This document shows, piece by piece, positions 1-64,000 of a stretch of 64,000 nucleotides of DNA. Source of the stretch: Bacteroidota bacterium. Lineage in GTDB: Bacteria; Bacteroidota; Bacteroidia; Flavobacteriales_D; Crocinitomicaceae. Location of the stretch: positions 496,001 to 560,000 of the forward strand of contig JACPUU010000012.1 in the NCBI GenBank assembly GCA_016192075.1. The letters are read 5' to 3'. The notes under the pieces were generated by a model, which saw only the letters and a program-made list of their open reading frames with translations, searched no databases and was not told the origin of the DNA. The number at the start of each line of letters is the position of its first letter. The first letter of the stretch is position 1. The translations under genes were made by a program, and so were the position numbers.

Positions 1-2
1 TA

Positions 3-1883
3 ACCGGTGCAATTACGGTAGAATTTAACTCCAACGCATCCGGCAACCAGGCCGGCTGGGTAGCTACTATCAGTTGCTGTTCGGCACCGCTTTTCTGGTT
101 TGAAGACCTGGATGGTGATGGTTTTGGAAACATGTTCAGCGCCCCGGTTTATGCCTGTACCGCTCCGGTTGGTTACGTAGACAATGCCGATGATTGTGAT
201 GATGCCGCTACCTTGTATGAAGACATGGACGGAGACGGGTTTGGCGGCACTACAACCGTTGGCTGCGGCGCGTACAACAACGCTGATTGTGATGACAACC
301 TACTGACTTACCAGGACAATGACGGAGATACGTATGGTGATCCAAACACACTTGTGGCCTGCGGTGTAACAGATAATACCGATTGTGATGACAACGATGC
401 CGGTGTTGGTACCGGAACCATGTATACCTGGTACCAGGACAATGACGGTGACGGCTTTGGAATTTTCTGGATGACCCAGGATGCCTGCACACAACCTGCG
501 GGCTATGTAAGTAACGCCGATGATTGTGATGATTTTTCCATAACCTATGCGGATGTGGATGCTGACGGATTCGGAGATCCGGCTGTGACAGACCCTTGCG
601 GGGTATACGATAACTCTGATTGTGATGACAACCTGGTGACCTATGCTGACAACGACGGGGATACCTTTGGAGACCCGAACATTTTTGACCCGTGTGGTGT
701 TGCCGATAATACTGATTGTGATGATACCGATGCCGGAATTGGTGGCGGAACAATAACAGTCTATTACGCTGATAACGATGGTGACGGCTTCGGAGATATG
801 TCCAATACACTCGCAGCCTGTACACCGCCAGCCGGTTATGTTGCCAATGACCTGGATTGTGATGATTGGTCAATAACCTATGCAGACAATGATGGGGATG
901 GATTTGGTGATCCGGCCGTGACAGACCCCTGCGGCGTCTATGACAATTCAGATTGCGATGATAACCTGCTGACCTATGCGGATAATGACGGTGATAATTT
1001 TGGTGATCCGAACATGCCGGCGCCTTGCGGTATTACAGATAATACCGATTGTGACGACAATGATGCCGGAATTGGCAGTGGAACCATAAATACCTATTAT
1101 CCTGATTCAGATGGCGATGGATTTGGTGCGCCGTGGTGGCCGGTTTATGCCTGTTCACAGCCTGTTGGTTTTGTAACTGATTCGTCCGACTGTGATGATT
1201 GGTCAGTTACCTATGAAGATCTGGACGGAGATGGATATGGAAATTCAGCTGTACAGGTACCTTGCGGTGTCTACGACGGCAGTGATTGCAACGATAACCA
1301 GTTGACCTACGCTGACAATGATAGTGATACCTTTGGTGATCCAAATGCTACAGCGCCTTGTGGTGTAACCAACAATACCGATTGTGATGATACGGATGCA
1401 GGCATAGGTGCCGGAAGCCTGGTGGCTTATTTTATGGATACAGATGGCGATGGTTACGGACAGCCGGGCTTTATGTGGTGGAGCTGCACGCCAATACCGG
1501 GAATGGTTACCGACAGTACAGACTGCAATGATTTTGACAATGCTGTTAACCCGGGTGAAACTGAAGTTGCCGGAAATGGCATTGATGATAATTGCGATGG
1601 CTACATTGATCCGGTTGCCGGCATTGAAACGGCTGCGGATTTTGATTTTAACCTCTATCCAAACCCGGCCAGAACGTTGGTCAACATTCAGTGGGCAACT
1701 GCCCTTACAACCGATAGCCGCATTGAATGTATAGGAATGAACGGCCAGATCCTGTTTACCCAGGTTGTTGCATCCGGCACAAGCCAATCTGAACTCATGC
1801 TGGACAGTTTTGAACCGGGAATCTATTTTGTACGCCTGCTCAATGCAGAAAGTACAGCCACAAAGATCTTGATTGTTGAATAG
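3..1883 (+). CDS. Secreted Asp-rich calcium-binding repeat protein with T9SS sorting domain (5' end outside window)
   Basis: The ORF track starts this at an internal ATG (132), but the frame is open to the window edge, so the gene is truncated at its 5' end. The first residues resemble the end of a CUB domain (FNSNASGNQAGW, then ISCC). Then follow many thrombospondin-type-3-like loops of the form DxDGDGFGDP alternating with DCDDN motifs; acidic side chains spaced this way normally bind Ca2+. Near the C-terminus VNPGETEVAGNGIDDNCDG matches the MopE-like metal-binding motif. The last ~80 residues (FDFNLYPNPA to KILIVE) are a type A T9SS sorting domain, so the product is probably exported through the outer membrane and anchored or released. 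It is followed by a strong terminator. The role is unknown; adhesin or cell-surface scaffold is an inference from the architecture. Confidence 0.9.
   Translation, partial: TGAITVEFNSNASGNQAGWVATISCCSAPLFWFEDLDGDGFGNMFSAPVYACTAPVGYVDNADDCDDAATLYEDMDGDGFGGTTTVGCGAYNNADCDDNLLTYQDNDGDTYGDPNTLVACGVTDNTDCDDNDAGVGTGTMYTWYQDNDGDGFGIFWMTQDACTQPAGYVSNADDCDDFSITYADVDADGFGDPAVTDPCGVYDNSDCDDNLVTYADNDGDTFGDPNIFDPCGVADNTDCDDTDAGIGGGTITVYYADNDGDGFGDMSNTLAACTPPAGYVANDLDCDDWSITYADNDGDGFGDPAVTDPCGVYDNSDCDDNLLTYADNDGDNFGDPNMPAPCGITDNTDCDDNDAGIGSGTINTYYPDSDGDGFGAPWWPVYACSQPVGFVTDSSDCDDWSVTYEDLDGDGYGNSAVQVPCGVYDGSDCNDNQLTYADNDSDTFGDPNATAPCGVTNNTDCDDTDAGIGAGSLVAYFMDTDGDGYGQPGFMWWSCTPIPGMVTDSTDCNDFDNAVNPGETEVAGNGIDDNCDGYIDPVAGIETAADFDFNLYPNPARTLVNIQWATALTTDSRIECIGMNGQILFTQVVASGTSQSELMLDSFEPGIYFVRLLNAESTATKILIVE
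96..1540 (+). repeat. Exact-period 333-bp intragenic repeat (about 4.3 copies)
   Basis: Equivalent codons opening each unit (an aromatic residue followed by an acidic DGDGFG-type loop) lie at 96, 429, 762, 1095 and 1428, exactly 333 bp (111 codons) apart. Each unit holds three acidic loops and three DCDD motifs. The fifth copy breaks off into the MopE-like motif. The array may continue upstream of the window. Confidence 0.9.
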
Positions 1884-1906
1884 GTTTATTTACAATTAAA
1901 TGAAGG

Positions 1907-1937
1907 AATCGGGAGCAGGGTCTCCCGATTTTTTTTT
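1907..1937 (+). terminator. Rho-independent terminator
   Basis: A 9-bp perfect stem (AATCGGGAG / CTCCCGATT) with a 6-nt loop is followed directly by a run of seven T. It lies 24 bp after the stop of the Asp-rich repeat protein and ends its transcript. Confidence 0.85.
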
Positions 1938-2098
1938 GCGGCTATAATTTCAACAATTCCGCTAATCAGAATCTGTAATTTGTTTGTTATCAATTAGAAT
2001 GAATTAAAAAATGGTTAATAACTAATAACTTAGTTCAAAGATAATTCCCCAAAACTCCGGCGGGTAATTCTTACTTTTGGAGTCTCAAAACCCAAAAC

Positions 2099-2557
2099 AT
2101 GAAACTCATCAGACTGCTGACGGTATTTGCCGCAATTTTCGTCTTATTGTCCTGCAAAAAAGAAATCTACGGTTGTACAGACACGCAGGCCGCCAATTAT
2201 TCAACACTGGCCACCAGCAATGACGGCAGTTGTTTCTACGATGAGTCTGATGTAAAGTCAACCACCGTTACCATTTCAACCTGGTCTCAAAGCGGGAGTG
2301 ACTGGGCAACCACCATACCGTACGGTGAAATTACGGCAGATGTAATTGAAAACGGGGCTGTGGTCTGCTACATCAACAGCGGTATGGAAAATGTATGGCA
2401 AGCTCTACCTTTAACAATTTATCAATCAACTTCATACTCAAGTACAATTGAAGTTTCAATTACAGTTGGCCAGGTTTTAATTTACTGGAAAAACTCAGAC
2501 GGAACCTTGCCGGCCAACCCAGGGGAACGAATGTTCAAGATTACCGCAATTGCCTGA
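2099..2557 (+). CDS. Small lipoprotein with a GCTD...NY...DGSC motif
   Basis: The 152-residue product begins with a lipoprotein signal (FAAIFVLLSC, lipobox LLSC, then KKE), so it is probably an outer-membrane or periplasmic lipoprotein. Right after the anchor is the Cys-paired motif GCTDTQAANY...NDGSC, which recurs in many Bacteroidota surface proteins. The remaining ~100 residues are beta-rich (V/T/I/S alternation) and not recognised. A TACTTTTG box (2072-2079), similar to the Bacteroidota -7 element, lies 20 bp upstream of the ATG, although no TTG is found at the proper distance. The gene stands alone between a terminator and a convergent neighbour. Function unknown. Confidence 0.8.
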   Translation: MKLIRLLTVFAAIFVLLSCKKEIYGCTDTQAANYSTLATSNDGSCFYDESDVKSTTVTISTWSQSGSDWATTIPYGEITADVIENGAVVCYINSGMENVWQALPLTIYQSTSYSSTIEVSITVGQVLIYWKNSDGTLPANPGERMFKITAIA

Positions 2558-2566
2558 TTCAGCTAT

Positions 2567-3763
2567 TTAGTGAACATTACCTTCCTGCACAATCTCAAGA
2601 GAATAGGGGAGTGTACCGTATTGTATCCGGTTTGCCAGGTTTTGAGCCTGTTCTTTGGAAAAATTATTGCTGATCACACAAATTCCCTGCGGAATAGGGG
2701 TCATAACCCTGGGGGCACATACAATGGATCCATCAACCAGTATTGCAAGAAAACGGTCTACATTGGACGATGTTTGTATAAACCACTTCAGGGCCCCTTG
2801 GTCTGTCATAGTTAGTTTTACCTCCCACACAGTTGGATCATAGCTTGATTCGACTGCACTTACATCTGCTATATCAGAAGAGATGATATTCCGTTCAGGG
2901 TAAAAAGGATACAGAAAATAGAGCTTGAAATAATCTCCCGGCATGTCAAGCGCCTTCTCCCAAGCGTGCTCCATGTAATTGGGAGAGTTGTAACGGGTGG
3001 CATTTAACGCGGAATTTATGTATGCTGTATCCCGCACATCAGCAGTACCAGCCCAAACCTGGTAAGGGTTTAACTGATTTTCCAGGTACATTAATGGTGG
3101 CAGCTTCAGGTAACTGAATAAGCTTTTGTTCATACCGGTTAATGAATCCCGCACCGTACTGAACGACTCCACAAACAAAAAATGATCCATAACCTCAGAC
3201 AACATACAAACGTTGCGCATCACTAAAACATCCGACCGGGTGCCTGACAACCGGTCTTTAACGACTTGCTTTTTGTCTGAAGTTTTTAGTTCAATAATCA
3301 GATTTAAATCATTATTAATAAATATGTTATGAATTATTGAGTCGACTTCCAGCTGATCGTGCAGCCGCTCCAGGCAATAGCCTGTTTCAGTCGTATATAG
3401 CTCTTCCAGTTTTTGCTGAATTTCGATGTTTGAAGTGCATTCTCCAAACAAGTCCGGGTTGGCCTTAGCCAGATATTTGGTTAAATTATACGTTTTTTCG
3501 TCGGCCAGTTCAGTAATCCGCTGAAAAGCAGCATGTGGGCTTTGGTTATCACTGGTTGATTCAGCCAATATGCTTCGCAGATCAGGATCAGTATACCCAT
3601 TTAAATGGCGCGACATAAATTTCGCCACCAGAATCTGAACCTGGAAACGATAAGCATCAGGCGCCTGACTCAAATCAAAAGCCTCATAACCTTGTTCCTT
3701 TTTACCAGCGCAGGAGACTGAAATACAAGCTATAACAAGAAGTGTATAAAGAACAAAACGCAT
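2567..3763 (-). CDS. Lipoprotein with a SecD P1-like (periplasmic head) domain
   Basis: A 398-residue product whose N-terminus is a lipoprotein signal (VIACISVSC, then AGKKE). Residues ~60-230 are helical and unrecognised. From ~235 the protein resembles the first periplasmic domain of Bacteroidota SecDF: GTADVRDTAYINSAL resembles the DTAKVN segment, and the last ~100 residues match the P1 head closely (GALKWFIQTSSNVDRFLAIL, VDGSIVCAPRV, ISNNFSKEQAQNLANRI, GTLPYSLEIVQE). There are no membrane helices and no SecD/SecF channel part, so it cannot be the translocase itself. The family match is established knowledge; what a lipid-anchored P1 domain does is not. It may assist protein export or compete for substrate, but that is speculation. 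The 3' ends of this gene and the + strand lipoprotein converge within 10 bp. Confidence 0.8.
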   Translation of the reverse strand: MRFVLYTLLVIACISVSCAGKKEQGYEAFDLSQAPDAYRFQVQILVAKFMSRHLNGYTDPDLRSILAESTSDNQSPHAAFQRITELADEKTYNLTKYLAKANPDLFGECTSNIEIQQKLEELYTTETGYCLERLHDQLEVDSIIHNIFINNDLNLIIELKTSDKKQVVKDRLSGTRSDVLVMRNVCMLSEVMDHFLFVESFSTVRDSLTGMNKSLFSYLKLPPLMYLENQLNPYQVWAGTADVRDTAYINSALNATRYNSPNYMEHAWEKALDMPGDYFKLYFLYPFYPERNIISSDIADVSAVESSYDPTVWEVKLTMTDQGALKWFIQTSSNVDRFLAILVDGSIVCAPRVMTPIPQGICVISNNFSKEQAQNLANRIQYGTLPYSLEIVQEGNVH

Positions 3764-3832
3764 GGTTATGGGAAAAATGAAACCGAAAATACCTTTTTTC
3801 AGGATATAACCCCTAAAAACAGCTGAACGGAA

Positions 3833-4450
3833 TTAATGAATGCGCTCAATGGTCAACGGTAGAAAAGATACATGAACAAGTGCCCGGTCTAATATGCCGG
3901 TTTCGTAGAAATACTCACTGATGTTACCGTTTACCGGATTGGTAACCTGGTAATGCCCGGTTTTTACCTTTTGAATAGGTTTGTCAACACCGTCAAATTC
4001 TGAATAAACACTCTCTTTATCAAGCGGTTCATTAAAATAAAGCAGCGATTCAGCAAAGGTAATGGCCTTAGGGTAAACCCATTCATCGTCGTCTTTTTTA
4101 TACTGGTACTGACTTCCCGCACGAACCGTTTTGGCAACCGAATTAACCGTGTTATTGCGGTACGTTATGACAGAATTGGAATAAAGCTGGTTGTTGTGGT
4201 ATACGCTGCTCAGCACGTATTTGACATTAACCCGCATGACAAGCTGAACAGAAAACTGGCTGACTACTGAAATTTTGGTAACGGTATCAGTCTGGCTGCT
4301 GTTTACCTTAAGCTGGCCAATAAGTTCGCGCGTATCGGAATAAATGGCATACAAACCAGAACGGGTTTGCGCAAATCCTGAGCTGCAGGCCAGGAACAGG
4401 GTGAAAAAAACGCAGACTTTGACGAATGCGTTCCGGTGTGTCGGTTTCAT
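3833..4450 (-). CDS. Exported DUF6134-like protein
   Basis: The track ORF starts at 4483, but the ATG at 4450 (MKPTHRNAFVK) places a normal Sec signal peptide (VCVFFTLFLACSSGFAQ) at the N-terminus, so I prefer it; 205 residues. The mature part is beta-strand rich, with the pattern of the DUF6134 family of Bacteroidota: GLYAIYSDTRELIGQLKV at the start, TYRNNTVNS in the middle, and a C-terminal region ending in LVHVSFLPLTIERI. No catalytic motif is seen. It lies 69 bp from the start of the SecD-P1-like lipoprotein on the same strand and could be cotranscribed with it. Function unknown; family assignment is tentative. Confidence 0.7.
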   Translation of the reverse strand: MKPTHRNAFVKVCVFFTLFLACSSGFAQTRSGLYAIYSDTRELIGQLKVNSSQTDTVTKISVVSQFSVQLVMRVNVKYVLSSVYHNNQLYSNSVITYRNNTVNSVAKTVRAGSQYQYKKDDDEWVYPKAITFAESLLYFNEPLDKESVYSEFDGVDKPIQKVKTGHYQVTNPVNGNISEYFYETGILDRALVHVSFLPLTIERIH

Positions 4451-4808
4451 TTGCTTTTGCAGTAATCTGAATTCAAAGCGCATGATTTTGCGCTAACGCG
4501 ATAAAATTACGGCTTTTGGAGTTGCCGATCAATGCAGCCGACATGATTTATATCAACGGGGCTAACTGACAATTATCCTGAACAGTGGGCACACCAAAAC
4601 CAATAAAAAGGTTTCGGATAGCCTGGTAAGGCCTGTTTAAAGGACTCCCTTTTGGAATATAATATATATTATGTTAAATAGTATTATAAAGTAAATCAAT
4701 TAAATAGATGATAAAACAATAAAACATACTACCGAAACCCCTACTTCTGCGCTTAACCAGAAATAATTGATTTTGTGTTATCTTTCCGGCTTCGAACACT
4801 TAAAAAAC
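4451..4808. other. Intergenic region, AT-rich, no gene seen
   Basis: About 358 bp between divergent genes once both starts are trimmed. It includes an AT-rich stretch (4651-4730) with a short TAATATATATTA palindrome, and a TATCTTTC box (4779-4786) that could be the -7 element for the membrane protein starting at 4809. No TTG lies at the expected spacing. No RNA gene or repeat recognised. Confidence 0.5.
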
Positions 4809-5351
4809 ATGTATTACTTCCCGCTTGCCAACCTGACTTTTGTGAGTCCTTTATCGGACGAAGATATTGCCGGCCGCATTGCCCGAAACCTGGAACCACA
4901 AAAAATGCGCTACGACCATTGGGTCTTAGCCAAAGAAAAAACCAAACTTTTTGAGGGAACCCTTTTCAATAATCGATTCAGGATGAAACGTGTGGAAAAT
5001 CATGCATCAATCTGCAACCCGCTGATCATTGGAAGCGTTAAACAACAGGTTTACAACAAGTCAGTCATCACCTTGAAATTCAGAATCACAGGTATCAACG
5101 CCGCTGTGCTTTTCATGGGGTTGCTAATCAGCTCGCTCATTGGAATTATTGGAATCGCTAATCTTTTCAAAGACGGCCAGCTTCAGACATTTAGCCTGGG
5201 TTGTATCGGAGTTTGGGTAGCGGCCTATGCGCTTACGTTGTGGCGGTTTAATACAATTATGTCAAAGAACGTACATGATCTGTCAACGTTTTTTGAGGCA
5301 CAGCCTGATCAGTTTACCACTGCAGAAAGCCACCATTACTCCCCTCCATAA
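4809..5351 (+). CDS. Two-helix membrane protein of unknown function
   Basis: The track ORF begins at a TTG (4767) that lies upstream of a likely -7 box. The ATG at 4809 (MYYFPLANLTF) is the better start, giving 180 residues. Residues ~1-90 are soluble, with FVSPLSDEDIAGRI and RMKRVENH...CNPLIIGSV. They are followed by two membrane helices, ITGINAAVLFMGLLISSLIG and FSLGCIGVWVAAYALTLW, and a short cytoplasmic tail. No family recognised. The last 16 bp overlap the convergent small lipoprotein. Confidence 0.75.
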   Translation: MYYFPLANLTFVSPLSDEDIAGRIARNLEPQKMRYDHWVLAKEKTKLFEGTLFNNRFRMKRVENHASICNPLIIGSVKQQVYNKSVITLKFRITGINAAVLFMGLLISSLIGIIGIANLFKDGQLQTFSLGCIGVWVAAYALTLWRFNTIMSKNVHDLSTFFEAQPDQFTTAESHHYSPP

Positions 5352-5644
5352 TACTTTGAAACAGCCTCCAGACAAACCTGGCGAGCTGCTTTCACTGAGT
5401 CAATTTCTACCTGTATTTCAAGCGCCTTTTCAATATTAAAAACCTGTAGCCGTTTCATTTTACGGTCAAGTTTCTCCCACTCATCGGCCACTTGCCTGTT
5501 CCATTCGGCACAAAACTCATCAGCCGGGGCTAATGCACCAGACAAGCAATCACACAGATTCTTTTCGGCTTGTGCATATTCCTTGACAGAAACGCAGCCA
5601 GAAAGCAATGCTCCACTTAAAATGAGAAAGAAAGGTCGTGCCAT
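5336..5644 (-). CDS. Small lipoprotein with C-terminal helical domain
   Basis: The ORF track extends this to 5911, over the helicase 3' end. The real start is almost certainly the ATG at 5644: it gives MARPFFLILSGALLSGC, a textbook lipobox (LSGC), and 102 residues. The mature part has four further cysteines (CDC, EFCAEW, QVCLEA) and a predicted long helix rich in E/K. It is 49 bp downstream of the RNA helicase on the same strand, so it may be read through from it. Unknown function. Confidence 0.75.
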   Translation of the reverse strand: MARPFFLILSGALLSGCVSVKEYAQAEKNLCDCLSGALAPADEFCAEWNRQVADEWEKLDRKMKRLQVFNIEKALEIQVEIDSVKAARQVCLEAVSKYYGGE

Positions 5645-5693
5645 AGGTATCCTGAAATTAAACAAATTCAGGGAAATTACCGCAATGCGTTGA

Positions 5694-7025
5694 TTAACGT
5701 CGTTTTTTAAAGAATTTCCGTTTTTCACCACCACCGCCAGCATTAGCGCCATCACCCGATTTGCGGTTTTGACCGCTGCTTTGGGATTTTCCTGAGCGCT
5801 GGTTGTTTGATTGCTGACGACCTCCCCGGTTATGTACCGGTTTTGGCTTGCCTTTATTGGCTTCGTGATCCGCTTCATCCCGTTCGTTAATTGGAAACGG
5901 ATGATTGGCAATTACCGGAATTTTAAGTTTGATAAGTTTCTCAATATCTTGTAGATACGGTCGTTCATCGATATCACAGAATGAAATAGCTGTTCCGCTT
6001 GCGCCGGCCCTTCCTGTACGCCCAATACGGTGTACATACGACTCGGGCTCGTTGGGTAAATCGTAATTAATCACCCACTGCAAACTGTCAATATCAATTC
6101 CGCGCGCTGCAATATCAGTAGCTACAAGCACGGTAATTTTACGTTCTTTAAACTGTGCCAGTGCTTTTTCACGGGCTCCCTGGCTTTTATCACCGTGTAT
6201 AGCTGAAGCCGGAATACCAGCCTTAGCTAATTCCCTGGTAATCCGGTCTGCCCCATGTTTGGTGCGTGAAAAAACCAATACCTGCTGCATGGCTTTTTCA
6301 TGAATTACATGTTTCAGCAAATTGCGTTTCATGGATTTCACAACGTGATACACCTCCTGCTTTACTTTTTCAGCGGTAGATGACACCGGATCAACCTTTA
6401 CCATTTCAGGGTTTGTGAGAATTGAATTGGCCAGGTTTGCTATGGAAAGCGGCATGGTTGCTGAAAAAAACAGGCTCTGCCGTTTCTTTGGCAGTTTAGG
6501 CAAAATACGGTTGATGTCATGAATAAAGCCCATGTCCAGCATGCGGTCAGCCTCATCCAGCACAAAAAAGTCAATGGTATCCAGGCGAATATGGCCCTGG
6601 TTCATTAAGTCAAGCAGCCTTCCCGGCGTGGCAACCAGAATGTCTACCCCCTGTCTCATTTGGGCCACTTGTGGATTCTGATTCACACCGCCAAAAATAA
6701 CAGCATGTGTTAAATTGAGGCCTTTGCCATAAACACGAATGCTTTCACCAATCTGGGAAGCCAGTTCGCGTGTTGGTGTCAGTATAAGTACTTTCAGCGT
6801 TCGTTTGCCTTTTCCGTCACCAAATCCGCGCTCATGAAGCAATTGCAGAATGGGAATGGAAAATGCGGCCGTTTTTCCGGTTCCGGTTTGGGCACAGCCC
6901 AATAAATCGGTTCCTTTTAAAAGTATTGGAATAGCTTGTTGCTGAATTGGAGTTGGTTTTTCGTATCCTTCTGCGTGAAGTGATTTTAAAATGGTATCTA
7001 TAATTCCGAGATCGGTAAATTTCAT
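5694..7025 (-). CDS. rhlE: DEAD-box ATP-dependent RNA helicase, RhlE-type
   Basis: All DEAD-box motifs are present in order in 443 residues: Q motif ([13 protein letters not shown]), motif I AQTGTGKT, Ia [15 protein letters not shown], motif [13 protein letters not shown], motif III SAT, then the second RecA domain with [11 protein letters not shown] and [10 protein letters not shown]. It ends with a ~60-residue basic, G/N/S/R-rich tail (KRKFFKKRR), as is usual in RhlE proteins, which probably binds RNA nonspecifically. Likely role: remodelling of structured RNA in ribosome assembly or mRNA decay, in the cytoplasm. A TATCTTTG box lies on the minus strand (7051-7058) about 25 bp before the ATG. 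A second paralog is at 38120-39373. Confidence 0.95.
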
Positions 7026-7227
7026 TCAGTTTGTTTGGTTAATAATGCTGCAAAGATACCTTGAATAAAGCGAGTTTGATGCTCACACTCAATTAAAAAG
7101 GTCAGCGCCCCTTGTCACCGCCTCCTTTTTTCTGAAAATCAAGGCATCCTTTGAGTTTGATAAAACGTCTCCTTAACATTACCTTAACATTGATTTTTTT
7201 ATTACATTTCCGCTATAACTGATTTCT

Positions 7228-8382
7228 ATGATAAAATTTTACACTTCTGCTTTCTCAATCCTTTTACTAAGTAGTGTACAAGCACAATACTGCACGGCGG
7301 TTGGCCCTTCCACCACGGCAGATTCTAATTTACAGTCGTTTAACTTATCAGGTGAATCAGCTACAGCCATTACGTTTACCGGGTGTCCGGGTGTTGCCGG
7401 ACTCGATGATCAGACATTTGCAGAATCAGTTGTGCTGAATGCAGGTACATCTTACACCGCCTATGCACAATTTGGTACCTGTGGCGGCAATTACTACGGT
7501 GTTGGACAAGCCTGGATAGATTACAACCAAAACCAGGTTTTTGAATCATCCGAATCTATTGGTACCTGGTCTGGTACTCCCCCAACAGCGTTATCAACCT
7601 GGGGATTCAATGTACCCGCCGGTGCCATTTCAGGAACCACCCGTTTGCGTGTTGTTCAGTTTGAAGGCGGCGCTTTGCCTATTGACCCTTGTGCCGTTTT
7701 TACCTGGGGTTCTACAACTGATTTTACGGTTCAGATCGGGGGCGGTATGGATTGCTCCGGTTATTTAGGTCAAAGTACGGCCAGCCCACGCCCGGTGTCA
7801 GCTCTTCCCTATTCTGAAAACTACAACAATTCCGTTTGTTACTACAACGTAATGCCCGTTTACGGTTCACCGGATGTTTTTTACCGCATTCTGCCGGTGC
7901 AGCTGGGCGCTCAGTATATTACCATATCGCTTTGCGGATCAGCCATTGACACTTACCTTTCTGTATTGGACGCTGATGGCAACGTGCTTTATTACAACGA
8001 TGACAATGCGGCCTGCGGCACTTCGTCCAAAATTCACTTCAATGCAGGCACACATGATACGCTTTATGCCGTTGTACAAGGCTGGGGATATGCAGTTGGC
8101 GCTTACTCCATTTTAGTTGAGGAAGAACTGGCAGGAATTTCTGAAAACAGCAATTCAGCCAATTTTGAGCTTTACCCCAATCCGGCAAACGACCGTGTAA
8201 AAATCTCAGTGAATGAGGTGAATGCATTGGTTCAAATTCATGATCTGAGCGGCAAACTGGTGTATACAACAACGATTCAGAATCAGCAGGAAATTGATCT
8301 TGCAGAACTGGGCAACGGAACCTACCTGGTGACTGTACTTACTGAAAAAGGAACATTTACTCAAAAGCTGGTGCTGCAATGA
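7228..8382 (+). CDS. Secreted GEVED-domain protein with T9SS sorting domain
   Basis: 384 residues. A signal peptide (FSILLLSSVQAQ) is followed by YCTAVGPSTTADSNLQSF...TFTGCPG, the hallmark opening of the GEVED domain, with the conserved GVGQAWIDYNQNQVFE core. A second beta domain (residues ~175-305; DVFYRILPVQLGAQ...TYLSVLD) resembles pre-peptidase C-terminal (PPC) domains. The end, FELYPNPANDRV to KLVLQ, is a T9SS type A sorting domain. It overlaps the next gene by 4 bp (ATGA) and heads the run of Kelch genes, so it is presumably exported to the cell surface together with them. No catalytic domain is visible. Confidence 0.9.
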   Translation: MIKFYTSAFSILLLSSVQAQYCTAVGPSTTADSNLQSFNLSGESATAITFTGCPGVAGLDDQTFAESVVLNAGTSYTAYAQFGTCGGNYYGVGQAWIDYNQNQVFESSESIGTWSGTPPTALSTWGFNVPAGAISGTTRLRVVQFEGGALPIDPCAVFTWGSTTDFTVQIGGGMDCSGYLGQSTASPRPVSALPYSENYNNSVCYYNVMPVYGSPDVFYRILPVQLGAQYITISLCGSAIDTYLSVLDADGNVLYYNDDNAACGTSSKIHFNAGTHDTLYAVVQGWGYAVGAYSILVEEELAGISENSNSANFELYPNPANDRVKISVNEVNALVQIHDLSGKLVYTTTIQNQQEIDLAELGNGTYLVTVLTEKGTFTQKLVLQ

Positions 8383-9587
8383 AATGGATAACCGGTATAG
8401 GCCTTTTACTCTGCCTGTCTGCCTCAACAGACACGTTTTGCTACGAGGTATGGAATCAAAAAGCCAATTTTGGCGGTTCAGCCCGCCACCGGTGTACGGC
8501 CTTTTCTATTGGTAACAAAGGCTATATTGGATTGGGACACATTAATGCTGTCACCAATTTTTCATACGAAGATTTCTGGGAGTATGACCCTGCCACCAAT
8601 TCGTGGACACAAAAAGCCAATTTTGGCGGCGGTTTGCGCTATCACAGCATTGGTTTTTCAATCGGCTCAAAAGGCTATGTTGGTATGGGGCGTGAACAAA
8701 GCGGCAATTATGAAAACGACCTTTGGGAGTTTGATCCGCTTGCCAATACCTGGCTGCAAAAATCAAATTCCCCGGGGGGTAACCGCAGAGGTGCCGTGGC
8801 TTTTGTAATCAACAACATTGCCTATGTAGGATCTGGTGAAGTTCAGGGAGGCGCTGTTTCAAACGAATTTTACGCGTATGATGCCGCTGTTGATTTTTGG
8901 TATCCCGTAGCTACTTTTCCGGGCACAGCGCGTACATCTGCTGTTGCATTCAGCATTGGTGACAAAGGGTATTTTGGTACCGGTGGTATGGCCTTTGGTT
9001 CGACTGATTTCTGGGAATACAATCCTGCAACGGATCAATGGACACAACTGTCAGACGTGGGCCCTACAGCGCGCATGGAAGCCTGCGGTTTTTCTGTAAA
9101 CGGAAAAGGCTACATTGGAACCGGTGACGATTTTTCAAGCGGTAATAATTACAGTGATTTCTGGGAATACACCCCGGCAACAGATACCTGGGTTCAAATC
9201 AACGATTTCCCGGGTATTGCACGGCGCTATATGGTGGCGTTCACCATTGGCACTAAAGCCTATGCCGGTGTTGGAACCAATGGTACCAATTTCAGGGATT
9301 TTTGGGAATTTGATAAAACCCTGGGCGAATCAGCCTATAGCCAACCGGTTTCATTCACGCTGTTTCCAAACCCGGTTACGGATTATTTTACCATCACCTG
9401 TAACGAACCTGAATACCTGAACAGTACTTTCTACCTGCTGAATACCGCCGGCGAAATGGTAATGACAACCAAACTTACCGATTCACAAACCATTTTATCA
9501 CGCAATAACCTGGCTGCCTCTACTTATTACTACGTTGTACAGTCCGGTACCCATATTCTTCAAACCGGTCCCCTAATTTTGAAATAA
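8379..9587 (+). CDS. Secreted Kelch-repeat beta-propeller protein with T9SS domain (Kelch 1)
   Basis: 402 residues: signal peptide, then about six ~50-residue Kelch repeats of the form AFSIGNKGYIGLG...DFWEYDPATNSWTQ, enough for a complete six-bladed propeller, then a C-terminal sorting domain (FTLFPNPVTDYF to LILK). Kelch propellers bind partners or glycans and can carry catalysis, but no galactose-oxidase Cys-Tyr copper site is recognised here. First of four tandem paralogs; it is translationally coupled to the GEVED gene by an ATGA overlap. Confidence 0.9.
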   Translation: MKWITGIGLLLCLSASTDTFCYEVWNQKANFGGSARHRCTAFSIGNKGYIGLGHINAVTNFSYEDFWEYDPATNSWTQKANFGGGLRYHSIGFSIGSKGYVGMGREQSGNYENDLWEFDPLANTWLQKSNSPGGNRRGAVAFVINNIAYVGSGEVQGGAVSNEFYAYDAAVDFWYPVATFPGTARTSAVAFSIGDKGYFGTGGMAFGSTDFWEYNPATDQWTQLSDVGPTARMEACGFSVNGKGYIGTGDDFSSGNNYSDFWEYTPATDTWVQINDFPGIARRYMVAFTIGTKAYAGVGTNGTNFRDFWEFDKTLGESAYSQPVSFTLFPNPVTDYFTITCNEPEYLNSTFYLLNTAGEMVMTTKLTDSQTILSRNNLAASTYYYVVQSGTHILQTGPLILK

Positions 9588-9589
9588 CT

Positions 9590-10720
9590 ATGACTCTAAA
9601 ATCAAAAATGCTGCTGCTGTTGATTGGCTTTTCTGCAACAGGATTGAGCTCTGAAGCCTGGAATACAAAATCGAATTTTGGCGGTGTAGCACGACACCGC
9701 GGCACCGGTATCTCAGTTGGAAACCGCGGGTATATGGGACTTGGCCACTACAACGGCTCAGGCACCAATATTTTATTTAATGACTGGTGGGAATTTGATC
9801 CCGGCACCAACACCTGGAGTCAGAAAGCAAATTACCCTTTTCCTACCTATGCGGCATCCAGTTTTAAAATTGGCATGAAATGTTATGTTGGCACCGGTGT
9901 AAGTGCAGGCAACCTTTTCTATGCCTATGATCCCATTGCAAATACCTGGACAGCCATTGAACCGGTACCTATGGGGGCAACCGATCAGGTTGGTTTTAGT
10001 GTAAACAACAAAGGGTATTACCTTTATTCAAACCAACTGTATGAATATGATGCAACGCTGGATCAGTGGACATTGAAAAATACAGTACCGTTTTTCCCTT
10101 CAAGCTGGTGTTCAACATTTACCATTGGTGAAAAAGCCTATGTAAAAAGCGGAACGCAGCTTTATGAATACAAACCTGCAACAGATGAGTGGGCTGCCAG
10201 GGCCAATTTTCCGGGACTTGCCTCTGGCGGATCAGCCGCATTTGCTGTGAAGGGCAAAGGATACATTGTTTGTGGTTATATCGGCTGGTTATCTGAATTA
10301 TCAGATGAAGTGTGGGAATTTGATCCGGCTCTCAACGTGTGGACACAACTGGATGATTTTCCAGGATCAGCACGCCGTTTCTCTTCGGGTTTTGCCATTG
10401 GCAACAAAGGTTATATTGGCATTGGAACCACCGGCACCAACATGCGCGATTTCTGGGAGTTTGATGAATTACTGGGGGCTGCTGAAACTTCACTGCCGGA
10501 AGTCAGTTTATATCCCAACCCAACAACCGGTTATATCACCGTTTCAGGCATTACCGATGCAACCGTAAATCTCTATGATTTAACCGGAAAACTCGTTTAT
10601 TCTGCTTTACTGACCGGGTCAGACATGCTTGATCTGCGTGAACTGGAATCAGGAAACTACATGGTTGAAATTCTGACAGCAAATTCACGATCCACCCAAA
10701 AAATAATCGTTCAAAACTAG
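9590..10720 (+). CDS. Secreted Kelch-repeat protein with T9SS domain (Kelch 2)
   Basis: 376 residues. Signal peptide (KMLLLLIGFSATGLSSEA), then Kelch repeats such as GISVGNRGYMGLG, DWWEFDPGTNTWSQ and VWEFDPALNVWTQLDDFPG, then a sorting domain (VSLYPNPTTGYI to KIIVQN). The middle blades are more diverged and shorter than in Kelch 1. It starts 2 bp after Kelch 1, so the two are certainly in one transcript. Close similarity to Kelch 1 (WNxKxNFGGxARHRxT at the N-terminus) indicates a recent tandem duplication. Confidence 0.9.
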   Translation: MTLKSKMLLLLIGFSATGLSSEAWNTKSNFGGVARHRGTGISVGNRGYMGLGHYNGSGTNILFNDWWEFDPGTNTWSQKANYPFPTYAASSFKIGMKCYVGTGVSAGNLFYAYDPIANTWTAIEPVPMGATDQVGFSVNNKGYYLYSNQLYEYDATLDQWTLKNTVPFFPSSWCSTFTIGEKAYVKSGTQLYEYKPATDEWAARANFPGLASGGSAAFAVKGKGYIVCGYIGWLSELSDEVWEFDPALNVWTQLDDFPGSARRFSSGFAIGNKGYIGIGTTGTNMRDFWEFDELLGAAETSLPEVSLYPNPTTGYITVSGITDATVNLYDLTGKLVYSALLTGSDMLDLRELESGNYMVEILTANSRSTQKIIVQN

Positions 10721-10745
10721 TTTACTCCCCTCAAGAAATTACCTT

Positions 10746-11972
10746 ATGCGATTAACGAATACCTTCTTTTTACTGTTACTTTCTGCCAGTGTTATCAGTT
10801 TTGGCCAGGGGCAAAATTCCTGGACCAAAAAAGCAGCCTTTGGTGGATTAAAACGGGAGCGCGCTGTGAGTTTTTCGGTTGGAGGCTATGGTTATGTAGC
10901 TACCGGAGAAGACACCGTTAATATCACCCACAATGACCTCTGGCAATATGACCCTACCCTTGACAGTTGGACTCAAAAAGCTGATTTACCCGGCTCACCG
11001 CGCAGAAATGCAGTTGGTTTTGCATTGGATGACAAAGGCTATGTAGGCACCGGTATTGATAGTTCAGAATCGTCAATGGGAGTTGAGTTAAATGATTTCT
11101 GGGAATATGACCCTGCAACCAATACCTGGCTTCAAAAAGCAGATTACCCGGGTGCTGGCGGCTTTGGGGTGTATTATGCCGGTTCGTTTACTGCTGATAA
11201 CAAAGGGTATGTAACCTGCGGAAAATATGGGCCAAGTGCTTATGCGTTTGATTTGTGGGAATATAAACCCAGTACCGACAGCTGGTCACAACGGGCCAAT
11301 TTTCCAGGTGGTGTAAGGTATGCCGTCACCGCACTCGCTATTGACAACAAGGGCTATGTGGGTATGGGAATTGACCAGGATTTATACCGTAAAGACTGGT
11401 GGCAATATGACCCCGCAACCAATATTTGGGAACAGCGCTCTAACCTGCCCGGTACTGAACGCGGTGCCGCAAGTACATTTACGCTTGGCAGCAAAGGCTT
11501 TGTGGTATTTGGTGCTGATGGCGGATACAAGGATGAGTTATGGGAATATAATCCCTACACCGATTCGTGGAACATCAAAGCCAATTTTCCGGGTGGTGAA
11601 CGCCGCAATGCCATTGCTTTTTCAATAGGTTCCAAAGGATATGCCGGCATTGGAAAAGGACCAAGCGGCATTCGCCAGAATTTTTACGAGTACACTCCTG
11701 CACTGCCGCTGGCGGTTGACGATTATGAATTACTTAAAATTCAGGTTTATCCAAACCCGGCAACAGAATTGGTAAATGTATTTCTGCAACAGCATTCAGA
11801 TGCCCGTTTGATGGTGCTCACCGACAATACCGGAAACCTGGTAGAAACGCAGGCTGTAACCAGCCAGACCATTCAGATTATGCGTGATACCAAAGCAAAC
11901 GGAATTTACTACCTGACCATTTTGAATGATCAAAACAGACCTATTGCTCAAACCACCCTTATTTTCAATTAA
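10746..11972 (+). CDS. Secreted Kelch-repeat protein with T9SS domain (Kelch 3)
   Basis: 408 residues. Signal peptide (LLLLSASVISFGQG), then Kelch blades with DLWQYDPTLDSWTQKADLPG, DFWEYDPATNTWLQKADYPG and similar, then a sorting domain (IQVYPNPATELV to TTLIFN). The blades are regular, each ending in NFPGG or LPG followed by RR/ER. 25 bp separate it from Kelch 2. The stop codon lies 1 bp before the next ATG. Confidence 0.9.
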   Translation: MRLTNTFFLLLLSASVISFGQGQNSWTKKAAFGGLKRERAVSFSVGGYGYVATGEDTVNITHNDLWQYDPTLDSWTQKADLPGSPRRNAVGFALDDKGYVGTGIDSSESSMGVELNDFWEYDPATNTWLQKADYPGAGGFGVYYAGSFTADNKGYVTCGKYGPSAYAFDLWEYKPSTDSWSQRANFPGGVRYAVTALAIDNKGYVGMGIDQDLYRKDWWQYDPATNIWEQRSNLPGTERGAASTFTLGSKGFVVFGADGGYKDELWEYNPYTDSWNIKANFPGGERRNAIAFSIGSKGYAGIGKGPSGIRQNFYEYTPALPLAVDDYELLKIQVYPNPATELVNVFLQQHSDARLMVLTDNTGNLVETQAVTSQTIQIMRDTKANGIYYLTILNDQNRPIAQTTLIFN

Positions 11973-11973
11973 G

Positions 11974-13182
11974 ATGAATTACAGACTTTTTACAGCTCTG
12001 ATTTTTGGCTTTTCAGGATTTGCCCAGGCGCAGGATACCTGGATTCAGCGTGACTCTGTCAACGGATCCGGAAAATCATCCGGTGCTGTATTTGCCCTGA
12101 ATGACGATGCTTACTTTTTGACCGGCCTTGATCAGTTTGGATTCAAACGCAGCATGGTTTCATACGACATTAGCCAGAATGACTGGGACGACGAAATAAG
12201 CCTGGGGGGTGAAACCGGTGACGGACTCAACCGCGGTTCTGCCATTGCATTTTCTGCCGGCGGGTTTGGCTTTTGCGGACTTGGGACCGGAAGTGTTGAT
12301 TACTTTAAAGACTTGTGGAAGTTTGATCCGGTAACCAATGTGTGGACTCAGATGGCTGATTTTGAAGGAACAGGAAGGCGCGAAGCCGTTTCATTTACGG
12401 TGGGTGAAAATGCCTACGTAGGCACCGGGCAGGATGAGTTTGGTTTAACCAATGATTTCTGGAAATACGATTACCTGACCAATGACTGGATTCAGATTGC
12501 AGATTTTCCGGGTACACCGCGCCGTGATGCCGTAGCCATAAGCATGGGCGGACAAGGTTACGTGGGCACTGGTATTGATGCATCAACTTACCTGGTTGAC
12601 TTTTGGGCCTATTATCCGCTTACAGATACCTGGCTGCAAAGAGCTGATTTTCCAGGTACTCCACGGCATGGTTCGGTAGGGTTCGGACTTTTTCCAACCG
12701 CATTTATTGCAACTGGTGAAGACAATACATTCACCTATAAAAAAGACACCTGGGAATACAATTACTTTTCCAATACCTGGACCCAGCGTTCTAACTTTCC
12801 AGGTCCCGGCCGGGCGCAAGCCATAGCCATTGTTGTAAAAGGCAGGGCCTTCGTTGGAACCGGGTATAACGGAACCCTCTTTGATGATTTTTACGAGTAC
12901 ACCCCCATGCTAAGCGTTGATGAAGAGCTCAATCTGATTTCAAACCTGTACCCCAACCCTGCTTCAACCGTTTTCTACCTGAACCTGGCAAATGCGCAAA
13001 ACCAGCCACAGGTACAGCTTTTCAATGAAACCGGGCAGGACATAACCAGCCAATTTGAAATTTCACAACCTTCACCTACACAGCTGGAAATCCGTTTCAA
13101 CAATATTGCACGCGGCCTGTACTATGTTTCTGTGAAAAATGATGCGGGTTATTTGTCTACCAAATCAATTCTGATTCAATGA
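11974..13182 (+). CDS. Secreted Kelch-repeat protein with T9SS domain (Kelch 4)
   Basis: The track start (11926) lies inside Kelch 3. The ATG at 11974 directly after the Kelch 3 stop gives a proper signal peptide (MNYRLFTALIFGFSGFAQAQ), so I use it; 402 residues. Kelch blades include DLWKFDPVTNVWTQMADF, DFWKYDYLTNDWIQIADFPG and DTWEYNYFSNTWTQRSNFPG. The sorting domain runs from SNLYPNPASTVF to SILIQ. It overlaps the following DUF4907 lipoprotein by 4 bp. Confidence 0.9.
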   Translation: MNYRLFTALIFGFSGFAQAQDTWIQRDSVNGSGKSSGAVFALNDDAYFLTGLDQFGFKRSMVSYDISQNDWDDEISLGGETGDGLNRGSAIAFSAGGFGFCGLGTGSVDYFKDLWKFDPVTNVWTQMADFEGTGRREAVSFTVGENAYVGTGQDEFGLTNDFWKYDYLTNDWIQIADFPGTPRRDAVAISMGGQGYVGTGIDASTYLVDFWAYYPLTDTWLQRADFPGTPRHGSVGFGLFPTAFIATGEDNTFTYKKDTWEYNYFSNTWTQRSNFPGPGRAQAIAIVVKGRAFVGTGYNGTLFDDFYEYTPMLSVDEELNLISNLYPNPASTVFYLNLANAQNQPQVQLFNETGQDITSQFEISQPSPTQLEIRFNNIARGLYYVSVKNDAGYLSTKSILIQ

Positions 13183-13568
13183 GATTGATTGGGTTACTTT
13201 TAGGATTTCTTCTGTTGTTTTCCTGTTCGTCAGAAACGCCTGCGTCTGATCTGCATTTTGATTCAGATACAGCCAGCCAACTGGCAGATACATCTGTACT
13301 TACTAACATTGACTCAAGCAGCACAAGCGTTGGTTATACCGCTGAAATTTTTGAAACACCGGGTTTGGGCTGGGGCTATAAAATTTATGACAACGGCACC
13401 TTGTTTATCAACCAACCGCACATACCAGCCATTCAGGGAAACAAAGGGTTTTCAACCAAAGAGAAAGCGCAGATAACTGCTGATTTTGCCATTCTGAAAC
13501 TGCAGCAGGGCTTTGTTCCCCCTACTATTTCGCCGGAAGAGCTCGATAGCCTGAACGTGCTGGATTAG
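13179..13568 (+). CDS. DUF4907-type lipoprotein
   Basis: 129 residues. A lipoprotein signal (LLGFLLLFSCSS) is followed by a short acidic/Ser-Thr linker. The ~75-residue C-terminal domain (GWGYKIYDNGTLFINQPHIP, IQGNKGFSTKEKAQ) matches the DUF4907 family as I know it. The ATGA overlap with Kelch 4 shows it belongs to the Kelch operon. DUF4907 genes next to Kelch genes are a recurring arrangement in Bacteroidota as far as I recall, so it may anchor or mature the Kelch proteins; that is inference. Confidence 0.8.
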   Translation: MRLIGLLLGFLLLFSCSSETPASDLHFDSDTASQLADTSVLTNIDSSSTSVGYTAEIFETPGLGWGYKIYDNGTLFINQPHIPAIQGNKGFSTKEKAQITADFAILKLQQGFVPPTISPEELDSLNVLD

Positions 13569-13794
13569 TTTTTCGGAATCGGTTACTTTTCTTTACCAGG
13601 GCCACTATGCGGAAGACAAGAACGGTTAGTCCTAAAACCCGTTCATAATTTTCCAATACGTGAACACAATCAACGTTACCCTTTCAATATTCTGTTAGCC
13701 AATAAATTAACACTGATTAACAACTTATCACCTTTCACCGTGTGAATAAAAATCCAACGGTCGCGGGTGTATTAATCCGTAGTTTTGGCCCCCT

Positions 13795-15897
13795 ATGTTT
13801 TCACCGGAAAAAATACTGCAGGATTATTTTGGGTACAAAACCTTCCGTCCGCTTCAGCGTGAAATTATTGAACATACCCTGAGCGGTCAGGACTCCCTGG
13901 TTATAATGCCTACCGGTGGAGGAAAATCCATTTGTTTTCAAATTCCCTCGCTTGGCTTTGAACACATTACCCTGGTTGTTTCGCCGTTAATTTCACTGAT
14001 GAAAGACCAGGTAGATGCCTTGCATGCCAACGGTATCAAAGCGGCTTTCTTTAACAGTTCACTGTCAGAGTTTGAAAAATCGCAGTTAATGGATGATTGC
14101 GCAGGCAACCGCATCAAGCTGCTTTACATGTCACCTGAATCTTTGCTTCATGCCGTAAAAACCTGGCTGCGCAAAATTCCGGTTTCATTACTGGTGGTGG
14201 ATGAGGCTCACTGCGTATCCATGTGGGGACATGATTTCAGGCCTGAATATCAGTTGATTCATCACCTGCGTGAGGTTTTTCCTGATGCGCCAATGATGGC
14301 CGTTACTGCCACGGCAGATAAAATTACCCGGCGCGATATTGCTGAAAAACTGGGGCTGCGCAATTACCAACTTTTCCTGGCTTCTTTTCAGCGATCAAAC
14401 CTGAAACTGAGTGTACGTTCACAGGTTGCCAAAAACAAAAAAGAAAAAGAAATTGTTGAATTCATTCGTGAACGTGAGGGCGAATCTGGTATTTACTACT
14501 GCCTGTCACGCAAAGAAACCGAAGAATGGTCGGCTTTTTTCAATAGTAACGGAATCTCTTCACGCTTCTATCATGCCGGTATGGCCGCAGCTGAACGTGA
14601 AAAAGTACAAGATGGTTTTATACGTGATGAATATACCGTAATCTGCGCCACCATTGCCTTTGGAATGGGCATTGACAAATCAAACGTACGCTGGATTATT
14701 CACAACAACCTGCCTAAAAACATTGAAGGTTATTACCAGGAAATTGGCCGGGCCGGCCGTGACGGATTGCCCAGCGACACTATTCTTTATTACAATTACC
14801 GCGATGTTGTTTTACTGAATGATTTTATCAAAGACTCTGAATTCAAAGAGGTCTACCAGGAAAAAATCAAGCGCATGCTTCACTATGCTGAAGCCAGCAC
14901 CTGCCGGCGAAACATTGTGCTTTCGTATTTTGGTGAAACCATTACCGAAAATTGCGGTAATTGTGACAATTGCCTGAGTCCGCCTACCCTGTTTGATGGA
15001 AGCGTTTTAGCACAAAAAGCGCTTTCTGCCGTAAGCCGGGCGCATGAAGCGGTGGGTATTAATTTACTCGTTAACATTCTGCGCGGTGCTGATACCCTTG
15101 AAATTCACGAAAAAAAACTCAACCTCGTAAAGACTTACGGAGCCGGAAAAGAACACAGCTTTGCGGAGTGGCAACATTTCATTAACCAGCTGATAAACCA
15201 GGGTGTATTGGAGATTGCATACGATAATCACCTTCATTTAAAGCTGACAGACCTTTCAGGCCGGGTCTTAAAAGGCGATCAAAAAATAAACCTGGCTGCT
15301 TTGAAAGAGCGCGTTGCAGAAAAAAAATCAGAGCGAAAACAAAAATCGTCCCTTACAGCTGATGAACAAATACTGGAAGAACTAAAGGTCTGGCGAAAAC
15401 AAATTGCGGCTGAAAACAAGGTACCGGCTTATGTAATTTTTCATGACTCCACACTTACTGAAATTGCCGCCCGAAAACCACAGAATTCAAAGGAATTATT
15501 AGAAGTTCAGGGAATGGGTCAAACCAAATTTGAACGTTTTGGAAATACCATTCTGGAAATAGTAGCGTCGTTTAATGACAGCCCGAAAAAAGACAAACGC
15601 TCTACCTTTGAACAGACCTTTGAACTCTACCAGCAGGGACTCACGGTTGAAGAGATGGCGGTAAACCGGCAGATGACTGAAAACACCATTTACGGCCACC
15701 TGGCGCGCCTTTATGAAGAAGGTAAACCGGTAAACCTGCATCAGTTTGTTTCTGAATTTGAGGTTAGCAAAGTAAAAGAGGCCCGAAAAAAGCTGAACCA
15801 TACCAACCAGCTGAAACCCATTTTTGACGAATTAAACGGTGAAATGGATTACCGTAAAATAGGGCTTGCCTTAAGTATTCTGGCAGGGCAAATCTGA
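13795..15897 (+). CDS. recQ: ATP-dependent DNA helicase RecQ
   Basis: 700 residues with the complete RecQ layout. The helicase core runs from residue ~10 to ~340 (motif 0 YKTFRPLQREII, motif I MPTGGGKSICFQ, motif II DEAHCVSMWGHDFRPEY, motif VI IGRAGRDGLPS). Then come the zinc-binding cysteines (CRRNIVLSYFG...NCGNCDNC), an RQC winged helix and an HRDC domain (~515-590). The final ~100 residues contain a helix-turn-helix (QQGLTVEEMAVNRQMTENTI), as seen in Bacteroidota RecQ proteins. It unwinds 3'-5' DNA in recombination and fork repair. A TAGTTTTG box (13780-13787) lies just upstream of the ATG. No partner gene is next to it. Confidence 0.97.
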   Translation: MFSPEKILQDYFGYKTFRPLQREIIEHTLSGQDSLVIMPTGGGKSICFQIPSLGFEHITLVVSPLISLMKDQVDALHANGIKAAFFNSSLSEFEKSQLMDDCAGNRIKLLYMSPESLLHAVKTWLRKIPVSLLVVDEAHCVSMWGHDFRPEYQLIHHLREVFPDAPMMAVTATADKITRRDIAEKLGLRNYQLFLASFQRSNLKLSVRSQVAKNKKEKEIVEFIREREGESGIYYCLSRKETEEWSAFFNSNGISSRFYHAGMAAAEREKVQDGFIRDEYTVICATIAFGMGIDKSNVRWIIHNNLPKNIEGYYQEIGRAGRDGLPSDTILYYNYRDVVLLNDFIKDSEFKEVYQEKIKRMLHYAEASTCRRNIVLSYFGETITENCGNCDNCLSPPTLFDGSVLAQKALSAVSRAHEAVGINLLVNILRGADTLEIHEKKLNLVKTYGAGKEHSFAEWQHFINQLINQGVLEIAYDNHLHLKLTDLSGRVLKGDQKINLAALKERVAEKKSERKQKSSLTADEQILEELKVWRKQIAAENKVPAYVIFHDSTLTEIAARKPQNSKELLEVQGMGQTKFERFGNTILEIVASFNDSPKKDKRSTFEQTFELYQQGLTVEEMAVNRQMTENTIYGHLARLYEEGKPVNLHQFVSEFEVSKVKEARKKLNHTNQLKPIFDELNGEMDYRKIGLALSILAGQI

Positions 15898-16049
15898 GAA
15901 AGTCACGCTGCATTTTGAATGTGCCAAAAACCTTCCCTGCGGTATGCAGCTGGTTAATCATTTAGCTAAATTCAACGCTTTTTTAGCACCGTTAATCTGC
16001 TGATTTTATTCACGACTCAGCCCTTGGTTGTTAATTCTGAATCAATTGA

Positions 16050-16080
16050 TTGCCTGCCCTTTTTAATTTACCTAACTTTC
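16050..16080 (+). promoter_or_regulatory. Candidate Bacteroidota-type promoter for the LRR protein
   Basis: TTG (16050-16052), a 20-bp spacer, then TAACTTTC (16073-16080), close to the Bacteroidota consensus TTG-N19-TAnnTTTG. It ends 17 bp before the ATG of the LRR gene. Confidence 0.45.
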
Positions 16081-16097
16081 GTTAAAATAAACCCATT

Positions 16098-18491
16098 ATG
16101 AAAATTTGTCTCCCCATTCTTTGTATGTTCTTTTTGATGCTGAACGGAATTTGTTCACGGGCACAAATCGTTACCATTCCGGATGGAAATTTTGTTACAT
16201 TTCTGCAAACAAACTATCCATCATGTATTACCGGCGATCAGTTGGATACACAATGTCCGGAAATACTGGCAGAAGATTCCCTGGACGTTTCATACAAAAG
16301 CATATCAGACCTTACCGGAGCAGAGTATTTTGTATCATTGACATGGCTAAAATGTTCGAACAATTCAATTGCAGCCTTACCTCCTCTTCCAACAGGTTTG
16401 ACAGGCCTTGTTTGCTTTGCCAATAATTTAACCGCCCTGCCTGCTTTACCCACTGGTTTGGTTTTTTTGAGCTGCGGTAATAATATGCTTACCACACTTC
16501 CCGCTTTACCAGCGGGGTTGGTTGAGTTTGACTGTTCCAGCAATTATTTTATTACTTCCCTGCCAACCCTTCCGGCTACGTTGGAAGGACTTGGTTGTTC
16601 AGGAAATGACCTGACTTCACTGCCTGCTCTGCCGGCAGGCCTGATTACATTATATTGCGGCGCCAATCAAATTACTGCTTTGCCTCCCTTACCTGTTACA
16701 TTAGAGCAGCTGGAGTGTGGTTCTAACTTACTAACCGTTTTGCCAAACTTACCAGACAGCCTTTTTTACCTGGGCTGCCAAAGCAATCAACTGACGTTTA
16801 TACCAACATTACCGCAAACCATGTTTATGCTTGATTGTGCAAATAATCTGCTTCAGACATTGCCTGACCTGCCAGGGGGACTGGAAACTATCAATATCAG
16901 TAACAACCCTGACCTGGCCTGTTTGCCGGTTTTGCCTCCGTTTTTGATCTCAACCAACGGTGTGACCTATGGCACCATTATGATTACCGGTACACAAATA
17001 ACCTGTATCCCCAATATTCCTCCACTGATGACACCAGGCCCATTCCCACTTTGCCAGGATGGAGACCTTGTAAATAATCCAAACGGTTGTGAAAATGCCG
17101 CTTTGATTTCAGGATCGGTTTATACAGATATCACAGGAAATTGCATTTTTGACATTACAGAAAGTGCAGGACCCGGAATTAAATTGCTTCTGATGGACGA
17201 TCTCAACGATACGGTTGGCGTAACATATACCACATTGTCTGGAAATTACAATTTCTTTATACCTGGTGCCGGTAGTTATACACTGGTTGTTGATACATTA
17301 AATAAGCCGTATGAAATTCAATGTATTTATCCAGGGGCTGATACCTCGTTTGTGTTGGCAACAGACAGTACTATTGATGTTCAGTTTGCTTTGAATTGTC
17401 CATCTGGCACTGATATCGGTGTTTTTTCGGTTTTGACAGAGCAGCTTGTTTTCCCCGGACAACAGCATACACTGCATGTTTTTGCAGGTGACCTGGTGAA
17501 CCTTTCCTTATCAGGCTGTTCATCAGCAAGCGTGAGCGGAACAGTTGAAATAACGGTAACCGGCGGTGTAAACTACATAAACTCGGCCCCATATGCACTT
17601 GTGCCTGCTTCTGTTTCAGGGAATGTATTTACGTACGTTATTCCTGATTTTTCAGTTGTTGAACCAGATTCAGCTTTCACCCTGTTATTCGAAACACAAA
17701 CCACAGCCTCGTTTGGAGACTCTATTTGTGTAGATGTTGTTATAAATACCGGCATCACTGATCTTATTCCATCCAATGACAGTTCTCATTTTTGCTATCC
17801 GGTTCTTAATTCACTCGACCCAAACATCAAAGAAGTTTATCCAACATTGGTAGAACCTGGTTACAACGATTGGCTCACCTACACCATTCACTTTCAAAAC
17901 ACCGGAAATGCACCTGCCTATAACATCAAACTGAAAGATACACTCAGCACATTGGTCAACCCAAACAGTTTTGAATTGCTGGCTTACAGTCATCCGGTTT
18001 CAGTAGAATTAAACGGGCCTTATGCTACTTTCAAATTTGATAACATCCTGTTGCCGGATAGTGTATCTGACCCTGAAGGTTCTATTGGATACATACAATA
18101 TCGTGTAAAACCGCTACCCAATTTGCCTGAAGGAACTGAAATCAATAACAAGGCCTATATCTTTTTTGATTACAATGCGGCAATTATAACCAACACGGCA
18201 ACGACCAGTTTTGAAATAGATGAGTCAGGCCTGGCAGAGACAGAAATCAATTCACTGACCCTGTATCCAAACCCGGGTAACGGCATTTTTAGTTTTGAAT
18301 TACCGGCATCTTACAGTGATGAGACAAGCCGGCTTCTCATTTACAACCTGGCGGGAGAATTGGTGCAGCAGGAACTGATTCAGAACACGGGGTTAATTAC
18401 GGTTAATGGCACTGATCTGAAACCTGGTATTTATTTCATGACTTTAAATGGCAATGATCAGACAATTACCTGTAAACTGGTCAAACAATAA
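16098..18491 (+). CDS. Secreted leucine-rich-repeat surface protein with T9SS domain
   Basis: 797 residues. Signal peptide, then about eleven ~21-residue LRRs (residues ~70-310) of the consensus LPxLPxxLxxLxCxxNxLT, the type found in bacterial surface and effector LRR proteins. Next is an SdrD-B-like beta domain (SGSVYTDITGNCIFD). A ~140-residue domain follows, opening SLDPNIKEVYPTLVEPG and continuing YTIHFQNTGNAPAYNIKLKD, the DUF7619/DUF11-like conserved repeat of Bacteroidota. The C-terminus (LTLYPNPGNGIF to KLVKQ) is a T9SS sorting domain. Probably a cell-surface or released binding protein. A single-gene unit with its own likely promoter. Confidence 0.9.
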   Translation: MKICLPILCMFFLMLNGICSRAQIVTIPDGNFVTFLQTNYPSCITGDQLDTQCPEILAEDSLDVSYKSISDLTGAEYFVSLTWLKCSNNSIAALPPLPTGLTGLVCFANNLTALPALPTGLVFLSCGNNMLTTLPALPAGLVEFDCSSNYFITSLPTLPATLEGLGCSGNDLTSLPALPAGLITLYCGANQITALPPLPVTLEQLECGSNLLTVLPNLPDSLFYLGCQSNQLTFIPTLPQTMFMLDCANNLLQTLPDLPGGLETINISNNPDLACLPVLPPFLISTNGVTYGTIMITGTQITCIPNIPPLMTPGPFPLCQDGDLVNNPNGCENAALISGSVYTDITGNCIFDITESAGPGIKLLLMDDLNDTVGVTYTTLSGNYNFFIPGAGSYTLVVDTLNKPYEIQCIYPGADTSFVLATDSTIDVQFALNCPSGTDIGVFSVLTEQLVFPGQQHTLHVFAGDLVNLSLSGCSSASVSGTVEITVTGGVNYINSAPYALVPASVSGNVFTYVIPDFSVVEPDSAFTLLFETQTTASFGDSICVDVVINTGITDLIPSNDSSHFCYPVLNSLDPNIKEVYPTLVEPGYNDWLTYTIHFQNTGNAPAYNIKLKDTLSTLVNPNSFELLAYSHPVSVELNGPYATFKFDNILLPDSVSDPEGSIGYIQYRVKPLPNLPEGTEINNKAYIFFDYNAAIITNTATTSFEIDESGLAETEINSLTLYPNPGNGIFSFELPASYSDETSRLLIYNLAGELVQQELIQNTGLITVNGTDLKPGIYFMTLNGNDQTITCKLVKQ

Positions 18492-18587
18492 CCAATCTTA
18501 TTTATCAGGGTACTGAACCAGCGTAACGGAGCAAAGAAGCCCTTTTCCTGCATCAAAGTCAGATAAATTCCGTTTTTAAACAGCCCC

Positions 18588-19619
18588 TCACTGATTTAAG
18601 CCACTTTTTCCGCCAGAAAGAAGTATGGCTATATTCCGCGTTTTTTCAAACTGACTCAGAATAATCATCAGTATAACGGTGATAGGCACACATAAAAACA
18701 TGCCGGCCACACCCCACAGAGCTCCCCAAAAGGTTAACGATAATATCACCACCAGCGGACTCAGATTCAGTTTTGTGCCAAGTACCTTGGGTTCTACAAA
18801 ATTCCCTATAACCAGTTCAATGCCTAACAACAGTGAAAATACCAAAACAGGTTCAAGGTACGAGCCAAATTGCAGCAGCGCAATCATCGACGGAAGAATA
18901 ACACCGATAAATGCACCAATGATTGGAATAAAATTGAACAAAAAAATCAGCAGGGCCCACAAGACTGCAAAATCAACGCCAATAAAAAGCATTACCAGGT
19001 AACTCAGAATACCTGCCAGCAAACACAAACTGGTTTTGACGGACACGTAGGAATGAATAGATTCATCAACCTGGCGGACAATGCTGAAAAAACGAACATA
19101 CTCTCCCCTGTCTTTAAAAATCAACTTTAGTTTAACTTCAAAAATCTGCTGCTCCAGCAACAAAAAAACAACATACAGTAAAACCAGGAAAAAGCTGGAT
19201 ACAAAGCCCAGGGAAGAATCTATGGCCCCGGCAAGCAGGCCCGGCAAATCAAATGACGATGTATAATCCACGTCCAGAAAATTCAGATCAAACGAAGATC
19301 CCAACTGTGATGTCAGCCTTACAAAATTGTTGTGATACCGGGGATATTGTGTTGTGAAAACCTCAAAGTTGGAAATTACCAGCTGGGTCAAAAATGTGGT
19401 GAGACCAATGAAGAGTATAAACGCAATGGCTAATTGCAATACCCGGGGCATTTCTTTTTTTCTGAACCGGATACGCCCAACCAGGTTAGCCAGTGAGTTA
19501 AGCAGGTACCACACCACCACTGCAACAACAAAGGGAATAATCAGGCTTTTGCCAACATATAAGCCAACCAGCACCAGGGCAATGATTATAAGTTGATTTG
19601 AAATGGAAGCCAATCGCAT
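18588..19619 (-). CDS. AI-2E family transporter (PerM/YdiK-like permease)
   Basis: 343 residues from the ATG at 19619 (MRLASISNQLII); the track start at 19667 adds a non-hydrophobic lead I consider spurious. It is a polytopic inner-membrane protein with about eight helices. The two-helix N-terminus is followed by a soluble segment, then the conserved C-terminal block (NFIPIIGAFIGVILPSMIAL, LVIGNFVEPKVLGTKLNLSP, FWGALWGVAGMFLCVPITV) diagnostic of the AI-2E transporter family. Members export AI-2 or act as Na+/H+ or small-molecule permeases, so the substrate cannot be assigned. Monocistronic; divergent from the Cys-rich lipoprotein. Confidence 0.93.
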   Translation of the reverse strand: MRLASISNQLIIIALVLVGLYVGKSLIIPFVVAVVVWYLLNSLANLVGRIRFRKKEMPRVLQLAIAFILFIGLTTFLTQLVISNFEVFTTQYPRYHNNFVRLTSQLGSSFDLNFLDVDYTSSFDLPGLLAGAIDSSLGFVSSFFLVLLYVVFLLLEQQIFEVKLKLIFKDRGEYVRFFSIVRQVDESIHSYVSVKTSLCLLAGILSYLVMLFIGVDFAVLWALLIFLFNFIPIIGAFIGVILPSMIALLQFGSYLEPVLVFSLLLGIELVIGNFVEPKVLGTKLNLSPLVVILSLTFWGALWGVAGMFLCVPITVILMIILSQFEKTRNIAILLSGGKSGLNQ

Positions 19620-19690
19620 GAACTGAATTTGTGCAGCTAAAGTAATCAAACCATGTGTACAGAGCAAATTGCTTCGATTCTTGTGCCCGG

Positions 19691-19720
19691 TTGGCTTTCT
19701 GAAAAAAAATAGTACCTTTA
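19691..19720 (+). promoter_or_regulatory. Candidate Bacteroidota-type promoter for the Cys-rich lipoprotein
   Basis: TTG (19691-19693), a spacer of exactly 19 bp, then TACCTTTA (19713-19720). One of the best matches in the window to TTG-N19-TAnnTTTG. The ATG follows 21 bp later. Confidence 0.5.
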
Positions 19721-19741
19721 CCCCTGTTAAACAGACAAATT

Positions 19742-20059
19742 ATGAAAAAATTATCCTTTTTAGTATTTTTTGGGTTAGGCCTTATACTAACCTCTTGCGG
19801 CGGACAATCAGAAGATGGAACCGCAACGGATTCTACAGCTACTGATACCACTTCAATGTGTTCACCGGAATGTGAAAAAGCATGTGGTGGTAAATGTGAT
19901 AAAGCAACCTGCGACAAACCATGCTGCAACAAAAAATGCGATAAATCAAACTGTGATACAACCAAATGTGATAAGTCAAAATGCGACAAAGACAGTGCTG
20001 ATGCGCACGGCTGTGAGCCGGGAGCATGTGAGCCTGGTGCTTGCGGCGGAGGCGAATAG
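19742..20059 (+). CDS. Cysteine-rich lipoprotein, possible metal-binding
   Basis: 105 residues with a clear lipobox (GLILTSC). After a Thr/Asp/Ser-rich linker, residues ~39-103 contain 14 cysteines spaced about every 4-6 residues, mostly in CDK or CxKxxC units (CDKATCDKPCCNKKC), ending in two CEPGA repeats. Such density without hydrophobic core residues suggests a metallothionein-like metal sink or a disulfide-rich surface peptide; I do not recognise a family. It has its own promoter and a strong terminator, so it is a separately controlled monocistronic unit. The reading frame is supported by codon use and the signal peptide. Confidence 0.85.
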   Translation: MKKLSFLVFFGLGLILTSCGGQSEDGTATDSTATDTTSMCSPECEKACGGKCDKATCDKPCCNKKCDKSNCDTTKCDKSKCDKDSADAHGCEPGACEPGACGGGE

Positions 20060-20081
20060 TCACTACTCATAAATTTTCAGG

Positions 20082-20117
20082 GCCCGATCCGTTCTTCGTG
20101 AACGTCGGGCTTTTTTT
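20082..20117 (+). terminator. Rho-independent terminator
   Basis: Outer stem GCCCGA / TCGGGC, inner stem CGTTC / GAACG with a 5-nt loop, then a run of seven T. It ends the transcript of the Cys-rich lipoprotein just before the AMP nucleosidase gene. Confidence 0.85.
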
Positions 20118-20133
20118 ATAACTTTATTTCACT

Positions 20134-20922
20134 ATGAATACAAAAGAAGAAATTGTAAATAACTGGTTACCCCGCTATACCGGATCAGGTTTGCAGGACT
20201 TTGGAGAATACATACTGCTCACCAATTTCAATAACTACCTTGAAATTTTTGCACAACGGTTTAATGTTGAAATCAAAGGCAGAGACAAGGCTATGCCAAA
20301 TGCAACAGCAAACGGTATTACCATGATCAACTTTACCATGGGCAGTGCCAATGCGGCAACCATTATGGACCTGTTGAGTGCCGTTAAACCCAAAGCCAGC
20401 TTGTTTTTAGGAAAATGTGGCGGACTTAAAAAGAAGACAGGTATCGGAGACCTGGTTTTACCCATTGCCGCCATTCGTGGGGAAGGAACATCGAATGATT
20501 ATTTTCCGGTAGAGGTGCCTGCCCTGCCAGCCTTTAACCTTCAACGGGCCGTTTCTACCACCATTCGTGAAGCAGGCAGAGATTACTGGACCGGTACTGT
20601 TTATACCACCAACCGCCGGGTGTGGGAACACGATGATAAATTCAAGGAATACCTGCGTAAAACCCGCGCCATGGCTATTGACATGGAAACCGCAACACTT
20701 TTCATTACCGGTTTTGCAAATAAAATTCCTACCGGGGCTTTGCTGCTGGTGTCTGATCAGCCCATGGTTCCAGACGGTGTTAAAACTGAAAAAAGTGATA
20801 AACTGGTAACAGAAAATTTTGTGAAAGAGCACGTAGAAATAGGTGTTAATTCGCTGCTTGAAATCAAGAATAACGGAACCTCTGTACGTCACCTCAAATT
20901 CCCCTACTCTGAAGAATTTTAG
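20134..20922 (+). CDS. amn: AMP nucleosidase (nucleoside phosphorylase fold)
   Basis: 262 residues of the PNP/UDP family, short type without the extra N-terminal domain of E. coli Amn; Bacteroidota AMP nucleosidases are usually about this length. Visible signatures are NFTMGSANAATIMDLL, LFLGKCGGLKKKTGIGDLVL (phosphate/ribose site region), the conserved AIDMETATLF (ribose-binding Met-Glu) and LLLVSDQPM with the catalytic Asp. Expected reaction: AMP + H2O to adenine + ribose 5-phosphate, in the cytoplasm, adjusting AMP levels. It starts after a terminator, with 5 bp between its stop and the histidine kinase start, so the two are probably cotranscribed. Confidence 0.9.
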   Translation: MNTKEEIVNNWLPRYTGSGLQDFGEYILLTNFNNYLEIFAQRFNVEIKGRDKAMPNATANGITMINFTMGSANAATIMDLLSAVKPKASLFLGKCGGLKKKTGIGDLVLPIAAIRGEGTSNDYFPVEVPALPAFNLQRAVSTTIREAGRDYWTGTVYTTNRRVWEHDDKFKEYLRKTRAMAIDMETATLFITGFANKIPTGALLLVSDQPMVPDGVKTEKSDKLVTENFVKEHVEIGVNSLLEIKNNGTSVRHLKFPYSEEF

Positions 20923-20927
20923 TTTGT

Positions 20928-22145
20928 ATGGGAATCTTTACACCAAAACACGCCTCGTTTGACTCGCACATAGAGCGCGCTAAGTTCTTAATGGTGTATC
21001 GGCTTACCCTGGCCTTTACGATTATATTTTTTGTTCTTTCCATTGTATTCTATAAGGTTGAGTTTTATGCATTGATCAGCTACCTGGCATCTTTTTCTAT
21101 TGCCCTGGGAGCATTGATTTACCTGCTTATTACCAAACGATATCAGCACCTTTTTCTGCTGTTTGCTGTTTTGGGGAGTATTATTGCCCAGTTTTCCTGC
21201 AATTTTTCCATGTCTACCACACATTATGTAGACTTTTTGTGGATGATGATTTGTGCCCTGCTTGCATTCACCGGTATGGGTAAACGCTGGGGGCTGGCAA
21301 TACTGGCCGTTAATACGGTTGGCATTGCATATTTTATTTTTGTACGCCTCAACCTGCACATTGAAATTATCAAACCGTTTTCATTTGTAGATTCGCTGGG
21401 GGCGTTTCTGGAACTGGTACTGGCCATTTTTGTACTATCCTACCTCATGTATCAGTTTATCTCATTCCAGAATTATTCTGAAGCTAAATTACGAAAAGCC
21501 AATTTTGACCTGGCCTATCAGAATAGCCTGATTACGGCTAAAAACAATGAAAATCTCACATTGATAAAAGAGATTCACCACCGCGTAAAAAACAACCTGC
21601 AAATTATTATATCACTGTTGCGTTTACAGCAAAGTGAAATTATTAATTCAGAGGCAAAGGCACATTTTACAGAGGCAATCAACCGGGTAATGGTTATGTC
21701 ATCCATTCACCAGCGTCTTTACAAAGAAAAAGAAGTGGCACGCATTGACCTGAAAGCGTATATGAATGACCTGGCAACTGATTTGAAAACCATTTTTCAG
21801 AATGAAAAAAGCATTGCCGTTCATATTGGAACCGATTACCGCGAAATTGATTTGAAAACCGTTGTTCCGTTAGGTCTTTTGCTGAATGAGCTTATTTCAA
21901 ACTCGTATAAGTATGCATTTCTGTCTAAACAAACAGGTGATATCCATATCCTGATTTCTGACGGAACCGATCAGTTTGAGCTGGTCTATTCAGATAACGG
22001 AACCTGGCAGGAGAAACCTTCAACCAACGGTGGATTTGGACTGGACCTGATCAACATTCTGGTGGAACAGCTGAACGGATCATTTGAATTTGAAACCAAT
22101 CAAAAAGGAACCCGGTATTATTTTACATTGAGTAAACTAGGCTAA
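20928..22145 (+). CDS. Membrane sensor histidine kinase (HisKA_2 type), orphan
   Basis: 405 residues. Residues ~20-185 form about six membrane helices, then a short coiled coil, then IKEIHHRVKNNLQIIISLLRLQ-type HisKA_2 dimerisation with the phospho-accepting His. The HATPase follows (LLLNELISNSYKYAF as N box; DNGTWQE as G1; GGFGLDLI as G2). Kinases of this class often feed a separate response regulator. None is encoded in the window. It sits between AMP nucleosidase (5 bp) and glycosylasparaginase (6 bp), so it could sense nutrient state for this operon, but the signal is unknown. Confidence 0.92.
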   Translation: MGIFTPKHASFDSHIERAKFLMVYRLTLAFTIIFFVLSIVFYKVEFYALISYLASFSIALGALIYLLITKRYQHLFLLFAVLGSIIAQFSCNFSMSTTHYVDFLWMMICALLAFTGMGKRWGLAILAVNTVGIAYFIFVRLNLHIEIIKPFSFVDSLGAFLELVLAIFVLSYLMYQFISFQNYSEAKLRKANFDLAYQNSLITAKNNENLTLIKEIHHRVKNNLQIIISLLRLQQSEIINSEAKAHFTEAINRVMVMSSIHQRLYKEKEVARIDLKAYMNDLATDLKTIFQNEKSIAVHIGTDYREIDLKTVVPLGLLLNELISNSYKYAFLSKQTGDIHILISDGTDQFELVYSDNGTWQEKPSTNGGFGLDLINILVEQLNGSFEFETNQKGTRYYFTLSKLG

Positions 22146-22151
22146 CTGCGT

Positions 22152-23144
22152 ATGAAAACAAGAAGGCAATTTATAAAACTATCAGCTATGGGAAGTGCTG
22201 CTATTATTGGCTCATCAGCATTTGCTGCAACTACTGAAAAAACACGCGCCAAATGGGTAAGGGAAGTGAACAAGCCCATTGTATTGTCAACCTGGAATCA
22301 TGGGTTAGACGCCAACAAAGCTGCCTGGAAAATACTGGAAACCGGCGGCAATGCGCTCGATGCGGTTGAACAGGGTGTGCGGGTAACTGAATCTGACTTT
22401 ACAAACCTGAGCGTTGGCTTAGGCGGATTGCCCGATCGTGACGGCAATACCACACTTGATGCCTGTATTATGAATCACCGAAATCAATGCGGTTCGGTTG
22501 GTTTTCTGCAGTATATTGAAAACCCCATTTCAGTTGCACGCAAAGTGATGGAAGATACACCTCACGTAATGCTTGTGGGCGACGGAGCGTTGGAATTTGC
22601 ACTTTCCAAAGGCTTTACCAAAAATGAATTCAAATCAGAAAAAGCGCAGGAGGCATGGAAAGAGTGGCTTAAAACGGCAGAATATCAACCCATTATTAAC
22701 CGTGAAAACCATGACACCATTGGCATGATTGCGCTGGATGCAGCCGGCAATTTGTCGGGTGCCTGCACCACATCAGGCCTTTCTTATAAAATGCGCGGCC
22801 GCCTGGGTGATTCCCCTATTATTGGCGCCGGTTTGTTTGTAGACAATGAAGTAGGTGCTGCCTGTGCTACCGGTTTGGGTGAGGCAGTCATTCGCATTGC
22901 GGGTTCATCCATTGTTGTGGAGTTAATGCGGCACGGGTACACCCCACAGGATGCCTGCAAAGAAGCCGTGGAAAGGCTCATCAAAAAACACGAAAACAAC
23001 GTGGAAAATCTGCAGGTTGGTTTTATTGCACTGAACAAGTACGGTGAATGGGGATGCTATTCTGTCTACTCTGGTTTCAACGTAGCACACCGTGATTCAA
23101 AAAATGAAAAACTGGTAGATGCTGCATTTAATCGTCCGTGGTAA
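22152..23144 (+). CDS. N4-(beta-N-acetylglucosaminyl)-L-asparaginase (glycosylasparaginase)
   Basis: 330 residues, Ntn-hydrolase fold. The N-terminus has a twin-arginine-type signal (KTRRQFIKLSAMGSAAIIG). The autoprocessing site and nucleophile are visible as HDTIGMIALD (Thr becomes N-terminal after cleavage), followed by GDSPIIGAGLFVDNEVGAAC (substrate-binding block). The N-terminal chain holds WNHG and the GNALDAVEQGVRV motif. Expected reaction: cleavage of the GlcNAc-Asn bond after glycan trimming, in the periplasm. It is followed directly by GH20, CutC and GH2 genes, which supports a role in N-glycan breakdown. A distant paralog (isoaspartyl peptidase) lies at 43471-44418. Confidence 0.93.
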   Translation: MKTRRQFIKLSAMGSAAIIGSSAFAATTEKTRAKWVREVNKPIVLSTWNHGLDANKAAWKILETGGNALDAVEQGVRVTESDFTNLSVGLGGLPDRDGNTTLDACIMNHRNQCGSVGFLQYIENPISVARKVMEDTPHVMLVGDGALEFALSKGFTKNEFKSEKAQEAWKEWLKTAEYQPIINRENHDTIGMIALDAAGNLSGACTTSGLSYKMRGRLGDSPIIGAGLFVDNEVGAACATGLGEAVIRIAGSSIVVELMRHGYTPQDACKEAVERLIKKHENNVENLQVGFIALNKYGEWGCYSVYSGFNVAHRDSKNEKLVDAAFNRPW

Positions 23145-23253
23145 GAATGAAAAATCAAAAACTTCAAACATTAAAATTTTACCACAAAATTCAAAATCAC
23201 GCATGCCGGTTTGTCAAACTAAAATAGCTCCAAAACCTCAAAGACAAAAGGAG

Positions 23254-25584
23254 ATGGGCCTTGGCCGTTTCTATAAAGAGCGACGTTCCATCCATTTTCT
23301 TTCTTCACTCCCACTCTTACTTTTACTCGCATTCTCACTCTGCAATTGTGGTGGTTCGTCAACCGCTGAAAAGGCAGAATACCAGCATGTCGATTCCCTG
23401 TTTTTAATTCCACAGCCCATTCACCTTGAAAAGCGTGAAGGTTCGTTCAAAATCAATTCAGAGACCTATCTTACCTATGCGAATGAACTTGTCAGTGAAG
23501 CAAGCTATTTCACAAAAATCATCGATTCGGCCTCAACCTTTTCACTCAGGCAAAACCCTGATACGAAAATCAACACAACTGAAATTGAACTGAAACTGGT
23601 GAATGATTTTCCGGCAGAATTACAGAACGGAGAAGCTTACAGGCTCATTATTTCACCTGAAAAAATGCAGATCACGGCTTTGACATCAACAGGCATTATA
23701 CGCGGCATTCAAACTGTCCGACAACTTTTTATACCTGCTTTTCACAGCGGTGAAAAACGTACAGCCTGGTTTTTGCCCTGTTTAAAAATTGAAGACAAAC
23801 CAGCCTTTGAGCACCGGGGTTTGTTGCTGGATGTCTGCCGTCATTTTTTTGAAAAAGAAGTCATTTTTAAATACATTGATGCCCTTGCTTTTTATAAAAT
23901 GAACATTCTGCATTTGCATTTGACAGAAGACCAGGGCTGGCGAATGCAAATAGACACGTATCCATTGCTTAATACAATTTCATCGTTCCGTACAGAAAAG
24001 GACGGAAACATTTACGGTGGTTTTTATACCAAAGAAGATTTGAAAGAAATTGTGGCTTATGCCTCAGAAAGGCACATTGTCGTTATTCCGGAAATTGAAT
24101 TGCCCGGTCACGCACAGGCTGCCCTTGCCGCTTATCCGCAGTATTCCTGCAACAGCGGACCAATAACCGTAGCAAACGACTGGGGTGTTTTCAAAGAAAT
24201 TTACTGCGCAGGCAATGACAGTACCTTCAAATTTCTGGAAGATGTTCTGACTGAAGTGATGGAAATTTTTCCGTCTGAATACATTCACATTGGCGGTGAT
24301 GAAGCCCCAAAATTCCGTTGGGAACATTGTGACAAATGCCAGAAACGCATGGCTGAAGAAGGACTTAAAGATGAACATGAACTGCAAAGTTATTTCATTC
24401 AGCGCATTGAAAAATTTCTGAATGCCAATGGACGAAAACTGATTGGCTGGGATGAAATTTTAGAAGGCGGCCTCTCTGAAAATGCAACCGTTCAAAGCTG
24501 GCGAGGCATGGATGGCGGACTCACTGCAGCGCAGCAGAAACATTATGTAATTATGTCGCCCACCAGTCATTGTTACCTGGATTATGGCCTTGATGCCATT
24601 GATCTGAAAAAAGTGTATTCGTTTAACCCGGTTCCTGAAAACCTGCAGCCCGAATTTTACAAATACATTTTAGGCGGAGAAGTGAATATGTGGACAGAGC
24701 ATGTGCCCGATGAAACCGACCTGGATGCCAAGGTATTTCCACGCCTGATTGCCCTGGCTGAAGTATTATGGTCAGGTCCTGATACAGCACGGTATGACAG
24801 CTTTTACAAACGCATTCAGGAACACTACCCTATTCTGAATTATTTTGGAATTAAATACGGCACAGAAACCGTACCGCTGAAAATTGAAACCTATGTTGAG
24901 GATCAGACAGCCTATATTTCAATCAACAAAAACCTTCCTGACCTGGAATTGAAATACCGCTATAGGTGTGAAGGTTGTGACACAAACCTGGTTGTTTACA
25001 AAGACCCCATACTCCTTGACAGGACAAGTGAGCTGGAGGTATATTGCTACAAAGACGGAAAGCAATACGGACCGGCCATTCACCAAAAATTAAGTGCACA
25101 CCTGGCACAGTTTTCTCAAGTTGACTACTATGGGCATTGGAACGATTGGTACCCTGCAGCAAGTGAAACGGCACTGATAGATGGAAAATTAGGCTCACTC
25201 AATTTCAGAGATGGAAACTGGCAGGGATTCTGGGGCAAGGATGCACATATTATCATAAACCTGGACAAAATCAGTACCATTTCAAGAGTTACTTTGCATT
25301 TCCTCGAATATTCAAATGCCTGGATTATGAATCCTAAATTAGTGTATGTTAATCTTGCTGATCTAACGTATGACGGAAACTGGTATAGTTTCCCCGGAAA
25401 AGCTGAATACAAGCAGTTGGAAACGAAAGACGGAATTTCAATTTCTGAAATAGTTTTTGAATTTGATGCCATTTCAACCAATGCCGTAAGCGTGGATATT
25501 TTCAACTATGGTAAACTGCCCGCCACTCACGAAGCTGCCGGACAAGACGCCTGGTTATTTATTGATGAAATTATCGTTGAATGA
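23254..25584 (+). CDS. Beta-N-acetylhexosaminidase, GH20, lipoprotein
   Basis: The track ORF starts at 23119, inside the upstream gene, with a ~45-residue polar lead. The ATG at 23254 (MGLGRFYKER) precedes a lipoprotein signal (LPLLLLLAFSLCNC) and gives 776 residues. Its AAGGAG is only 1 bp from the ATG, so the exact start is uncertain. Residues ~45-170 are the GH20b domain. The catalytic barrel holds HLHLTEDQGWRMQIDTYP and the Asp-Glu pair in HIGGDEAPKFRWEHC, plus GWDEILEGG and SWRGMDGG. The last ~150 residues (YYGHWNDWYPAASETALIDG) look like an F5/8 type C sugar-binding domain. Expected: release of terminal GlcNAc at the cell surface. ATGA overlap with cutC. Confidence 0.93.
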   Translation: MGLGRFYKERRSIHFLSSLPLLLLLAFSLCNCGGSSTAEKAEYQHVDSLFLIPQPIHLEKREGSFKINSETYLTYANELVSEASYFTKIIDSASTFSLRQNPDTKINTTEIELKLVNDFPAELQNGEAYRLIISPEKMQITALTSTGIIRGIQTVRQLFIPAFHSGEKRTAWFLPCLKIEDKPAFEHRGLLLDVCRHFFEKEVIFKYIDALAFYKMNILHLHLTEDQGWRMQIDTYPLLNTISSFRTEKDGNIYGGFYTKEDLKEIVAYASERHIVVIPEIELPGHAQAALAAYPQYSCNSGPITVANDWGVFKEIYCAGNDSTFKFLEDVLTEVMEIFPSEYIHIGGDEAPKFRWEHCDKCQKRMAEEGLKDEHELQSYFIQRIEKFLNANGRKLIGWDEILEGGLSENATVQSWRGMDGGLTAAQQKHYVIMSPTSHCYLDYGLDAIDLKKVYSFNPVPENLQPEFYKYILGGEVNMWTEHVPDETDLDAKVFPRLIALAEVLWSGPDTARYDSFYKRIQEHYPILNYFGIKYGTETVPLKIETYVEDQTAYISINKNLPDLELKYRYRCEGCDTNLVVYKDPILLDRTSELEVYCYKDGKQYGPAIHQKLSAHLAQFSQVDYYGHWNDWYPAASETALIDGKLGSLNFRDGNWQGFWGKDAHIIINLDKISTISRVTLHFLEYSNAWIMNPKLVYVNLADLTYDGNWYSFPGKAEYKQLETKDGISISEIVFEFDAISTNAVSVDIFNYGKLPATHEAAGQDAWLFIDEIIVE

Positions 25585-26285
25585 TTGATCTGGAAATCTG
25601 CGGAGACTCTTTTGAATCAGCCAAATCAGCAGCTGGTTTTGGATTTAAACGCATTGAATTGTGCGCCAATTTAACTGAAGGCGGAACGACGCCCAGCTTT
25701 GGCATGATACAAAAATGTGCATCACTGAAAAGCATGGAGGTACATGTCATGATCAGGCCGCGACCCGGATCATTTGTATGCGCAGAATCTGAACTGGATA
25801 TAATGGCCCGCGACATTGTTACCGCTGGTATTGCCGGTGCAAAAGGGGTTGTGTTTGGGTGCCTGACACCGGAAAATAAGCTGGACCTTTCCGCAACACT
25901 TTTTCTGGCTGAAATTGCACTGAAACAAAACCTGGAATTCACCTTTCACCGGGCCATTGACAGTACTCCTGATCCGCTGGAAACATTGGCTCACCTGCAC
26001 AACATGGGGTTTACACGCGTTTTGACATCAGGCGGAAAAAATACAGCAGCCGACGGAAAAGAATTGCTAAAAAAAATGGTTGATTTCAGCCTGAAAAACC
26101 CAATCCAGGTAATGGCCGGGGGCGGTGTAAATACAACAAACGCCAAACAACTGGCCGGCCTTGGTATTCACGCCTTACACTTTACCGCACGAAAAAAAAT
26201 CAATTCCAATCTACCAGCCGATATGGGGGATGATTACAGCGTGGATAAAGAAAAAATCAAGGCCATTTTAAACACACTTCAATAA
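25581..26285 (+). CDS. cutC: CutC family protein (TIM barrel)
   Basis: 234 residues with the CutC signatures: EICGDSFESAKSA, RIELCANLTEGGTTPSFG near the N-terminus, HVMIRPRPGSFVC, KGVVFGCL, FHRAID and LTSGGKNTAADG toward the C-terminus. CutC was named for copper homeostasis, but a metal role is not established for most members. Here translation is coupled by a 4-bp overlap to the GH20 gene, and beta-mannosidase and glycosylasparaginase flank the pair. The context therefore points to carbohydrate metabolism rather than copper. It has no signal peptide, so it is cytoplasmic. Confidence 0.93.
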   Translation: MIDLEICGDSFESAKSAAGFGFKRIELCANLTEGGTTPSFGMIQKCASLKSMEVHVMIRPRPGSFVCAESELDIMARDIVTAGIAGAKGVVFGCLTPENKLDLSATLFLAEIALKQNLEFTFHRAIDSTPDPLETLAHLHNMGFTRVLTSGGKNTAADGKELLKKMVDFSLKNPIQVMAGGGVNTTNAKQLAGLGIHALHFTARKKINSNLPADMGDDYSVDKEKIKAILNTLQ

Positions 26286-26289
26286 AGCT

Positions 26290-26320
26290 CGATGCAGGAA
26301 CAGTCATTTCGACTGCATCG
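26290..26320. repeat. Inverted repeat between cutC and beta-mannosidase
   Basis: CGATGCAG and CTGCATCG (8 bp each, perfect) flank about 15 nt containing GTCATTTCGA. There is no T-run, so it is not an obvious terminator. It may be another member of the dispersed palindromic repeats seen elsewhere in the window. Confidence 0.4.
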
Positions 26321-26439
26321 CTTGCGCTAAACACATCACCTATCTATTCTTCCAGAACACATAGCGCTGTTTCACCATCGTTCTGTTTTTTCTTCGTGTC
26401 TTTGTGCTGTTGTGGCAATAAATCCAGTACTTTAGAATC

Positions 26440-28755
26440 ATGTTTCGGCTCCTGCTAACCAGCTTCTTTCTGTTCGCTTTTTGGTCTTTTGCACAAGAGA
26501 AAAGAATGACGTTGCATGACTGGAAATTCAGACTGGACCTGCCCTCCGGAAATCTCCCACCCGCCCCTGAATATCCGGCAACAGTGCCCGGTGTTATTCA
26601 TCTTGACCTGGTAAAAAATAACCTGGCACCTGATTTTTATGCCGGGTTTAACGAACAAAGTGAACTGGCAAAAGAGCTGGAATTGCAAAACTGGATTTAC
26701 AGCACCACCTTTGAATTAACAGAAAAAGATCTTCAACAACAGCACATAGACCTTGTTTTTGAAGGGTTGGATACCTATGCCAAAATATACCTGAATGATT
26801 CATTACTGCTCAGTGCAGACAATATGTTCCGCACCTGGACCATTCCGGTAAAAAACCATCTCAAAACCGGTACAAACAGATTGCGTGTTCACTTCACCAG
26901 TCCGTTAAATTACCACCGTGAAACGGTTCAGAAAGCGGCGTATGAATTGCCATCGGGCAACGAGTCTGTTGATTTGAAAGTAGCAGCATACACGCGCAAA
27001 GCGGCCTACCATTTTGGCTGGGACTGGGGTCCGCGTTTTGTTACCTGTGGCATCTGGCGCCCTTGTTATATCAGAATGTGGAATGACTTCAGGGTTTCTG
27101 ACGTCTATGTTCAAACAAAAAGTTGTTCGGCTGAAAAAGCGTTGCTTAACATACAGTTCAACCTTGAATCAGATTTTATGCATGCGCGGCCGTTTTATGC
27201 GCAATTCAAAGGAACCGTGTACCCGTTTTTCACCATGAATCACCTCAATCACATTTCATTTGATGTAACGGTAGATAAGCCGCAGCTTTGGTTCCCGAAC
27301 GGGCACGGCACCTCCTATATTTACAGCGATACGCTGGTGATCAGCGATGATTCAACAGGCAGTGGATTTCTCAACTATCCGGTTTCTTTCGGTATCCGTA
27401 CCGTGGAATTGGTCAATGAAAAAGATTCCATTGGAACAACGTTCTACTTCAAAGTAAACGGCAAACCCATTTTTATGAAGGGAGCCAACTACATTCCGCA
27501 AGATTTGTTTTTGCCTCGTGTAACCCATACACAAACTGAAAATTTGTTACAAACCGTGCAGGAATCAGGCATGAACATGCTGCGGGTATGGGGCGGCGGT
27601 ATTTATGAGTCTGATTTTTTCTATACAAAATGTGACGAACTTGGAATTTTAGTCTGGCAGGATTTTATGTTTGCCAATTCCATGTATCCGGCAAATGCCG
27701 GATTTCATAAAAACATAGCCGCAGAAATTGAAGACAACGTAACGCGTTTGCGCAATCACCCGTGCATTGCCCTTTGGTGCGGCAACAATGAAATTGAAGT
27801 AGCCTGGCACAATTGGGGCTGGCAAAAACAATATGGCTATTCAGCAAAAGATTCAACTGAAATATGGGCCAATTATAAAACCGTTTTTCATCAGTTAATT
27901 CCGGATAAACTGAAAGCGCTTGATCCTTCCAGGGCCTACATTCCATCAAGTCCGCAAAGCAATTGGGGCAAAGCTGAAAACTTCAATCACGGTGCCATGC
28001 ATTACTGGGGTGTCTGGCATGGGAAAGAACCCATTGAAAATTTCAAAACCAATGTGGGCCGTTTTATGGTGGAATATGGTTTTCAGTCATACCCCAATGC
28101 TGATTTACTGCTGAAATATCTCAGTCCGGCAGATTTGAATTTTGATTCTGATGCCTTTAAAAATCTTCAGAAAAGCTATATCGGCAATGGGTTGATTCAG
28201 GCTGAAGTAGAAACCTGTTTTGGCGAAATTAATACCTTATCAGAGTGGCTTTATGCCACGCAATATGTCCAGGCGCAGGCTTTAAAAGCCGCCATTATTG
28301 CACACCGGTTAAAGGCTCCTCATTGTATGGGAACACTCTTTTGGCAATTGAATGACTGCTGGCCGGGCGCAAGCTGGAGCATACTTGAATACAACCAGGA
28401 CAAAAAAGTATCGTTTTTTGAAGTAGAAAAATGGTTCTCACCCACCATTGCCGTTTTAGAAAAGAGCAACGACTCCTTGCGCTTAACCGTTCATTCAGAT
28501 TGTGATTTTGCCGGAACCGTTACGCTCAATGTCTGTTCAGAGTCCACCGGTCAAAGCCTGAAAATGATTGAAATTCCGTGCAGCCTTGCATCACTTCAAA
28601 CTCAAAGAATATGGGCTTTACCGCTGAAAAAATTCACAAAAAAACAAGACTTGAAAAACATTACAGTAGGTGTATCTATCCGGAATGAAGAGGACACGGA
28701 GGTATTTTCTGACCTGGTCAGATTCCGGAAGCTGAGAATAGATGAGATTCATTAA
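26440..28755 (+). CDS. Beta-mannosidase, GH2 (exported)
   Basis: 771 residues with a signal peptide (LLTSFFLFAFWSFAQ). The N-terminal jelly-roll (DWKFRLDLPSGN, ATVPGVIHLDLVKN, and DLVFEGLDTYAKIYLN) is typical of beta-mannosidases. The TIM barrel has the acid/base in LWCGNNEIEVAWHNW and the nucleophile in FMVEYGFQSYP; WGGGIYESDFFY is also diagnostic. The C-terminus is somewhat shorter than in full-length 820-880 residue enzymes, with one beta domain after the barrel. It removes the beta-1,4-linked mannose next to chitobiose, consistent with the GH20 and glycosylasparaginase genes upstream. 154 bp separate it from cutC. Confidence 0.95.
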   Translation: MFRLLLTSFFLFAFWSFAQEKRMTLHDWKFRLDLPSGNLPPAPEYPATVPGVIHLDLVKNNLAPDFYAGFNEQSELAKELELQNWIYSTTFELTEKDLQQQHIDLVFEGLDTYAKIYLNDSLLLSADNMFRTWTIPVKNHLKTGTNRLRVHFTSPLNYHRETVQKAAYELPSGNESVDLKVAAYTRKAAYHFGWDWGPRFVTCGIWRPCYIRMWNDFRVSDVYVQTKSCSAEKALLNIQFNLESDFMHARPFYAQFKGTVYPFFTMNHLNHISFDVTVDKPQLWFPNGHGTSYIYSDTLVISDDSTGSGFLNYPVSFGIRTVELVNEKDSIGTTFYFKVNGKPIFMKGANYIPQDLFLPRVTHTQTENLLQTVQESGMNMLRVWGGGIYESDFFYTKCDELGILVWQDFMFANSMYPANAGFHKNIAAEIEDNVTRLRNHPCIALWCGNNEIEVAWHNWGWQKQYGYSAKDSTEIWANYKTVFHQLIPDKLKALDPSRAYIPSSPQSNWGKAENFNHGAMHYWGVWHGKEPIENFKTNVGRFMVEYGFQSYPNADLLLKYLSPADLNFDSDAFKNLQKSYIGNGLIQAEVETCFGEINTLSEWLYATQYVQAQALKAAIIAHRLKAPHCMGTLFWQLNDCWPGASWSILEYNQDKKVSFFEVEKWFSPTIAVLEKSNDSLRLTVHSDCDFAGTVTLNVCSESTGQSLKMIEIPCSLASLQTQRIWALPLKKFTKKQDLKNITVGVSIRNEEDTEVFSDLVRFRKLRIDEIH

Positions 28756-28973
28756 CCCGCTTCTTATGAAGATAACAATCTAAGATTTTGGATTTATTAC
28801 AAAAAACTTCTGAATTCAAACTTCGTTAATCCTTGTTCGTAAATCAACCTGTTGAATGGGCTCCCTTAGTCCCCGTTCAAAGAGCGAAATAACAGCACTC
28901 CCAAAATAACTTTCGCAAATTCGCTTACCTATCCTTTAATTCCCTACATTTAAAATACCAACCTCCCTCCCCT

Positions 28974-29606
28974 ATGAATAAAACACAAATGGCTGTGGAT
29001 GTCTTTGACAACAACGCCAAAGCTTACCAGGAAAAATTCATGAATGTAGATTTATACAATGAATCGCTTGATGTTTTTTGTGACGCCGTCAAAACAACAA
29101 ATGCTGCCATTCTTGAGCTTGCATGCGGTCCGGGCAACATCACCAGATACCTGCTGAACAGACGGCCTGATTTCAAAATTACCGGAACAGACTTAGCCGT
29201 GAACATGCTGGAGTTGGCTAAAAGCAACAATCCGTCGGCAACTTTTCAACTGATGGATTGCCGTGATTTGCATAAAATAAAAAACAAATACGATGGCATT
29301 GTATGCGGGTTCTGCCTGCCGTATGTTTCAAGAGAAGAGGCTATTAAAATGATTCACGACGGAGCCAAAATTCTAAACCCGGGCGGTGTGCTCTACCTGA
29401 GCACCATGGAAGATGATTACAGCAAATCAGGTCTGGAAACAACTCCGGCAGGCAACCAGCTATTTATGCATTACCATGAAGCGGGTTACCTGACTGAAAC
29501 CCTCAAAAAAGAAGGGTATGAAATTATTCACGTAGACCGCAAAGAATATACAGATGCGGCCGGTAAACCGGTAAAAGATTTGATGCTTGTGGCAGTGAAA
29601 CAGTAA
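28974..29606 (+). CDS. Class I SAM-dependent methyltransferase
   Basis: 210 residues. Motif I is ILELACGPGNITRYLL, followed by ITGTDLAVNMLELA (motif II, acidic residue contacting SAM ribose), MDCRDLHKI, and GGVLYLSTM in the C-terminal half. The fold is Methyltransf_25/11-like. The N-terminal VDVFDNNAKAYQEKF is common in UbiE/SmtA-like enzymes. Substrate unknown. It stands alone, with 218 bp of featureless sequence upstream. Confidence 0.88.
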   Translation: MNKTQMAVDVFDNNAKAYQEKFMNVDLYNESLDVFCDAVKTTNAAILELACGPGNITRYLLNRRPDFKITGTDLAVNMLELAKSNNPSATFQLMDCRDLHKIKNKYDGIVCGFCLPYVSREEAIKMIHDGAKILNPGGVLYLSTMEDDYSKSGLETTPAGNQLFMHYHEAGYLTETLKKEGYEIIHVDRKEYTDAAGKPVKDLMLVAVKQ

Positions 29607-29697
29607 CAATTCATTTTAGTGCGGTTACTTTTTGAAAGTTCTTACATCAATCATGTAATCAACCCTACAGGATTCATTTTTTAAAACCGGAACGTTT

Positions 29698-30051
29698 ATG
29701 CCTTCAAAAATGCGCTGTTTTCTTTTACTGTTCCTACTTTTTTCAGGCCTGGTGCCGTATGCACAGCAATGTACAATCAATGATTCAACTGACTGGCAGC
29801 AGGTAGAACTGCGGGTTATGGAAAAAAAGAATCAGAAAGACATCGACGTTATGGGAGAAAGCTTTGTAAAAGTGAGCAGCACCATTCATTCCCTGGTTGA
29901 TTTATCTGAAGCTGAAATAGCTGTGATGAAAAAGAATGCAGCTAAATATGGGTATTGCATTGTTTATGTAGATATTGCCGGACACTGGGACAATCCGGCT
30001 TTTCCACACCCGGGTGAGCTCTATTATTATTTTGGCAACCCAAAACCGTGA
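29698..30051 (+). CDS. Small exported protein, unknown
   Basis: 117 residues with a signal peptide (CFLLLFLLFSGLVPYAQQC); the true start may be the first or fifth codon (both Met). The mature part is ~95 residues with two further features, a charged central helix (LRVMEKKNQKDIDVMGESF) and an aromatic-rich end (GHWDNPAFPHPGELYYYFG). I recognise no family. It is 26 bp upstream of the cytochrome-like lipoprotein on the same strand and may be cotranscribed. Confidence 0.65.
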   Translation: MPSKMRCFLLLFLLFSGLVPYAQQCTINDSTDWQQVELRVMEKKNQKDIDVMGESFVKVSSTIHSLVDLSEAEIAVMKKNAAKYGYCIVYVDIAGHWDNPAFPHPGELYYYFGNPKP

Positions 30052-30077
30052 AATAGAATATTGGCTATCTTTCATTC

Positions 30078-30827
30078 ATGAATTTACCGGTATTCATACC
30101 CCTCACTGCTATTACACTTCTCATTATTTGCTGCAGCAGCCTTACCACTGACAGGGAATATAAGACCATTGACTTTAAAGCATTCCAGCTTACAACGCCT
30201 GGCAACTGGAACGAATTTCAGTTTCAGGGTATAGATAGTTACGTGGGTGGCATAACAAATGGTGATGATTCCTTAATCTTTGATTATGGTCAGTACTCAT
30301 ACGACTTTGTGCATGAATCACCTGATCAATACTACTTTTCAACCGATACCGTAAATGGCAAAAAGGCAAAGACACTGCGGCCTAAAATTCCGGGTGAGGG
30401 TATGCTTGGCATTTACATTGAATCTGCTTACAACGGCAACCATTTTAGCCTTGCCGGCAGCCAGATTAAAGAAGAAGAACCCGTTTTGGCTATTTTCAGA
30501 ACAATACGTTTTCCGGATAGCGATACCACGCTGAATTCATTAAACTTTGCCCGTAATTTTGAAGCAGCGGAAAACCAAAAAGAAGCCGAATCTGTCTTTA
30601 AGCGAAATTGTGCATCGTGCCATTATCAAAGTGATAAACTGATGATTGGGCCAGGATTCAGTACTATTTCAAAACAGCGGTTTGATCTCTGGTTCTCTGA
30701 CTCAACCTTTGATTTTGTGTCGACTGGCAATTTTTCAAAGCAGTACGGACCTGAATATCATCGTACCTTTTTAAAAACACTCCCTGAAACAGAGCTTGTA
30801 TTACTGCGGCAACTTTTCAAAGAATGA
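30078..30827 (+). CDS. Lipoprotein with C-terminal cytochrome c-like domain
   Basis: 249 residues. The N-terminus is a lipoprotein-like signal (PLTAITLLIICCSS). Residues ~20-165 are a beta-rich domain of no known family (TTPGNWNEFQFQGIDSYVGG). The last ~80 residues contain one heme c motif, NCASCHYQSDKLMIGPGF, and a terminal helix (PETELVLLRQLF), as in small class I cytochromes c. No methionine follows the heme motif where the distal ligand would be. The aligned position reads GPEYHRTF, so His or Tyr may take that place. Probably a periplasmic electron-transfer or sensing lipoprotein. A TATCTTTC box sits 5 bp before the ATG. Confidence 0.8.
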   Translation: MNLPVFIPLTAITLLIICCSSLTTDREYKTIDFKAFQLTTPGNWNEFQFQGIDSYVGGITNGDDSLIFDYGQYSYDFVHESPDQYYFSTDTVNGKKAKTLRPKIPGEGMLGIYIESAYNGNHFSLAGSQIKEEEPVLAIFRTIRFPDSDTTLNSLNFARNFEAAENQKEAESVFKRNCASCHYQSDKLMIGPGFSTISKQRFDLWFSDSTFDFVSTGNFSKQYGPEYHRTFLKTLPETELVLLRQLFKE

Positions 30828-30996
30828 GTGCTTCACACACTATTTGCTTCATTTTTGAATCAAATTTCACCGAACATCGGTATAATTCGATAAATTTACA
30901 GAACGTACGCCTTTTTGGTTTGTGGCTTTGAATTGAGTAATTCACTGAAACGCAACAAAATAAACAGGTCAAGCACCGTATAGAACAGCACAGATT

Positions 30997-32649
30997 ATGT
31001 CAAAAAATTTAAGCGAATTATCAGGCCGCAAAGGACTTCAGGAAAACCTCTTTGAAGAATTGGGTGTTGCAGCCAAACGATCAGGCACTGTTTCCAAAGC
31101 CAAAATGGAAGAAATGGCTGATAAATTCCTGGTTGGAAAAGGGAACATCTATGGAACTACCAGCTTCTATGATTTTCTGAAAGAAGAAAACAAAGGCAAG
31201 CAGGTTTATGTTTGTAACGGAAGCGCCTGTATGACGGCTGGCACGCAAGACGATGTACGCGCCAAACTGGGCAGTGTTTTTAAAACTGAAGAAATTGGCG
31301 AAATGTGCTGCATGGGCCGCTGTCATGAAAATGCAACGTTCAATTACAAAGGAAAAAACTATTCCGGCGCTGATATTGATAACATTCACACCATCAAAGA
31401 AGGTACCGGTAAAACCAAAGAAAAATACAACGTCGATTCATTGGGTACACAAATATTGACGACCCTTTTTCCGGGTGTTGATTATTATTATACCACGCTG
31501 GCTGTAGCCTTGAGAAGAAGCCGTGAAGATTTACTGAATGAATTGAAAGAATCGAACCTGCGCGGCCGCGGCGGTGCCGGATTCCCGATTGCGTTCAAAA
31601 TGAATACCGCCAAAGACATGGACAGCGCGGTAAAATTTGTTGTCTGCAATGCAGATGAGGGTGATCCGGGTGCTTACTCTGACCGCTACCTGCTGGAAGA
31701 ACAACCGCACTCGGTATTGCTGGGTATGATGATTGCCGGTTATATTATTGGCTCTGAAACCGGTGTACTTTACATTCGCGCGGAATATCCTGAAGCAATT
31801 GACATTGTTCAGAAAGCCATTGATCAGCTGCGCTCCAAAAAACTGCTCGGAAAAAACATTCTGGGAACCGGATTCAATTACGATTTTAAAATCATCAAAG
31901 CACAGGGAGCCTACATTTGTGGTGAAGAAACAGCCCTGCTCTCTTCCATTGAAGGGCAACGGCCCGAAGTACGTGTTCGTCCGCCTTACCCGGCCCAACA
32001 AGGATTATTCAACAAACCTACCATTGTCAACAACGTAGAAACACTTGCCTGCATTCCCTACATCATTCAAAACGGCGGTGCTAAATTCGCAGCAATTGGC
32101 CGCGGCAAATCTACCGGAACAAAACTGGTTTCACTCGATGGATTCTTTAATAAACCCGGAATCTATGAAGTGGACATGGGCACCCCGCTTGACACTGTTA
32201 TCAAAAAATTAGGCGGCGGATACACCAAAAAAATAAAAGCCTTACACATTGGCGGACCGCTCGGAGGACTTGTTCCTGCCAACAAAACCAAAGAACTGAC
32301 CATTGACTTTGAATCATTTGCTGAAAACGGATTCTTATTAGGCCATGCTTCCGTTGTGTGTCTGCCGGATGAATTCCCAATCATTAAATACATTCAGCAC
32401 CTGTTTCAGTTTACAGCACATGAAAGCTGTGGAAAATGTTTCCCCTGCCGGCTTGGGTCTACCCGCGGATCAGAACTTCTCAAAAAAGCAACAACCGAAC
32501 AATACAAAATTGACCGTGAACTTTTTAAAGATCTGCTTGACACCCTTGAAACCGGATCTCTCTGCGCATTAGGCGGCGGCCTTCCGCTGCCGGTAAAAAA
32601 TGCCCTGCAATACTTTGACAAAGAACTTAAACAATACTTTACCAAATAG
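30997..32649 (+). CDS. NAD-dependent formate dehydrogenase diaphorase subunit (FdsG-FdsB / NuoE-NuoF fusion)
   Basis: 550 residues, a fusion of two modules. Residues ~1-135 are thioredoxin-like NuoE/FdsG with its [2Fe-2S] cysteines in VCNGSACMTAG and MCCMGRCHENA. Residues ~150-550 are NuoF/FdsB: GRGGAGFP (NADH site), CNADEGDPGAYSDR (FMN/NADH site), GAYICGEETALL, and the N3 [4Fe-4S] motif SCGKCFPCRLG with the final Cys in GSLCALGG. It passes electrons between NAD(H) via FMN and the alpha subunit encoded 6 bp downstream. Similar modules occur in NADH dehydrogenase and hydrogenases, but the adjacent FDH-type catalytic subunit decides the assignment. Confidence 0.9.
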   Translation: MSKNLSELSGRKGLQENLFEELGVAAKRSGTVSKAKMEEMADKFLVGKGNIYGTTSFYDFLKEENKGKQVYVCNGSACMTAGTQDDVRAKLGSVFKTEEIGEMCCMGRCHENATFNYKGKNYSGADIDNIHTIKEGTGKTKEKYNVDSLGTQILTTLFPGVDYYYTTLAVALRRSREDLLNELKESNLRGRGGAGFPIAFKMNTAKDMDSAVKFVVCNADEGDPGAYSDRYLLEEQPHSVLLGMMIAGYIIGSETGVLYIRAEYPEAIDIVQKAIDQLRSKKLLGKNILGTGFNYDFKIIKAQGAYICGEETALLSSIEGQRPEVRVRPPYPAQQGLFNKPTIVNNVETLACIPYIIQNGGAKFAAIGRGKSTGTKLVSLDGFFNKPGIYEVDMGTPLDTVIKKLGGGYTKKIKALHIGGPLGGLVPANKTKELTIDFESFAENGFLLGHASVVCLPDEFPIIKYIQHLFQFTAHESCGKCFPCRLGSTRGSELLKKATTEQYKIDRELFKDLLDTLETGSLCALGGGLPLPVKNALQYFDKELKQYFTK

Positions 32650-32655
32650 ACTGAT

Positions 32656-35406
32656 ATGAGCAATGTAGCCTATATTGATAATAAACCTTACGAAATTGAA
32701 GCCGGAGAAACCATTCTATCGTTTATAAAAAGAAACTTCGGAAAAGATTACGTTCCTACCTTGTGCGACGCCCCCAACCTGGACCCGTTTGGAGCCTGCC
32801 GCGTGTGCAGCGTAGATGTGGCTTTATCTGAAAACGGAAAAACCAAAGCACAGGCATCCTGCCATACACCGGTGATTGCTAACTCATACATTTATCCGCA
32901 TTCTGAATCAGTTCAGCGGCTGCGAAAAAACATTGTGGAACTGGTGTTGTCTGACCACCCGCTTGATTGCCTGACCTGTGAAGTAAACAACAATTGTGAA
33001 CTTCAAACCGTTGCTGCAAAAGTGGGTATCAGAGACGTGCGTTACCCTGAAGGCAAAAATCACCTTGATCGTAAAAAAGACCTCAGTCATGCCTACATGA
33101 CTTCTGATTTTTCAAAATGCATTAACTGCTCTCGCTGTGTACGTGCCTGTGATGAAGTGCAGGGTGAATTTGTACTCAGCATGGCCGGCCGCGGATTTGA
33201 TGCACATATCATTAAAAGTTTAAATACCACATTTGAAAATTCAGACTGTGTAAGCTGTGGTGCCTGCGCACAAGCCTGCCCTACTTCTGCTATCTCTGAC
33301 ATTTTTGAATCCAAATCAGTTGCCAATGTGCAAAAAACACGCACCGTTTGTACTTACTGCGGTGTAGGTTGTAACCTCGAAGTGGCTACCGTAAACGGAA
33401 AAGTAAAATCCATTCAGGCTCCTTACGAAGCTGAAGCAAACCAGGGACACACCTGTCTGAAAGGCCGCTTTGCTTTCTCTTTTTACAATCACCCTGAAAG
33501 GCTGCGCACGCCGCTGATCAAAAAAGACGGTGAGTTTGTACCGGCAACCTGGGATGAAGCCTATGATTTTATTGCCAATAAACTAACATCTATCAAAGAA
33601 ACATACGGTGCTGATGCCATTGGCGGTGTATCATCTGCCCGCTGCACCAACGAAGAAAACTACCTGATGCAGAAATTTATACGGGCGGTTATCGGAACCA
33701 ACAATATTGATAGTTGTGCCCGTGTTTGTCACTCACCTACAGCGCTTGGTATGCAGCGCACATTTGGAACCGGTGCCGCAACAAATTCGATCAAAGACAT
33801 CAAATTTGCTGAGTGTATTCTGGTTATTGGTGCTAACCCAACCGATGCGCACCCGGTAACCGGTGCAAAAATCAAACAACAGGCCATGAAGGGGAAAACG
33901 CTGATCGTCATTGATCCGCGCAGAACCACCTTGGCAAAATACGCGCATTATCACCTGCAGTTAAAACCCGGAACCAACGTAGCCATTCTGAACATGATGC
34001 TCTATTACATCATTTCAGAAGGTTTGGTAAACCAGCATTTTATTGACCAGCGTACCGAAGGGTATGAAGAATTTAAAACGCAGGTACTGGCTCAAAACAT
34101 GGATGAAATGGAAGCTGTTACCGGGGTCAGAAAAGAACTGGTACGTGAAGCAGCTATGGCTTATGCCAGCTCAAAAGCAGCCATGTCATTCCACGGCTTG
34201 GGTGTTACTGAACATTCGCAGGGAACATTCACCGTTATGCTTATTGCTGATTTAGCCATGCTTACCGGCAACATCGGCCGCAGAGGCGTTGGCGTGAATC
34301 CGCTACGCGGACAAAACAATGTACAGGGTGCAGCAGATATGGGCTGTCAGCCGCATCAGGGAGCCGGTTATTATGACGTAACCGTACCTGAATATCATGC
34401 CATGTACGAGAAATTTTACAATGTAAAACTACCGGATTATGCCGGGCTGAAAACACCGCAAATGTATGATGCCGCTATCGCCGGTAAATTCAAAGCACTG
34501 TGGTCAATGGGTGAAGATATGGTGCAGACCGACCCTAACACACATCACGTAAAAGAAGCTATTTCAAAACTTGAATTGTTTGTTGTTCAGGAACTGTTTA
34601 TGACTGAAACAGCTAAACTGGCTGATGTTATTTTGCCGGGTGCCTCATTCCTTGAAAAAAGCGGAACCTTTACTAACGGTGAACGCCGCATTCAGCGCGT
34701 TAACAAAGTGGTAGAACCGTTGACCGGCACCAAAACAGATGGTCAGATTATGGCTGACATCATGAACAAAATGGGCTATACACAACCTGATTACAACCCT
34801 GAAACCCTGCTTGACGAAATTTCACAAATCGTTCCGTTCTTTGAAGGTGTAAAATGGAATGAACTGGGTTCAAACGGCAAACAATGGCCGGTTACCAAAG
34901 GTGGTAAAGACTCTGACCTGTTGCATGTTGAAACGTTCAAACGCGGCAAAGGCAAGTTCATTCACAATTCATATAAGGAATCGCAGGAACTTGAAGGTAA
35001 CAAAGAGCTGTTCCCATACATTATTACAACCAACCGTGAACTGGAGCATTACAATTGCGGCACCATGACACGCCGCACCAACAATGCTAAAATTCTGAAA
35101 GAAGATTACCTGCTCATCAATCCTGAAGACGCTAAAAAGCACGGTATTAATGCAGGCGACCTGGTTTGTATTACATCCGCCCGCGGAAAAGTAGATGTGC
35201 GTGCTAAGATCAGTGATGAAGTGAAGCCGGGAATTTTAAGTTCCACCTTTCATTTTCCTGAAATTGAAATGAATAATATCACTTCCAGTATTGCTGATTC
35301 AGAAGCGCTGTGCCCTGAATACAAAGTGGTAGCGGTGAATATCCGCAAAAGCAAAGGTGCTGCCAAGGCAGAGGCGGAAGCTGTTTTAAGCCAGTCTGAA
35401 GGATGA
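32656..35406 (+). CDS. fdhF: Formate dehydrogenase alpha subunit (FdsA/FdhF-like, molybdopterin)
   Basis: 916 residues. In order: an N-terminal [2Fe-2S] ferredoxin fold (CDAPNLDPFGACRVC, then CHTPV); a NuoG-type His-Cys cluster (HPLDCLTCEVNNNCELQ); two [4Fe-4S] ferredoxin motifs (CINCSRCVRACDE and CVSCGACAQACP); and the molybdopterin oxidoreductase with its own [4Fe-4S] (TVCTYCGVGCNLEV). The catalytic-site segment is ARVCHSPTALG, with Cys (not Sec) ligating Mo/W and the adjacent conserved His, as in NAD-dependent formate dehydrogenases. The C-terminal domain has MTRRTNNAKIL and FHFPEIEMNNITS. No twin-Arg signal, so cytoplasmic: formate + NAD+ to CO2 + NADH, or the reverse. FdhD and FdsC homologs are not in the window. 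Confidence 0.93.
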   Translation: MSNVAYIDNKPYEIEAGETILSFIKRNFGKDYVPTLCDAPNLDPFGACRVCSVDVALSENGKTKAQASCHTPVIANSYIYPHSESVQRLRKNIVELVLSDHPLDCLTCEVNNNCELQTVAAKVGIRDVRYPEGKNHLDRKKDLSHAYMTSDFSKCINCSRCVRACDEVQGEFVLSMAGRGFDAHIIKSLNTTFENSDCVSCGACAQACPTSAISDIFESKSVANVQKTRTVCTYCGVGCNLEVATVNGKVKSIQAPYEAEANQGHTCLKGRFAFSFYNHPERLRTPLIKKDGEFVPATWDEAYDFIANKLTSIKETYGADAIGGVSSARCTNEENYLMQKFIRAVIGTNNIDSCARVCHSPTALGMQRTFGTGAATNSIKDIKFAECILVIGANPTDAHPVTGAKIKQQAMKGKTLIVIDPRRTTLAKYAHYHLQLKPGTNVAILNMMLYYIISEGLVNQHFIDQRTEGYEEFKTQVLAQNMDEMEAVTGVRKELVREAAMAYASSKAAMSFHGLGVTEHSQGTFTVMLIADLAMLTGNIGRRGVGVNPLRGQNNVQGAADMGCQPHQGAGYYDVTVPEYHAMYEKFYNVKLPDYAGLKTPQMYDAAIAGKFKALWSMGEDMVQTDPNTHHVKEAISKLELFVVQELFMTETAKLADVILPGASFLEKSGTFTNGERRIQRVNKVVEPLTGTKTDGQIMADIMNKMGYTQPDYNPETLLDEISQIVPFFEGVKWNELGSNGKQWPVTKGGKDSDLLHVETFKRGKGKFIHNSYKESQELEGNKELFPYIITTNRELEHYNCGTMTRRTNNAKILKEDYLLINPEDAKKHGINAGDLVCITSARGKVDVRAKISDEVKPGILSSTFHFPEIEMNNITSSIADSEALCPEYKVVAVNIRKSKGAAKAEAEAVLSQSEG

Positions 35407-35997
35407 AGGTTTTAATGCTGTTACTGGGATTGGTATGTCTGCCCTGCGCTTTCGGGCAGGATGAAAAAGAACCGGAACAGCTTATTTCATTTGAGGCCAT
35501 CAATGCAGGTATCTTACGCATTTTTCCAGAGGCGTATGAAGATTTTATGACTATTTCATTCATCCGGCGCAATGAATTTATTTTTCCTGAGGCCGCTTCT
35601 TTTATGATTCCTGATCAGTATTTCAAAAAGAAAAAACTGAACCAGAAAGAACTCGAAAAACGCGCAGCACTTTTAATGGATCAGCTGGAACTTTCACCTG
35701 CCTGTCAAACAATTTCTTTTGGTGAACCCGAGGAATATGCCTGGCAGGAATGGGATGATAAAACCGTACGAAAAGTAACGCTGAGTTTTGGCATTGGATG
35801 CTGAACCTGGCCATACTGCATCAACAGGCAAAAATGCTTTTGGTAAGTCTGATATTTCGAATTGGGCGCTAAAAATACCGGTATGGTTCAATTCTGATTG
35901 CGCCGGTGATTGCTCCCCGGCAGACGATTACAAAGCCCGTCTGAAGAGATTAAAGCGCTACTACTCATCAATATTTACTACTTTTGAGGGGAAATGA
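35403..35997 (+). pseudogene. Exported protein split by a +1 frameshift (about 198 codons if intact)
   Basis: The ORF track gives two pieces. 35403-35804 (133 aa) has a signal peptide (LMLLLGLVCLPCAFGQ) and starts with a 4-bp ATGA overlap with fdhF. In the next frame, open from 35785 to 35997, is a protein-like end (IPVWFNSDCAGDCSPADDYK, then RLKRYY) whose stop overlaps the following gene by 4 bp. Skipping one base near 35796-35799 joins ...TLSFGIG to AEPGHTASTG.... The joined gene would be tightly coupled on both sides, which neither fragment alone explains. Either a real one-base insertion or a sequencing/assembly error. No family recognised; six or more cysteines and Asp-rich loops suggest a periplasmic protein. 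Confidence 0.7.
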
Positions 35998-38114
35998 AAA
36001 ACTGCCTCGTCTTTCTTCTTTTTCTGTTTGTTACAGGCATTACAACAGAAGCTAACGGTCAAATGACCGCCGAAGAGGCGCATACGGTTGATTCACTGAA
36101 AAAAATCACCCTGTCCGGTGCGCATGATACCATTGTGCTGAGCGCTTACCTGGATTGGGACAACATCATTTATTATTACGATACCGAACTGGATATTGAA
36201 CTCAACCAAAAAATTCTGGAAATAACCAAACAGGGGTTGAAAAAAAACAACATCACGATCCAGGAAAAAGAAGCTTATTTCGGTTATAAAGGACTTGCCC
36301 TGAACAACCTTGGATTAATCTACATTGATTACGGTAATTACTTTGACGCACTAAAAAGCCTTCAGGAAAGCCTCCAGATTGCTGAATACTTTAAAGACAG
36401 CACCAAACAAGGCAATTGCCTGAACAATATTGGCATGATCTATAAACACATGGACATGACAGATAAGGCACTTGAGTACTATGACCGAAGCCTTCAGTTT
36501 ACCGGTGAAGATCATTATTCCCTCGCTACCTACTATAACAATGCCGGTATCTGTTACCTGGATATGGGAAATGACAGCATGGCCCTTGAATGTTATGCCA
36601 AAAGTATTGTCCATGCTGATTCTTGCAATGATAATGTGGGAAAAGGGAATACGCTTGCAAACATTGCGTTGGTTTACATGCGTGACAGTTTGTATCAGGA
36701 AGCACTCACCTACCTTCAGCAAGCCATTGAAAACTATGACAAGGTGGGTGAACAAAGCGGGCTTGCCTTTGCCATAAAAAACATAGGCGTCTGCTACCTT
36801 GAACTGGGAGACCTGACCAAAGCCATGGACTATTGCTCACGCGGACTTGGATTGGCTACAGAAAATAAATCACTCTCTGCCCAAAAAGAAAGCTGTGACT
36901 GTTTATACCGGGTATACAAACAAAAGGGCGATACAAAAAATGCACTGCGTTATCATGAGCTCTTTCACGTTTTTCGTGATTCATTGCAGGGAGCAGAGAA
37001 AAATGAAGAACTTTTGAAACTTGATTTTCAGTTCAATTCTGAACGGCAGCACCTGGCAGACAGTCTTGAATTTGCCAATGCACAGAATATTCAACGCCTG
37101 ACGTATGAAACAGATTTGCATAAAAAGGAAAAGACCCAGTATGTTTTATTTGCCGGTATCGGCATTCTGTTACTGGCCGGTATATTCATCTACCGCAGTT
37201 ACTATTTGAAAAAACGCGATGCTGAAATCATTGCCCGGCAAAAAGAAGAAGTAGAAACACAAAAACACCTGGTTGAAGAAAAAAACAAAGAAATTACCGA
37301 TAGTATCAATTATGCCAAGCGCATTCAGGAAGCAATTCTGCCAGGGCAACAGGTTTTTTCAAAATGTCTGCCGGACAGTTTTATTCTCTACAAACCAAAA
37401 GACATTGTAGCCGGTGACTTTTACTGGCTTGAAGAGGTGGGTGAAAAAATCATTTTTGCAGTAGCAGATTGCACCGGGCATGGTGTGCCAGGCGCTATGG
37501 TGAGTGTGGTTTGTCACAACGCACTTAACCGTTCCGTGAACGAATTTAAACTGACAGACCCCGGAAAAATACTGGACAAAACCCGGGAATTGGTTGCCGA
37601 GACATTTGACAGTACCCCCAACCAGGACAAACTTTCAGGTACAATACGCGATGGAATGGATATCAGCCTTTGCGTACTCAATAAACAAACGCATGAACTA
37701 AAATTTTCAGGCGCCAACAACAGCCTTTACCTTGTCCGTGATCAGCGCTTAACCGGCATCACCAACGCTAATATAGCCAGTGAAAAAATGACTGCTGCAA
37801 ACGGTCATTATTTAATGGAAGTAAAGGCAGACAAACAGCCCATTGGAAAATACGCCGATGAAAAACCTTTCTCCACTGTGCAGCTTAACCTGCAAAAAAA
37901 TGATATTCTTTACCTTTATACAGATGGTTACGCCGATCAGTTTGGCGGACCGGATGCTAAAAAATTTAAATACAAACAACTAAAAGAACTGCTCGTCAGA
38001 AATGCCAGTAAAAACCTTGATCAACAGGCACGCATGCTGAATGAATCATTTGAAAAATGGAAAGGCAATCTCGAACAAGTCGATGATGTCTGCCTGATGG
38101 GCGTTCGAATCTAA
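35994..38114 (+). CDS. TPR-repeat membrane protein with SpoIIE-type PP2C phosphatase
   Basis: 706 residues. Signal peptide (FLLFLFVTGITTEANG), then about six TPR units in the periplasm (residues ~90-330; NNLGLIYIDYGNYFDALKSL, NNAGICYLDMGNDSMALECY). One membrane helix follows (VLFAGIGILLLAGIFIY, ~380-398), then a cytoplasmic coiled coil (RQKEEVETQKHLVEEKNKEI). The SpoIIE domain (~445-706) has KPKDIVAGDFYWLE, ADCTGHGVPGAMVSVV and a C-terminal DDVCLMGVRI. Such proteins are common Bacteroidota sensors that dephosphorylate anti-sigma antagonists or other Ser/Thr-P targets. The start overlaps the split gene upstream. The partner is unknown. Confidence 0.92.
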   Translation: MKNCLVFLLFLFVTGITTEANGQMTAEEAHTVDSLKKITLSGAHDTIVLSAYLDWDNIIYYYDTELDIELNQKILEITKQGLKKNNITIQEKEAYFGYKGLALNNLGLIYIDYGNYFDALKSLQESLQIAEYFKDSTKQGNCLNNIGMIYKHMDMTDKALEYYDRSLQFTGEDHYSLATYYNNAGICYLDMGNDSMALECYAKSIVHADSCNDNVGKGNTLANIALVYMRDSLYQEALTYLQQAIENYDKVGEQSGLAFAIKNIGVCYLELGDLTKAMDYCSRGLGLATENKSLSAQKESCDCLYRVYKQKGDTKNALRYHELFHVFRDSLQGAEKNEELLKLDFQFNSERQHLADSLEFANAQNIQRLTYETDLHKKEKTQYVLFAGIGILLLAGIFIYRSYYLKKRDAEIIARQKEEVETQKHLVEEKNKEITDSINYAKRIQEAILPGQQVFSKCLPDSFILYKPKDIVAGDFYWLEEVGEKIIFAVADCTGHGVPGAMVSVVCHNALNRSVNEFKLTDPGKILDKTRELVAETFDSTPNQDKLSGTIRDGMDISLCVLNKQTHELKFSGANNSLYLVRDQRLTGITNANIASEKMTAANGHYLMEVKADKQPIGKYADEKPFSTVQLNLQKNDILYLYTDGYADQFGGPDAKKFKYKQLKELLVRNASKNLDQQARMLNESFEKWKGNLEQVDDVCLMGVRI

Positions 38115-38119
38115 AAAAC

Positions 38120-39373
38120 ATGAAATTTAACGAATTTAATTTAGACAGTTCTATACTCGAAGCCATATCCTATATGGGGTTTGAGAATGCAACCCCCATC
38201 CAGGAATTTTCAATTCCGGTAATTCTGCAAAACAAAGACCTGATTGCCTGCGCGCAAACAGGTACCGGAAAAACCGCCGCTTTTGTTTTACCTATTCTCA
38301 ACAAACTCAAAGACAAAAAAGAATCGTCTATTGACACCTTGATAATTGTTCCAACCCGCGAACTTGCCGTTCAGATTGAGCAGCAGATTCAGGGCCTCTC
38401 CTATTTTGTTTCAGTGGGTTCTGTGGCTATTTACGGCGGTGGTGACGGCAAAGGATGGGATGTACAAAAAGATGCCCTGGTTAATGGTACGGATATTATT
38501 GTAGCAACACCGGGTAAATTATTATCTCACCTCAAAATGGGGTATGTTGATTTCAGTAAAGTGAAACACCTGGTGCTTGATGAGGCTGACCGCATGCTGG
38601 ACATGGGTTTCAGTGATGATCTCAATAAAATCATTTCATACCTTCCGCAAGAGCGGCAAACGCTGATGTTTAGCGCCACCATGCCAAACCAGATCCGCAA
38701 CCTGGCCAAAAAAATTCTGAACAGTCCTGAAGAAATTTCACTTTCTATTTCAAAACCTGCTGCTGGTGTTTCACAATTCGCTTACCTGGCACACGAAGAT
38801 CAGAAAGACAAAGTGGTTAAACTCATTCTTGACAGCCGCAAAGAATACGATAGCATCATCATTTTTACATCGGCTAAAATGAAAGTAAATTCCATAGTGC
38901 GGTCTTTGCGTAAAAACGGTTACCAGGCCAAAGGTATTTCGTCAGACCTGGAGCAGGATCAACGTGAAGAAGTGCTGCAGGAATTCCGCTCAAAACGCCT
39001 GAAAGTGCTGGTAGCTACCGATGTTATGAGCCGCGGAATTGACATCAAGGAAATAAACATGGTGATCAATTACGATGTACCGCACGATGCTGAAGATTAT
39101 GTACACCGTATTGGAAGAACGGCACGTGCCAATACCAAGGGTGAAGCTTACACGCTTGTAAGCGGGCACGATATGCACAAGCTGCGGCGTATTGAAAAGC
39201 TGATTGAAATGGAGGTTCCCAAACTAACATTACCTGAAGAATTTGGCCCGGTACCGGTTGCCGGTGCTGCTTCTGAATCAGCCCCGGGCGCAAAGAAAAA
39301 GAAAAAGTTTTTCAAGAAAAAAAAGAAGCCGTCTGGTCAAAACAATACACCCGCGCCGCAAACAAAGGCTTAG
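38120..39373 (+). CDS. DEAD-box ATP-dependent RNA helicase (second copy)
   Basis: 417 residues with all core motifs: FENATPIQEFSIP (Q), AQTGTGKT (I), VPTRELAVQ (Ia), [20 protein letters not shown] (II), SATMP (III), ATDVMSRGIDI (V), HRIGRTARANT (VI). The short basic tail (KKKKKFFKKKKKPSGQ) is RNA-binding in type. It is about as long as the RhlE at 5694-7025 but has a different linker and tail, so the two are likely functional variants. It starts 5 bp after the SpoIIE phosphatase and ends 3 bp from the convergent nitronate monooxygenase. Confidence 0.94.
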   Translation: MKFNEFNLDSSILEAISYMGFENATPIQEFSIPVILQNKDLIACAQTGTGKTAAFVLPILNKLKDKKESSIDTLIIVPTRELAVQIEQQIQGLSYFVSVGSVAIYGGGDGKGWDVQKDALVNGTDIIVATPGKLLSHLKMGYVDFSKVKHLVLDEADRMLDMGFSDDLNKIISYLPQERQTLMFSATMPNQIRNLAKKILNSPEEISLSISKPAAGVSQFAYLAHEDQKDKVVKLILDSRKEYDSIIIFTSAKMKVNSIVRSLRKNGYQAKGISSDLEQDQREEVLQEFRSKRLKVLVATDVMSRGIDIKEINMVINYDVPHDAEDYVHRIGRTARANTKGEAYTLVSGHDMHKLRRIEKLIEMEVPKLTLPEEFGPVPVAGAASESAPGAKKKKKFFKKKKKPSGQNNTPAPQTKA

Positions 39374-39376
39374 TCT

Positions 39377-40324
39377 TTACTGTGGCGTTACCAGGTCTTT
39401 TACAATGGCTGCAATGGGCCTTATAGCTGTTACATTTTCAATGCTTGGCCCTGCACACCACACGGTTTTGTAGGTTGCCCCAAATGCTGATTTTTCAAGC
39501 GATTTCATGCCTTTAACAAACGTGAGCATTTTTACCCACTTTTTGAGCCGTTTATTTTTGCTGAGAAAACGTTCAAACCGGTTTTGCCGGGTTCCTATTT
39601 TCTGCACATAAGGGGTATTAATGACGGTACAAGGTGTGCCAGATACTTTTGTACTCATAACAATATCTTTGGCGCCATAATCCACACACGCCTGCTTATA
39701 TTCTTTGGACACGTCTGACTCATCACTGGCAATAAACAAGCTGCCCACAGAAACGCCGCAGGCCCCCATGTTCAGCATTTTCTGCAGCTCGTCGTAGTTA
39801 CCCACCCCACCTGCTGAAATAACCGGTATACTGCAGTTTTTTACAAGCACAGGTACTAATTCTTCGGGCGATAAATTTCCCGCATGGCCGCCGGCACGGT
39901 TGTTTACAGCAATAACCGCATCAGCCCCCAGCGATTCCACTTTTTTTGCATACGCCAGGTCAACCACATCACAAAACACTTTAATGCCGTGCGGTTTACA
40001 GGCCTTAATAACTGTTTCAGGTGAACCAAGCGATGTAATAATATAATCAACCTTTAACTCTACACAGGTTTTCAGGTGCTGCGCAGCTTTGGGGTTTGAT
40101 TTGTTGACAATAATGTTTATGCCGATAGGTCCTGTGGTTTTTGATCGGATTTCCGCAATTGCCGCCCTGAATTCTTCATCGGTGCGGTAATTTAATGCCG
40201 GCACAGCACCTGAGATTCCAGCATTACCTGCGGCTATCAGCATTTTTGCATTTGACACCAGGAACATGGGCGCCATTATAACCGGGTATTTAATTCCGAG
40301 AATTTCAGTGAGTGATTTTGACAT
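39377..40324 (-). CDS. Nitronate monooxygenase (2-nitropropane dioxygenase family)
   Basis: 315 residues, FMN-dependent TIM barrel. Signatures: YPVIMAPMFLVSNAKMLIAAG at the N-terminus, GPIGINIIV, the FMN phosphate motif VISAGGVGNYDELQKML, and NNRAGGHAG with the catalytic His region. Oxidises alkyl nitronates or propionate-3-nitronate to carbonyl compounds and nitrite; related family members are enoyl-ACP reductase FabK, so substrate is not certain. A TAACTTTG box (minus strand, 40330-40337) lies ~6 bp upstream of the start. Monocistronic. Confidence 0.9.
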   Translation of the reverse strand: MSKSLTEILGIKYPVIMAPMFLVSNAKMLIAAGNAGISGAVPALNYRTDEEFRAAIAEIRSKTTGPIGINIIVNKSNPKAAQHLKTCVELKVDYIITSLGSPETVIKACKPHGIKVFCDVVDLAYAKKVESLGADAVIAVNNRAGGHAGNLSPEELVPVLVKNCSIPVISAGGVGNYDELQKMLNMGACGVSVGSLFIASDESDVSKEYKQACVDYGAKDIVMSTKVSGTPCTVINTPYVQKIGTRQNRFERFLSKNKRLKKWVKMLTFVKGMKSLEKSAFGATYKTVWCAGPSIENVTAIRPIAAIVKDLVTPQ

Positions 40325-40453
40325 AGTTCCAAAGTTAGATAAAAAAAGAAAGAGGCAAGAGCCATAAGGCGACGGAGAATTGACTCCCCTGACCCTCTTT
40401 ACGCTTGCCTCTTTCCTGCGCTGTAGTAAGCGCTTTTTACTCTTGCCTGAAAA

Positions 40454-41425
40454 TTATTGTCCCAGTACGTAAGCAAAAATCAACGGTGCCACAATGGTAG
40501 CATCTGACTCTACAATAAATTTGGGCGTATTGACATCCAGTTTACCCCAGGTGATTTTTTCGTTGGGAACAGCACCTGAATACGATCCGTAACTGGTGGT
40601 TGAATCAGATATCTGGCAGAAATAAGCCCAGAAAGGGACATCGTGCATTTCCATATCCTGGTAGAGCATTGGCACCACACAAATTGGAAAATCGCCGGCA
40701 ATTCCACCACCAATCTGAAAGAAACCAATTCCTTTCCCACGTCCGTTTTTGGTATAATAATCAGCCAGCCACATCATGTATTCAACACCTGATTTCATGG
40801 TTGTTGGCTTGAAAGTACCTTTGATGCAGTACGATGCAAAAATATTTCCCATGGTTGAATCTTCCCAGCCGGGAACCACAATTGGCAGATTTTTTTCTGC
40901 AGCGGCAATCATCCAGCTGTCTTTCGGATCAATTTCATAATACTGTTTCAGTACGCCTGAATTCAGCATCTGGTACATAAACTCGTGTGGAAAATAGCGT
41001 TCTCCTTTTGAGTCAGCATTGTTCCAGATTTCAAACAGGTGTTTTTGCAATCTGCGGAATGCTTCTTCTTCCGGAATGCAGGTATCTGTTACACGGTTGT
41101 AGTGATTTTCCAGCAAATCCCACTCTTCCTGCGGGCTCAGATCACGGTAGTTTGGAACACGTTTGTATGAATTGTGAGCCACCAGGTTCATAATGTCTTC
41201 TTCCAGGTTTGCACCTGTGCAGGAAATGATGTGAATTTTATCCTGGCGAATCATTTCAGCCAGTGATTTTCCAAGCTCAGCAGTACTCATAGCACCGGCC
41301 AGCGTTACCATCATTTTACCGTTGTCCAGCAAATGTGTCTCATATCCTTTTGCGGCATCAACCAGCGCAGCTGCATTAAAATGCAGGTAATGTTTTTCAA
41401 TGAATTGTGAAATTGGTCCTTTCAT
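40454..41425 (-). CDS. Deoxyhypusine synthase-like protein
   Basis: 323 residues of the deoxyhypusine synthase family. N-terminal AGAMSTAELGKSLAEMI and CTGANLEEDIMNLVAHNSY are NAD-binding blocks. The C-terminal TSYGSYSGAVPNEKITWGKL keeps the active-site Lys (WGK). Bacteria lack eIF5A, and characterised bacterial relatives make homospermidine or other polyamine conjugates with the same aminobutyl-transfer chemistry. It lies downstream of arginine decarboxylase on the same strand, 76 bp apart, which supports polyamine synthesis. No agmatinase or agmatine deiminase is present in the window. Confidence 0.9.
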   Translation of the reverse strand: MKGPISQFIEKHYLHFNAAALVDAAKGYETHLLDNGKMMVTLAGAMSTAELGKSLAEMIRQDKIHIISCTGANLEEDIMNLVAHNSYKRVPNYRDLSPQEEWDLLENHYNRVTDTCIPEEEAFRRLQKHLFEIWNNADSKGERYFPHEFMYQMLNSGVLKQYYEIDPKDSWMIAAAEKNLPIVVPGWEDSTMGNIFASYCIKGTFKPTTMKSGVEYMMWLADYYTKNGRGKGIGFFQIGGGIAGDFPICVVPMLYQDMEMHDVPFWAYFCQISDSTTSYGSYSGAVPNEKITWGKLDVNTPKFIVESDATIVAPLIFAYVLGQ

Positions 41426-41501
41426 TTTTTTTGTTTTTTTTCATCCGACAAAGCTTGCACCACTGCTAAATTTCAGGCGGCACGCAATTAACTCAGGCGG
41501 A

Positions 41502-43070
41502 TTATTCTATTGGTAATTGTTTAATTGTTCGTTTTGGTTTTGGTGTGTTTTTTACTTTGCTTTTAGGCTCCGCTTTAACAGGCGTTTTTTTCTCTGTCCC
41601 CTCTTCTTTTGGTACCCGCACTGCCTTTTTTACCGGCTTTACTTCTTCAGTCGACTTGAGTGATGTTTTAATGGCCGGTTTGGTTTTTTTCGGATACCCG
41701 AGAATGCCCAGCATATCATCAGCAGTCTGCTCTTCTGAAAAAACGGTTACGTTCTCTTCGTCATCAATAATGACATGTTTGGGTTGTGGAATCAGGCAGT
41801 GGTGAATGCCTCCGAAACCGCCGATACTTTCCTGGTAAGCACCAATATTAAAGAAACCAATATAAAGCGGTTTTTTAGGGTTAAATACCGGCAGGTAAAT
41901 GGCGTTGACGTGCTGCTCTGAGTTGTAATAATCATCGCTGTCACAAGTCATACCACCCAACAAAACCCGCTGATAACGATCGTTCCAGCGATTGATCGGC
42001 AGCATAATAAACCGCTTGTTGATAGCCCATGAATCAGGCAGCGTGGTAATGAATGATGAGTTAATCATGTTCCACTTTTCACGATCGTTTTGTTTTTTCT
42101 GGTACAATACTTCGTAAATAATACCACCGCTTTCACCTACTGTAAAAGAGCCAAACTCCGTAAAAATATGCGGTTCACGCACCCCGTGTTCTTTACAGGC
42201 TGCCTTGATCTGTGCTACAATTTCATTCACCATGTAGCGGTAATCAAAATCAAAAGCCAGTGAGTTTTTGATGGGGAAACCACCGCCAATGTTAAGGCTG
42301 TCAACTGACGGACACACTTTTTTAAGGCGGCAATAAACGTCCAGACATTTGGATAGTTCATTCCAGTAATAGGCTGAATCGTTGATACCGGTATTGATAA
42401 AGAAGTGAAGCATTTTCAGTTCAAATTTTTCATTTGGCTGAATTTCTTCTTCGTAAAACGATACGATGTCTTTATACCCGATTCCCAAACGGCTGGTGTA
42501 GAACGGAAACTTCGGCTCCTCTTCAGATGCAATACGAATACCAACTTTAAATGATTTGTCAGTGGCTTTGTTGAGCAGCCCCAGCTCTTCGTAATTGTCA
42601 ATGATCGGAATGGTGTTTTTAAACCCGTCATTGATCAGGTCAGCAATATTCTGAATGTAAGCACCGCGCTTAAAGCCGTTGCAAATGATAAAATTTTCTT
42701 TGTTGAGCTTACCTGCATCAATAAGGCTGCGCACAATGTTTACATCAAAAGCTGAAGAGGTTTCAATGTGTACTTCATTATCTACCGCTTCATTAATTAC
42801 ATGTGAAAAATGTGAACTTTTGGTGCAGTAACAATAATGGTAATTGCCGCGGTATTTTGTGTTTTCAAACGCACGGGCAAACCAGCGTTTGGCGCGTTTG
42901 ATGTTGTTACCAATTTGTGGAAGATAGGTAAACCGCAGCGGCGTACCATGTTGTTTGATCAGTTTCATTAAATCTACGCCATGCCAGCGTAGGTTATCTT
43001 TTTCAAGGGTGAACTCTGCTTGTGGAAAATCAAAGGTTTGTTCAATGAGGTCTTTATATTGCGTTTGCAT
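41502..43070 (-). CDS. speA: Arginine decarboxylase (biosynthetic, PLP, alanine-racemase fold)
   Basis: 522 residues. PLP Lys in YHYCYCTKSSHFSHV, then NFIICNGFKRGAY, GIRIASEEEPKFPFYTSRLG, NIGGGFPI (phosphate loop), and CDSDDYYNSE near the C-terminus (the CxxDD substrate motif). Much shorter than E. coli SpeA (658), but like the compact Bacteroidota enzymes. The last ~70 residues are a Lys/Pro-rich low-complexity tail (KPVKKAVRVPKEEGTEKKTP) not seen in most members. It converts arginine to agmatine in the cytoplasm. Cotranscription with the deoxyhypusine-synthase-like gene is likely. Confidence 0.92.
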   Translation of the reverse strand: MQTQYKDLIEQTFDFPQAEFTLEKDNLRWHGVDLMKLIKQHGTPLRFTYLPQIGNNIKRAKRWFARAFENTKYRGNYHYCYCTKSSHFSHVINEAVDNEVHIETSSAFDVNIVRSLIDAGKLNKENFIICNGFKRGAYIQNIADLINDGFKNTIPIIDNYEELGLLNKATDKSFKVGIRIASEEEPKFPFYTSRLGIGYKDIVSFYEEEIQPNEKFELKMLHFFINTGINDSAYYWNELSKCLDVYCRLKKVCPSVDSLNIGGGFPIKNSLAFDFDYRYMVNEIVAQIKAACKEHGVREPHIFTEFGSFTVGESGGIIYEVLYQKKQNDREKWNMINSSFITTLPDSWAINKRFIMLPINRWNDRYQRVLLGGMTCDSDDYYNSEQHVNAIYLPVFNPKKPLYIGFFNIGAYQESIGGFGGIHHCLIPQPKHVIIDDEENVTVFSEEQTADDMLGILGYPKKTKPAIKTSLKSTEEVKPVKKAVRVPKEEGTEKKTPVKAEPKSKVKNTPKPKRTIKQLPIE

Positions 43071-43324
43071 TTACGGACATTTATTTATTTTTTTGTTAAT
43101 GCGTGAATTACCAGTAAAAAATAAATGTCACTCAGATTCGAATGCTCAGAAATCTGAAAATCAAGCTATAGTGTTTCATCGTTTGTTAAACCTTTTTTGG
43201 TCATGACCTCCGGCGCCGCTTCATTTCGCCGATCAGGCTTTTGCATTTTGCCGCTAAATTACAGAAAAAATAAACCCACAGCCTTTTTTTTTATTAAATG
43301 GGAATTAACATGCTGTAGGATAAA

Positions 43325-43350
43325 GGTGGCCTCGGCTACGCTCGGCCACC
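43325..43350. repeat. Core-and-arms palindromic element, copy A
   Basis: GGTGGCC + 12-nt core TCGGCTACGCTC + GGCCACC: the 7-bp arms are perfectly complementary. The core equals that of the elements at 43437 and 49595, but the arms differ. A half copy with the same core and right arm lies at 43377-43397. Confidence 0.85.
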
Positions 43351-43436
43351 GTTTATTCCCTATACTGAGTTCTGATTCGGCTACGCTCGGCCACCTGTTT
43401 TAACCCTGGATCTAAACTCATTTATTCAGCAGAACT

Positions 43437-43462
43437 GCACACTGAGCGTAGTCGAAGTGTGC
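43437..43462. repeat. Core-and-arms palindromic element, copy B (reverse orientation)
   Basis: GCACACT + GAGCGTAGTCGA + AGTGTGC. The core is the reverse complement of TCGACTACGCTC, differing from copy A by one base. The 7-bp arms are perfectly complementary to each other but unrelated to those of copy A. It ends 9 bp before the stop codon of the isoaspartyl peptidase gene. Confidence 0.85.
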
Positions 43463-43470
43463 GGTTTAAT

Positions 43471-44418
43471 TTAATCCCTATAGATAGCCGTAGCAATTTC
43501 TTCACCCTGCTTCACTGACGCCCGGTACATCCCTTCTGAATTAAACGGCAGTTCAATGTTACCATTGGCATCAAGGGCCACCAGGCCCCCTTCACCCCCA
43601 ATTTTGACAAGCTTTTTATGAACCACTTCATCACAGGCATCTTTCAGTGAAAGCCCTTTGTATTCCATCAGGCAGGAGATGTCATAAGCCACCACCGAGC
43701 GGATAAAAAACTCACCATGCCCGGTACAGGACACGGCACAGGTTTTATTGTTGGCATAGGTGCCAGCTCCAATAATGGGGCTGTCACCTGCCCTGCCGAA
43801 TTTTTTGTTGGTCATACCGCCTGTGGAGGTAGCTGCTGCTATGTTTCCATGAACGTCCAGGGCAACAGCGCCTACCGTGCCGAATTTCTTTTTGTTGTCT
43901 TCTGCACTTGCCTCACCGCTGTGATCCAGAAAAACACGGTCTGTCTTCTTAGCCTCCTGCAACTGATCGTAACGGGCCTGTACAAAAAAGTACGCATCAT
44001 CAGCAAATTCAGCATCGATGGACCGCGCAAAAGTTGCTGCACCTTCACCGCACATCAATACGTGTTCTGATTTTTCCATGATGGCACGCGCCAGCGAAAC
44101 CGGGTTTTTAATGTTTCTGACTCCCGCAACGGCTCCGGCTTGCAGCGTATCACCCCGCATGATGGAAGCATCCAGTTCATTCTTACCGTCATTGGTAAAA
44201 ACGGCACCCCGGCCGGCATTAAACAGCGGATTATTTTCCAGGCTCCGTACGGCAGCTTCTACCGCATCAAGTGCCGTTCCCTTGTTTTTGAGAATTGCTT
44301 CACCCGCCTCAATAGCATCTTTTAATCCCTGACGGTATTGATTTTCCTTTTCAGGTGTCATCAACGATTTCAGAATAGTTCCGGCTCCGCCGTGAATGGC
44401 TAATGCGTAGTTGGTCAT
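43471..44418 (-). CDS. iaaA: Isoaspartyl peptidase / plant-type L-asparaginase
   Basis: 315 residues, Ntn hydrolase. N-terminal ALAIHGGAGTILKSLM, GTALDAVEAAVRSLENNPLFNAGRGAVF, DASIMRGD, and the self-cleavage/nucleophile site KFGTVGAVALD (Thr), then TSTGGMTNKKFGRAGDSPI and the GHGEFFIRSVVAYDI block. Cleaves isoaspartyl dipeptides and asparagine in the cytoplasm (no signal peptide), so it differs from the exported glycosylasparaginase at 22152 in location and probably substrate. Confidence 0.94.
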   Translation of the reverse strand: MTNYALAIHGGAGTILKSLMTPEKENQYRQGLKDAIEAGEAILKNKGTALDAVEAAVRSLENNPLFNAGRGAVFTNDGKNELDASIMRGDTLQAGAVAGVRNIKNPVSLARAIMEKSEHVLMCGEGAATFARSIDAEFADDAYFFVQARYDQLQEAKKTDRVFLDHSGEASAEDNKKKFGTVGAVALDVHGNIAAATSTGGMTNKKFGRAGDSPIIGAGTYANNKTCAVSCTGHGEFFIRSVVAYDISCLMEYKGLSLKDACDEVVHKKLVKIGGEGGLVALDANGNIELPFNSEGMYRASVKQGEEIATAIYRD

Positions 44419-44493
44419 GTCCGTTTTAGTTTGCCGTGAAGGTAGTGAAAAGGGATCAGTTATGCGGATGAAATGACGTTTTACTGTCGGTGA

Positions 44494-45066
44494 TCACCAC
44501 ACCGGGCGCTTGTAGATACGGCCATTGCAGAACAATGATTCCGTTGTTTCATTTTTCAGGTGACAGGTCACTTCATAGGTTGTATCATGCTCATAATCTT
44601 CAGCAACCAGGCATTGTTTTTCTTCATCCGGTTCAGCGTCATACTTCTCCACTTCCTGATCGGGCCCGGCTGAAAATACAAGCTGAAAGCGATCAAATGA
44701 TTTTGGAATTACCTGCAGATACGATTCGTTTTCACCATCCCAATGGCCCAGGAGTGAATCTGTAAAATTACCCAAGTAAACTTTTAACAGGTTGGTTTCA
44801 AGGATCATACTCCTAACATTTTCGATCACCTGCATTGCATTATCCGTCTCTGACACAACGGTATAAATGGTGGTTTGCTGTTTTCCGTTTTTGCGGTAGA
44901 TCATTTCAAGTATCAGCTTATCTCCCTCACGCCGCCATGATTTGCCGGTAAATAAATCCCAATTCAGCAATTTCAATTCTCCGTTTGGTCTCAGCTCATA
45001 GCCGTCATAGCCACCCATTTTATTATCCATCCACCAGATCTGGTTTGAAATTACTCTGTCTTTCAT
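44494..45066 (-). CDS. Lipocalin-like beta-barrel protein, unknown
   Basis: 190 residues, no signal peptide. Strand-rich with short charged turns, opening WWMDNKMGGYDGYELRPNGE and LLNWDLFTGKSWRREGDKLI, a pattern like small Bacteroidota lipocalin-like (calycin) proteins. Four cysteines lie in the C-terminal half (QCLVAED, VTCHLKN, LFCNGRI). I do not recognise a specific family. It is on the same strand as the isoaspartyl peptidase, 75 bp upstream of it. Confidence 0.65.
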   Translation of the reverse strand: MKDRVISNQIWWMDNKMGGYDGYELRPNGELKLLNWDLFTGKSWRREGDKLILEMIYRKNGKQQTTIYTVVSETDNAMQVIENVRSMILETNLLKVYLGNFTDSLLGHWDGENESYLQVIPKSFDRFQLVFSAGPDQEVEKYDAEPDEEKQCLVAEDYEHDTTYEVTCHLKNETTESLFCNGRIYKRPVW

Positions 45067-45290
45067 TGTGCTTATACCGTTTGTTTCTGATCAGTGACTG
45101 CAAATGATACCTAAAAAAAGTAGTTATGCGACGCTTTGTTTTTATGCAGCTAGCAAAAAGAAAACCGACCAAAAATGAAATCTAACTACCGGTGGTGATT
45201 TTAGAGCGAGCGGTAGTGAATCGCTTTTTAAGTGGGAAGCCTGGCTATGCCAAACCTTTCACTGCGGATTCGTGCTACAGCCAGAGATCT

Positions 45291-46046
45291 TCAGTTTATT
45301 GTTATTCCAATATTTTCTTTGTTCACTTCGTAAAACCGGAGTAAGTCATTTTTCAAATCCGCGTCATTCTCCATGTAACTATAACATTCCTGTTTCACCT
45401 TTTCAAGGAGATCAGCAGGTTTCAAATCAGCCTTTTTATGTTTTTTTGTCGATAATGAAATATAGGATTCAAAGTTTTTTTGAAATCCGGGTTTCCGTTT
45501 CAGCCCCAAATAGTGAAAGATGGCTTCAAAGCAAAATGCTTCCAGCAACGTATAATCCCTGTCTGACGTCAGTTCTTTTTGCCCGTTCATTCCAATACAT
45601 ATATGGTAACCAATGTCGAGTTTGGTTTCGTTTATTTTGTCACACAGAAAAAACCGGGATGCTATTTTCAGCATTTCTGATTGCGTAAAAATTATTTTTT
45701 CTTTGTTTTCATTTGCTAAGGCGCTGAAGTAAGAATGATTGTCAGGGCTATTCAAATTTTCGCAAAACGCTTCCTTCATTTTTACGGTATCCGGCAATAA
45801 ATCAGAAATTTTAGAAAAATCAATGCGGTTATAAAGTATATAATCAAACCTGTTTTGATGTTGTTTTATGAATAACCCCAGTGTGTCCTCTTTTCCTTCC
45901 AAGCGTTCTATCCAAATACTGTGGTTGGTTTTTCCATCTGTCTCATTTATTTCTACCGCCAATTTAAAGTAGTTACAATAATTAATTTGCACGTATGAAT
46001 GAATTGCCCACAGGAATGTTAACGCTGAAACTAATACTATCTTCAT
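45291..46046 (-). CDS. Exported protein of unknown function
   Basis: The track start (46100) gives a polar lead. The ATG at 46046 (MKIVLVSALTFLWAIHSYVQ) begins a signal peptide, giving 251 residues. The mature part contains LSTKKHKKADLKPADLLEK near the end and a regular helical pattern, but no known domain or catalytic motif. AT-rich codon use compared with its neighbours, and no close functional context, hint that it may be an accessory or transferred gene; that is weak evidence. Confidence 0.65.
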   Translation of the reverse strand: MKIVLVSALTFLWAIHSYVQINYCNYFKLAVEINETDGKTNHSIWIERLEGKEDTLGLFIKQHQNRFDYILYNRIDFSKISDLLPDTVKMKEAFCENLNSPDNHSYFSALANENKEKIIFTQSEMLKIASRFFLCDKINETKLDIGYHICIGMNGQKELTSDRDYTLLEAFCFEAIFHYLGLKRKPGFQKNFESYISLSTKKHKKADLKPADLLEKVKQECYSYMENDADLKNDLLRFYEVNKENIGITIN

Positions 46047-46371
46047 AAGCATATTGTATAAGGTTTTGCAGTTTGGCACCGTTGCAGATTTGAAAAACAA
46101 AACGGCCTGACCGAAAAACAGTATTAAAAGTACAAAAGGAAATTAGCAAATGCCAGAAATTTTGTGTTTTGTACTCTTGCATTTGTGAACTTGTAGAAAT
46201 CTGGGAGAACGCTGTTCACGCGAAAGGATTTGCTTAATAGCTGGGGAGTCTGCTCACGCGAAAGGATTCGCGTGATAGCTGCTTAATCTAATTAACGGCC
46301 ACTTTTGCTCTAGAATGTGCAGCGACTGACATTATAATTTACACGGCTTAATAACTACCTTTGCCCCACAA
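46047..46371. other. Intergenic region upstream of hrpB with palindromic repeats
   Basis: 325 bp. It holds two degenerate direct copies of a 31-bp element (46213-46243 and 46251-46281, see separate entry). A TACCTTTG box (46356-46363), 8 bp before the hrpB ATG, could be the -7 element of a nearly leaderless promoter. No TTG at the expected distance. Confidence 0.6.
46213..46281. repeat. Two 31-bp direct copies of an inverted-repeat element
   Basis: 46213-46243 and 46251-46281 share TCACGCGAAAGGATT and end in ATAGCTG. The second is intact: TCACGCGAA + AGGA + TTCGCGTGA, a perfect 9-bp inverted repeat with a 4-nt loop. The first has lost its right arm (TTTGCTTAA). Confidence 0.8.
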
Positions 46372-48990
46372 ATGCAAGATTACATTACAAATACAAACCT
46401 CCCCATTGTTGACGTTCTCCCTGAACTTCAGCTTGGTCTTGCTCAAAACGCAACCCTGATTTTGAGCGCTCCGCCCGGCGCCGGAAAAAGTACGCTGGTT
46501 CCGCTGGAATTATTGGATGCAGCATGGTTGGGCAATCAAAAAATTATCATGCTTGAACCGCGCCGGCTGGCTGCAAAAACAGTTGCCATGCGTATGGCTG
46601 ATTTGCTGAATGAATCAGTTGGTGAAACGGTGGGCTATCGCATTCGTTTTGAGTCACGCGTATCTGCCAAAACCAGAATTGAAGTAGTCACTGAAGGAAT
46701 TCTGACCCGCATGCTGCAATCAGACAACTCGTTGGAAGGTGTTGGTATTGTTATTTTTGATGAGTTTCATGAACGCAGCATTTTTGCCGATGTTGCACTG
46801 GCACTGAGCCGTGAAGCGCAACAGATTCTACGCGAAGATTTGCGCATCCTGGTGATGTCAGCAACGTTGAATCTGACAGAACTAAAAACATTACTAAACG
46901 CACCCGTTGTTGAAAGTTCAGGAAAACAATATCCGGTTGATTTGATTTACACCGATCAGCAGGATGAACGCCTGATGGCTGAAGTCTGCGCGCAAACAGC
47001 GATACGGGCCCTGCGTGAACAACAAGGAGATATTTTGATTTTTTTACCCGGCGAAGGTGAAATTCGTAAATGTGAAGAAATTCTCCGTAGCATGGGGTCG
47101 CGACCCTATGCTACGGAGAACATATCGCGACCCCACACCACGGAGAATCTGGAAATTCATCCACTCTACGGAAATCTGCCGCCGAATCAACAAATGGCAG
47201 CCATTATGCCATCGCGCAGCGGCGCGCGAAAAGTTGTCATTGCCACCTCTATTGCAGAAACCAGTTTGACCATTGAAGGCATTAAGGTTGTCGTAGATTC
47301 CGGTTTTGGGCGTGTGCAAAAATTTGATCCGCGTTCTGGTTTATCTAAATTAGAAACCATTTTAATTTCCAAAGACAGTGCTGATCAACGCGCCGGTCGT
47401 GCGGGAAGGTTATCTCCCGGAGTCTGTTACCGCTTGTGGTCAAAACCGGCACATGCACGTCTGGCTGATCACCGGAACCCTGAAATCATTGAAGCGGATC
47501 TGGCATCGTTTGTTCTGGATATGGCCATGTGGGGTGTGAAAGATATTAATTCACTCACGTGGCTCACTCCTCCTCCACCGCATCACGTAAAGCTTGCTAC
47601 CGAACTGCTGGAAGAACTCAATGCCCTTGAACCTGTTGTAGGGTCCGGTCGCGATCAAATTGTACGGTCCGGTCGCGACCGGACCCTCACAGAACATGGA
47701 AAAAAAATGCATGCGTTGCCTTGTCATCCGCGCATTGCGCACATGATGCTGATGGCTGCCAATATGCGATCAGGTAGTGAACGGTCCCTGACACTGGCGG
47801 CTGATATTGCAGCCCTTTTGGAAGAGCGCGATCCTTTGGGAAAAGAAGGAGGCATTGATATTAATTTACGCATTGAAGCCATGCGCCGGCAGCGCAGCAG
47901 AACCTCTTCGTCCTCTGCCAAAGGAGGGGCCGGGGGAAAATTCGGGCGCATTCTAAAAATAGCCGAACAATACCGTAAAATGTTTGACGCACCTGAAAAT
48001 AACGATGCTGTTGATCCATTTGAAACCGGCGTTTTACTGGTATATGCCTATCCTGAACGTATTGCTTTTGCAAGACCTGGCAACAATGCACAATTTCAAT
48101 TATCAGGCGGTAACCTGGCGATGGCCTCACACCAGGACGACCTGGCGCATGAGCCCTGGCTGGCAATTGCAAACCTGGATGCACGCGACGGCATGGGAAA
48201 AATATTTTTAGCCTCCCCGTTAAATCCTAAAGACCTGATGCCGCTTTTGAAAGAACGCGAAATCATTACCTGGAATACCAAAAAAGGCGGACTCACTGCA
48301 GCGCGCGAAACACGGCTGGGAAGTATTGTTTTGAAATCAACGCCGCTGCCAAATCCAAACCCGGCACAAATTCAGCTGGCTATTTGCGAAGCCATTCAAA
48401 AAGAAGGCGCGCATTTGCTGGACTGGAATAATGCTGTTACACAATTTCAAAACCGCATTCTTTCTTTAAAGAAGTGGAATGAAAACCAGGATTGGCCGGA
48501 TGTTTCCACATCCACACTACTCGCTCAAACGCAAGACTGGCTTTTACCTTATCTCAACAATATCAAGTCAAACGATGATTTGAAAAAGCTGAATCTGCAT
48601 GATATGCTGTACCATTTTCTTGATTTTGAAAAACAGAATCTGCTGAATAAACTGGCACCTACAAAACTTGAAGTTCCCAGCGGATCACAAATTACCCTGG
48701 AGTATTTTGCCAACGGATCAGCACCGGTTTTGGCTGTGCGTATTCAGGAAGTTTTTGGACTCGAAGACACACCTGCAGTAAACAACGGAAAAGTAAAAGT
48801 ATTGATGCACTTGCTTTCACCCGGCTATAAACCCTGCCAGATTACCGGTGATTTGAAAAACTTCTGGCAGAACACGTATTTTGAAGTCCGTAAAGAATTG
48901 AAACCGCGTTACCCCAAACACGCCTGGCCGGATGATCCGTGGAATCACCCCGCTATTCGCGGAACGAAAAAACAGAATGGATTAAAATAA
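46372..48990 (+). CDS. hrpB: ATP-dependent helicase HrpB, with palindromic sequence insertions
   Basis: 872 residues, DEAH-type. Motif I SAPPGAGKSTLVPL, Ia MLEPRRLAAKT, II IFDEFHERSIF, III MSATLN, then IAETSLTIEGIKVVVDSGF, VI DQRAGRAGRLSPG, the ratchet domain and the HrpB C-terminal block (DPWNHPAIRGTKKQ). E. coli HrpB is ~810 residues. Two segments that I judge to be extra coincide with DNA palindromes: RSMGSRPYATENISRPHTTEN (residues ~238-258) and VVGSGRDQIVRSGRDRT (~423-439). A third low-complexity segment (SRTSSSSAKGGAGG, ~507-520) may also be inserted. All motifs are intact, so the protein is probably functional. Role in Bacteroidota unknown; likely RNA/RNP remodelling. Confidence 0.94.
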   Translation: MQDYITNTNLPIVDVLPELQLGLAQNATLILSAPPGAGKSTLVPLELLDAAWLGNQKIIMLEPRRLAAKTVAMRMADLLNESVGETVGYRIRFESRVSAKTRIEVVTEGILTRMLQSDNSLEGVGIVIFDEFHERSIFADVALALSREAQQILREDLRILVMSATLNLTELKTLLNAPVVESSGKQYPVDLIYTDQQDERLMAEVCAQTAIRALREQQGDILIFLPGEGEIRKCEEILRSMGSRPYATENISRPHTTENLEIHPLYGNLPPNQQMAAIMPSRSGARKVVIATSIAETSLTIEGIKVVVDSGFGRVQKFDPRSGLSKLETILISKDSADQRAGRAGRLSPGVCYRLWSKPAHARLADHRNPEIIEADLASFVLDMAMWGVKDINSLTWLTPPPPHHVKLATELLEELNALEPVVGSGRDQIVRSGRDRTLTEHGKKMHALPCHPRIAHMMLMAANMRSGSERSLTLAADIAALLEERDPLGKEGGIDINLRIEAMRRQRSRTSSSSAKGGAGGKFGRILKIAEQYRKMFDAPENNDAVDPFETGVLLVYAYPERIAFARPGNNAQFQLSGGNLAMASHQDDLAHEPWLAIANLDARDGMGKIFLASPLNPKDLMPLLKEREIITWNTKKGGLTAARETRLGSIVLKSTPLPNPNPAQIQLAICEAIQKEGAHLLDWNNAVTQFQNRILSLKKWNENQDWPDVSTSTLLAQTQDWLLPYLNNIKSNDDLKKLNLHDMLYHFLDFEKQNLLNKLAPTKLEVPSGSQITLEYFANGSAPVLAVRIQEVFGLEDTPAVNNGKVKVLMHLLSPGYKPCQITGDLKNFWQNTYFEVRKELKPRYPKHAWPDDPWNHPAIRGTKKQNGLK
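47081..47146. repeat. 40-bp near-perfect palindrome inside hrpB plus half copy (GTCGCGAC family)
   Basis: 47081-47120 is a palindrome centred on GTCGCGAC with 20-bp arms (TTCTCCGTAGCATGGGGTCG on the left) and one mismatch. 47124-47146 repeats the right half in decayed form (ATCGCGACCCC ... CGGAGAATC). The reading frame passes through both, giving the tandem peptides GSRPYATEN and ISRPHTTEN. Confidence 0.9.
47637..47689. repeat. Second GTCGCGAC-family palindrome inside hrpB, with half copy
   Basis: 47666-47685 is a perfect 20-bp palindrome (GGTCCGGTCGCGACCGGACC). 47637-47654 (TGTAGGGTCCGGTCGCGA) is the left half of another copy, complementary to 47673-47686. The pair encodes GSGRDQ and RSGRDR. 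Arms differ from the copies at 47081 and 49001, but the core is the same. Confidence 0.9.
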
Positions 48991-49000
48991 ATCGTTACCC

Positions 49001-49038
49001 GTGTAGTAGATGCAAGTCGCGACTTGTATCTACTACAC
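49001..49038. repeat. 38-bp palindrome downstream of hrpB (GTCGCGAC family)
   Basis: 19-bp arms (GTGTAGTAGATGCAAGTCG and its complement) with one G-T mismatch, centred on GTCGCGAC. It lies 11 bp after the hrpB stop. It could form a strong hairpin in RNA and might serve as a 3' end stabiliser, but there is no T-run. Confidence 0.9.
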
Positions 49039-49084
49039 GAAATAAATCCAACACCTCCTTGTTAATTATTTCTCCCCAACAATT

Positions 49085-49113
49085 TTGAACGGGTAAACTT
49101 TTTTTATACTTTC
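49085..49113 (+). promoter_or_regulatory. Candidate promoter of the 36-residue basic protein
   Basis: TTG (49085-49087), then 17-19 bp, then TATACTTTC (49105-49113), similar to the Bacteroidota consensus. About 57 bp of leader follow before the ATG. Confidence 0.4.
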
Positions 49114-49170
49114 ACGTAAATCTTTACGCAGTTTACCTGCTGAAAATTTAATAACCAAAAACTAAAAATT

Positions 49171-49281
49171 ATGGCAAAAGGAATGGGCATTCAAAAAGCC
49201 GTGAAAAAAGAAGCTACTAAAACGCTGAAAGAAAAACGCGCTGAGAAAAAAGCAAAACAAGCCGCTAAAAAAGGAAGCTAG
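49171..49281 (+). CDS. Small basic Lys/Ala-rich protein, 36 residues (not in ORF track)
   Basis: ATG at 49171 to TAG at 49279-49281. The product opens MAKGMGIQKAVKKEATKT and ends KAKQAAKKGS: 14 Lys plus one Arg, almost no hydrophobic core, predicted single amphipathic basic helix. A plausible promoter (49085-49113) precedes it and a strong rho-independent terminator follows 22 bp after the stop, so it is a complete short transcription unit. It probably binds nucleic acid or ribosomes (histone-H1/HU-tail-like composition); no family recognised. Alternatively the transcript acts as an RNA, but the open frame and sharp codon pattern favour coding. Confidence 0.75.
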   Translation: MAKGMGIQKAVKKEATKTLKEKRAEKKAKQAAKKGS

Positions 49282-49302
49282 TACTTCCCTTTTAAAAAGA
49301 CG

Positions 49303-49330
49303 AAGCACTCCACCGGGGTGCTTTTTTTTT
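49303..49330 (+). terminator. Rho-independent terminator of the small basic protein gene
   Basis: AGCACTCC / GGGGTGCT (8 bp, one G-T pair) with a 3-nt loop, followed by nine T. Confidence 0.88.
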
Positions 49331-49400
49331 GCATGTGATTTTTTAAAATAAGCGATGGTTTAACTGTCTTTCCGAACCAGGTGAGAAATAATAGCTGCTC

Positions 49401-49630
49401 CCGGTTAACTGAGCGTATCTGACACTTAACCGGTCACTGAGCGTAGCAGACACTTAACCGGTCACTGAGCGTAGCAAACTCTTAACCGGTCACTGAGCGT
49501 AGCCGACACTTAACCGGTCACTAAGCATAGCCGACACTTAACCGGTCACTGAGCGTAGCAAACTCTTAACCGGTCACTGAGCGTAGCCGACACTTAACCG
49601 GTCACTTCGGCTACGCTCAGTGACCGGTTA
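49401..49630. repeat. 28-bp tandem repeat array ending in an inverted unit
   Basis: Units of 28 bp (CACTTAACCGGTCACTGAGCGTAGCxxA-type) start at 49423, 49451, 49479, 49507, 49535, 49563 and 49591, with no spacer between them; a degenerate unit precedes them (49401-49422). Units vary mainly at CAGA/CAAA/CCGA and CACTT/CTCTT. The last one switches orientation: TAACCGGTCACT (49595-49606) + TCGGCTACGCTC (49607-49618) + AGTGACCGGTTA (49619-49630) is a perfect 12-bp-armed palindrome with the same core as the elements at 43325 and 43437. Confidence 0.95.
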
Positions 49631-49873
49631 ACGGTATCCGAAATCTCTTTTAATGGGTGTAAGTAAAGATTCCAGCCCATTCAGTTTGATTTCATACATG
49701 GTTGACAGCAAAACGCCAATATTGCCGGGCGGAAACCCCTTGCCGCTGTACCACACCAGGTAAAATTCAGGCAAATCACAAACCAGCCTGCCCTTGTACT
49801 TACCAAAAGGCATGCGCGTTGTTACCAGTTGAATCATAATTTTGCGGTGATCAGGAAGCTCCACGGGCGCCAA
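49628..49873 (-). CDS. DUF3820 family protein
   Basis: 81 residues as drawn by the track from a TTG start; GTG at 49864 or ATG at 49837 are also possible, and homology to the family (pattern ...RMPFGKYKGRLVCDLPEFYL) starts just after the latter. The family motif continues WYSGKGFPPGNIGVLL and EIKLNGLESLL. Related to the 'putative quorum-sensing-regulated virulence factor' domain, function unknown. Its stop codon TAA lies inside the palindromic repeat at 49595-49630. Directly downstream of the TerB-like gene (adjacent stop and start) and presumably cotranscribed. Confidence 0.85.
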   Translation of the reverse strand: MAPVELPDHRKIMIQLVTTRMPFGKYKGRLVCDLPEFYLVWYSGKGFPPGNIGVLLSTMYEIKLNGLESLLTPIKRDFGYR

Positions 49874-50263
49874 TTAATTATGAGCCGTTTTAACTTCCAT
49901 TTTTGAAATGTCTTCACCAAACCTTGCAATCAAAGCCCTTTCAACCGGATCTGCCGGCGGAAATGCTTCTGCTACCTGCTCAATCACAGCAATGAATTGC
50001 TTTTTAACTTCAGGGGTCAGGTAATATTTACCCGTTTCAAACGCATGCATGGCCCAGGTGTATACGTCTTTAAAACCCATTTTGTCTTTTTGAAGGAGCT
50101 GAAAAATAATGTCAGTATAGGTAAAGTCTATCTCATGCTGAATGCCTTCATTCACAATTTCCTTTACTTTTTCACGCTCTTCTGCCTGAACTTTGCCATC
50201 TGCTTTAGCTACAGCATAAGCCAATGCTCCAAGGGCATAATAAAGATGTTGTTTTGCATCCAT
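49874..50263 (-). CDS. TerB-like protein
   Basis: 129 residues, all-helical. HLYYALGALAYAVAKADGKVQAEE is the typical TerB/DjlA-N start (acidic metal-binding ADG motif), with FTYTDIIFQLL and a C-terminal ADPVERALIARFG region. TerB-like domains are linked to tellurite resistance and membrane stress, but no other ter gene is nearby. A TACCTTTA box on the minus strand lies ~20 bp upstream. Forms a two-gene unit with the DUF3820 gene. Confidence 0.8.
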   Translation of the reverse strand: MDAKQHLYYALGALAYAVAKADGKVQAEEREKVKEIVNEGIQHEIDFTYTDIIFQLLQKDKMGFKDVYTWAMHAFETGKYYLTPEVKKQFIAVIEQVAEAFPPADPVERALIARFGEDISKMEVKTAHN

Positions 50264-50330
50264 AAACCTGTTTTTTTCTAAAGGTATTACTTTTCATTAA
50301 ACCCGGGTAAGATGGTCTTCATCCATATCA

Positions 50331-50362
50331 TTGATTTTAATCATCTTTCCTCTTTATCTTTG
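50331..50362 (+). promoter_or_regulatory. Candidate Bacteroidota-type promoter of the DUF1905-like gene
   Basis: TTG (50331-50333), a 21-bp spacer, then TATCTTTG (50355-50362), a perfect -7 box. The ATG is 8 bp further on, so the transcript would be nearly leaderless. Confidence 0.5.
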
Positions 50363-50370
50363 CTTCAGCT

Positions 50371-50892
50371 ATGGAGTATACGTTTAAAGGTAAATTGGAG
50401 TATATAGAAAGCAGCCTGGGCTGGCATTGTTTTATACCCGTACCGGATAAAATCACCAAAAAGCTGATTGAGGGAAAAGACCGCCGGGTAGTTTGCCGCA
50501 TCAATGATAAACTAACCCTGCAGGCTGCCCTTATGCCCAGTAAAGAAGGGTATCATTACATTCTTTTGAACAAAGAAAACCGTACCAGACTGAAAGCGCA
50601 GCCGGGTGATGCAGTAAACGTGGTATTAACCAAAGACAACAGTGAATACGGAATTGCCACGCCTGATTTTTTTAAAGTTTTTTGTGATGAAGACCCTGAA
50701 GGGAGTAAATTGTTTCATCAGCTTACAGCCGGTTTACAGCGCTCACTGCTTTACCTGATTACCAAACCCAAATCAGAAAATAAACAGCTTGAAAAAGCCT
50801 GGATCATTTTTGACTATCTCAAATCAGTTGACGGAAAGCTTGATTTCAAAGAGCTTCAGGCAGCTTTCAAAAACAACCGGTTTACCAAGTAA
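50371..50892 (+). CDS. DUF1905 / YdeI-like protein
   Basis: 173 residues. The N-terminal half (FKGKLEYIESSLGWHCFIPVP, KKLIEGKDRRVVCRINDKL, LKAQPGDAVNVVLTKDNSEYG) is a DUF1905 beta-barrel. The C-terminal half is helical with AWIIFDYLKSVDGKLDFKEL, as in the OmpD-associated YdeI domain often fused to it. Function unknown. Its 3' end faces the convergent DUF72 gene 6 bp away. Confidence 0.82.
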   Translation: MEYTFKGKLEYIESSLGWHCFIPVPDKITKKLIEGKDRRVVCRINDKLTLQAALMPSKEGYHYILLNKENRTRLKAQPGDAVNVVLTKDNSEYGIATPDFFKVFCDEDPEGSKLFHQLTAGLQRSLLYLITKPKSENKQLEKAWIIFDYLKSVDGKLDFKELQAAFKNNRFTK

Positions 50893-50898
50893 CCCCTT

Positions 50899-51795
50899 TC
50901 ACAGCAATTTGGTTTGTTTCGTATCTGTCAAGGTTACCGGCACATGCAGGTTTGACTTTAATGAGGCATTCATTTTTTTGATAAGATACGCCGACAGCAA
51001 GGGCGATTCCATTTCAATATTCTGATGAACAAAAAAATTAACCTGTTTCAGTCCCTGATCCTGCCAGGTTTTCAGGCGCTCTGTCCACGCATCAAGTCTT
51101 GGATAATCACTTGGATGATTGGCGCCCACATAGCGGATAAAGGCACGGTTGTTTGTCAGCCGCATGTGAAGCAAATCACGTCGCCCGGCCGTATCTGTAA
51201 TAATATTAGCAATGTTATTGGCCTCCATTAAACTGTATAACTCGCCCGCAACTGAAGAATCGTTGTACCAGTTGGTATGCCTGAATTCAATTGCCAGCGG
51301 AATTTCTTTGGGCCAATATTCTGCAAAATGAACTACCCGGTCAAAATCTTTTGGTGCAAAATTGTTGTGCAGCTGCAAAAAAACGCAGCCCAGTTTTTCT
51401 TTGAGATGAACCACCGCATCTACATAAACGTCTGCCAGTTTTTCAAAATCATTCAACCGTTTAAAATGGCTGATATCCTGCGTGACTTTAGGGAAAAAGC
51501 GAAACCCTTCAGGCGTTGTTTGATACCACTTTTCAAACTGTTCTTTTGGAAAAAAACGATAGAACGTAGCATTCAGTTCAATGCTGTTAAACTGCCCGGC
51601 ATAGTACCCCAGCTCGTCTTTGGTACCCCGCGGATAAAAGTTCTTCAGGTCCGTTTTATTCCATTTGGCACAGCCTACATAATGCCCGGGTTTTGCTTTG
51701 CTTTTATGCCTTTTTAAAGCACCCTCTGTGTCTGAATGATCAACCGGTAAGCTGAAATCAACTTTGCCGGGATCAGCTACTTTTCCAAAGTCCAT
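50899..51795 (-). CDS. DUF72 family protein (YecE-like)
   Basis: 298 residues. Family marks: YVGCAKWNKTDLKNFYPRGTKDELGYYAGQ (the G-W-K-FYP segment), FNSIELNATFYRF, FRFFPKVTQDISHFKRL, VFLQLHNNF, IPLAIEFRHTNWY and the C-terminal HMRLTNNRAFIRYVG...LKQVNFFVHQN. The fold is a TIM barrel related to UV endonuclease/xylose-isomerase-type proteins; biochemical role unknown. The N-terminus carries ~30 extra residues (DFGKVADPGKVDFSLP) before the family core. Confidence 0.93.
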   Translation of the reverse strand: MDFGKVADPGKVDFSLPVDHSDTEGALKRHKSKAKPGHYVGCAKWNKTDLKNFYPRGTKDELGYYAGQFNSIELNATFYRFFPKEQFEKWYQTTPEGFRFFPKVTQDISHFKRLNDFEKLADVYVDAVVHLKEKLGCVFLQLHNNFAPKDFDRVVHFAEYWPKEIPLAIEFRHTNWYNDSSVAGELYSLMEANNIANIITDTAGRRDLLHMRLTNNRAFIRYVGANHPSDYPRLDAWTERLKTWQDQGLKQVNFFVHQNIEMESPLLSAYLIKKMNASLKSNLHVPVTLTDTKQTKLL

Positions 51796-51868
51796 GTCTT
51801 TTTTGTTTCAAGTTACTAATTCTGTATAACCGTGGTTAACATCTTACAAACAACCCTGTAAGGCCCCG

Positions 51869-52618
51869 TTAATCCAGCAATTCGTCATTATCTTTTAACC
51901 CGTAGCGCCGTTTGAGTATACCAACAAAAAAATAGAAAAACGGCGTATCACTCAACGCAAAAATGACCTTAAATAAAAAACTGCTGCCAAACAGCATCCA
52001 GAAAGCCTCCCATTTGATGGTTCCAAAACTGCAGAGCAGCATCAGTACAACAGTGGTGTCAAAAAGCTGCGAAACGATGGTTGAAAAATTATTTCGAATC
52101 CAGAGGTGTTTGCCTTTTGTAACTCGTTTCCAGAAATGAAATATGCGGATATCAATAAACTGCGCAATGAGGTATGCCACCATAGATGCACAAACCGCGG
52201 GTAATGTAAGCCCAAAGACTTTGGAGAATATGTGATCATTGACCGGTGAAAAATCAGTAGCCGGGGCTGCTTGTGCAATCATAACAATACCCATTACAAT
52301 AAAAGCGGCTATAAGTCCGGCCTTAACCACATTATTGGCTTTACGCTCACCGTAAATTTCAGAAATGATATCGGTTACCAGAAATGTAAGCGGATACGGC
52401 AATAAACCGGCTGAAAATTTAAATTCATACCAGCCAAAGGGATTCCAGGTAATAAATTTTTGAAAGATCAGGTTGCAGCTTACAAGCAGCGCAATGAATG
52501 TTCCTCCGAGTATGAGGTAGACATACTCAGACTCTTGTTTTCTTTTTAAATCCACATGTTGAGTTTCGGTTTTCAAATTTAAGGTTAATTCCGGTATCTG
52601 ATTCTGCTGAAAAACCAT
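51869..52618 (-). CDS. Queuosine precursor transporter (VUT/YhhQ family)
   Basis: 249 residues from the ATG at 52618 (MVFQQNQIPEL), which I prefer over the track start. Six membrane helices. The family signature appears as LVSCNLIFQKFI, LLPYPLTFLVTDIISEIYG (helix 2-3) and AYLIAQFIDIRIFHFWKRVT, followed by RNNFSTIVSQLFDTTVVL. It imports preQ0/preQ1 or queuine for tRNA modification. The divergent neighbour starts 52 bp away. No other queuosine genes in the window. Confidence 0.92.
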   Translation of the reverse strand: MVFQQNQIPELTLNLKTETQHVDLKRKQESEYVYLILGGTFIALLVSCNLIFQKFITWNPFGWYEFKFSAGLLPYPLTFLVTDIISEIYGERKANNVVKAGLIAAFIVMGIVMIAQAAPATDFSPVNDHIFSKVFGLTLPAVCASMVAYLIAQFIDIRIFHFWKRVTKGKHLWIRNNFSTIVSQLFDTTVVLMLLCSFGTIKWEAFWMLFGSSFLFKVIFALSDTPFFYFFVGILKRRYGLKDNDELLD

Positions 52619-52669
52619 GACAAAGTATTGTTCAAACTCACTATATTTGCACAACCAAAATAGAATCAA

Positions 52670-53515
52670 ATGAGACTGGGGCAGCTTTCACGTAAACTGG
52701 ATTTAAAACCAACCGAAATCAGGGAATTAATCCGCAACGAATTTAATGTGGAAATTGACCTGGACCTGAACACACGCATTGAAGACAGCTATGCAGCCGC
52801 TTTAAGCGCCAGGTACCAGCCCGCAGCGGTTGAAAAACAAGAACAGGCTGTACCAGTTATAGCGGAAAAAGCAGAACAGGCTGATACAAAAACTGCGGAT
52901 ATTGAAGAAAACGGGAATGAAGAAGAAGCACCCGTTCACGCACCCATTGAGGTACCTCATTACCACGCCTCAACAAACGGTACTGATACAACTGAAAACA
53001 AAGATCCCTTTATTCCACTGCCGGTTGATCCGGATGCGGAGCTGATCAAAGCACCAAAAATCAAACTGGAGGGATTGAAAGTGATTGGAAAAATTGACCT
53101 GCCGCAGCCAAAAGAAACCGCCCCGGCGCAGGAGGATGAGGCAGCTGCTTCAGAAAATGGAAACCACAGCACACCTAAATCATTCAAAGAACGGAGATTG
53201 AAAAATGCGCCGGTTTTGGAAAGTGACGACGAAGAATATTCGATTTACAAAGACAAAAAAGGGATTTATCACTTTAGTCAGACACAGCGCGAAAATCGTA
53301 AAAACAGCCTGGAGCGGATCAAACGCGAAAAGGCAGAAGAAGCCCGCAAGCAAAAAAAGATCAAACACTATCAGCAAATTCTGGAGGTTGAAAAAAAGAC
53401 AGAATCACCCGCTAAAAAGGTTAAAAAACAAACCCAAAAAGAATCTGGCAGACAGGTTGAAAAACCACAGCGCAAAGGTATTTGGGGAAAGTTTCTGAAC
53501 TGGCTTAACGGTTAA
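52670..53515 (+). CDS. IF2N-like N-terminal domain protein with long charged region
   Basis: 281 residues. Residues ~1-52 (MRLGQLSRKLDLKPTEIREL, EFNVEIDLDLNTRIED) look like the IF2 N-terminal / winged three-helix domain. There is then a long Glu/Lys/Pro-rich disordered stretch. SIYKDKKGIYHFSQTQRENR precedes a coiled coil of K/E (~210-260). It ends in GIWGKFLNWLNG, a conserved-looking hydrophobic tail. I know of similar hypothetical proteins in Bacteroidota but no function. A TATATTTG box (52642-52649) is 21 bp upstream of the ATG. The stop overlaps that of the convergent OmpA-like gene by two bases. Confidence 0.75.
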   Translation: MRLGQLSRKLDLKPTEIRELIRNEFNVEIDLDLNTRIEDSYAAALSARYQPAAVEKQEQAVPVIAEKAEQADTKTADIEENGNEEEAPVHAPIEVPHYHASTNGTDTTENKDPFIPLPVDPDAELIKAPKIKLEGLKVIGKIDLPQPKETAPAQEDEAAASENGNHSTPKSFKERRLKNAPVLESDDEEYSIYKDKKGIYHFSQTQRENRKNSLERIKREKAEEARKQKKIKHYQQILEVEKKTESPAKKVKKQTQKESGRQVEKPQRKGIWGKFLNWLNG

Positions 53516-54261
53516 TCAGCACTCATTAAAGTCTTGATTTTGTCACGCTGCTCAGCCGCATACATTTCATGGGCAGGAGCCACATCTGCCGCATACGAAT
53601 AAAATTCCAGCGCTTTTCGATAATCACCTTCAAGCAAAGCACGATCGGCAATTACTATAAGATCTTCATAATAGGCTGAGTTGCGCACCTTGCTCCAATC
53701 AACCTGCCGGACTGAGGCTGCATTGTTTTTATAAAAATCCCTGCCGATAAAACCAATGATACGGATATCAATTCGCCGGTTAACCTGGTGAAGCACCTCA
53801 CAGGTATATTTGTCATGCAGGTAACGGTTGATGATTTCATCCGGTACAATGGGTTGTGTTTCTCCTTTTCCAACAGGCAGCAAACGTTCCGTAAAAATAA
53901 ATTCATCACCATACTGCGTTATCAGCTGTGACACCACTGCTTTGGCCCGGTATAGTGACAGTCGCAGATTTGCATCAGCCTGCCCGCGCGTATCAGAGTG
54001 TACCTGAATTTCAGTAAGTATAAAGGGATTTCTGCGGTAAAATTCAGCCAGCTTTTTGAATGAACTGTCAGATTCCGGCATAAAGCCGTGTCCGCTTAGT
54101 TCAAACCAGATTTCGGGTGCACGCAATACATCTCCTACTTCAAAAACAGAATCTGAAAGTGTTTTGGTATAGTAGGCTGCATAGACCGAATCAACATTAA
54201 TTGCTGCCCCGGCAATCAGGTTCCAGCCAAAAATCAACCCGGTAAAAAGCCTGTTTATCAT
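53512..54261 (-). CDS. OmpA-like peptidoglycan-binding domain protein
   Basis: 249 residues. Signal peptide (LFTGLIFGWNLIAGA), then a ~60-residue region, then an OmpA-C-like domain: ILTEIQVHSDTRGQADANLRLSLYRAKAVVSQL resembles the usual VxGHTDxxG...NxxLSxxRAxxVxxYL, with LLPVGKGETQPI and NRRIDIRI. The normal GHTD Thr/Asp pair is HSDT here, and the final ~50 residues (ALLEGDYRKALEFYSYAAD) form a TPR-like helix pair. Likely periplasmic or outer-membrane anchoring to peptidoglycan. Its ATG overlaps the stop of the caspase-Tudor gene (ATGA), so they form an operon. Confidence 0.82.
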   Translation of the reverse strand: MINRLFTGLIFGWNLIAGAAINVDSVYAAYYTKTLSDSVFEVGDVLRAPEIWFELSGHGFMPESDSSFKKLAEFYRRNPFILTEIQVHSDTRGQADANLRLSLYRAKAVVSQLITQYGDEFIFTERLLPVGKGETQPIVPDEIINRYLHDKYTCEVLHQVNRRIDIRIIGFIGRDFYKNNAASVRQVDWSKVRNSAYYEDLIVIADRALLEGDYRKALEFYSYAADVAPAHEMYAAEQRDKIKTLMSAD

Positions 54262-55520
54262 TTCACACGTTCAGGTGAAACCCACTCATCCCAGGTATGG
54301 GCATAGCCTTCGTACGTAACAAAAAGGGCTGTGTCCGTTTTTTCCAGGATATAGCCCGGATACCAGGCTCCCTCCCATTTGATGGATTTGTAAATTTCTT
54401 TTCCGGTACGTATGCGGTCATACATCACCCATTCGTCATACGAATTATCATAGCCGGTGTAATGAATGTACATAAAAGCATCGTTCACTGCCGTTATTTC
54501 AGCCGGATAGTATTTTCCCTCCCAAAGCACTTCAATTTTCTGTCCCTCTTTGTAAACCGGAAAATAAATGGGACGAATGCCATACGGTTCTTCTTCCAGA
54601 TCAAGTTTCACGGAATAATTATAAAACTGGCAGGTATGTGTACCGTTTACTGATTTAAGAACACGTGCCGTGCGCCAGTTATTGTTTTCATCAAGCGCAT
54701 AAACATAGGTTCCGCGCCGGTGAACAGCACCCGTTGAAACCGGTTTGCGCACTGCGGGCGGACATTTGCCAACAATGGTTTTTTCAGGGTCTACGTTGTA
54801 AACAGCATACCCGCTCAACTGATATTCACGGTACTTCATAGCCTGTTTAATTTCATCTGCGGTTTCTGTCAGGGTGACGCTGTTATCACCATTCTGATCT
54901 GCCAGCAAATCACCGCGCAAATTATCCAGCAGGGTTTGGGTAAATGTCCAGTTGCCGGTAGAGATGTTGGAAGAGGTAGCCGAGGTAAGTACAATTACCT
55001 CTTTGCCCAAATCAGCAATTTTTTTACCTACTGCCAGAAGTGAACCGGAATAACAGCAATCAGCCATAAGTACAATTCGTTTACCCTTAAAATTAGCTGC
55101 CGCCAGATCATACAACGTGCTTACATCAAACATGGATGCCGGTTGTTTACCCATGTCGTAATTGCAGAAATAATAATCAGTTCCAAGTTTGCTGCCGTGA
55201 CCGGCGTAATAAAATACAAACGTAGATTCTGAATTACAGGCGCGCATTTGTTTTTTAATGGCGCGGTTCATTTTATCCAATGTTCCGTCACTATCAAGCA
55301 GCAGCGTATTTGCACTGTCTGCAATACCCATCATGGCCAGTAAATCATGTAACTCCTGGTCTTTCCGGTTTTCATCACTGAAAGAATTTACAGCAGGGTC
55401 CTGCCATTTCAATACACCTGTCAAAACCACATGGGTATTGGCCGGATCACAAATCATCTGCGCATGCGCAACGACTAAAAAACTGCTAAAAAGAACGGCA
55501 GAAAAAATCTTACGAAGCAT
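54258..55520 (-). CDS. Exported caspase-like protease (orthocaspase) with Tudor-like C-terminal repeats
   Basis: 420 residues. Signal peptide (AVLFSSFLVVAHAQM). Residues ~25-255 are a caspase/metacaspase (peptidase C14) fold: catalytic His in FYYAGHGSKLG (~107) and catalytic Cys in VLMADCCYSGSL (~153). An acidic DQNGDNSVTLTE loop (~213) could bind calcium, as in metacaspases. The C-terminus holds three repeats of ~45 residues with the Tudor/Agenet-type pattern (KIEVLWEGKYYPAEITAV, IHYTGYDNSYDEWV, VTYEGYAHTWDEWV). Expected specificity is for Arg/Lys, but the substrate is unknown. The operon continues into the OmpA-like gene (4-bp overlap); a T9SS protein lies 6 bp upstream. Confidence 0.88.
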   Translation of the reverse strand: MLRKIFSAVLFSSFLVVAHAQMICDPANTHVVLTGVLKWQDPAVNSFSDENRKDQELHDLLAMMGIADSANTLLLDSDGTLDKMNRAIKKQMRACNSESTFVFYYAGHGSKLGTDYYFCNYDMGKQPASMFDVSTLYDLAAANFKGKRIVLMADCCYSGSLLAVGKKIADLGKEVIVLTSATSSNISTGNWTFTQTLLDNLRGDLLADQNGDNSVTLTETADEIKQAMKYREYQLSGYAVYNVDPEKTIVGKCPPAVRKPVSTGAVHRRGTYVYALDENNNWRTARVLKSVNGTHTCQFYNYSVKLDLEEEPYGIRPIYFPVYKEGQKIEVLWEGKYYPAEITAVNDAFMYIHYTGYDNSYDEWVMYDRIRTGKEIYKSIKWEGAWYPGYILEKTDTALFVTYEGYAHTWDEWVSPERVK

Positions 55521-55526
55521 GCAGTA

Positions 55527-56687
55527 TTATTGTTTTACCAGTTTTTCGACACTGAAACCAGCCTCTGTTTTAACCATCACAAAATAAATACCGCCCGCCA
55601 GTGCAGATACATCAACCTGCCCGTTCTGACCCAGGTGTACTTTTTGTTCGGCCCCCTGGTTGTCAAAAATACGCACCGACTGAATTTTCTGATCAGCATT
55701 CAGCGTTATCAAATCACCTGCCGGGTTTGGATAAATAAGAAAGGTTGATTCAGTCAATTCAGTTAAACCAACCTGCCAGTTGAAAACGGTAATGTCTACC
55801 TGGGTGGTGTTATTTGACCAGTGATATGCATCTCTGACACGTACATCATAACTGTCATTCCCTGAAAAGCCGGCGTTGGGGGTATATGTGAGTGAAGCCA
55901 GTTCATTGCTGTATACGGTATCTCCGGCGGCAAGCGGCGTACCGCTTAATTCAAGCGTACCATTTGGCGGCAGGGTTTCAATACGCACCATGCCAATGGT
56001 GTCTGTATCATAATCAGACATGGCGGCATCAAAATCAGCTTTTTGAAATGAAAGTACATTGTCTTTGAATACTGAAAGTGCCATGTTATTCAATGTGGGT
56101 TTATGGTTTACCCAAAGGTTTAAAACCAGATGTGCAGAGGCAAAACCTATAGCACTGTATTCGGTTGGTTCAGGAATTCCACAACCTGCAGCAGCAATGT
56201 AAGATGGGCTGGATTCAACGTATGGGTTGGACCCGGGAAAGAAAATAATGGCTCCGTTTAATGGCGCAAACACTTCGGTAACCAAGGTATCACCCGGCAG
56301 TGTATACCCATCTTTCATTGGTATGTTCATTTTGTAAATGGTTGAATCAGGATATACGGCTGCCGTATCTGCCGCAATCAGGTTCATGTTTGCAAACACC
56401 AGGCTTCCGTCCAGTTTATGAACTCTGCCAATAAGGTCGTACGCGCCGCCACTGGTTGATTCTACACCCAATTGAATGTAGACAAAAAAGGCGGTATCCT
56501 GAATGTTAAAATCATCGGTATCAAAAACCCGGATAAAGCTGTTGTTGTGTATAGTACCAGGACCGCTGGTTGTGCAGGCAGCAGAATTTGAGCTCCAGAC
56601 ATTCTGGTTAGAACTATGCGTTAGCATAGTTTGAGATGTTGCTGCAAGCGAAACAAAAAAGGAAAGCGAGAGTAGTTGTTTTTTCAT
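55527..56687 (-). CDS. Secreted cadherin-like-repeat protein with T9SS domain (paralog 1)
   Basis: 386 residues from the ATG at 56687 (MKKQLLSLSFFVSLAATSQ), preferred over the track start for its signal peptide. Mature part: an N-terminal beta domain (AFFVYIQLGVESTSGGAYDL, LPGDTLVTEVFAPLNG). One cadherin-like/Ig repeat then follows (LPPNGTLELSGTPLAAGDTV to YDVRVRDAYHWS), then the sorting domain (FLIYPNPAGDLI to KLVKQ). Close paralog of the upstream gene at 56817. It ends 6 bp before the caspase-Tudor gene starts, so these are likely cotranscribed. Function unknown; surface or released protein. Confidence 0.88.
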   Translation of the reverse strand: MKKQLLSLSFFVSLAATSQTMLTHSSNQNVWSSNSAACTTSGPGTIHNNSFIRVFDTDDFNIQDTAFFVYIQLGVESTSGGAYDLIGRVHKLDGSLVFANMNLIAADTAAVYPDSTIYKMNIPMKDGYTLPGDTLVTEVFAPLNGAIIFFPGSNPYVESSPSYIAAAGCGIPEPTEYSAIGFASAHLVLNLWVNHKPTLNNMALSVFKDNVLSFQKADFDAAMSDYDTDTIGMVRIETLPPNGTLELSGTPLAAGDTVYSNELASLTYTPNAGFSGNDSYDVRVRDAYHWSNNTTQVDITVFNWQVGLTELTESTFLIYPNPAGDLITLNADQKIQSVRIFDNQGAEQKVHLGQNGQVDVSALAGGIYFVMVKTEAGFSVEKLVKQ

Positions 56688-56759
56688 ACAAAGAATAGAA
56701 TAAGAAGTAATAGCTAATGTACTACTTTTTATGAAGTAGATCAAGCGCCGGAAAAGGGT

Positions 56760-56789
56760 AAAAAAAAGCCCACCCGAATAGGTGAGCTT
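56760..56789 (-). terminator. Rho-independent terminator for the 56817 gene (minus strand)
   Basis: On the minus strand AGCTCACCT + ATTC + GGGTGGGCT (9 bp with two G-U pairs), followed by a run of eight T. It separates paralog 2 from the operon that begins with paralog 1. Confidence 0.75.
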
Positions 56790-56816
56790 CTTGTAACGAT
56801 CGTTCTTTTCAGGTGC

Positions 56817-57980
56817 TTAATCCTTGATAAAACGGCTGGTAAAAAGGCCGCTGGCGGTTTTAACCTCCAGAATATAAACCCCGTTTTCCAATTTGGAAAT
56901 ATCTACCAGCGTTTCGTCTGAAACACGGGTCATCAGTAACTTTCCTTCAACTGTAAAAATGCGGATTTGCTGTATGGTTTCTGTAACCTGAACGGTGATT
57001 TGCTTTGATGCCGGATTAGGATAAAGACTTACACTGCCTGTTTGATTTTCAACCAAACCAGCCTGGTAATCAGTAACAGTTATGTCAACAACCGCAGGGG
57101 TATTTGACCAATGAGTTGTGTCACGGGCAATGAGTGAAAAATTATCAGAACCAACGTAACCGCTGTTTGGTGTATAGGTTACTGTGCTCAGTTCTGTATC
57201 AAGAATGGTATCTCCTACAGCCAGTGCTGTTCCACCTAAATCCAACACCCCGTTTGCAGGCACCGTAACAACTTTCATCATGGTTAAGCCATCACTGTCA
57301 CCATCCGCAAACTGGGATGTAAAATCTGTTGCAAGAAAATTCAATTGTGCATTATTTAAAACATTTGTAGCAAACCCGGCCAAGGTTGGTTTTTGATTCA
57401 CATAAATATTCATGATCAGATGCATATCCGGAAAACCTACCGCAGACATTGTTGTCAGGTCCATAATACCGCATCCGTCAGCAACAATATAGGTAGGGTT
57501 GCTTTCGGGAGAGGCGTTGGATCCCGGAAAAAAAGAGGCAGTACCGCTAATTGGCAAATTAAACTCACCTGCAAGGGAATCACCCGGAAGTGCATAACCA
57601 CCGGTGAACGGTATTTCAGTCAGGTACATGGTTGCATCGGGCGTGGCGGCAACAGTATCTGAAATAATCAATGTGAGGTTGGCCAGGTTTGCAGTACCAA
57701 CAGCGCTGTGCATTTTGGCTACAATATCGTAGGCCCCGCCGGCAGTAGATTCACAGGCCACCTGCATGCGGATAAAAAAAGCAGTATCCGAAATGTTTAC
57801 ATAATCGGCCAGATCAAAATATTGGAAAAAATGATTCTCAACCGAATTAACACCGCTGTTACAGGTTACTGAATTACCGGTAGTAATTGTCAAATCAGGG
57901 TTATTGGTAAGTTTTGTTTGAGCAAAAGAAGATGCAGTGAGCACAAAAAGCGCCACACCAGAGAGTAGTGTTTTTTTCAT
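56817..57980 (-). CDS. Secreted cadherin-like-repeat protein with T9SS domain (paralog 2)
   Basis: 387 residues. Signal peptide (LLSGVALFVLTASSFAQ). Shares its whole layout with paralog 1: AFFIRMQVACESTAGGAYDI, LPGDSLAGEFNLPISGTASF, a cadherin-like repeat (VPANGVLDLGGTALAVGDTI to FSLIARDTTHWS), and a C-terminal sorting domain (VSLYPNPASKQI to SRFIKD). A tandem duplication is the simplest explanation. A terminator follows it, so it is probably transcribed on its own, or with the WD40-caspase 56 bp upstream on the same strand. Confidence 0.88.
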   Translation of the reverse strand: MKKTLLSGVALFVLTASSFAQTKLTNNPDLTITTGNSVTCNSGVNSVENHFFQYFDLADYVNISDTAFFIRMQVACESTAGGAYDIVAKMHSAVGTANLANLTLIISDTVAATPDATMYLTEIPFTGGYALPGDSLAGEFNLPISGTASFFPGSNASPESNPTYIVADGCGIMDLTTMSAVGFPDMHLIMNIYVNQKPTLAGFATNVLNNAQLNFLATDFTSQFADGDSDGLTMMKVVTVPANGVLDLGGTALAVGDTILDTELSTVTYTPNSGYVGSDNFSLIARDTTHWSNTPAVVDITVTDYQAGLVENQTGSVSLYPNPASKQITVQVTETIQQIRIFTVEGKLLMTRVSDETLVDISKLENGVYILEVKTASGLFTSRFIKD

Positions 57981-58036
57981 AAAATAGTTTAAATAATCCG
58001 GCTAATGTACTGAAAAAACAAGCAATACAGGTTAGA

Positions 58037-61000
58037 CTACTTCAGTATAACAATCGGGAAATCCTGCCCAAAGCTATAACTGGTTGGGTATTGCGCTGTG
58101 CCATGATATTGCTCAGACAATTCAGGTACGCGTTCTTCAACATACACTTTTAACTCACTGATGGTGATTTTTTCATCTCCGTTATTGCCGCGCTGCCCAT
58201 TTAATATTTCAAGTAATGCATACGTAAATAAACCATGCTGCAGGTCACCTGCTTCATTGGCATATTGCGCATCCTGCGAGGCGGTGATAAAGAAGGTACC
58301 GGTACTGCGTGCCAGCTGTGCCAGTGTTTTTTCACGGCCATCTCCACGCGATGCAAAGGCGTCCAATGCACCCCCTGAATGGCAGGCATCCAGAATAAAA
58401 AGTTGTTTTTCAGCACTGATGAGTTTTGAAAACTCCATCAGCTCGGTAGCTGAAAGTGCTTTCTGCCGCAGCACTTCCGTTTCACTGTAAAGGTTGGTAA
58501 TATCATGCGTTACAATAAAAAAATCTGAATTTTCTGCCAGTTTTTCAACACTCATTACACCGTGTCCGGCATAATAGAATACAAAAACATCTTCAGGACC
58601 AATTTCTTTCCTGATCTGGCTGACAGCGTCACTAATGTTGGCTTTAATAGCCTGCTCATTAAAAATTTCAAATGTTTTGATGCTGTTAAAAAGTGAATCA
58701 GCCCCGGCTGAAATTGCTTTTACAAATGATTGGGCATCATTCACCGCATAATCCAGGTTATACTGCGGATTTTTATAGGTATTTATGCCTACTGATAAAA
58801 TGAACAAATCGGTCAGGGCAGCTACTCCATCATACAAAACAGTCAGTTCAACCGGGCTTGATTCTGTGCGGTCAGAATTGATGACAACAGCGGAGAGCTC
58901 ATTTTCACCATCGGTCAGCGGAATTTCAAAATGCCTGACATCTTTGGTCTCACCCCTAAAAACGAGGTCAGTTTGCATAGATTCCTGAACAACCAGTTTT
59001 CCATTGTTGTACACACGAATTTCATCAATGGTTTGTCCCTGGCTGTTAATTCTGATGCCTAACGGTAAAACTGCTTGTTTCCAGGAGATAACAGAATCAG
59101 GATCCAATACCGAACGGGAACCTGTTTCAGCTAATTCAAATGCAATTTGCGGTGATGTTTTAAGAATATTGTGCAAATTCTCTCCCGTAGTGGTTGATCT
59201 TTCACCCTTCATAATTTTTTCAATCAGCCCGGGTGTGTAATACTTATCAAAAAGAGAACCTACCGGTAAAACTTCCATTCCGGACACATAATTCACCAGT
59301 TCCAGTGATTTGGATGATCCGTCAAAAGCCCCGTCAGTACTGGTTGCCAGCCATTCGTTGCGGCTTATTTGAATACGTGAGTATAGCGCCTTGCGGTTTT
59401 CAATGTCCCACACTTTTACCATGCCCTCTGCATCACATGAAATCAGCCGTGTACCATCAGCGTTGAAGGTAATGGAAGTAACCGGGCTGGTATGCCCTTT
59501 CAGGTAGTAGAACGTATTCAATTCCGTGATCCATAAAATAATATCATTGTCAGCGCTGCCTGATGCAATAAAACGTGCTTTTGGATCATAACAAACGCTG
59601 TAAACGGGTCCATCGTGTTCGGTCATTTTTGCAATAAGCATACCTGTTAAAATATCCCACACTTTTACTTTGCCGTCCCAACTGGAGGTTACAATTTGTT
59701 TTCCATCCGGGCTAAAATCAAATGCAGAAATAACGCCGGTATGACCAACCAGGGTTCTGAATGAACTGCCTGCATCCATTTCCCAAAAATCAACGTTACG
59801 GTCTAAATCACCGGTAACAGCATACAAGCCGTTATTGGTAAACCCAACTGCATACGGTGAAACATTGCCTAAATCCATGCGGTAATATTCACCCAGGTCA
59901 TTCATATCCCAGATTCGCATGGTACCATCCCAACTGCCGCTTGACAGTTTGCTGCCATCTGCATTAAACGCCAGGTCAAAAATCAATTCGCCGTGCCCGG
60001 TCAGTTTTTTAATCAATTCGCCGGTTTGGGTATTCCAGAGACAAATGGTTCGGTCTCCGCCTGCTGTTGCCAGCATTTTACCATCAGGGCTATAATCAAG
60101 CGCAAATACAACTTTGGTGTGCCCGCTGAGCAGGTGAACTATTTTACCCGTTTCAAGACTTAAAACAAGCGCGGTTGAATCCACGTTTCCAATGGCAATG
60201 TGTTTGTTGTCGGGACTCAGGGCCACATTCCGCTTCAGTGAAATGAATTTTAGAATACGCTCATCCGTCCAATACGAATCATTAAAACGTAAACCATCGT
60301 CCCGCTTTTTATTCAAAAAACCCTGCAATGATTTCTTTTTACGGCCTGTTTCAACGTCATAGATCATGGCTTCATTGTTGCTGCCGGGCACGAGAATCAT
60401 TTTACTGTCAGCTGAAAAATTAAAATCAAAATAATCGATGTTATCTGCCGTAAGGTGAATTTTTTCTTTGCCGGTTTTCAGTTCGTAAACAAATACGTCC
60501 TGATCAAATGAAAGCAAGATGTGCGAGTCGTCCGGACTGAATTTAAGGCCGTAGGGCCGCTCCCGGAATGATGAAAATGACCGGATTTTTGTACCGGTGG
60601 CCAGGTCCCAGGCAATAGCATCTACCTTACTTGACATGGTAACCAGGTATTTGCCGGAATTTGAAAAAACATGTTTGGTATTGCACCCATCACACTCTTC
60701 TTCCCCATCTCTGAGATCATACAATTCTTTACCCGTGGCGGCATCAAAAACTTTGGTAAACAGTTTGGTTGAACTTGCTGCAATATACTTTTCATCAGGG
60801 CTGAAAGACATCAGGAATGGCTTGTCAAATTCAATATCACTTAATGTATCGCCACTGACCAGATCACACACGTAGAATTTTTCATAATTGTACGCCGTAA
60901 TAATTTTGGTGTTGGCTTTATTGATAATACCGTTATAATTCATCAAACCATAACTGCGGCTGAGTGTTTGAATTTTTTTGCCGGTTGTTGCATCATAAAC

Positions 61001-61432
61001 ATGCATGCCATCACGGCTATCGAAGAGTACAACATGCGTCCCTGCCGGGCTGTAAAAAGCCTGCTCCAGTTCATCATCGGCCAGTTTGATGGTAATTAGC
61101 AGCCGGCCTGTGCTTATTTCAAATACTTTAGCCGAATTATCTGCCGATGCGGTGAGTATGTGCGTTCCGTCAGGACTGAAAAAAACAGACAAAACAGGTT
61201 CACTGTGCCGGTTAAAAACCCTTATCTGGCGGCCATTTTCAATATTCCATAAAATCACAGAATTATCTGAACTTCCGGTTACAACATAACGCGAGTCGGG
61301 ACTAAACGCATAACAGGTTATTTTTTTAGCGTGCCCTTTTTGCAGCACTGCTTCCAGCGTATTTGATTCTTGCCCATAGACCAGGGGCACCAGCAAAAAC
61401 TGTAGCACAGCCACAAAACGCATTAACTTCAT
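58037..61432 (-). CDS. Exported WD40-repeat caspase-like protease (WD40-orthocaspase)
   Basis: 1131 residues from the ATG at 61432, which begins the signal peptide (LMRFVAVLQFLLVPLVYGQ); the track start adds 14 residues. Residues ~20-705 carry many WD40 repeats (VTGSSDNSVILWNIENG, SGHTKVVFALDYSPDGKMLA, LVGHTGVISAFDFSPDGKQI), enough for two seven-bladed propellers. After an Ig-like linker (residues ~800-870) lies a caspase domain (~875-1131): His in FVFYYAGHGVMS and Cys in LFILDACHSGGALD. NACHT or other NTPase domains are absent. WD40-caspase proteins are known from bacteria such as filamentous cyanobacteria and Bacteroidota; their triggers are unknown. Presumably periplasmic or surface-exposed. 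Confidence 0.92.
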   Translation of the reverse strand: MKLMRFVAVLQFLLVPLVYGQESNTLEAVLQKGHAKKITCYAFSPDSRYVVTGSSDNSVILWNIENGRQIRVFNRHSEPVLSVFFSPDGTHILTASADNSAKVFEISTGRLLITIKLADDELEQAFYSPAGTHVVLFDSRDGMHVYDATTGKKIQTLSRSYGLMNYNGIINKANTKIITAYNYEKFYVCDLVSGDTLSDIEFDKPFLMSFSPDEKYIAASSTKLFTKVFDAATGKELYDLRDGEEECDGCNTKHVFSNSGKYLVTMSSKVDAIAWDLATGTKIRSFSSFRERPYGLKFSPDDSHILLSFDQDVFVYELKTGKEKIHLTADNIDYFDFNFSADSKMILVPGSNNEAMIYDVETGRKKKSLQGFLNKKRDDGLRFNDSYWTDERILKFISLKRNVALSPDNKHIAIGNVDSTALVLSLETGKIVHLLSGHTKVVFALDYSPDGKMLATAGGDRTICLWNTQTGELIKKLTGHGELIFDLAFNADGSKLSSGSWDGTMRIWDMNDLGEYYRMDLGNVSPYAVGFTNNGLYAVTGDLDRNVDFWEMDAGSSFRTLVGHTGVISAFDFSPDGKQIVTSSWDGKVKVWDILTGMLIAKMTEHDGPVYSVCYDPKARFIASGSADNDIILWITELNTFYYLKGHTSPVTSITFNADGTRLISCDAEGMVKVWDIENRKALYSRIQISRNEWLATSTDGAFDGSSKSLELVNYVSGMEVLPVGSLFDKYYTPGLIEKIMKGERSTTTGENLHNILKTSPQIAFELAETGSRSVLDPDSVISWKQAVLPLGIRINSQGQTIDEIRVYNNGKLVVQESMQTDLVFRGETKDVRHFEIPLTDGENELSAVVINSDRTESSPVELTVLYDGVAALTDLFILSVGINTYKNPQYNLDYAVNDAQSFVKAISAGADSLFNSIKTFEIFNEQAIKANISDAVSQIRKEIGPEDVFVFYYAGHGVMSVEKLAENSDFFIVTHDITNLYSETEVLRQKALSATELMEFSKLISAEKQLFILDACHSGGALDAFASRGDGREKTLAQLARSTGTFFITASQDAQYANEAGDLQHGLFTYALLEILNGQRGNNGDEKITISELKVYVEERVPELSEQYHGTAQYPTSYSFGQDFPIVILK

Positions 61433-61675
61433 AACAGATTGGTTTAGTTGCATTAACAGAAATAGTTGAATCAAAAGTAATCACTTCCTTCTGTTTCGCA
61501 TCACCCTGCATCTGCGTATTGTGCAGAATTAACCAAATCTCTTCTAAACATACCAGAAACAGGCCCTTTTGTTTAATGGCTGATCAGATACGGCTTATTC
61601 TTCGCTATACCTGGAAAGACAAGGACCCCGGATCTAAGTCCAGGGCTTAGGTATGATCCCCTTATCAGAGCAGAA

Positions 61676-61697
61676 ATTCGTGCCGGCCGGCACGAAT
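61676..61697. repeat. 22-bp perfect palindrome
   Basis: ATTCGTGCCGG and its exact complement, no loop, ten bases of G/C at the centre. It sits just before the terminator at 61699. It resembles other GC-centred palindromes in the window, but the core differs. Confidence 0.85.
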
Positions 61698-61698
61698 G

Positions 61699-61722
61699 CA
61701 AAAAGGGGCTATTGAAGCCCCT
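61699..61722 (-). terminator. Rho-independent terminator (minus strand)
   Basis: AGGGGCT + TCAAT + AGCCCCT on the minus strand, then five T. It ends the transcript of the small three-helix membrane protein gene (61764-62072). Confidence 0.8.
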
Positions 61723-61763
61723 CTCTGATTATTTAAGAAAACCAAATGTTCAAAAACGGTGAA

Positions 61764-62072
61764 TTATGCTACCAGGTTGTAGATAATCACCAATACATCA
61801 ATTGCAAAAGCTATAATTGAAGTTGTAACAATTACTCTCATTGGAGCAACTGCTAAAATCATTGAAAGAGCAACCATGGTTGGCAATACAAGCATAATTA
61901 ATTGAATTACGCTGTCAAGTGCTCCAAGTCCCACCGCTATTCCGCCGCCGCAACCTACAAACAGCAATAGAATGGAAATAATACCGTAACGGTTTGTGTT
62001 GTGATCGTAGAACAATTTGTTCAAAAATCCGATGTTGGACAGTTTTTCATCATCAGAGTGTGCGTGAGCCAT
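61764..62072 (-). CDS. Small three-helix membrane protein
   Basis: 102 residues. His/Asp-rich cytosolic N-terminus (AHAHSDDEKLSNIGFLNKLFYD), then three membrane helices (GIISILLLFVGCGGGIAVGL, LIMLVLPTMVALSMILAV, IVTTSIIAFAIDVLVIIYNL). No family recognised. A TAATTTTG box (minus strand, 62095-62102) lies ~22 bp upstream, and a terminator follows, so it is monocistronic. It is divergent from the exported 123-residue protein. Confidence 0.78.
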   Translation of the reverse strand: MAHAHSDDEKLSNIGFLNKLFYDHNTNRYGIISILLLFVGCGGGIAVGLGALDSVIQLIMLVLPTMVALSMILAVAPMRVIVTTSIIAFAIDVLVIIYNLVA

Positions 62073-62236
62073 AGCTTTAAGTTTTAGTTAAACTCAAAAT
62101 TAGAGTAGAGCCACAGAAAAAAAAATGATCTGAATAATGCTGAAACATGACAAAAGTCATATTTTGAAAATTCACCCGTTTTTTCACCGACATATTTAAC
62201 AGGTTAAAACTATTTAGTACAAAAAGCAACCTCTTT

Positions 62237-62266
62237 TTGCCTTTAATCGTCTTCCTTTTAATTTTA
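62237..62266 (+). promoter_or_regulatory. Candidate Bacteroidota-type promoter for the 123-residue exported protein
   Basis: TTG (62237-62239), exactly 19 bp, TAATTTTA (62259-62266). The ATG follows 24 bp later. Confidence 0.5.
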
Positions 62267-62290
62267 CCGATAAAGTAACAAATTCGTTCT

Positions 62291-62662
62291 ATGAAACTTA
62301 CCCTGAAAAAAATGAGCAAGGTTATACTTGCAGCTGGTTTTGTCCTTTTGAGTACCACTTCATTTGGTCAGACACAATGGCCTGATAACTATGGTCAGGG
62401 AACAATCAATACCGATTATTGTGTTACAATAGACACCACCAAACCTTTGGAAGAATTTTACAGGATTGACATTTCACATTTGAATTTTGCCTCTGAAGCA
62501 GACGCTCAAAAGGTGTTTGGCGCCATTTCAAATAACCGGTTAACGTACAAAGTTGACTTTACCAACCAGGTTGCTTACCTGAAAGTACATGCTGACCGCA
62601 CCCAACATCCGCAGGATGTAATATGGTGGAATAATTACATTGACAGTCTTTGTAAAAACTAA
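62291..62662 (+). CDS. Small exported protein, unknown
   Basis: 123 residues with a signal peptide (VILAAGFVLLSTTSFGQ). Mature part: two Cys (TDYCVTIDTT and the terminal SLCKN) that may pair, and a central alpha-beta pattern (LEEFYRIDISHLNFASEADAQ, VDFTNQVAYLKVHADR), resembling a heavy-metal-associated or ferredoxin-like fold. No family recognised. 12 bp separate it from the next gene on the same strand. Confidence 0.7.
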   Translation: MKLTLKKMSKVILAAGFVLLSTTSFGQTQWPDNYGQGTINTDYCVTIDTTKPLEEFYRIDISHLNFASEADAQKVFGAISNNRLTYKVDFTNQVAYLKVHADRTQHPQDVIWWNNYIDSLCKN

Positions 62663-62674
62663 TCGATAGCAGTC

Positions 62675-64000
62675 ATGACAAACTCTAAGTTATTGACCCG
62701 GTTTACGTTAGCGTTTTCACTTGCTTTACCGGGAGGGTCTCTGTTTGCCCAATTAACCGGCACCGGAGCCTATTTTATGGGAAACGTGGCTGAAATTGCC
62801 ATTCACAACAATGGTCATGAGGGTACCGCAGACATTGCCGGCTCACATTCACGCTCAGATCAGTGGGATGCTTCCGTTTACTTTGGGTTTGTTGCCAATC
62901 CGCAAAACGATGGCTGGGGTAATTACGACGGCGATTTTTTTACACCTGGTTCACCTGAAAATGGTTTTGGTATTGAAGTAAACGGAATGAATTATTCCAA
63001 CAACTCATCCTATTACAATGAAATTCCAGGTTCACTGTCAAACTATGTTGTTGACGGAAACTGCCTTTCTGTTGACTGGAATGGAACAGTTGCAGGTGTG
63101 GGTGTAGCCATTACGTATAAATTTATTACTACTGAACTCTACTATACAACCGAGGTAACACTAACCAACAATACCGGTGCTGCTTTGACTGATCTTTATT
63201 TCTACCGCAATTTTGACCCTGACAACAATGTCAGCATCAGCTTTGACTATACCACGCAGAATACCATTGTGGCACAACCTACACCGGCTTGCCCTAAAGC
63301 ACTGGTATCAGCAACCTCCAGCAATCCATGGCTTTCATACGTTGGTATTGCCGCAATTGGTCAGCAATTCCGCGTTGCACACGGCGGTTTTGCCAACCGT
63401 GATGCTTCAGATATCTGGAACGGTGCCTGGCCATTAACCGGTGTATTGGGCGCCAGTGTTTTTATGGATGAGGCCATTGCAATGGCTTATAAAATAACCT
63501 CATTGCCGGCTGGTGCATCTGAAACATTTGAATTTGTAATCGTTCTGGACGACACACAGGTTGATGAAGCATTTGCGCAGCTTTATGAATTTAACTTTAC
63601 GGGTTATACCGGCACAGGCAGCGTTTGCAGCCCGGTGATGGATACGGCTTACCTGCCTTGTCCCGGCGCTTCTATTGTCCTGGATGTTACCGGCCCGGGA
63701 GTTACAGATTATAACTGGGCATGGTCGCCTGGTACAGGTCTGAGCTCAACTACCGGATATTCTGTAACTGCCACACCGGCTACTTCAACGCTTTATACAG
63801 TAACCGGAACACCAATCAACCCTTGTCTGTCAATGACCATTGTCAAAGAAATTTATGTGAATGTAGGTGTTGGACCATTGGTTCAGATTACGCCGCCTGC
63901 ACCTGTTTGCGGACCATTTGACTTAACTACGCTGGTTGTTACAGATGCCAACAACATTCCCGGTACCACTACCACATTTCACTCCGCTATTCCTGCCAAT
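62675..64000 (+). CDS. Large secreted protein with PKD/Ig-like region (3' end outside window)
   Basis: Not listed as a whole in the ORF track because it runs off the window; the frame is open from the ATG at 62675 for 442 codons to the last base. Signal peptide (TLAFSLALPGGSLFAQ), then a ~270-residue beta domain (FMGNVAEIAIHNNGHEGTAD, LTDLYFYRNFDPDNNVSISF). Proline/Thr-rich Ig- or PKD-like segments follow (WAWSPGTGLSSTTGYSVTAT, ATSTLYTVTGTPINPC). Such proteins in this group usually end in a T9SS or SprB-like repeat region, but this cannot be seen here. Confidence 0.85.
   Translation, partial: MTNSKLLTRFTLAFSLALPGGSLFAQLTGTGAYFMGNVAEIAIHNNGHEGTADIAGSHSRSDQWDASVYFGFVANPQNDGWGNYDGDFFTPGSPENGFGIEVNGMNYSNNSSYYNEIPGSLSNYVVDGNCLSVDWNGTVAGVGVAITYKFITTELYYTTEVTLTNNTGAALTDLYFYRNFDPDNNVSISFDYTTQNTIVAQPTPACPKALVSATSSNPWLSYVGIAAIGQQFRVAHGGFANRDASDIWNGAWPLTGVLGASVFMDEAIAMAYKITSLPAGASETFEFVIVLDDTQVDEAFAQLYEFNFTGYTGTGSVCSPVMDTAYLPCPGASIVLDVTGPGVTDYNWAWSPGTGLSSTTGYSVTATPATSTLYTVTGTPINPCLSMTIVKEIYVNVGVGPLVQITPPAPVCGPFDLTTLVVTDANNIPGTTTTFHSAIPAN

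Follow-up and report, generated by a model that had tools for sequence, protein, structure and literature searches.

Five genes lie in a row on the minus strand of the window, by which is meant the whole 64,000-nucleotide stretch of DNA that was analyzed. They are transcribed in the order WDcasp, T9SS cargo A, T9SS cargo B, TudorCasp, and an OmpA-domain gene. WDcasp (58037..61474), recognized from the list of open reading frames (ORFs), the Pfam and NCBIfam matches, and its orthologs, encodes a putative exported WD40-orthocaspase of 1145 amino acids from a TTG start, or 1131 amino acids from the likely ATG at 61432. Cargo A (56817..57980, 387 amino acids) consists of a signal peptide, an N-terminal domain of about 180 residues (here called T9N), a Big_9/cadherin-like domain, and a Por_Secre_tail. 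Its paralog, cargo B (55527..56744), is a 405-amino acid ORF, shortened to 386 amino acids if the likely ATG at 56687 is used. TudorCasp (54258..55520, 420 amino acids) is a second, apparently exported caspase, which has a His108/Cys156 dyad and carries tandem Tudor-knot/chromo-like repeats at its C-terminus. The last gene (53512..54261) encodes a small, probably exported OmpA-domain protein of 249 amino acids with a C-terminal TPR-like tail. Outside the system lies a convergent plus-strand gene (52670..53515), which adjoins a Vut_1 gene (51869-52669).

The spacing from WDcasp to the OmpA gene is 56, 129, 6, and -4 nucleotides (129 when the ATG at 56687 is used for cargo B), and the OmpA gene overlaps the TudorCasp stop by 4 nucleotides. 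These distances are consistent with one tight apparent operon, and the 6-nucleotide gap together with the 4-nucleotide overlap suggests that the genes are co-expressed in this organism, possibly a sign of real cooperation. Promoter-like sites at the locus were about as frequent as in shuffled sequence and terminator-like sites (18 versus 10 expected) fell mostly within genes, so neither helped in defining the transcript. The preliminary description of this DNA had reported both caspases, two paralogous T9SS proteins, and an OmpA protein on the minus strand, and the ORFs, Pfam, and NCBIfam confirm this content. Given the E-values and the conservation, the domain content of the five genes is not a product of chance.

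WDcasp is built from a signal-peptide-like N-terminus, a WD40 propeller region (Pfam match of 1.2e-76), and a C-terminal caspase domain. In a search for the genome's own caspases, this domain matched Peptidase_C14 at 5.8e-18, over the Pfam cut-off; the NCBIfam caspase model gave 3.4e-23, which is under that model's own cut-off. The His/Cys dyad (YYAGHG or FYAGHG, and DAC[HQ]SG) is present in 17/17 aligned WD40-caspase orthologs, the window's own included, with His or Gln as the residue following the catalytic Cys. Nearly all of these orthologs have a hydrophobic N-terminus ending before Q, judged by eye to be a signal peptide. Since no T9SS sorting domain was found in WDcasp by Pfam or NCBIfam, it is most simply taken to be periplasmic. 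The caspase domain alone gave no sequence match in the PDB at 0.01, and in a structure-database search with the full-length protein the matches were swamped by WD40 proteins.

TudorCasp matches Peptidase_C14 at 2.7e-7, above the Pfam cut-off, and Tudor-knot at 1.1e-8. His108 and Cys156 are invariant in all five aligned Tudor caspases, and sequence comparison aligns the DCCYSG of TudorCasp with the DSCHSG of plant metacaspase-4. By their caspase-like domains and dyads, WDcasp and TudorCasp are both predicted to be Peptidase C14 orthocaspases. The dyads and signal peptides claimed earlier for both proteases are thus borne out, the dyads by conservation in aligned homologs and the signal peptides by eye only. 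The structure model of TudorCasp had a mean pLDDT of 80 and a pTM of 0.78. Foldseek matched its protease part to the MALT1 paracaspase and the yeast metacaspase Yca1, and its C-terminal part to Agenet and SETDB1 Tudor structures; sequence comparison also gave the chromo barrel of yeast Eaf3. Six aromatic residues that may contribute to an aromatic cage (W333, Y338, Y354, W364, W386, and W413) are invariant in the alignment of five homologs. A stand-alone exported protein with two Tudor-knot-like repeats and no caspase is encoded at L010 1474-1905.

The two cargo proteins are 43% identical. Both contain the Big_9/cadherin-like domain (Pfam/NCBIfam), match Por_Secre_tail at about 1e-11 (Pfam), and have a type A C-terminal sorting domain, with TIGR04183 matches of 3.6e-12 and 2.2e-12 that are above the cut-off. 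An AlphaFold model of the cargo made from two sequences was poor (pLDDT 44). The OmpA domain of the 249-amino acid protein matches at 7.5e-9 (Pfam). This protein was considered as a conserved partner and rejected, its relatives in the family matching the OmpA domain only.

Both protease architectures have already been described, and neither exported caspases nor caspase-fold proteases acting on secreted proteins are new. According to Kaur et al. (2018, PMC5906684), caspase-like peptidases are common fusion partners of secreted chromo-like domains in several phyla, among them Bacteroidetes; the domains were proposed to bind peptides in peptidoglycan or matrix, and the proteins to act in conflict or in degrading matrix. 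TudorCasp has the makeup of these fusions: a single protein joins a signal peptide (by eye), a caspase domain, and chromo-like/Tudor-knot domains, the last as tandem SH3-fold barrels with conserved aromatics. That work is the best guide to it. It differs from them in being followed by a coupled OmpA-domain gene and in lying downstream of a second caspase. WD40 metacaspases, which combine WD40 repeats with Peptidase_C14, occur in many copies per genome; operons with more than one metacaspase are known in Bacteroidetes, and OmpA was found in 14 metacaspase operons (Asplund-Samuelsson et al. 2012, PMC3501461). WDcasp has the same combination of domains, but with a Sec-export N-terminus and, in three genera, an adjoining T9SS cargo gene.

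Among the families listed, the protease domains of WDcasp and TudorCasp match caspase-type models only. Fragipain, in contrast, belongs to the C11 family of clan CD. This exported cysteine protease of a member of the Bacteroidota, Bacteroides fragilis, matures secreted proteins (PMC8406203); its substrates are known, and it lacks WD40 or chromo-like domains. PorU and the gingipains belong to yet another family, C25, that of the known T9SS sorting-domain peptidase of Porphyromonas gingivalis; they have a caspase-like fold and act on T9SS cargo at the cell surface (PMC4560394). The genome under study has separate Peptidase_C25 genes elsewhere, so WDcasp and TudorCasp are not needed for removing the sorting domain of the cargo.

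Orthologs of WDcasp occur in 18 of 240 family genomes, the window's own included, and in some more of the order, and they are conserved at full length across genera, mostly at 43-57% identity. None of these WD40-caspase orthologs has a Tudor caspase adjoining it. Homologs of the convergent gene are found near WDcasp at five loci (L052, L053, L054, L057, and L066). In three of them, which belong to one genus (L052, L053, and L066), the convergent gene and Vut_1 homologs border the WDcasp locus, WDcasp is one intergenic region or one gene away from the convergent-gene homolog, and nothing like TudorCasp or the OmpA gene lies between. The convergent gene and Vut_1 mark one end of the WDcasp locus, and this boundary is conserved in several genera. 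Only in the window does the TudorCasp-OmpA pair sit between the T9SS cargo and the convergent gene. Because the window has the same border as the three loci, the pair looks inserted, and the comparison suggests a local insertion, a direction of change that we infer. A foreign origin by base composition was unsupported, the GC content being flat across the operon. In the genus g12, WDcasp has a different conserved neighbor, a small gene following it whose product has an N-terminus ending in ELMIPSFANFSGKVHG (L067 6323-6877; also in L059, L068, L070, L073, and L076).

Full-length relatives of TudorCasp were found in six other genomes (L062-L065, L096, and L097). A scan of the genome collection gave four loci, one of which, L062, coincides with the record of G078, the only one of 99 relatives with a full-length homolog (49%). 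In a phylum sample of 346, two more full-length matches appeared (G691 and G726), and the rest matched the caspase part only. WDcasp, the T9N cargo, and the OmpA gene lie beside TudorCasp in 0 of these 6 genomes, the only ones available for the comparison; two of the loci are near a contig end, the upstream flank being missing from L062 and most of the downstream flank from L065. The neighbors are of other kinds. In L062, the gene after TudorCasp resembles an ABC-type permease in sequence; L063 and L064 have one flanking block in common, with neighbors that are 50-89% identical, and L096 and L097 have another. The most distant homolog is that of L065, a Phragmitibacter MAG. The homologs at L096 8383-9708 and L097 8030-9346 have a lipobox-like N-terminus and are possibly lipoproteins.

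Seven Peptidase_C14 loci are found in the genome that holds the window. Besides WDcasp and TudorCasp, they encode four large proteins of the WD40 type that resemble WDcasp and one 514-amino acid protein, all elsewhere. This last protein (L041 9506-11050) is exported and caspase-like; it carries a DCCNS motif and has a linker rich in Thr and Asn. Genes with a T9SS C-terminal sorting domain number at least 150, which by simple arithmetic on an estimated 4,100 or so genes gives a chance of about 14% that at least one of four neighbors is a T9SS cargo. A caspase or a T9SS cargo in a given stretch is thus not rare here, and caspase-cargo adjacency in one genome is weak evidence alone.

In this cluster, two ordinary exported orthocaspases with separate inheritance have probably come together in one operon. 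It looks like a chance gene neighborhood rather than a new surface-protein maturation system, and the five-gene set itself points to no new system. WDcasp, one of five large WD40-type caspases in the genome, would be Sec-exported and most likely periplasmic. Its propellers would recruit substrates and its caspase domain would cleave after Arg or Lys, as orthocaspases are described as cleaving after these positively charged residues (PMC6426788). Its likely targets are envelope proteins that are in transit or awaiting turnover, perhaps among them the downstream T9SS cargo, which has to cross that compartment too. Through its chromo-like barrels, TudorCasp may attach to peptides of the envelope or the peptidoglycan, which would keep the protease in place. 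The OmpA protein, whose gene is translationally coupled, is a probable peptidoglycan binder.

The preliminary description had instead raised the possibility of one surface-protein maturation or contact-triggered system, made up of all five genes, in which both proteases act on their T9SS partners. Operon-like spacing and the exported look of all five products agree with it, but the Peptidase_C25 genes elsewhere do not, and the five-gene set is found in no relative, WDcasp persisting without TudorCasp. The two caspases are unlinked in every relative's neighborhood that was read, an outcome set beforehand as refuting the idea of a two-caspase system, and such a system now seems very improbable. 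The unrelated neighbors of TudorCasp in six other genomes and the lack of a T9N cargo next to most WDcasp orthologs favor the reading as two independently inherited caspases. The narrower proposal that the caspases process the adjacent T9SS products loses its link between the two caspases and keeps the one between WDcasp and its cargo. In three genera, the gene immediately after WDcasp, on its strand, encodes a T9N-type cargo, with gaps of 56 nucleotides in the window, 139 nucleotides in G008 (L054), where the cargo is 40% identical to cargo B, and 94 nucleotides in G022 (L057). Within the family, T9N is known from just one further genome (G100), in an 826-amino acid protein; the 18 kb read around its gene contain no WDcasp relative. 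An order sample gave no further genome with T9N. The three loci with cargo do not form one group in the WDcasp tree, where the relevant forks are weak or open and G022 branches outside the rest (fork support 81/66); the pairing may therefore be of long standing. It thus appears real, and one ancient adjacency, preserved in three lineages but lost from the others, may account for it.

One could read WDcasp from this as a dedicated, fragipain-like processor of the neighboring cargo that acts in the periplasm, ahead of type IX export or in its course, within a conserved two-gene module to which TudorCasp and the OmpA gene are local additions. That is unlikely, since T9N cargo adjoins none of the other 14 full-length orthologs checked, and most orthologs have an intact dyad in a genome without T9N cargo. 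Flanking genes are also common to the three loci, so one ancestral adjacency explains the linkage, and T9N, which occurs in six other genomes of a phylum sample, mostly in long proteins, has no WDcasp or TudorCasp match nearby in 7/7 loci checked in one other family. The G022 cargo gene (L057 12221-13385) reads in three frames, and its two apparent frameshifts, which could be decay or sequencing error, count against a dedicated processor as well. Adjacency in three genera fits a protease-cargo relationship, to which it lends modest support, and proves nothing. It is also improbable that the two genes are an old protease/surface-protein pair and that the caspase processes the cargo while this travels to the surface. 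If true, this would to our knowledge be the first link between a C14 caspase and type IX secretion. The general idea behind the proposed maturation of surface proteins is not new, as fragipain and the fusions of Kaur et al. (2018) show. No reported substrates for exported bacterial WD40-orthocaspases were found in the literature searched, and the pair offers one concrete, testable guess. It is also doubtful that the proteases work without a dedicated partner, breaking down foreign or matrix proteins as scavengers in the envelope or outside the cell, or as conflict enzymes. The seven caspase loci, the many WD40-caspase paralogs in relatives, and the roles proposed by Kaur et al. (PMC5906684) favor this, but the full-length conservation of WDcasp across genera is more than would be expected of a free scavenger.

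Two further features of the window were noted. Five consecutive plus-strand ORFs of 376-418 amino acids with Por_Secre_tail matches form a tandem run of T9SS cargo (7228-13182). Upstream of WDcasp, a large exported protein (62675-64000) has a 59% relative at L040 1-2883, about 6.5 kb from another WD40-caspase of the same genome.
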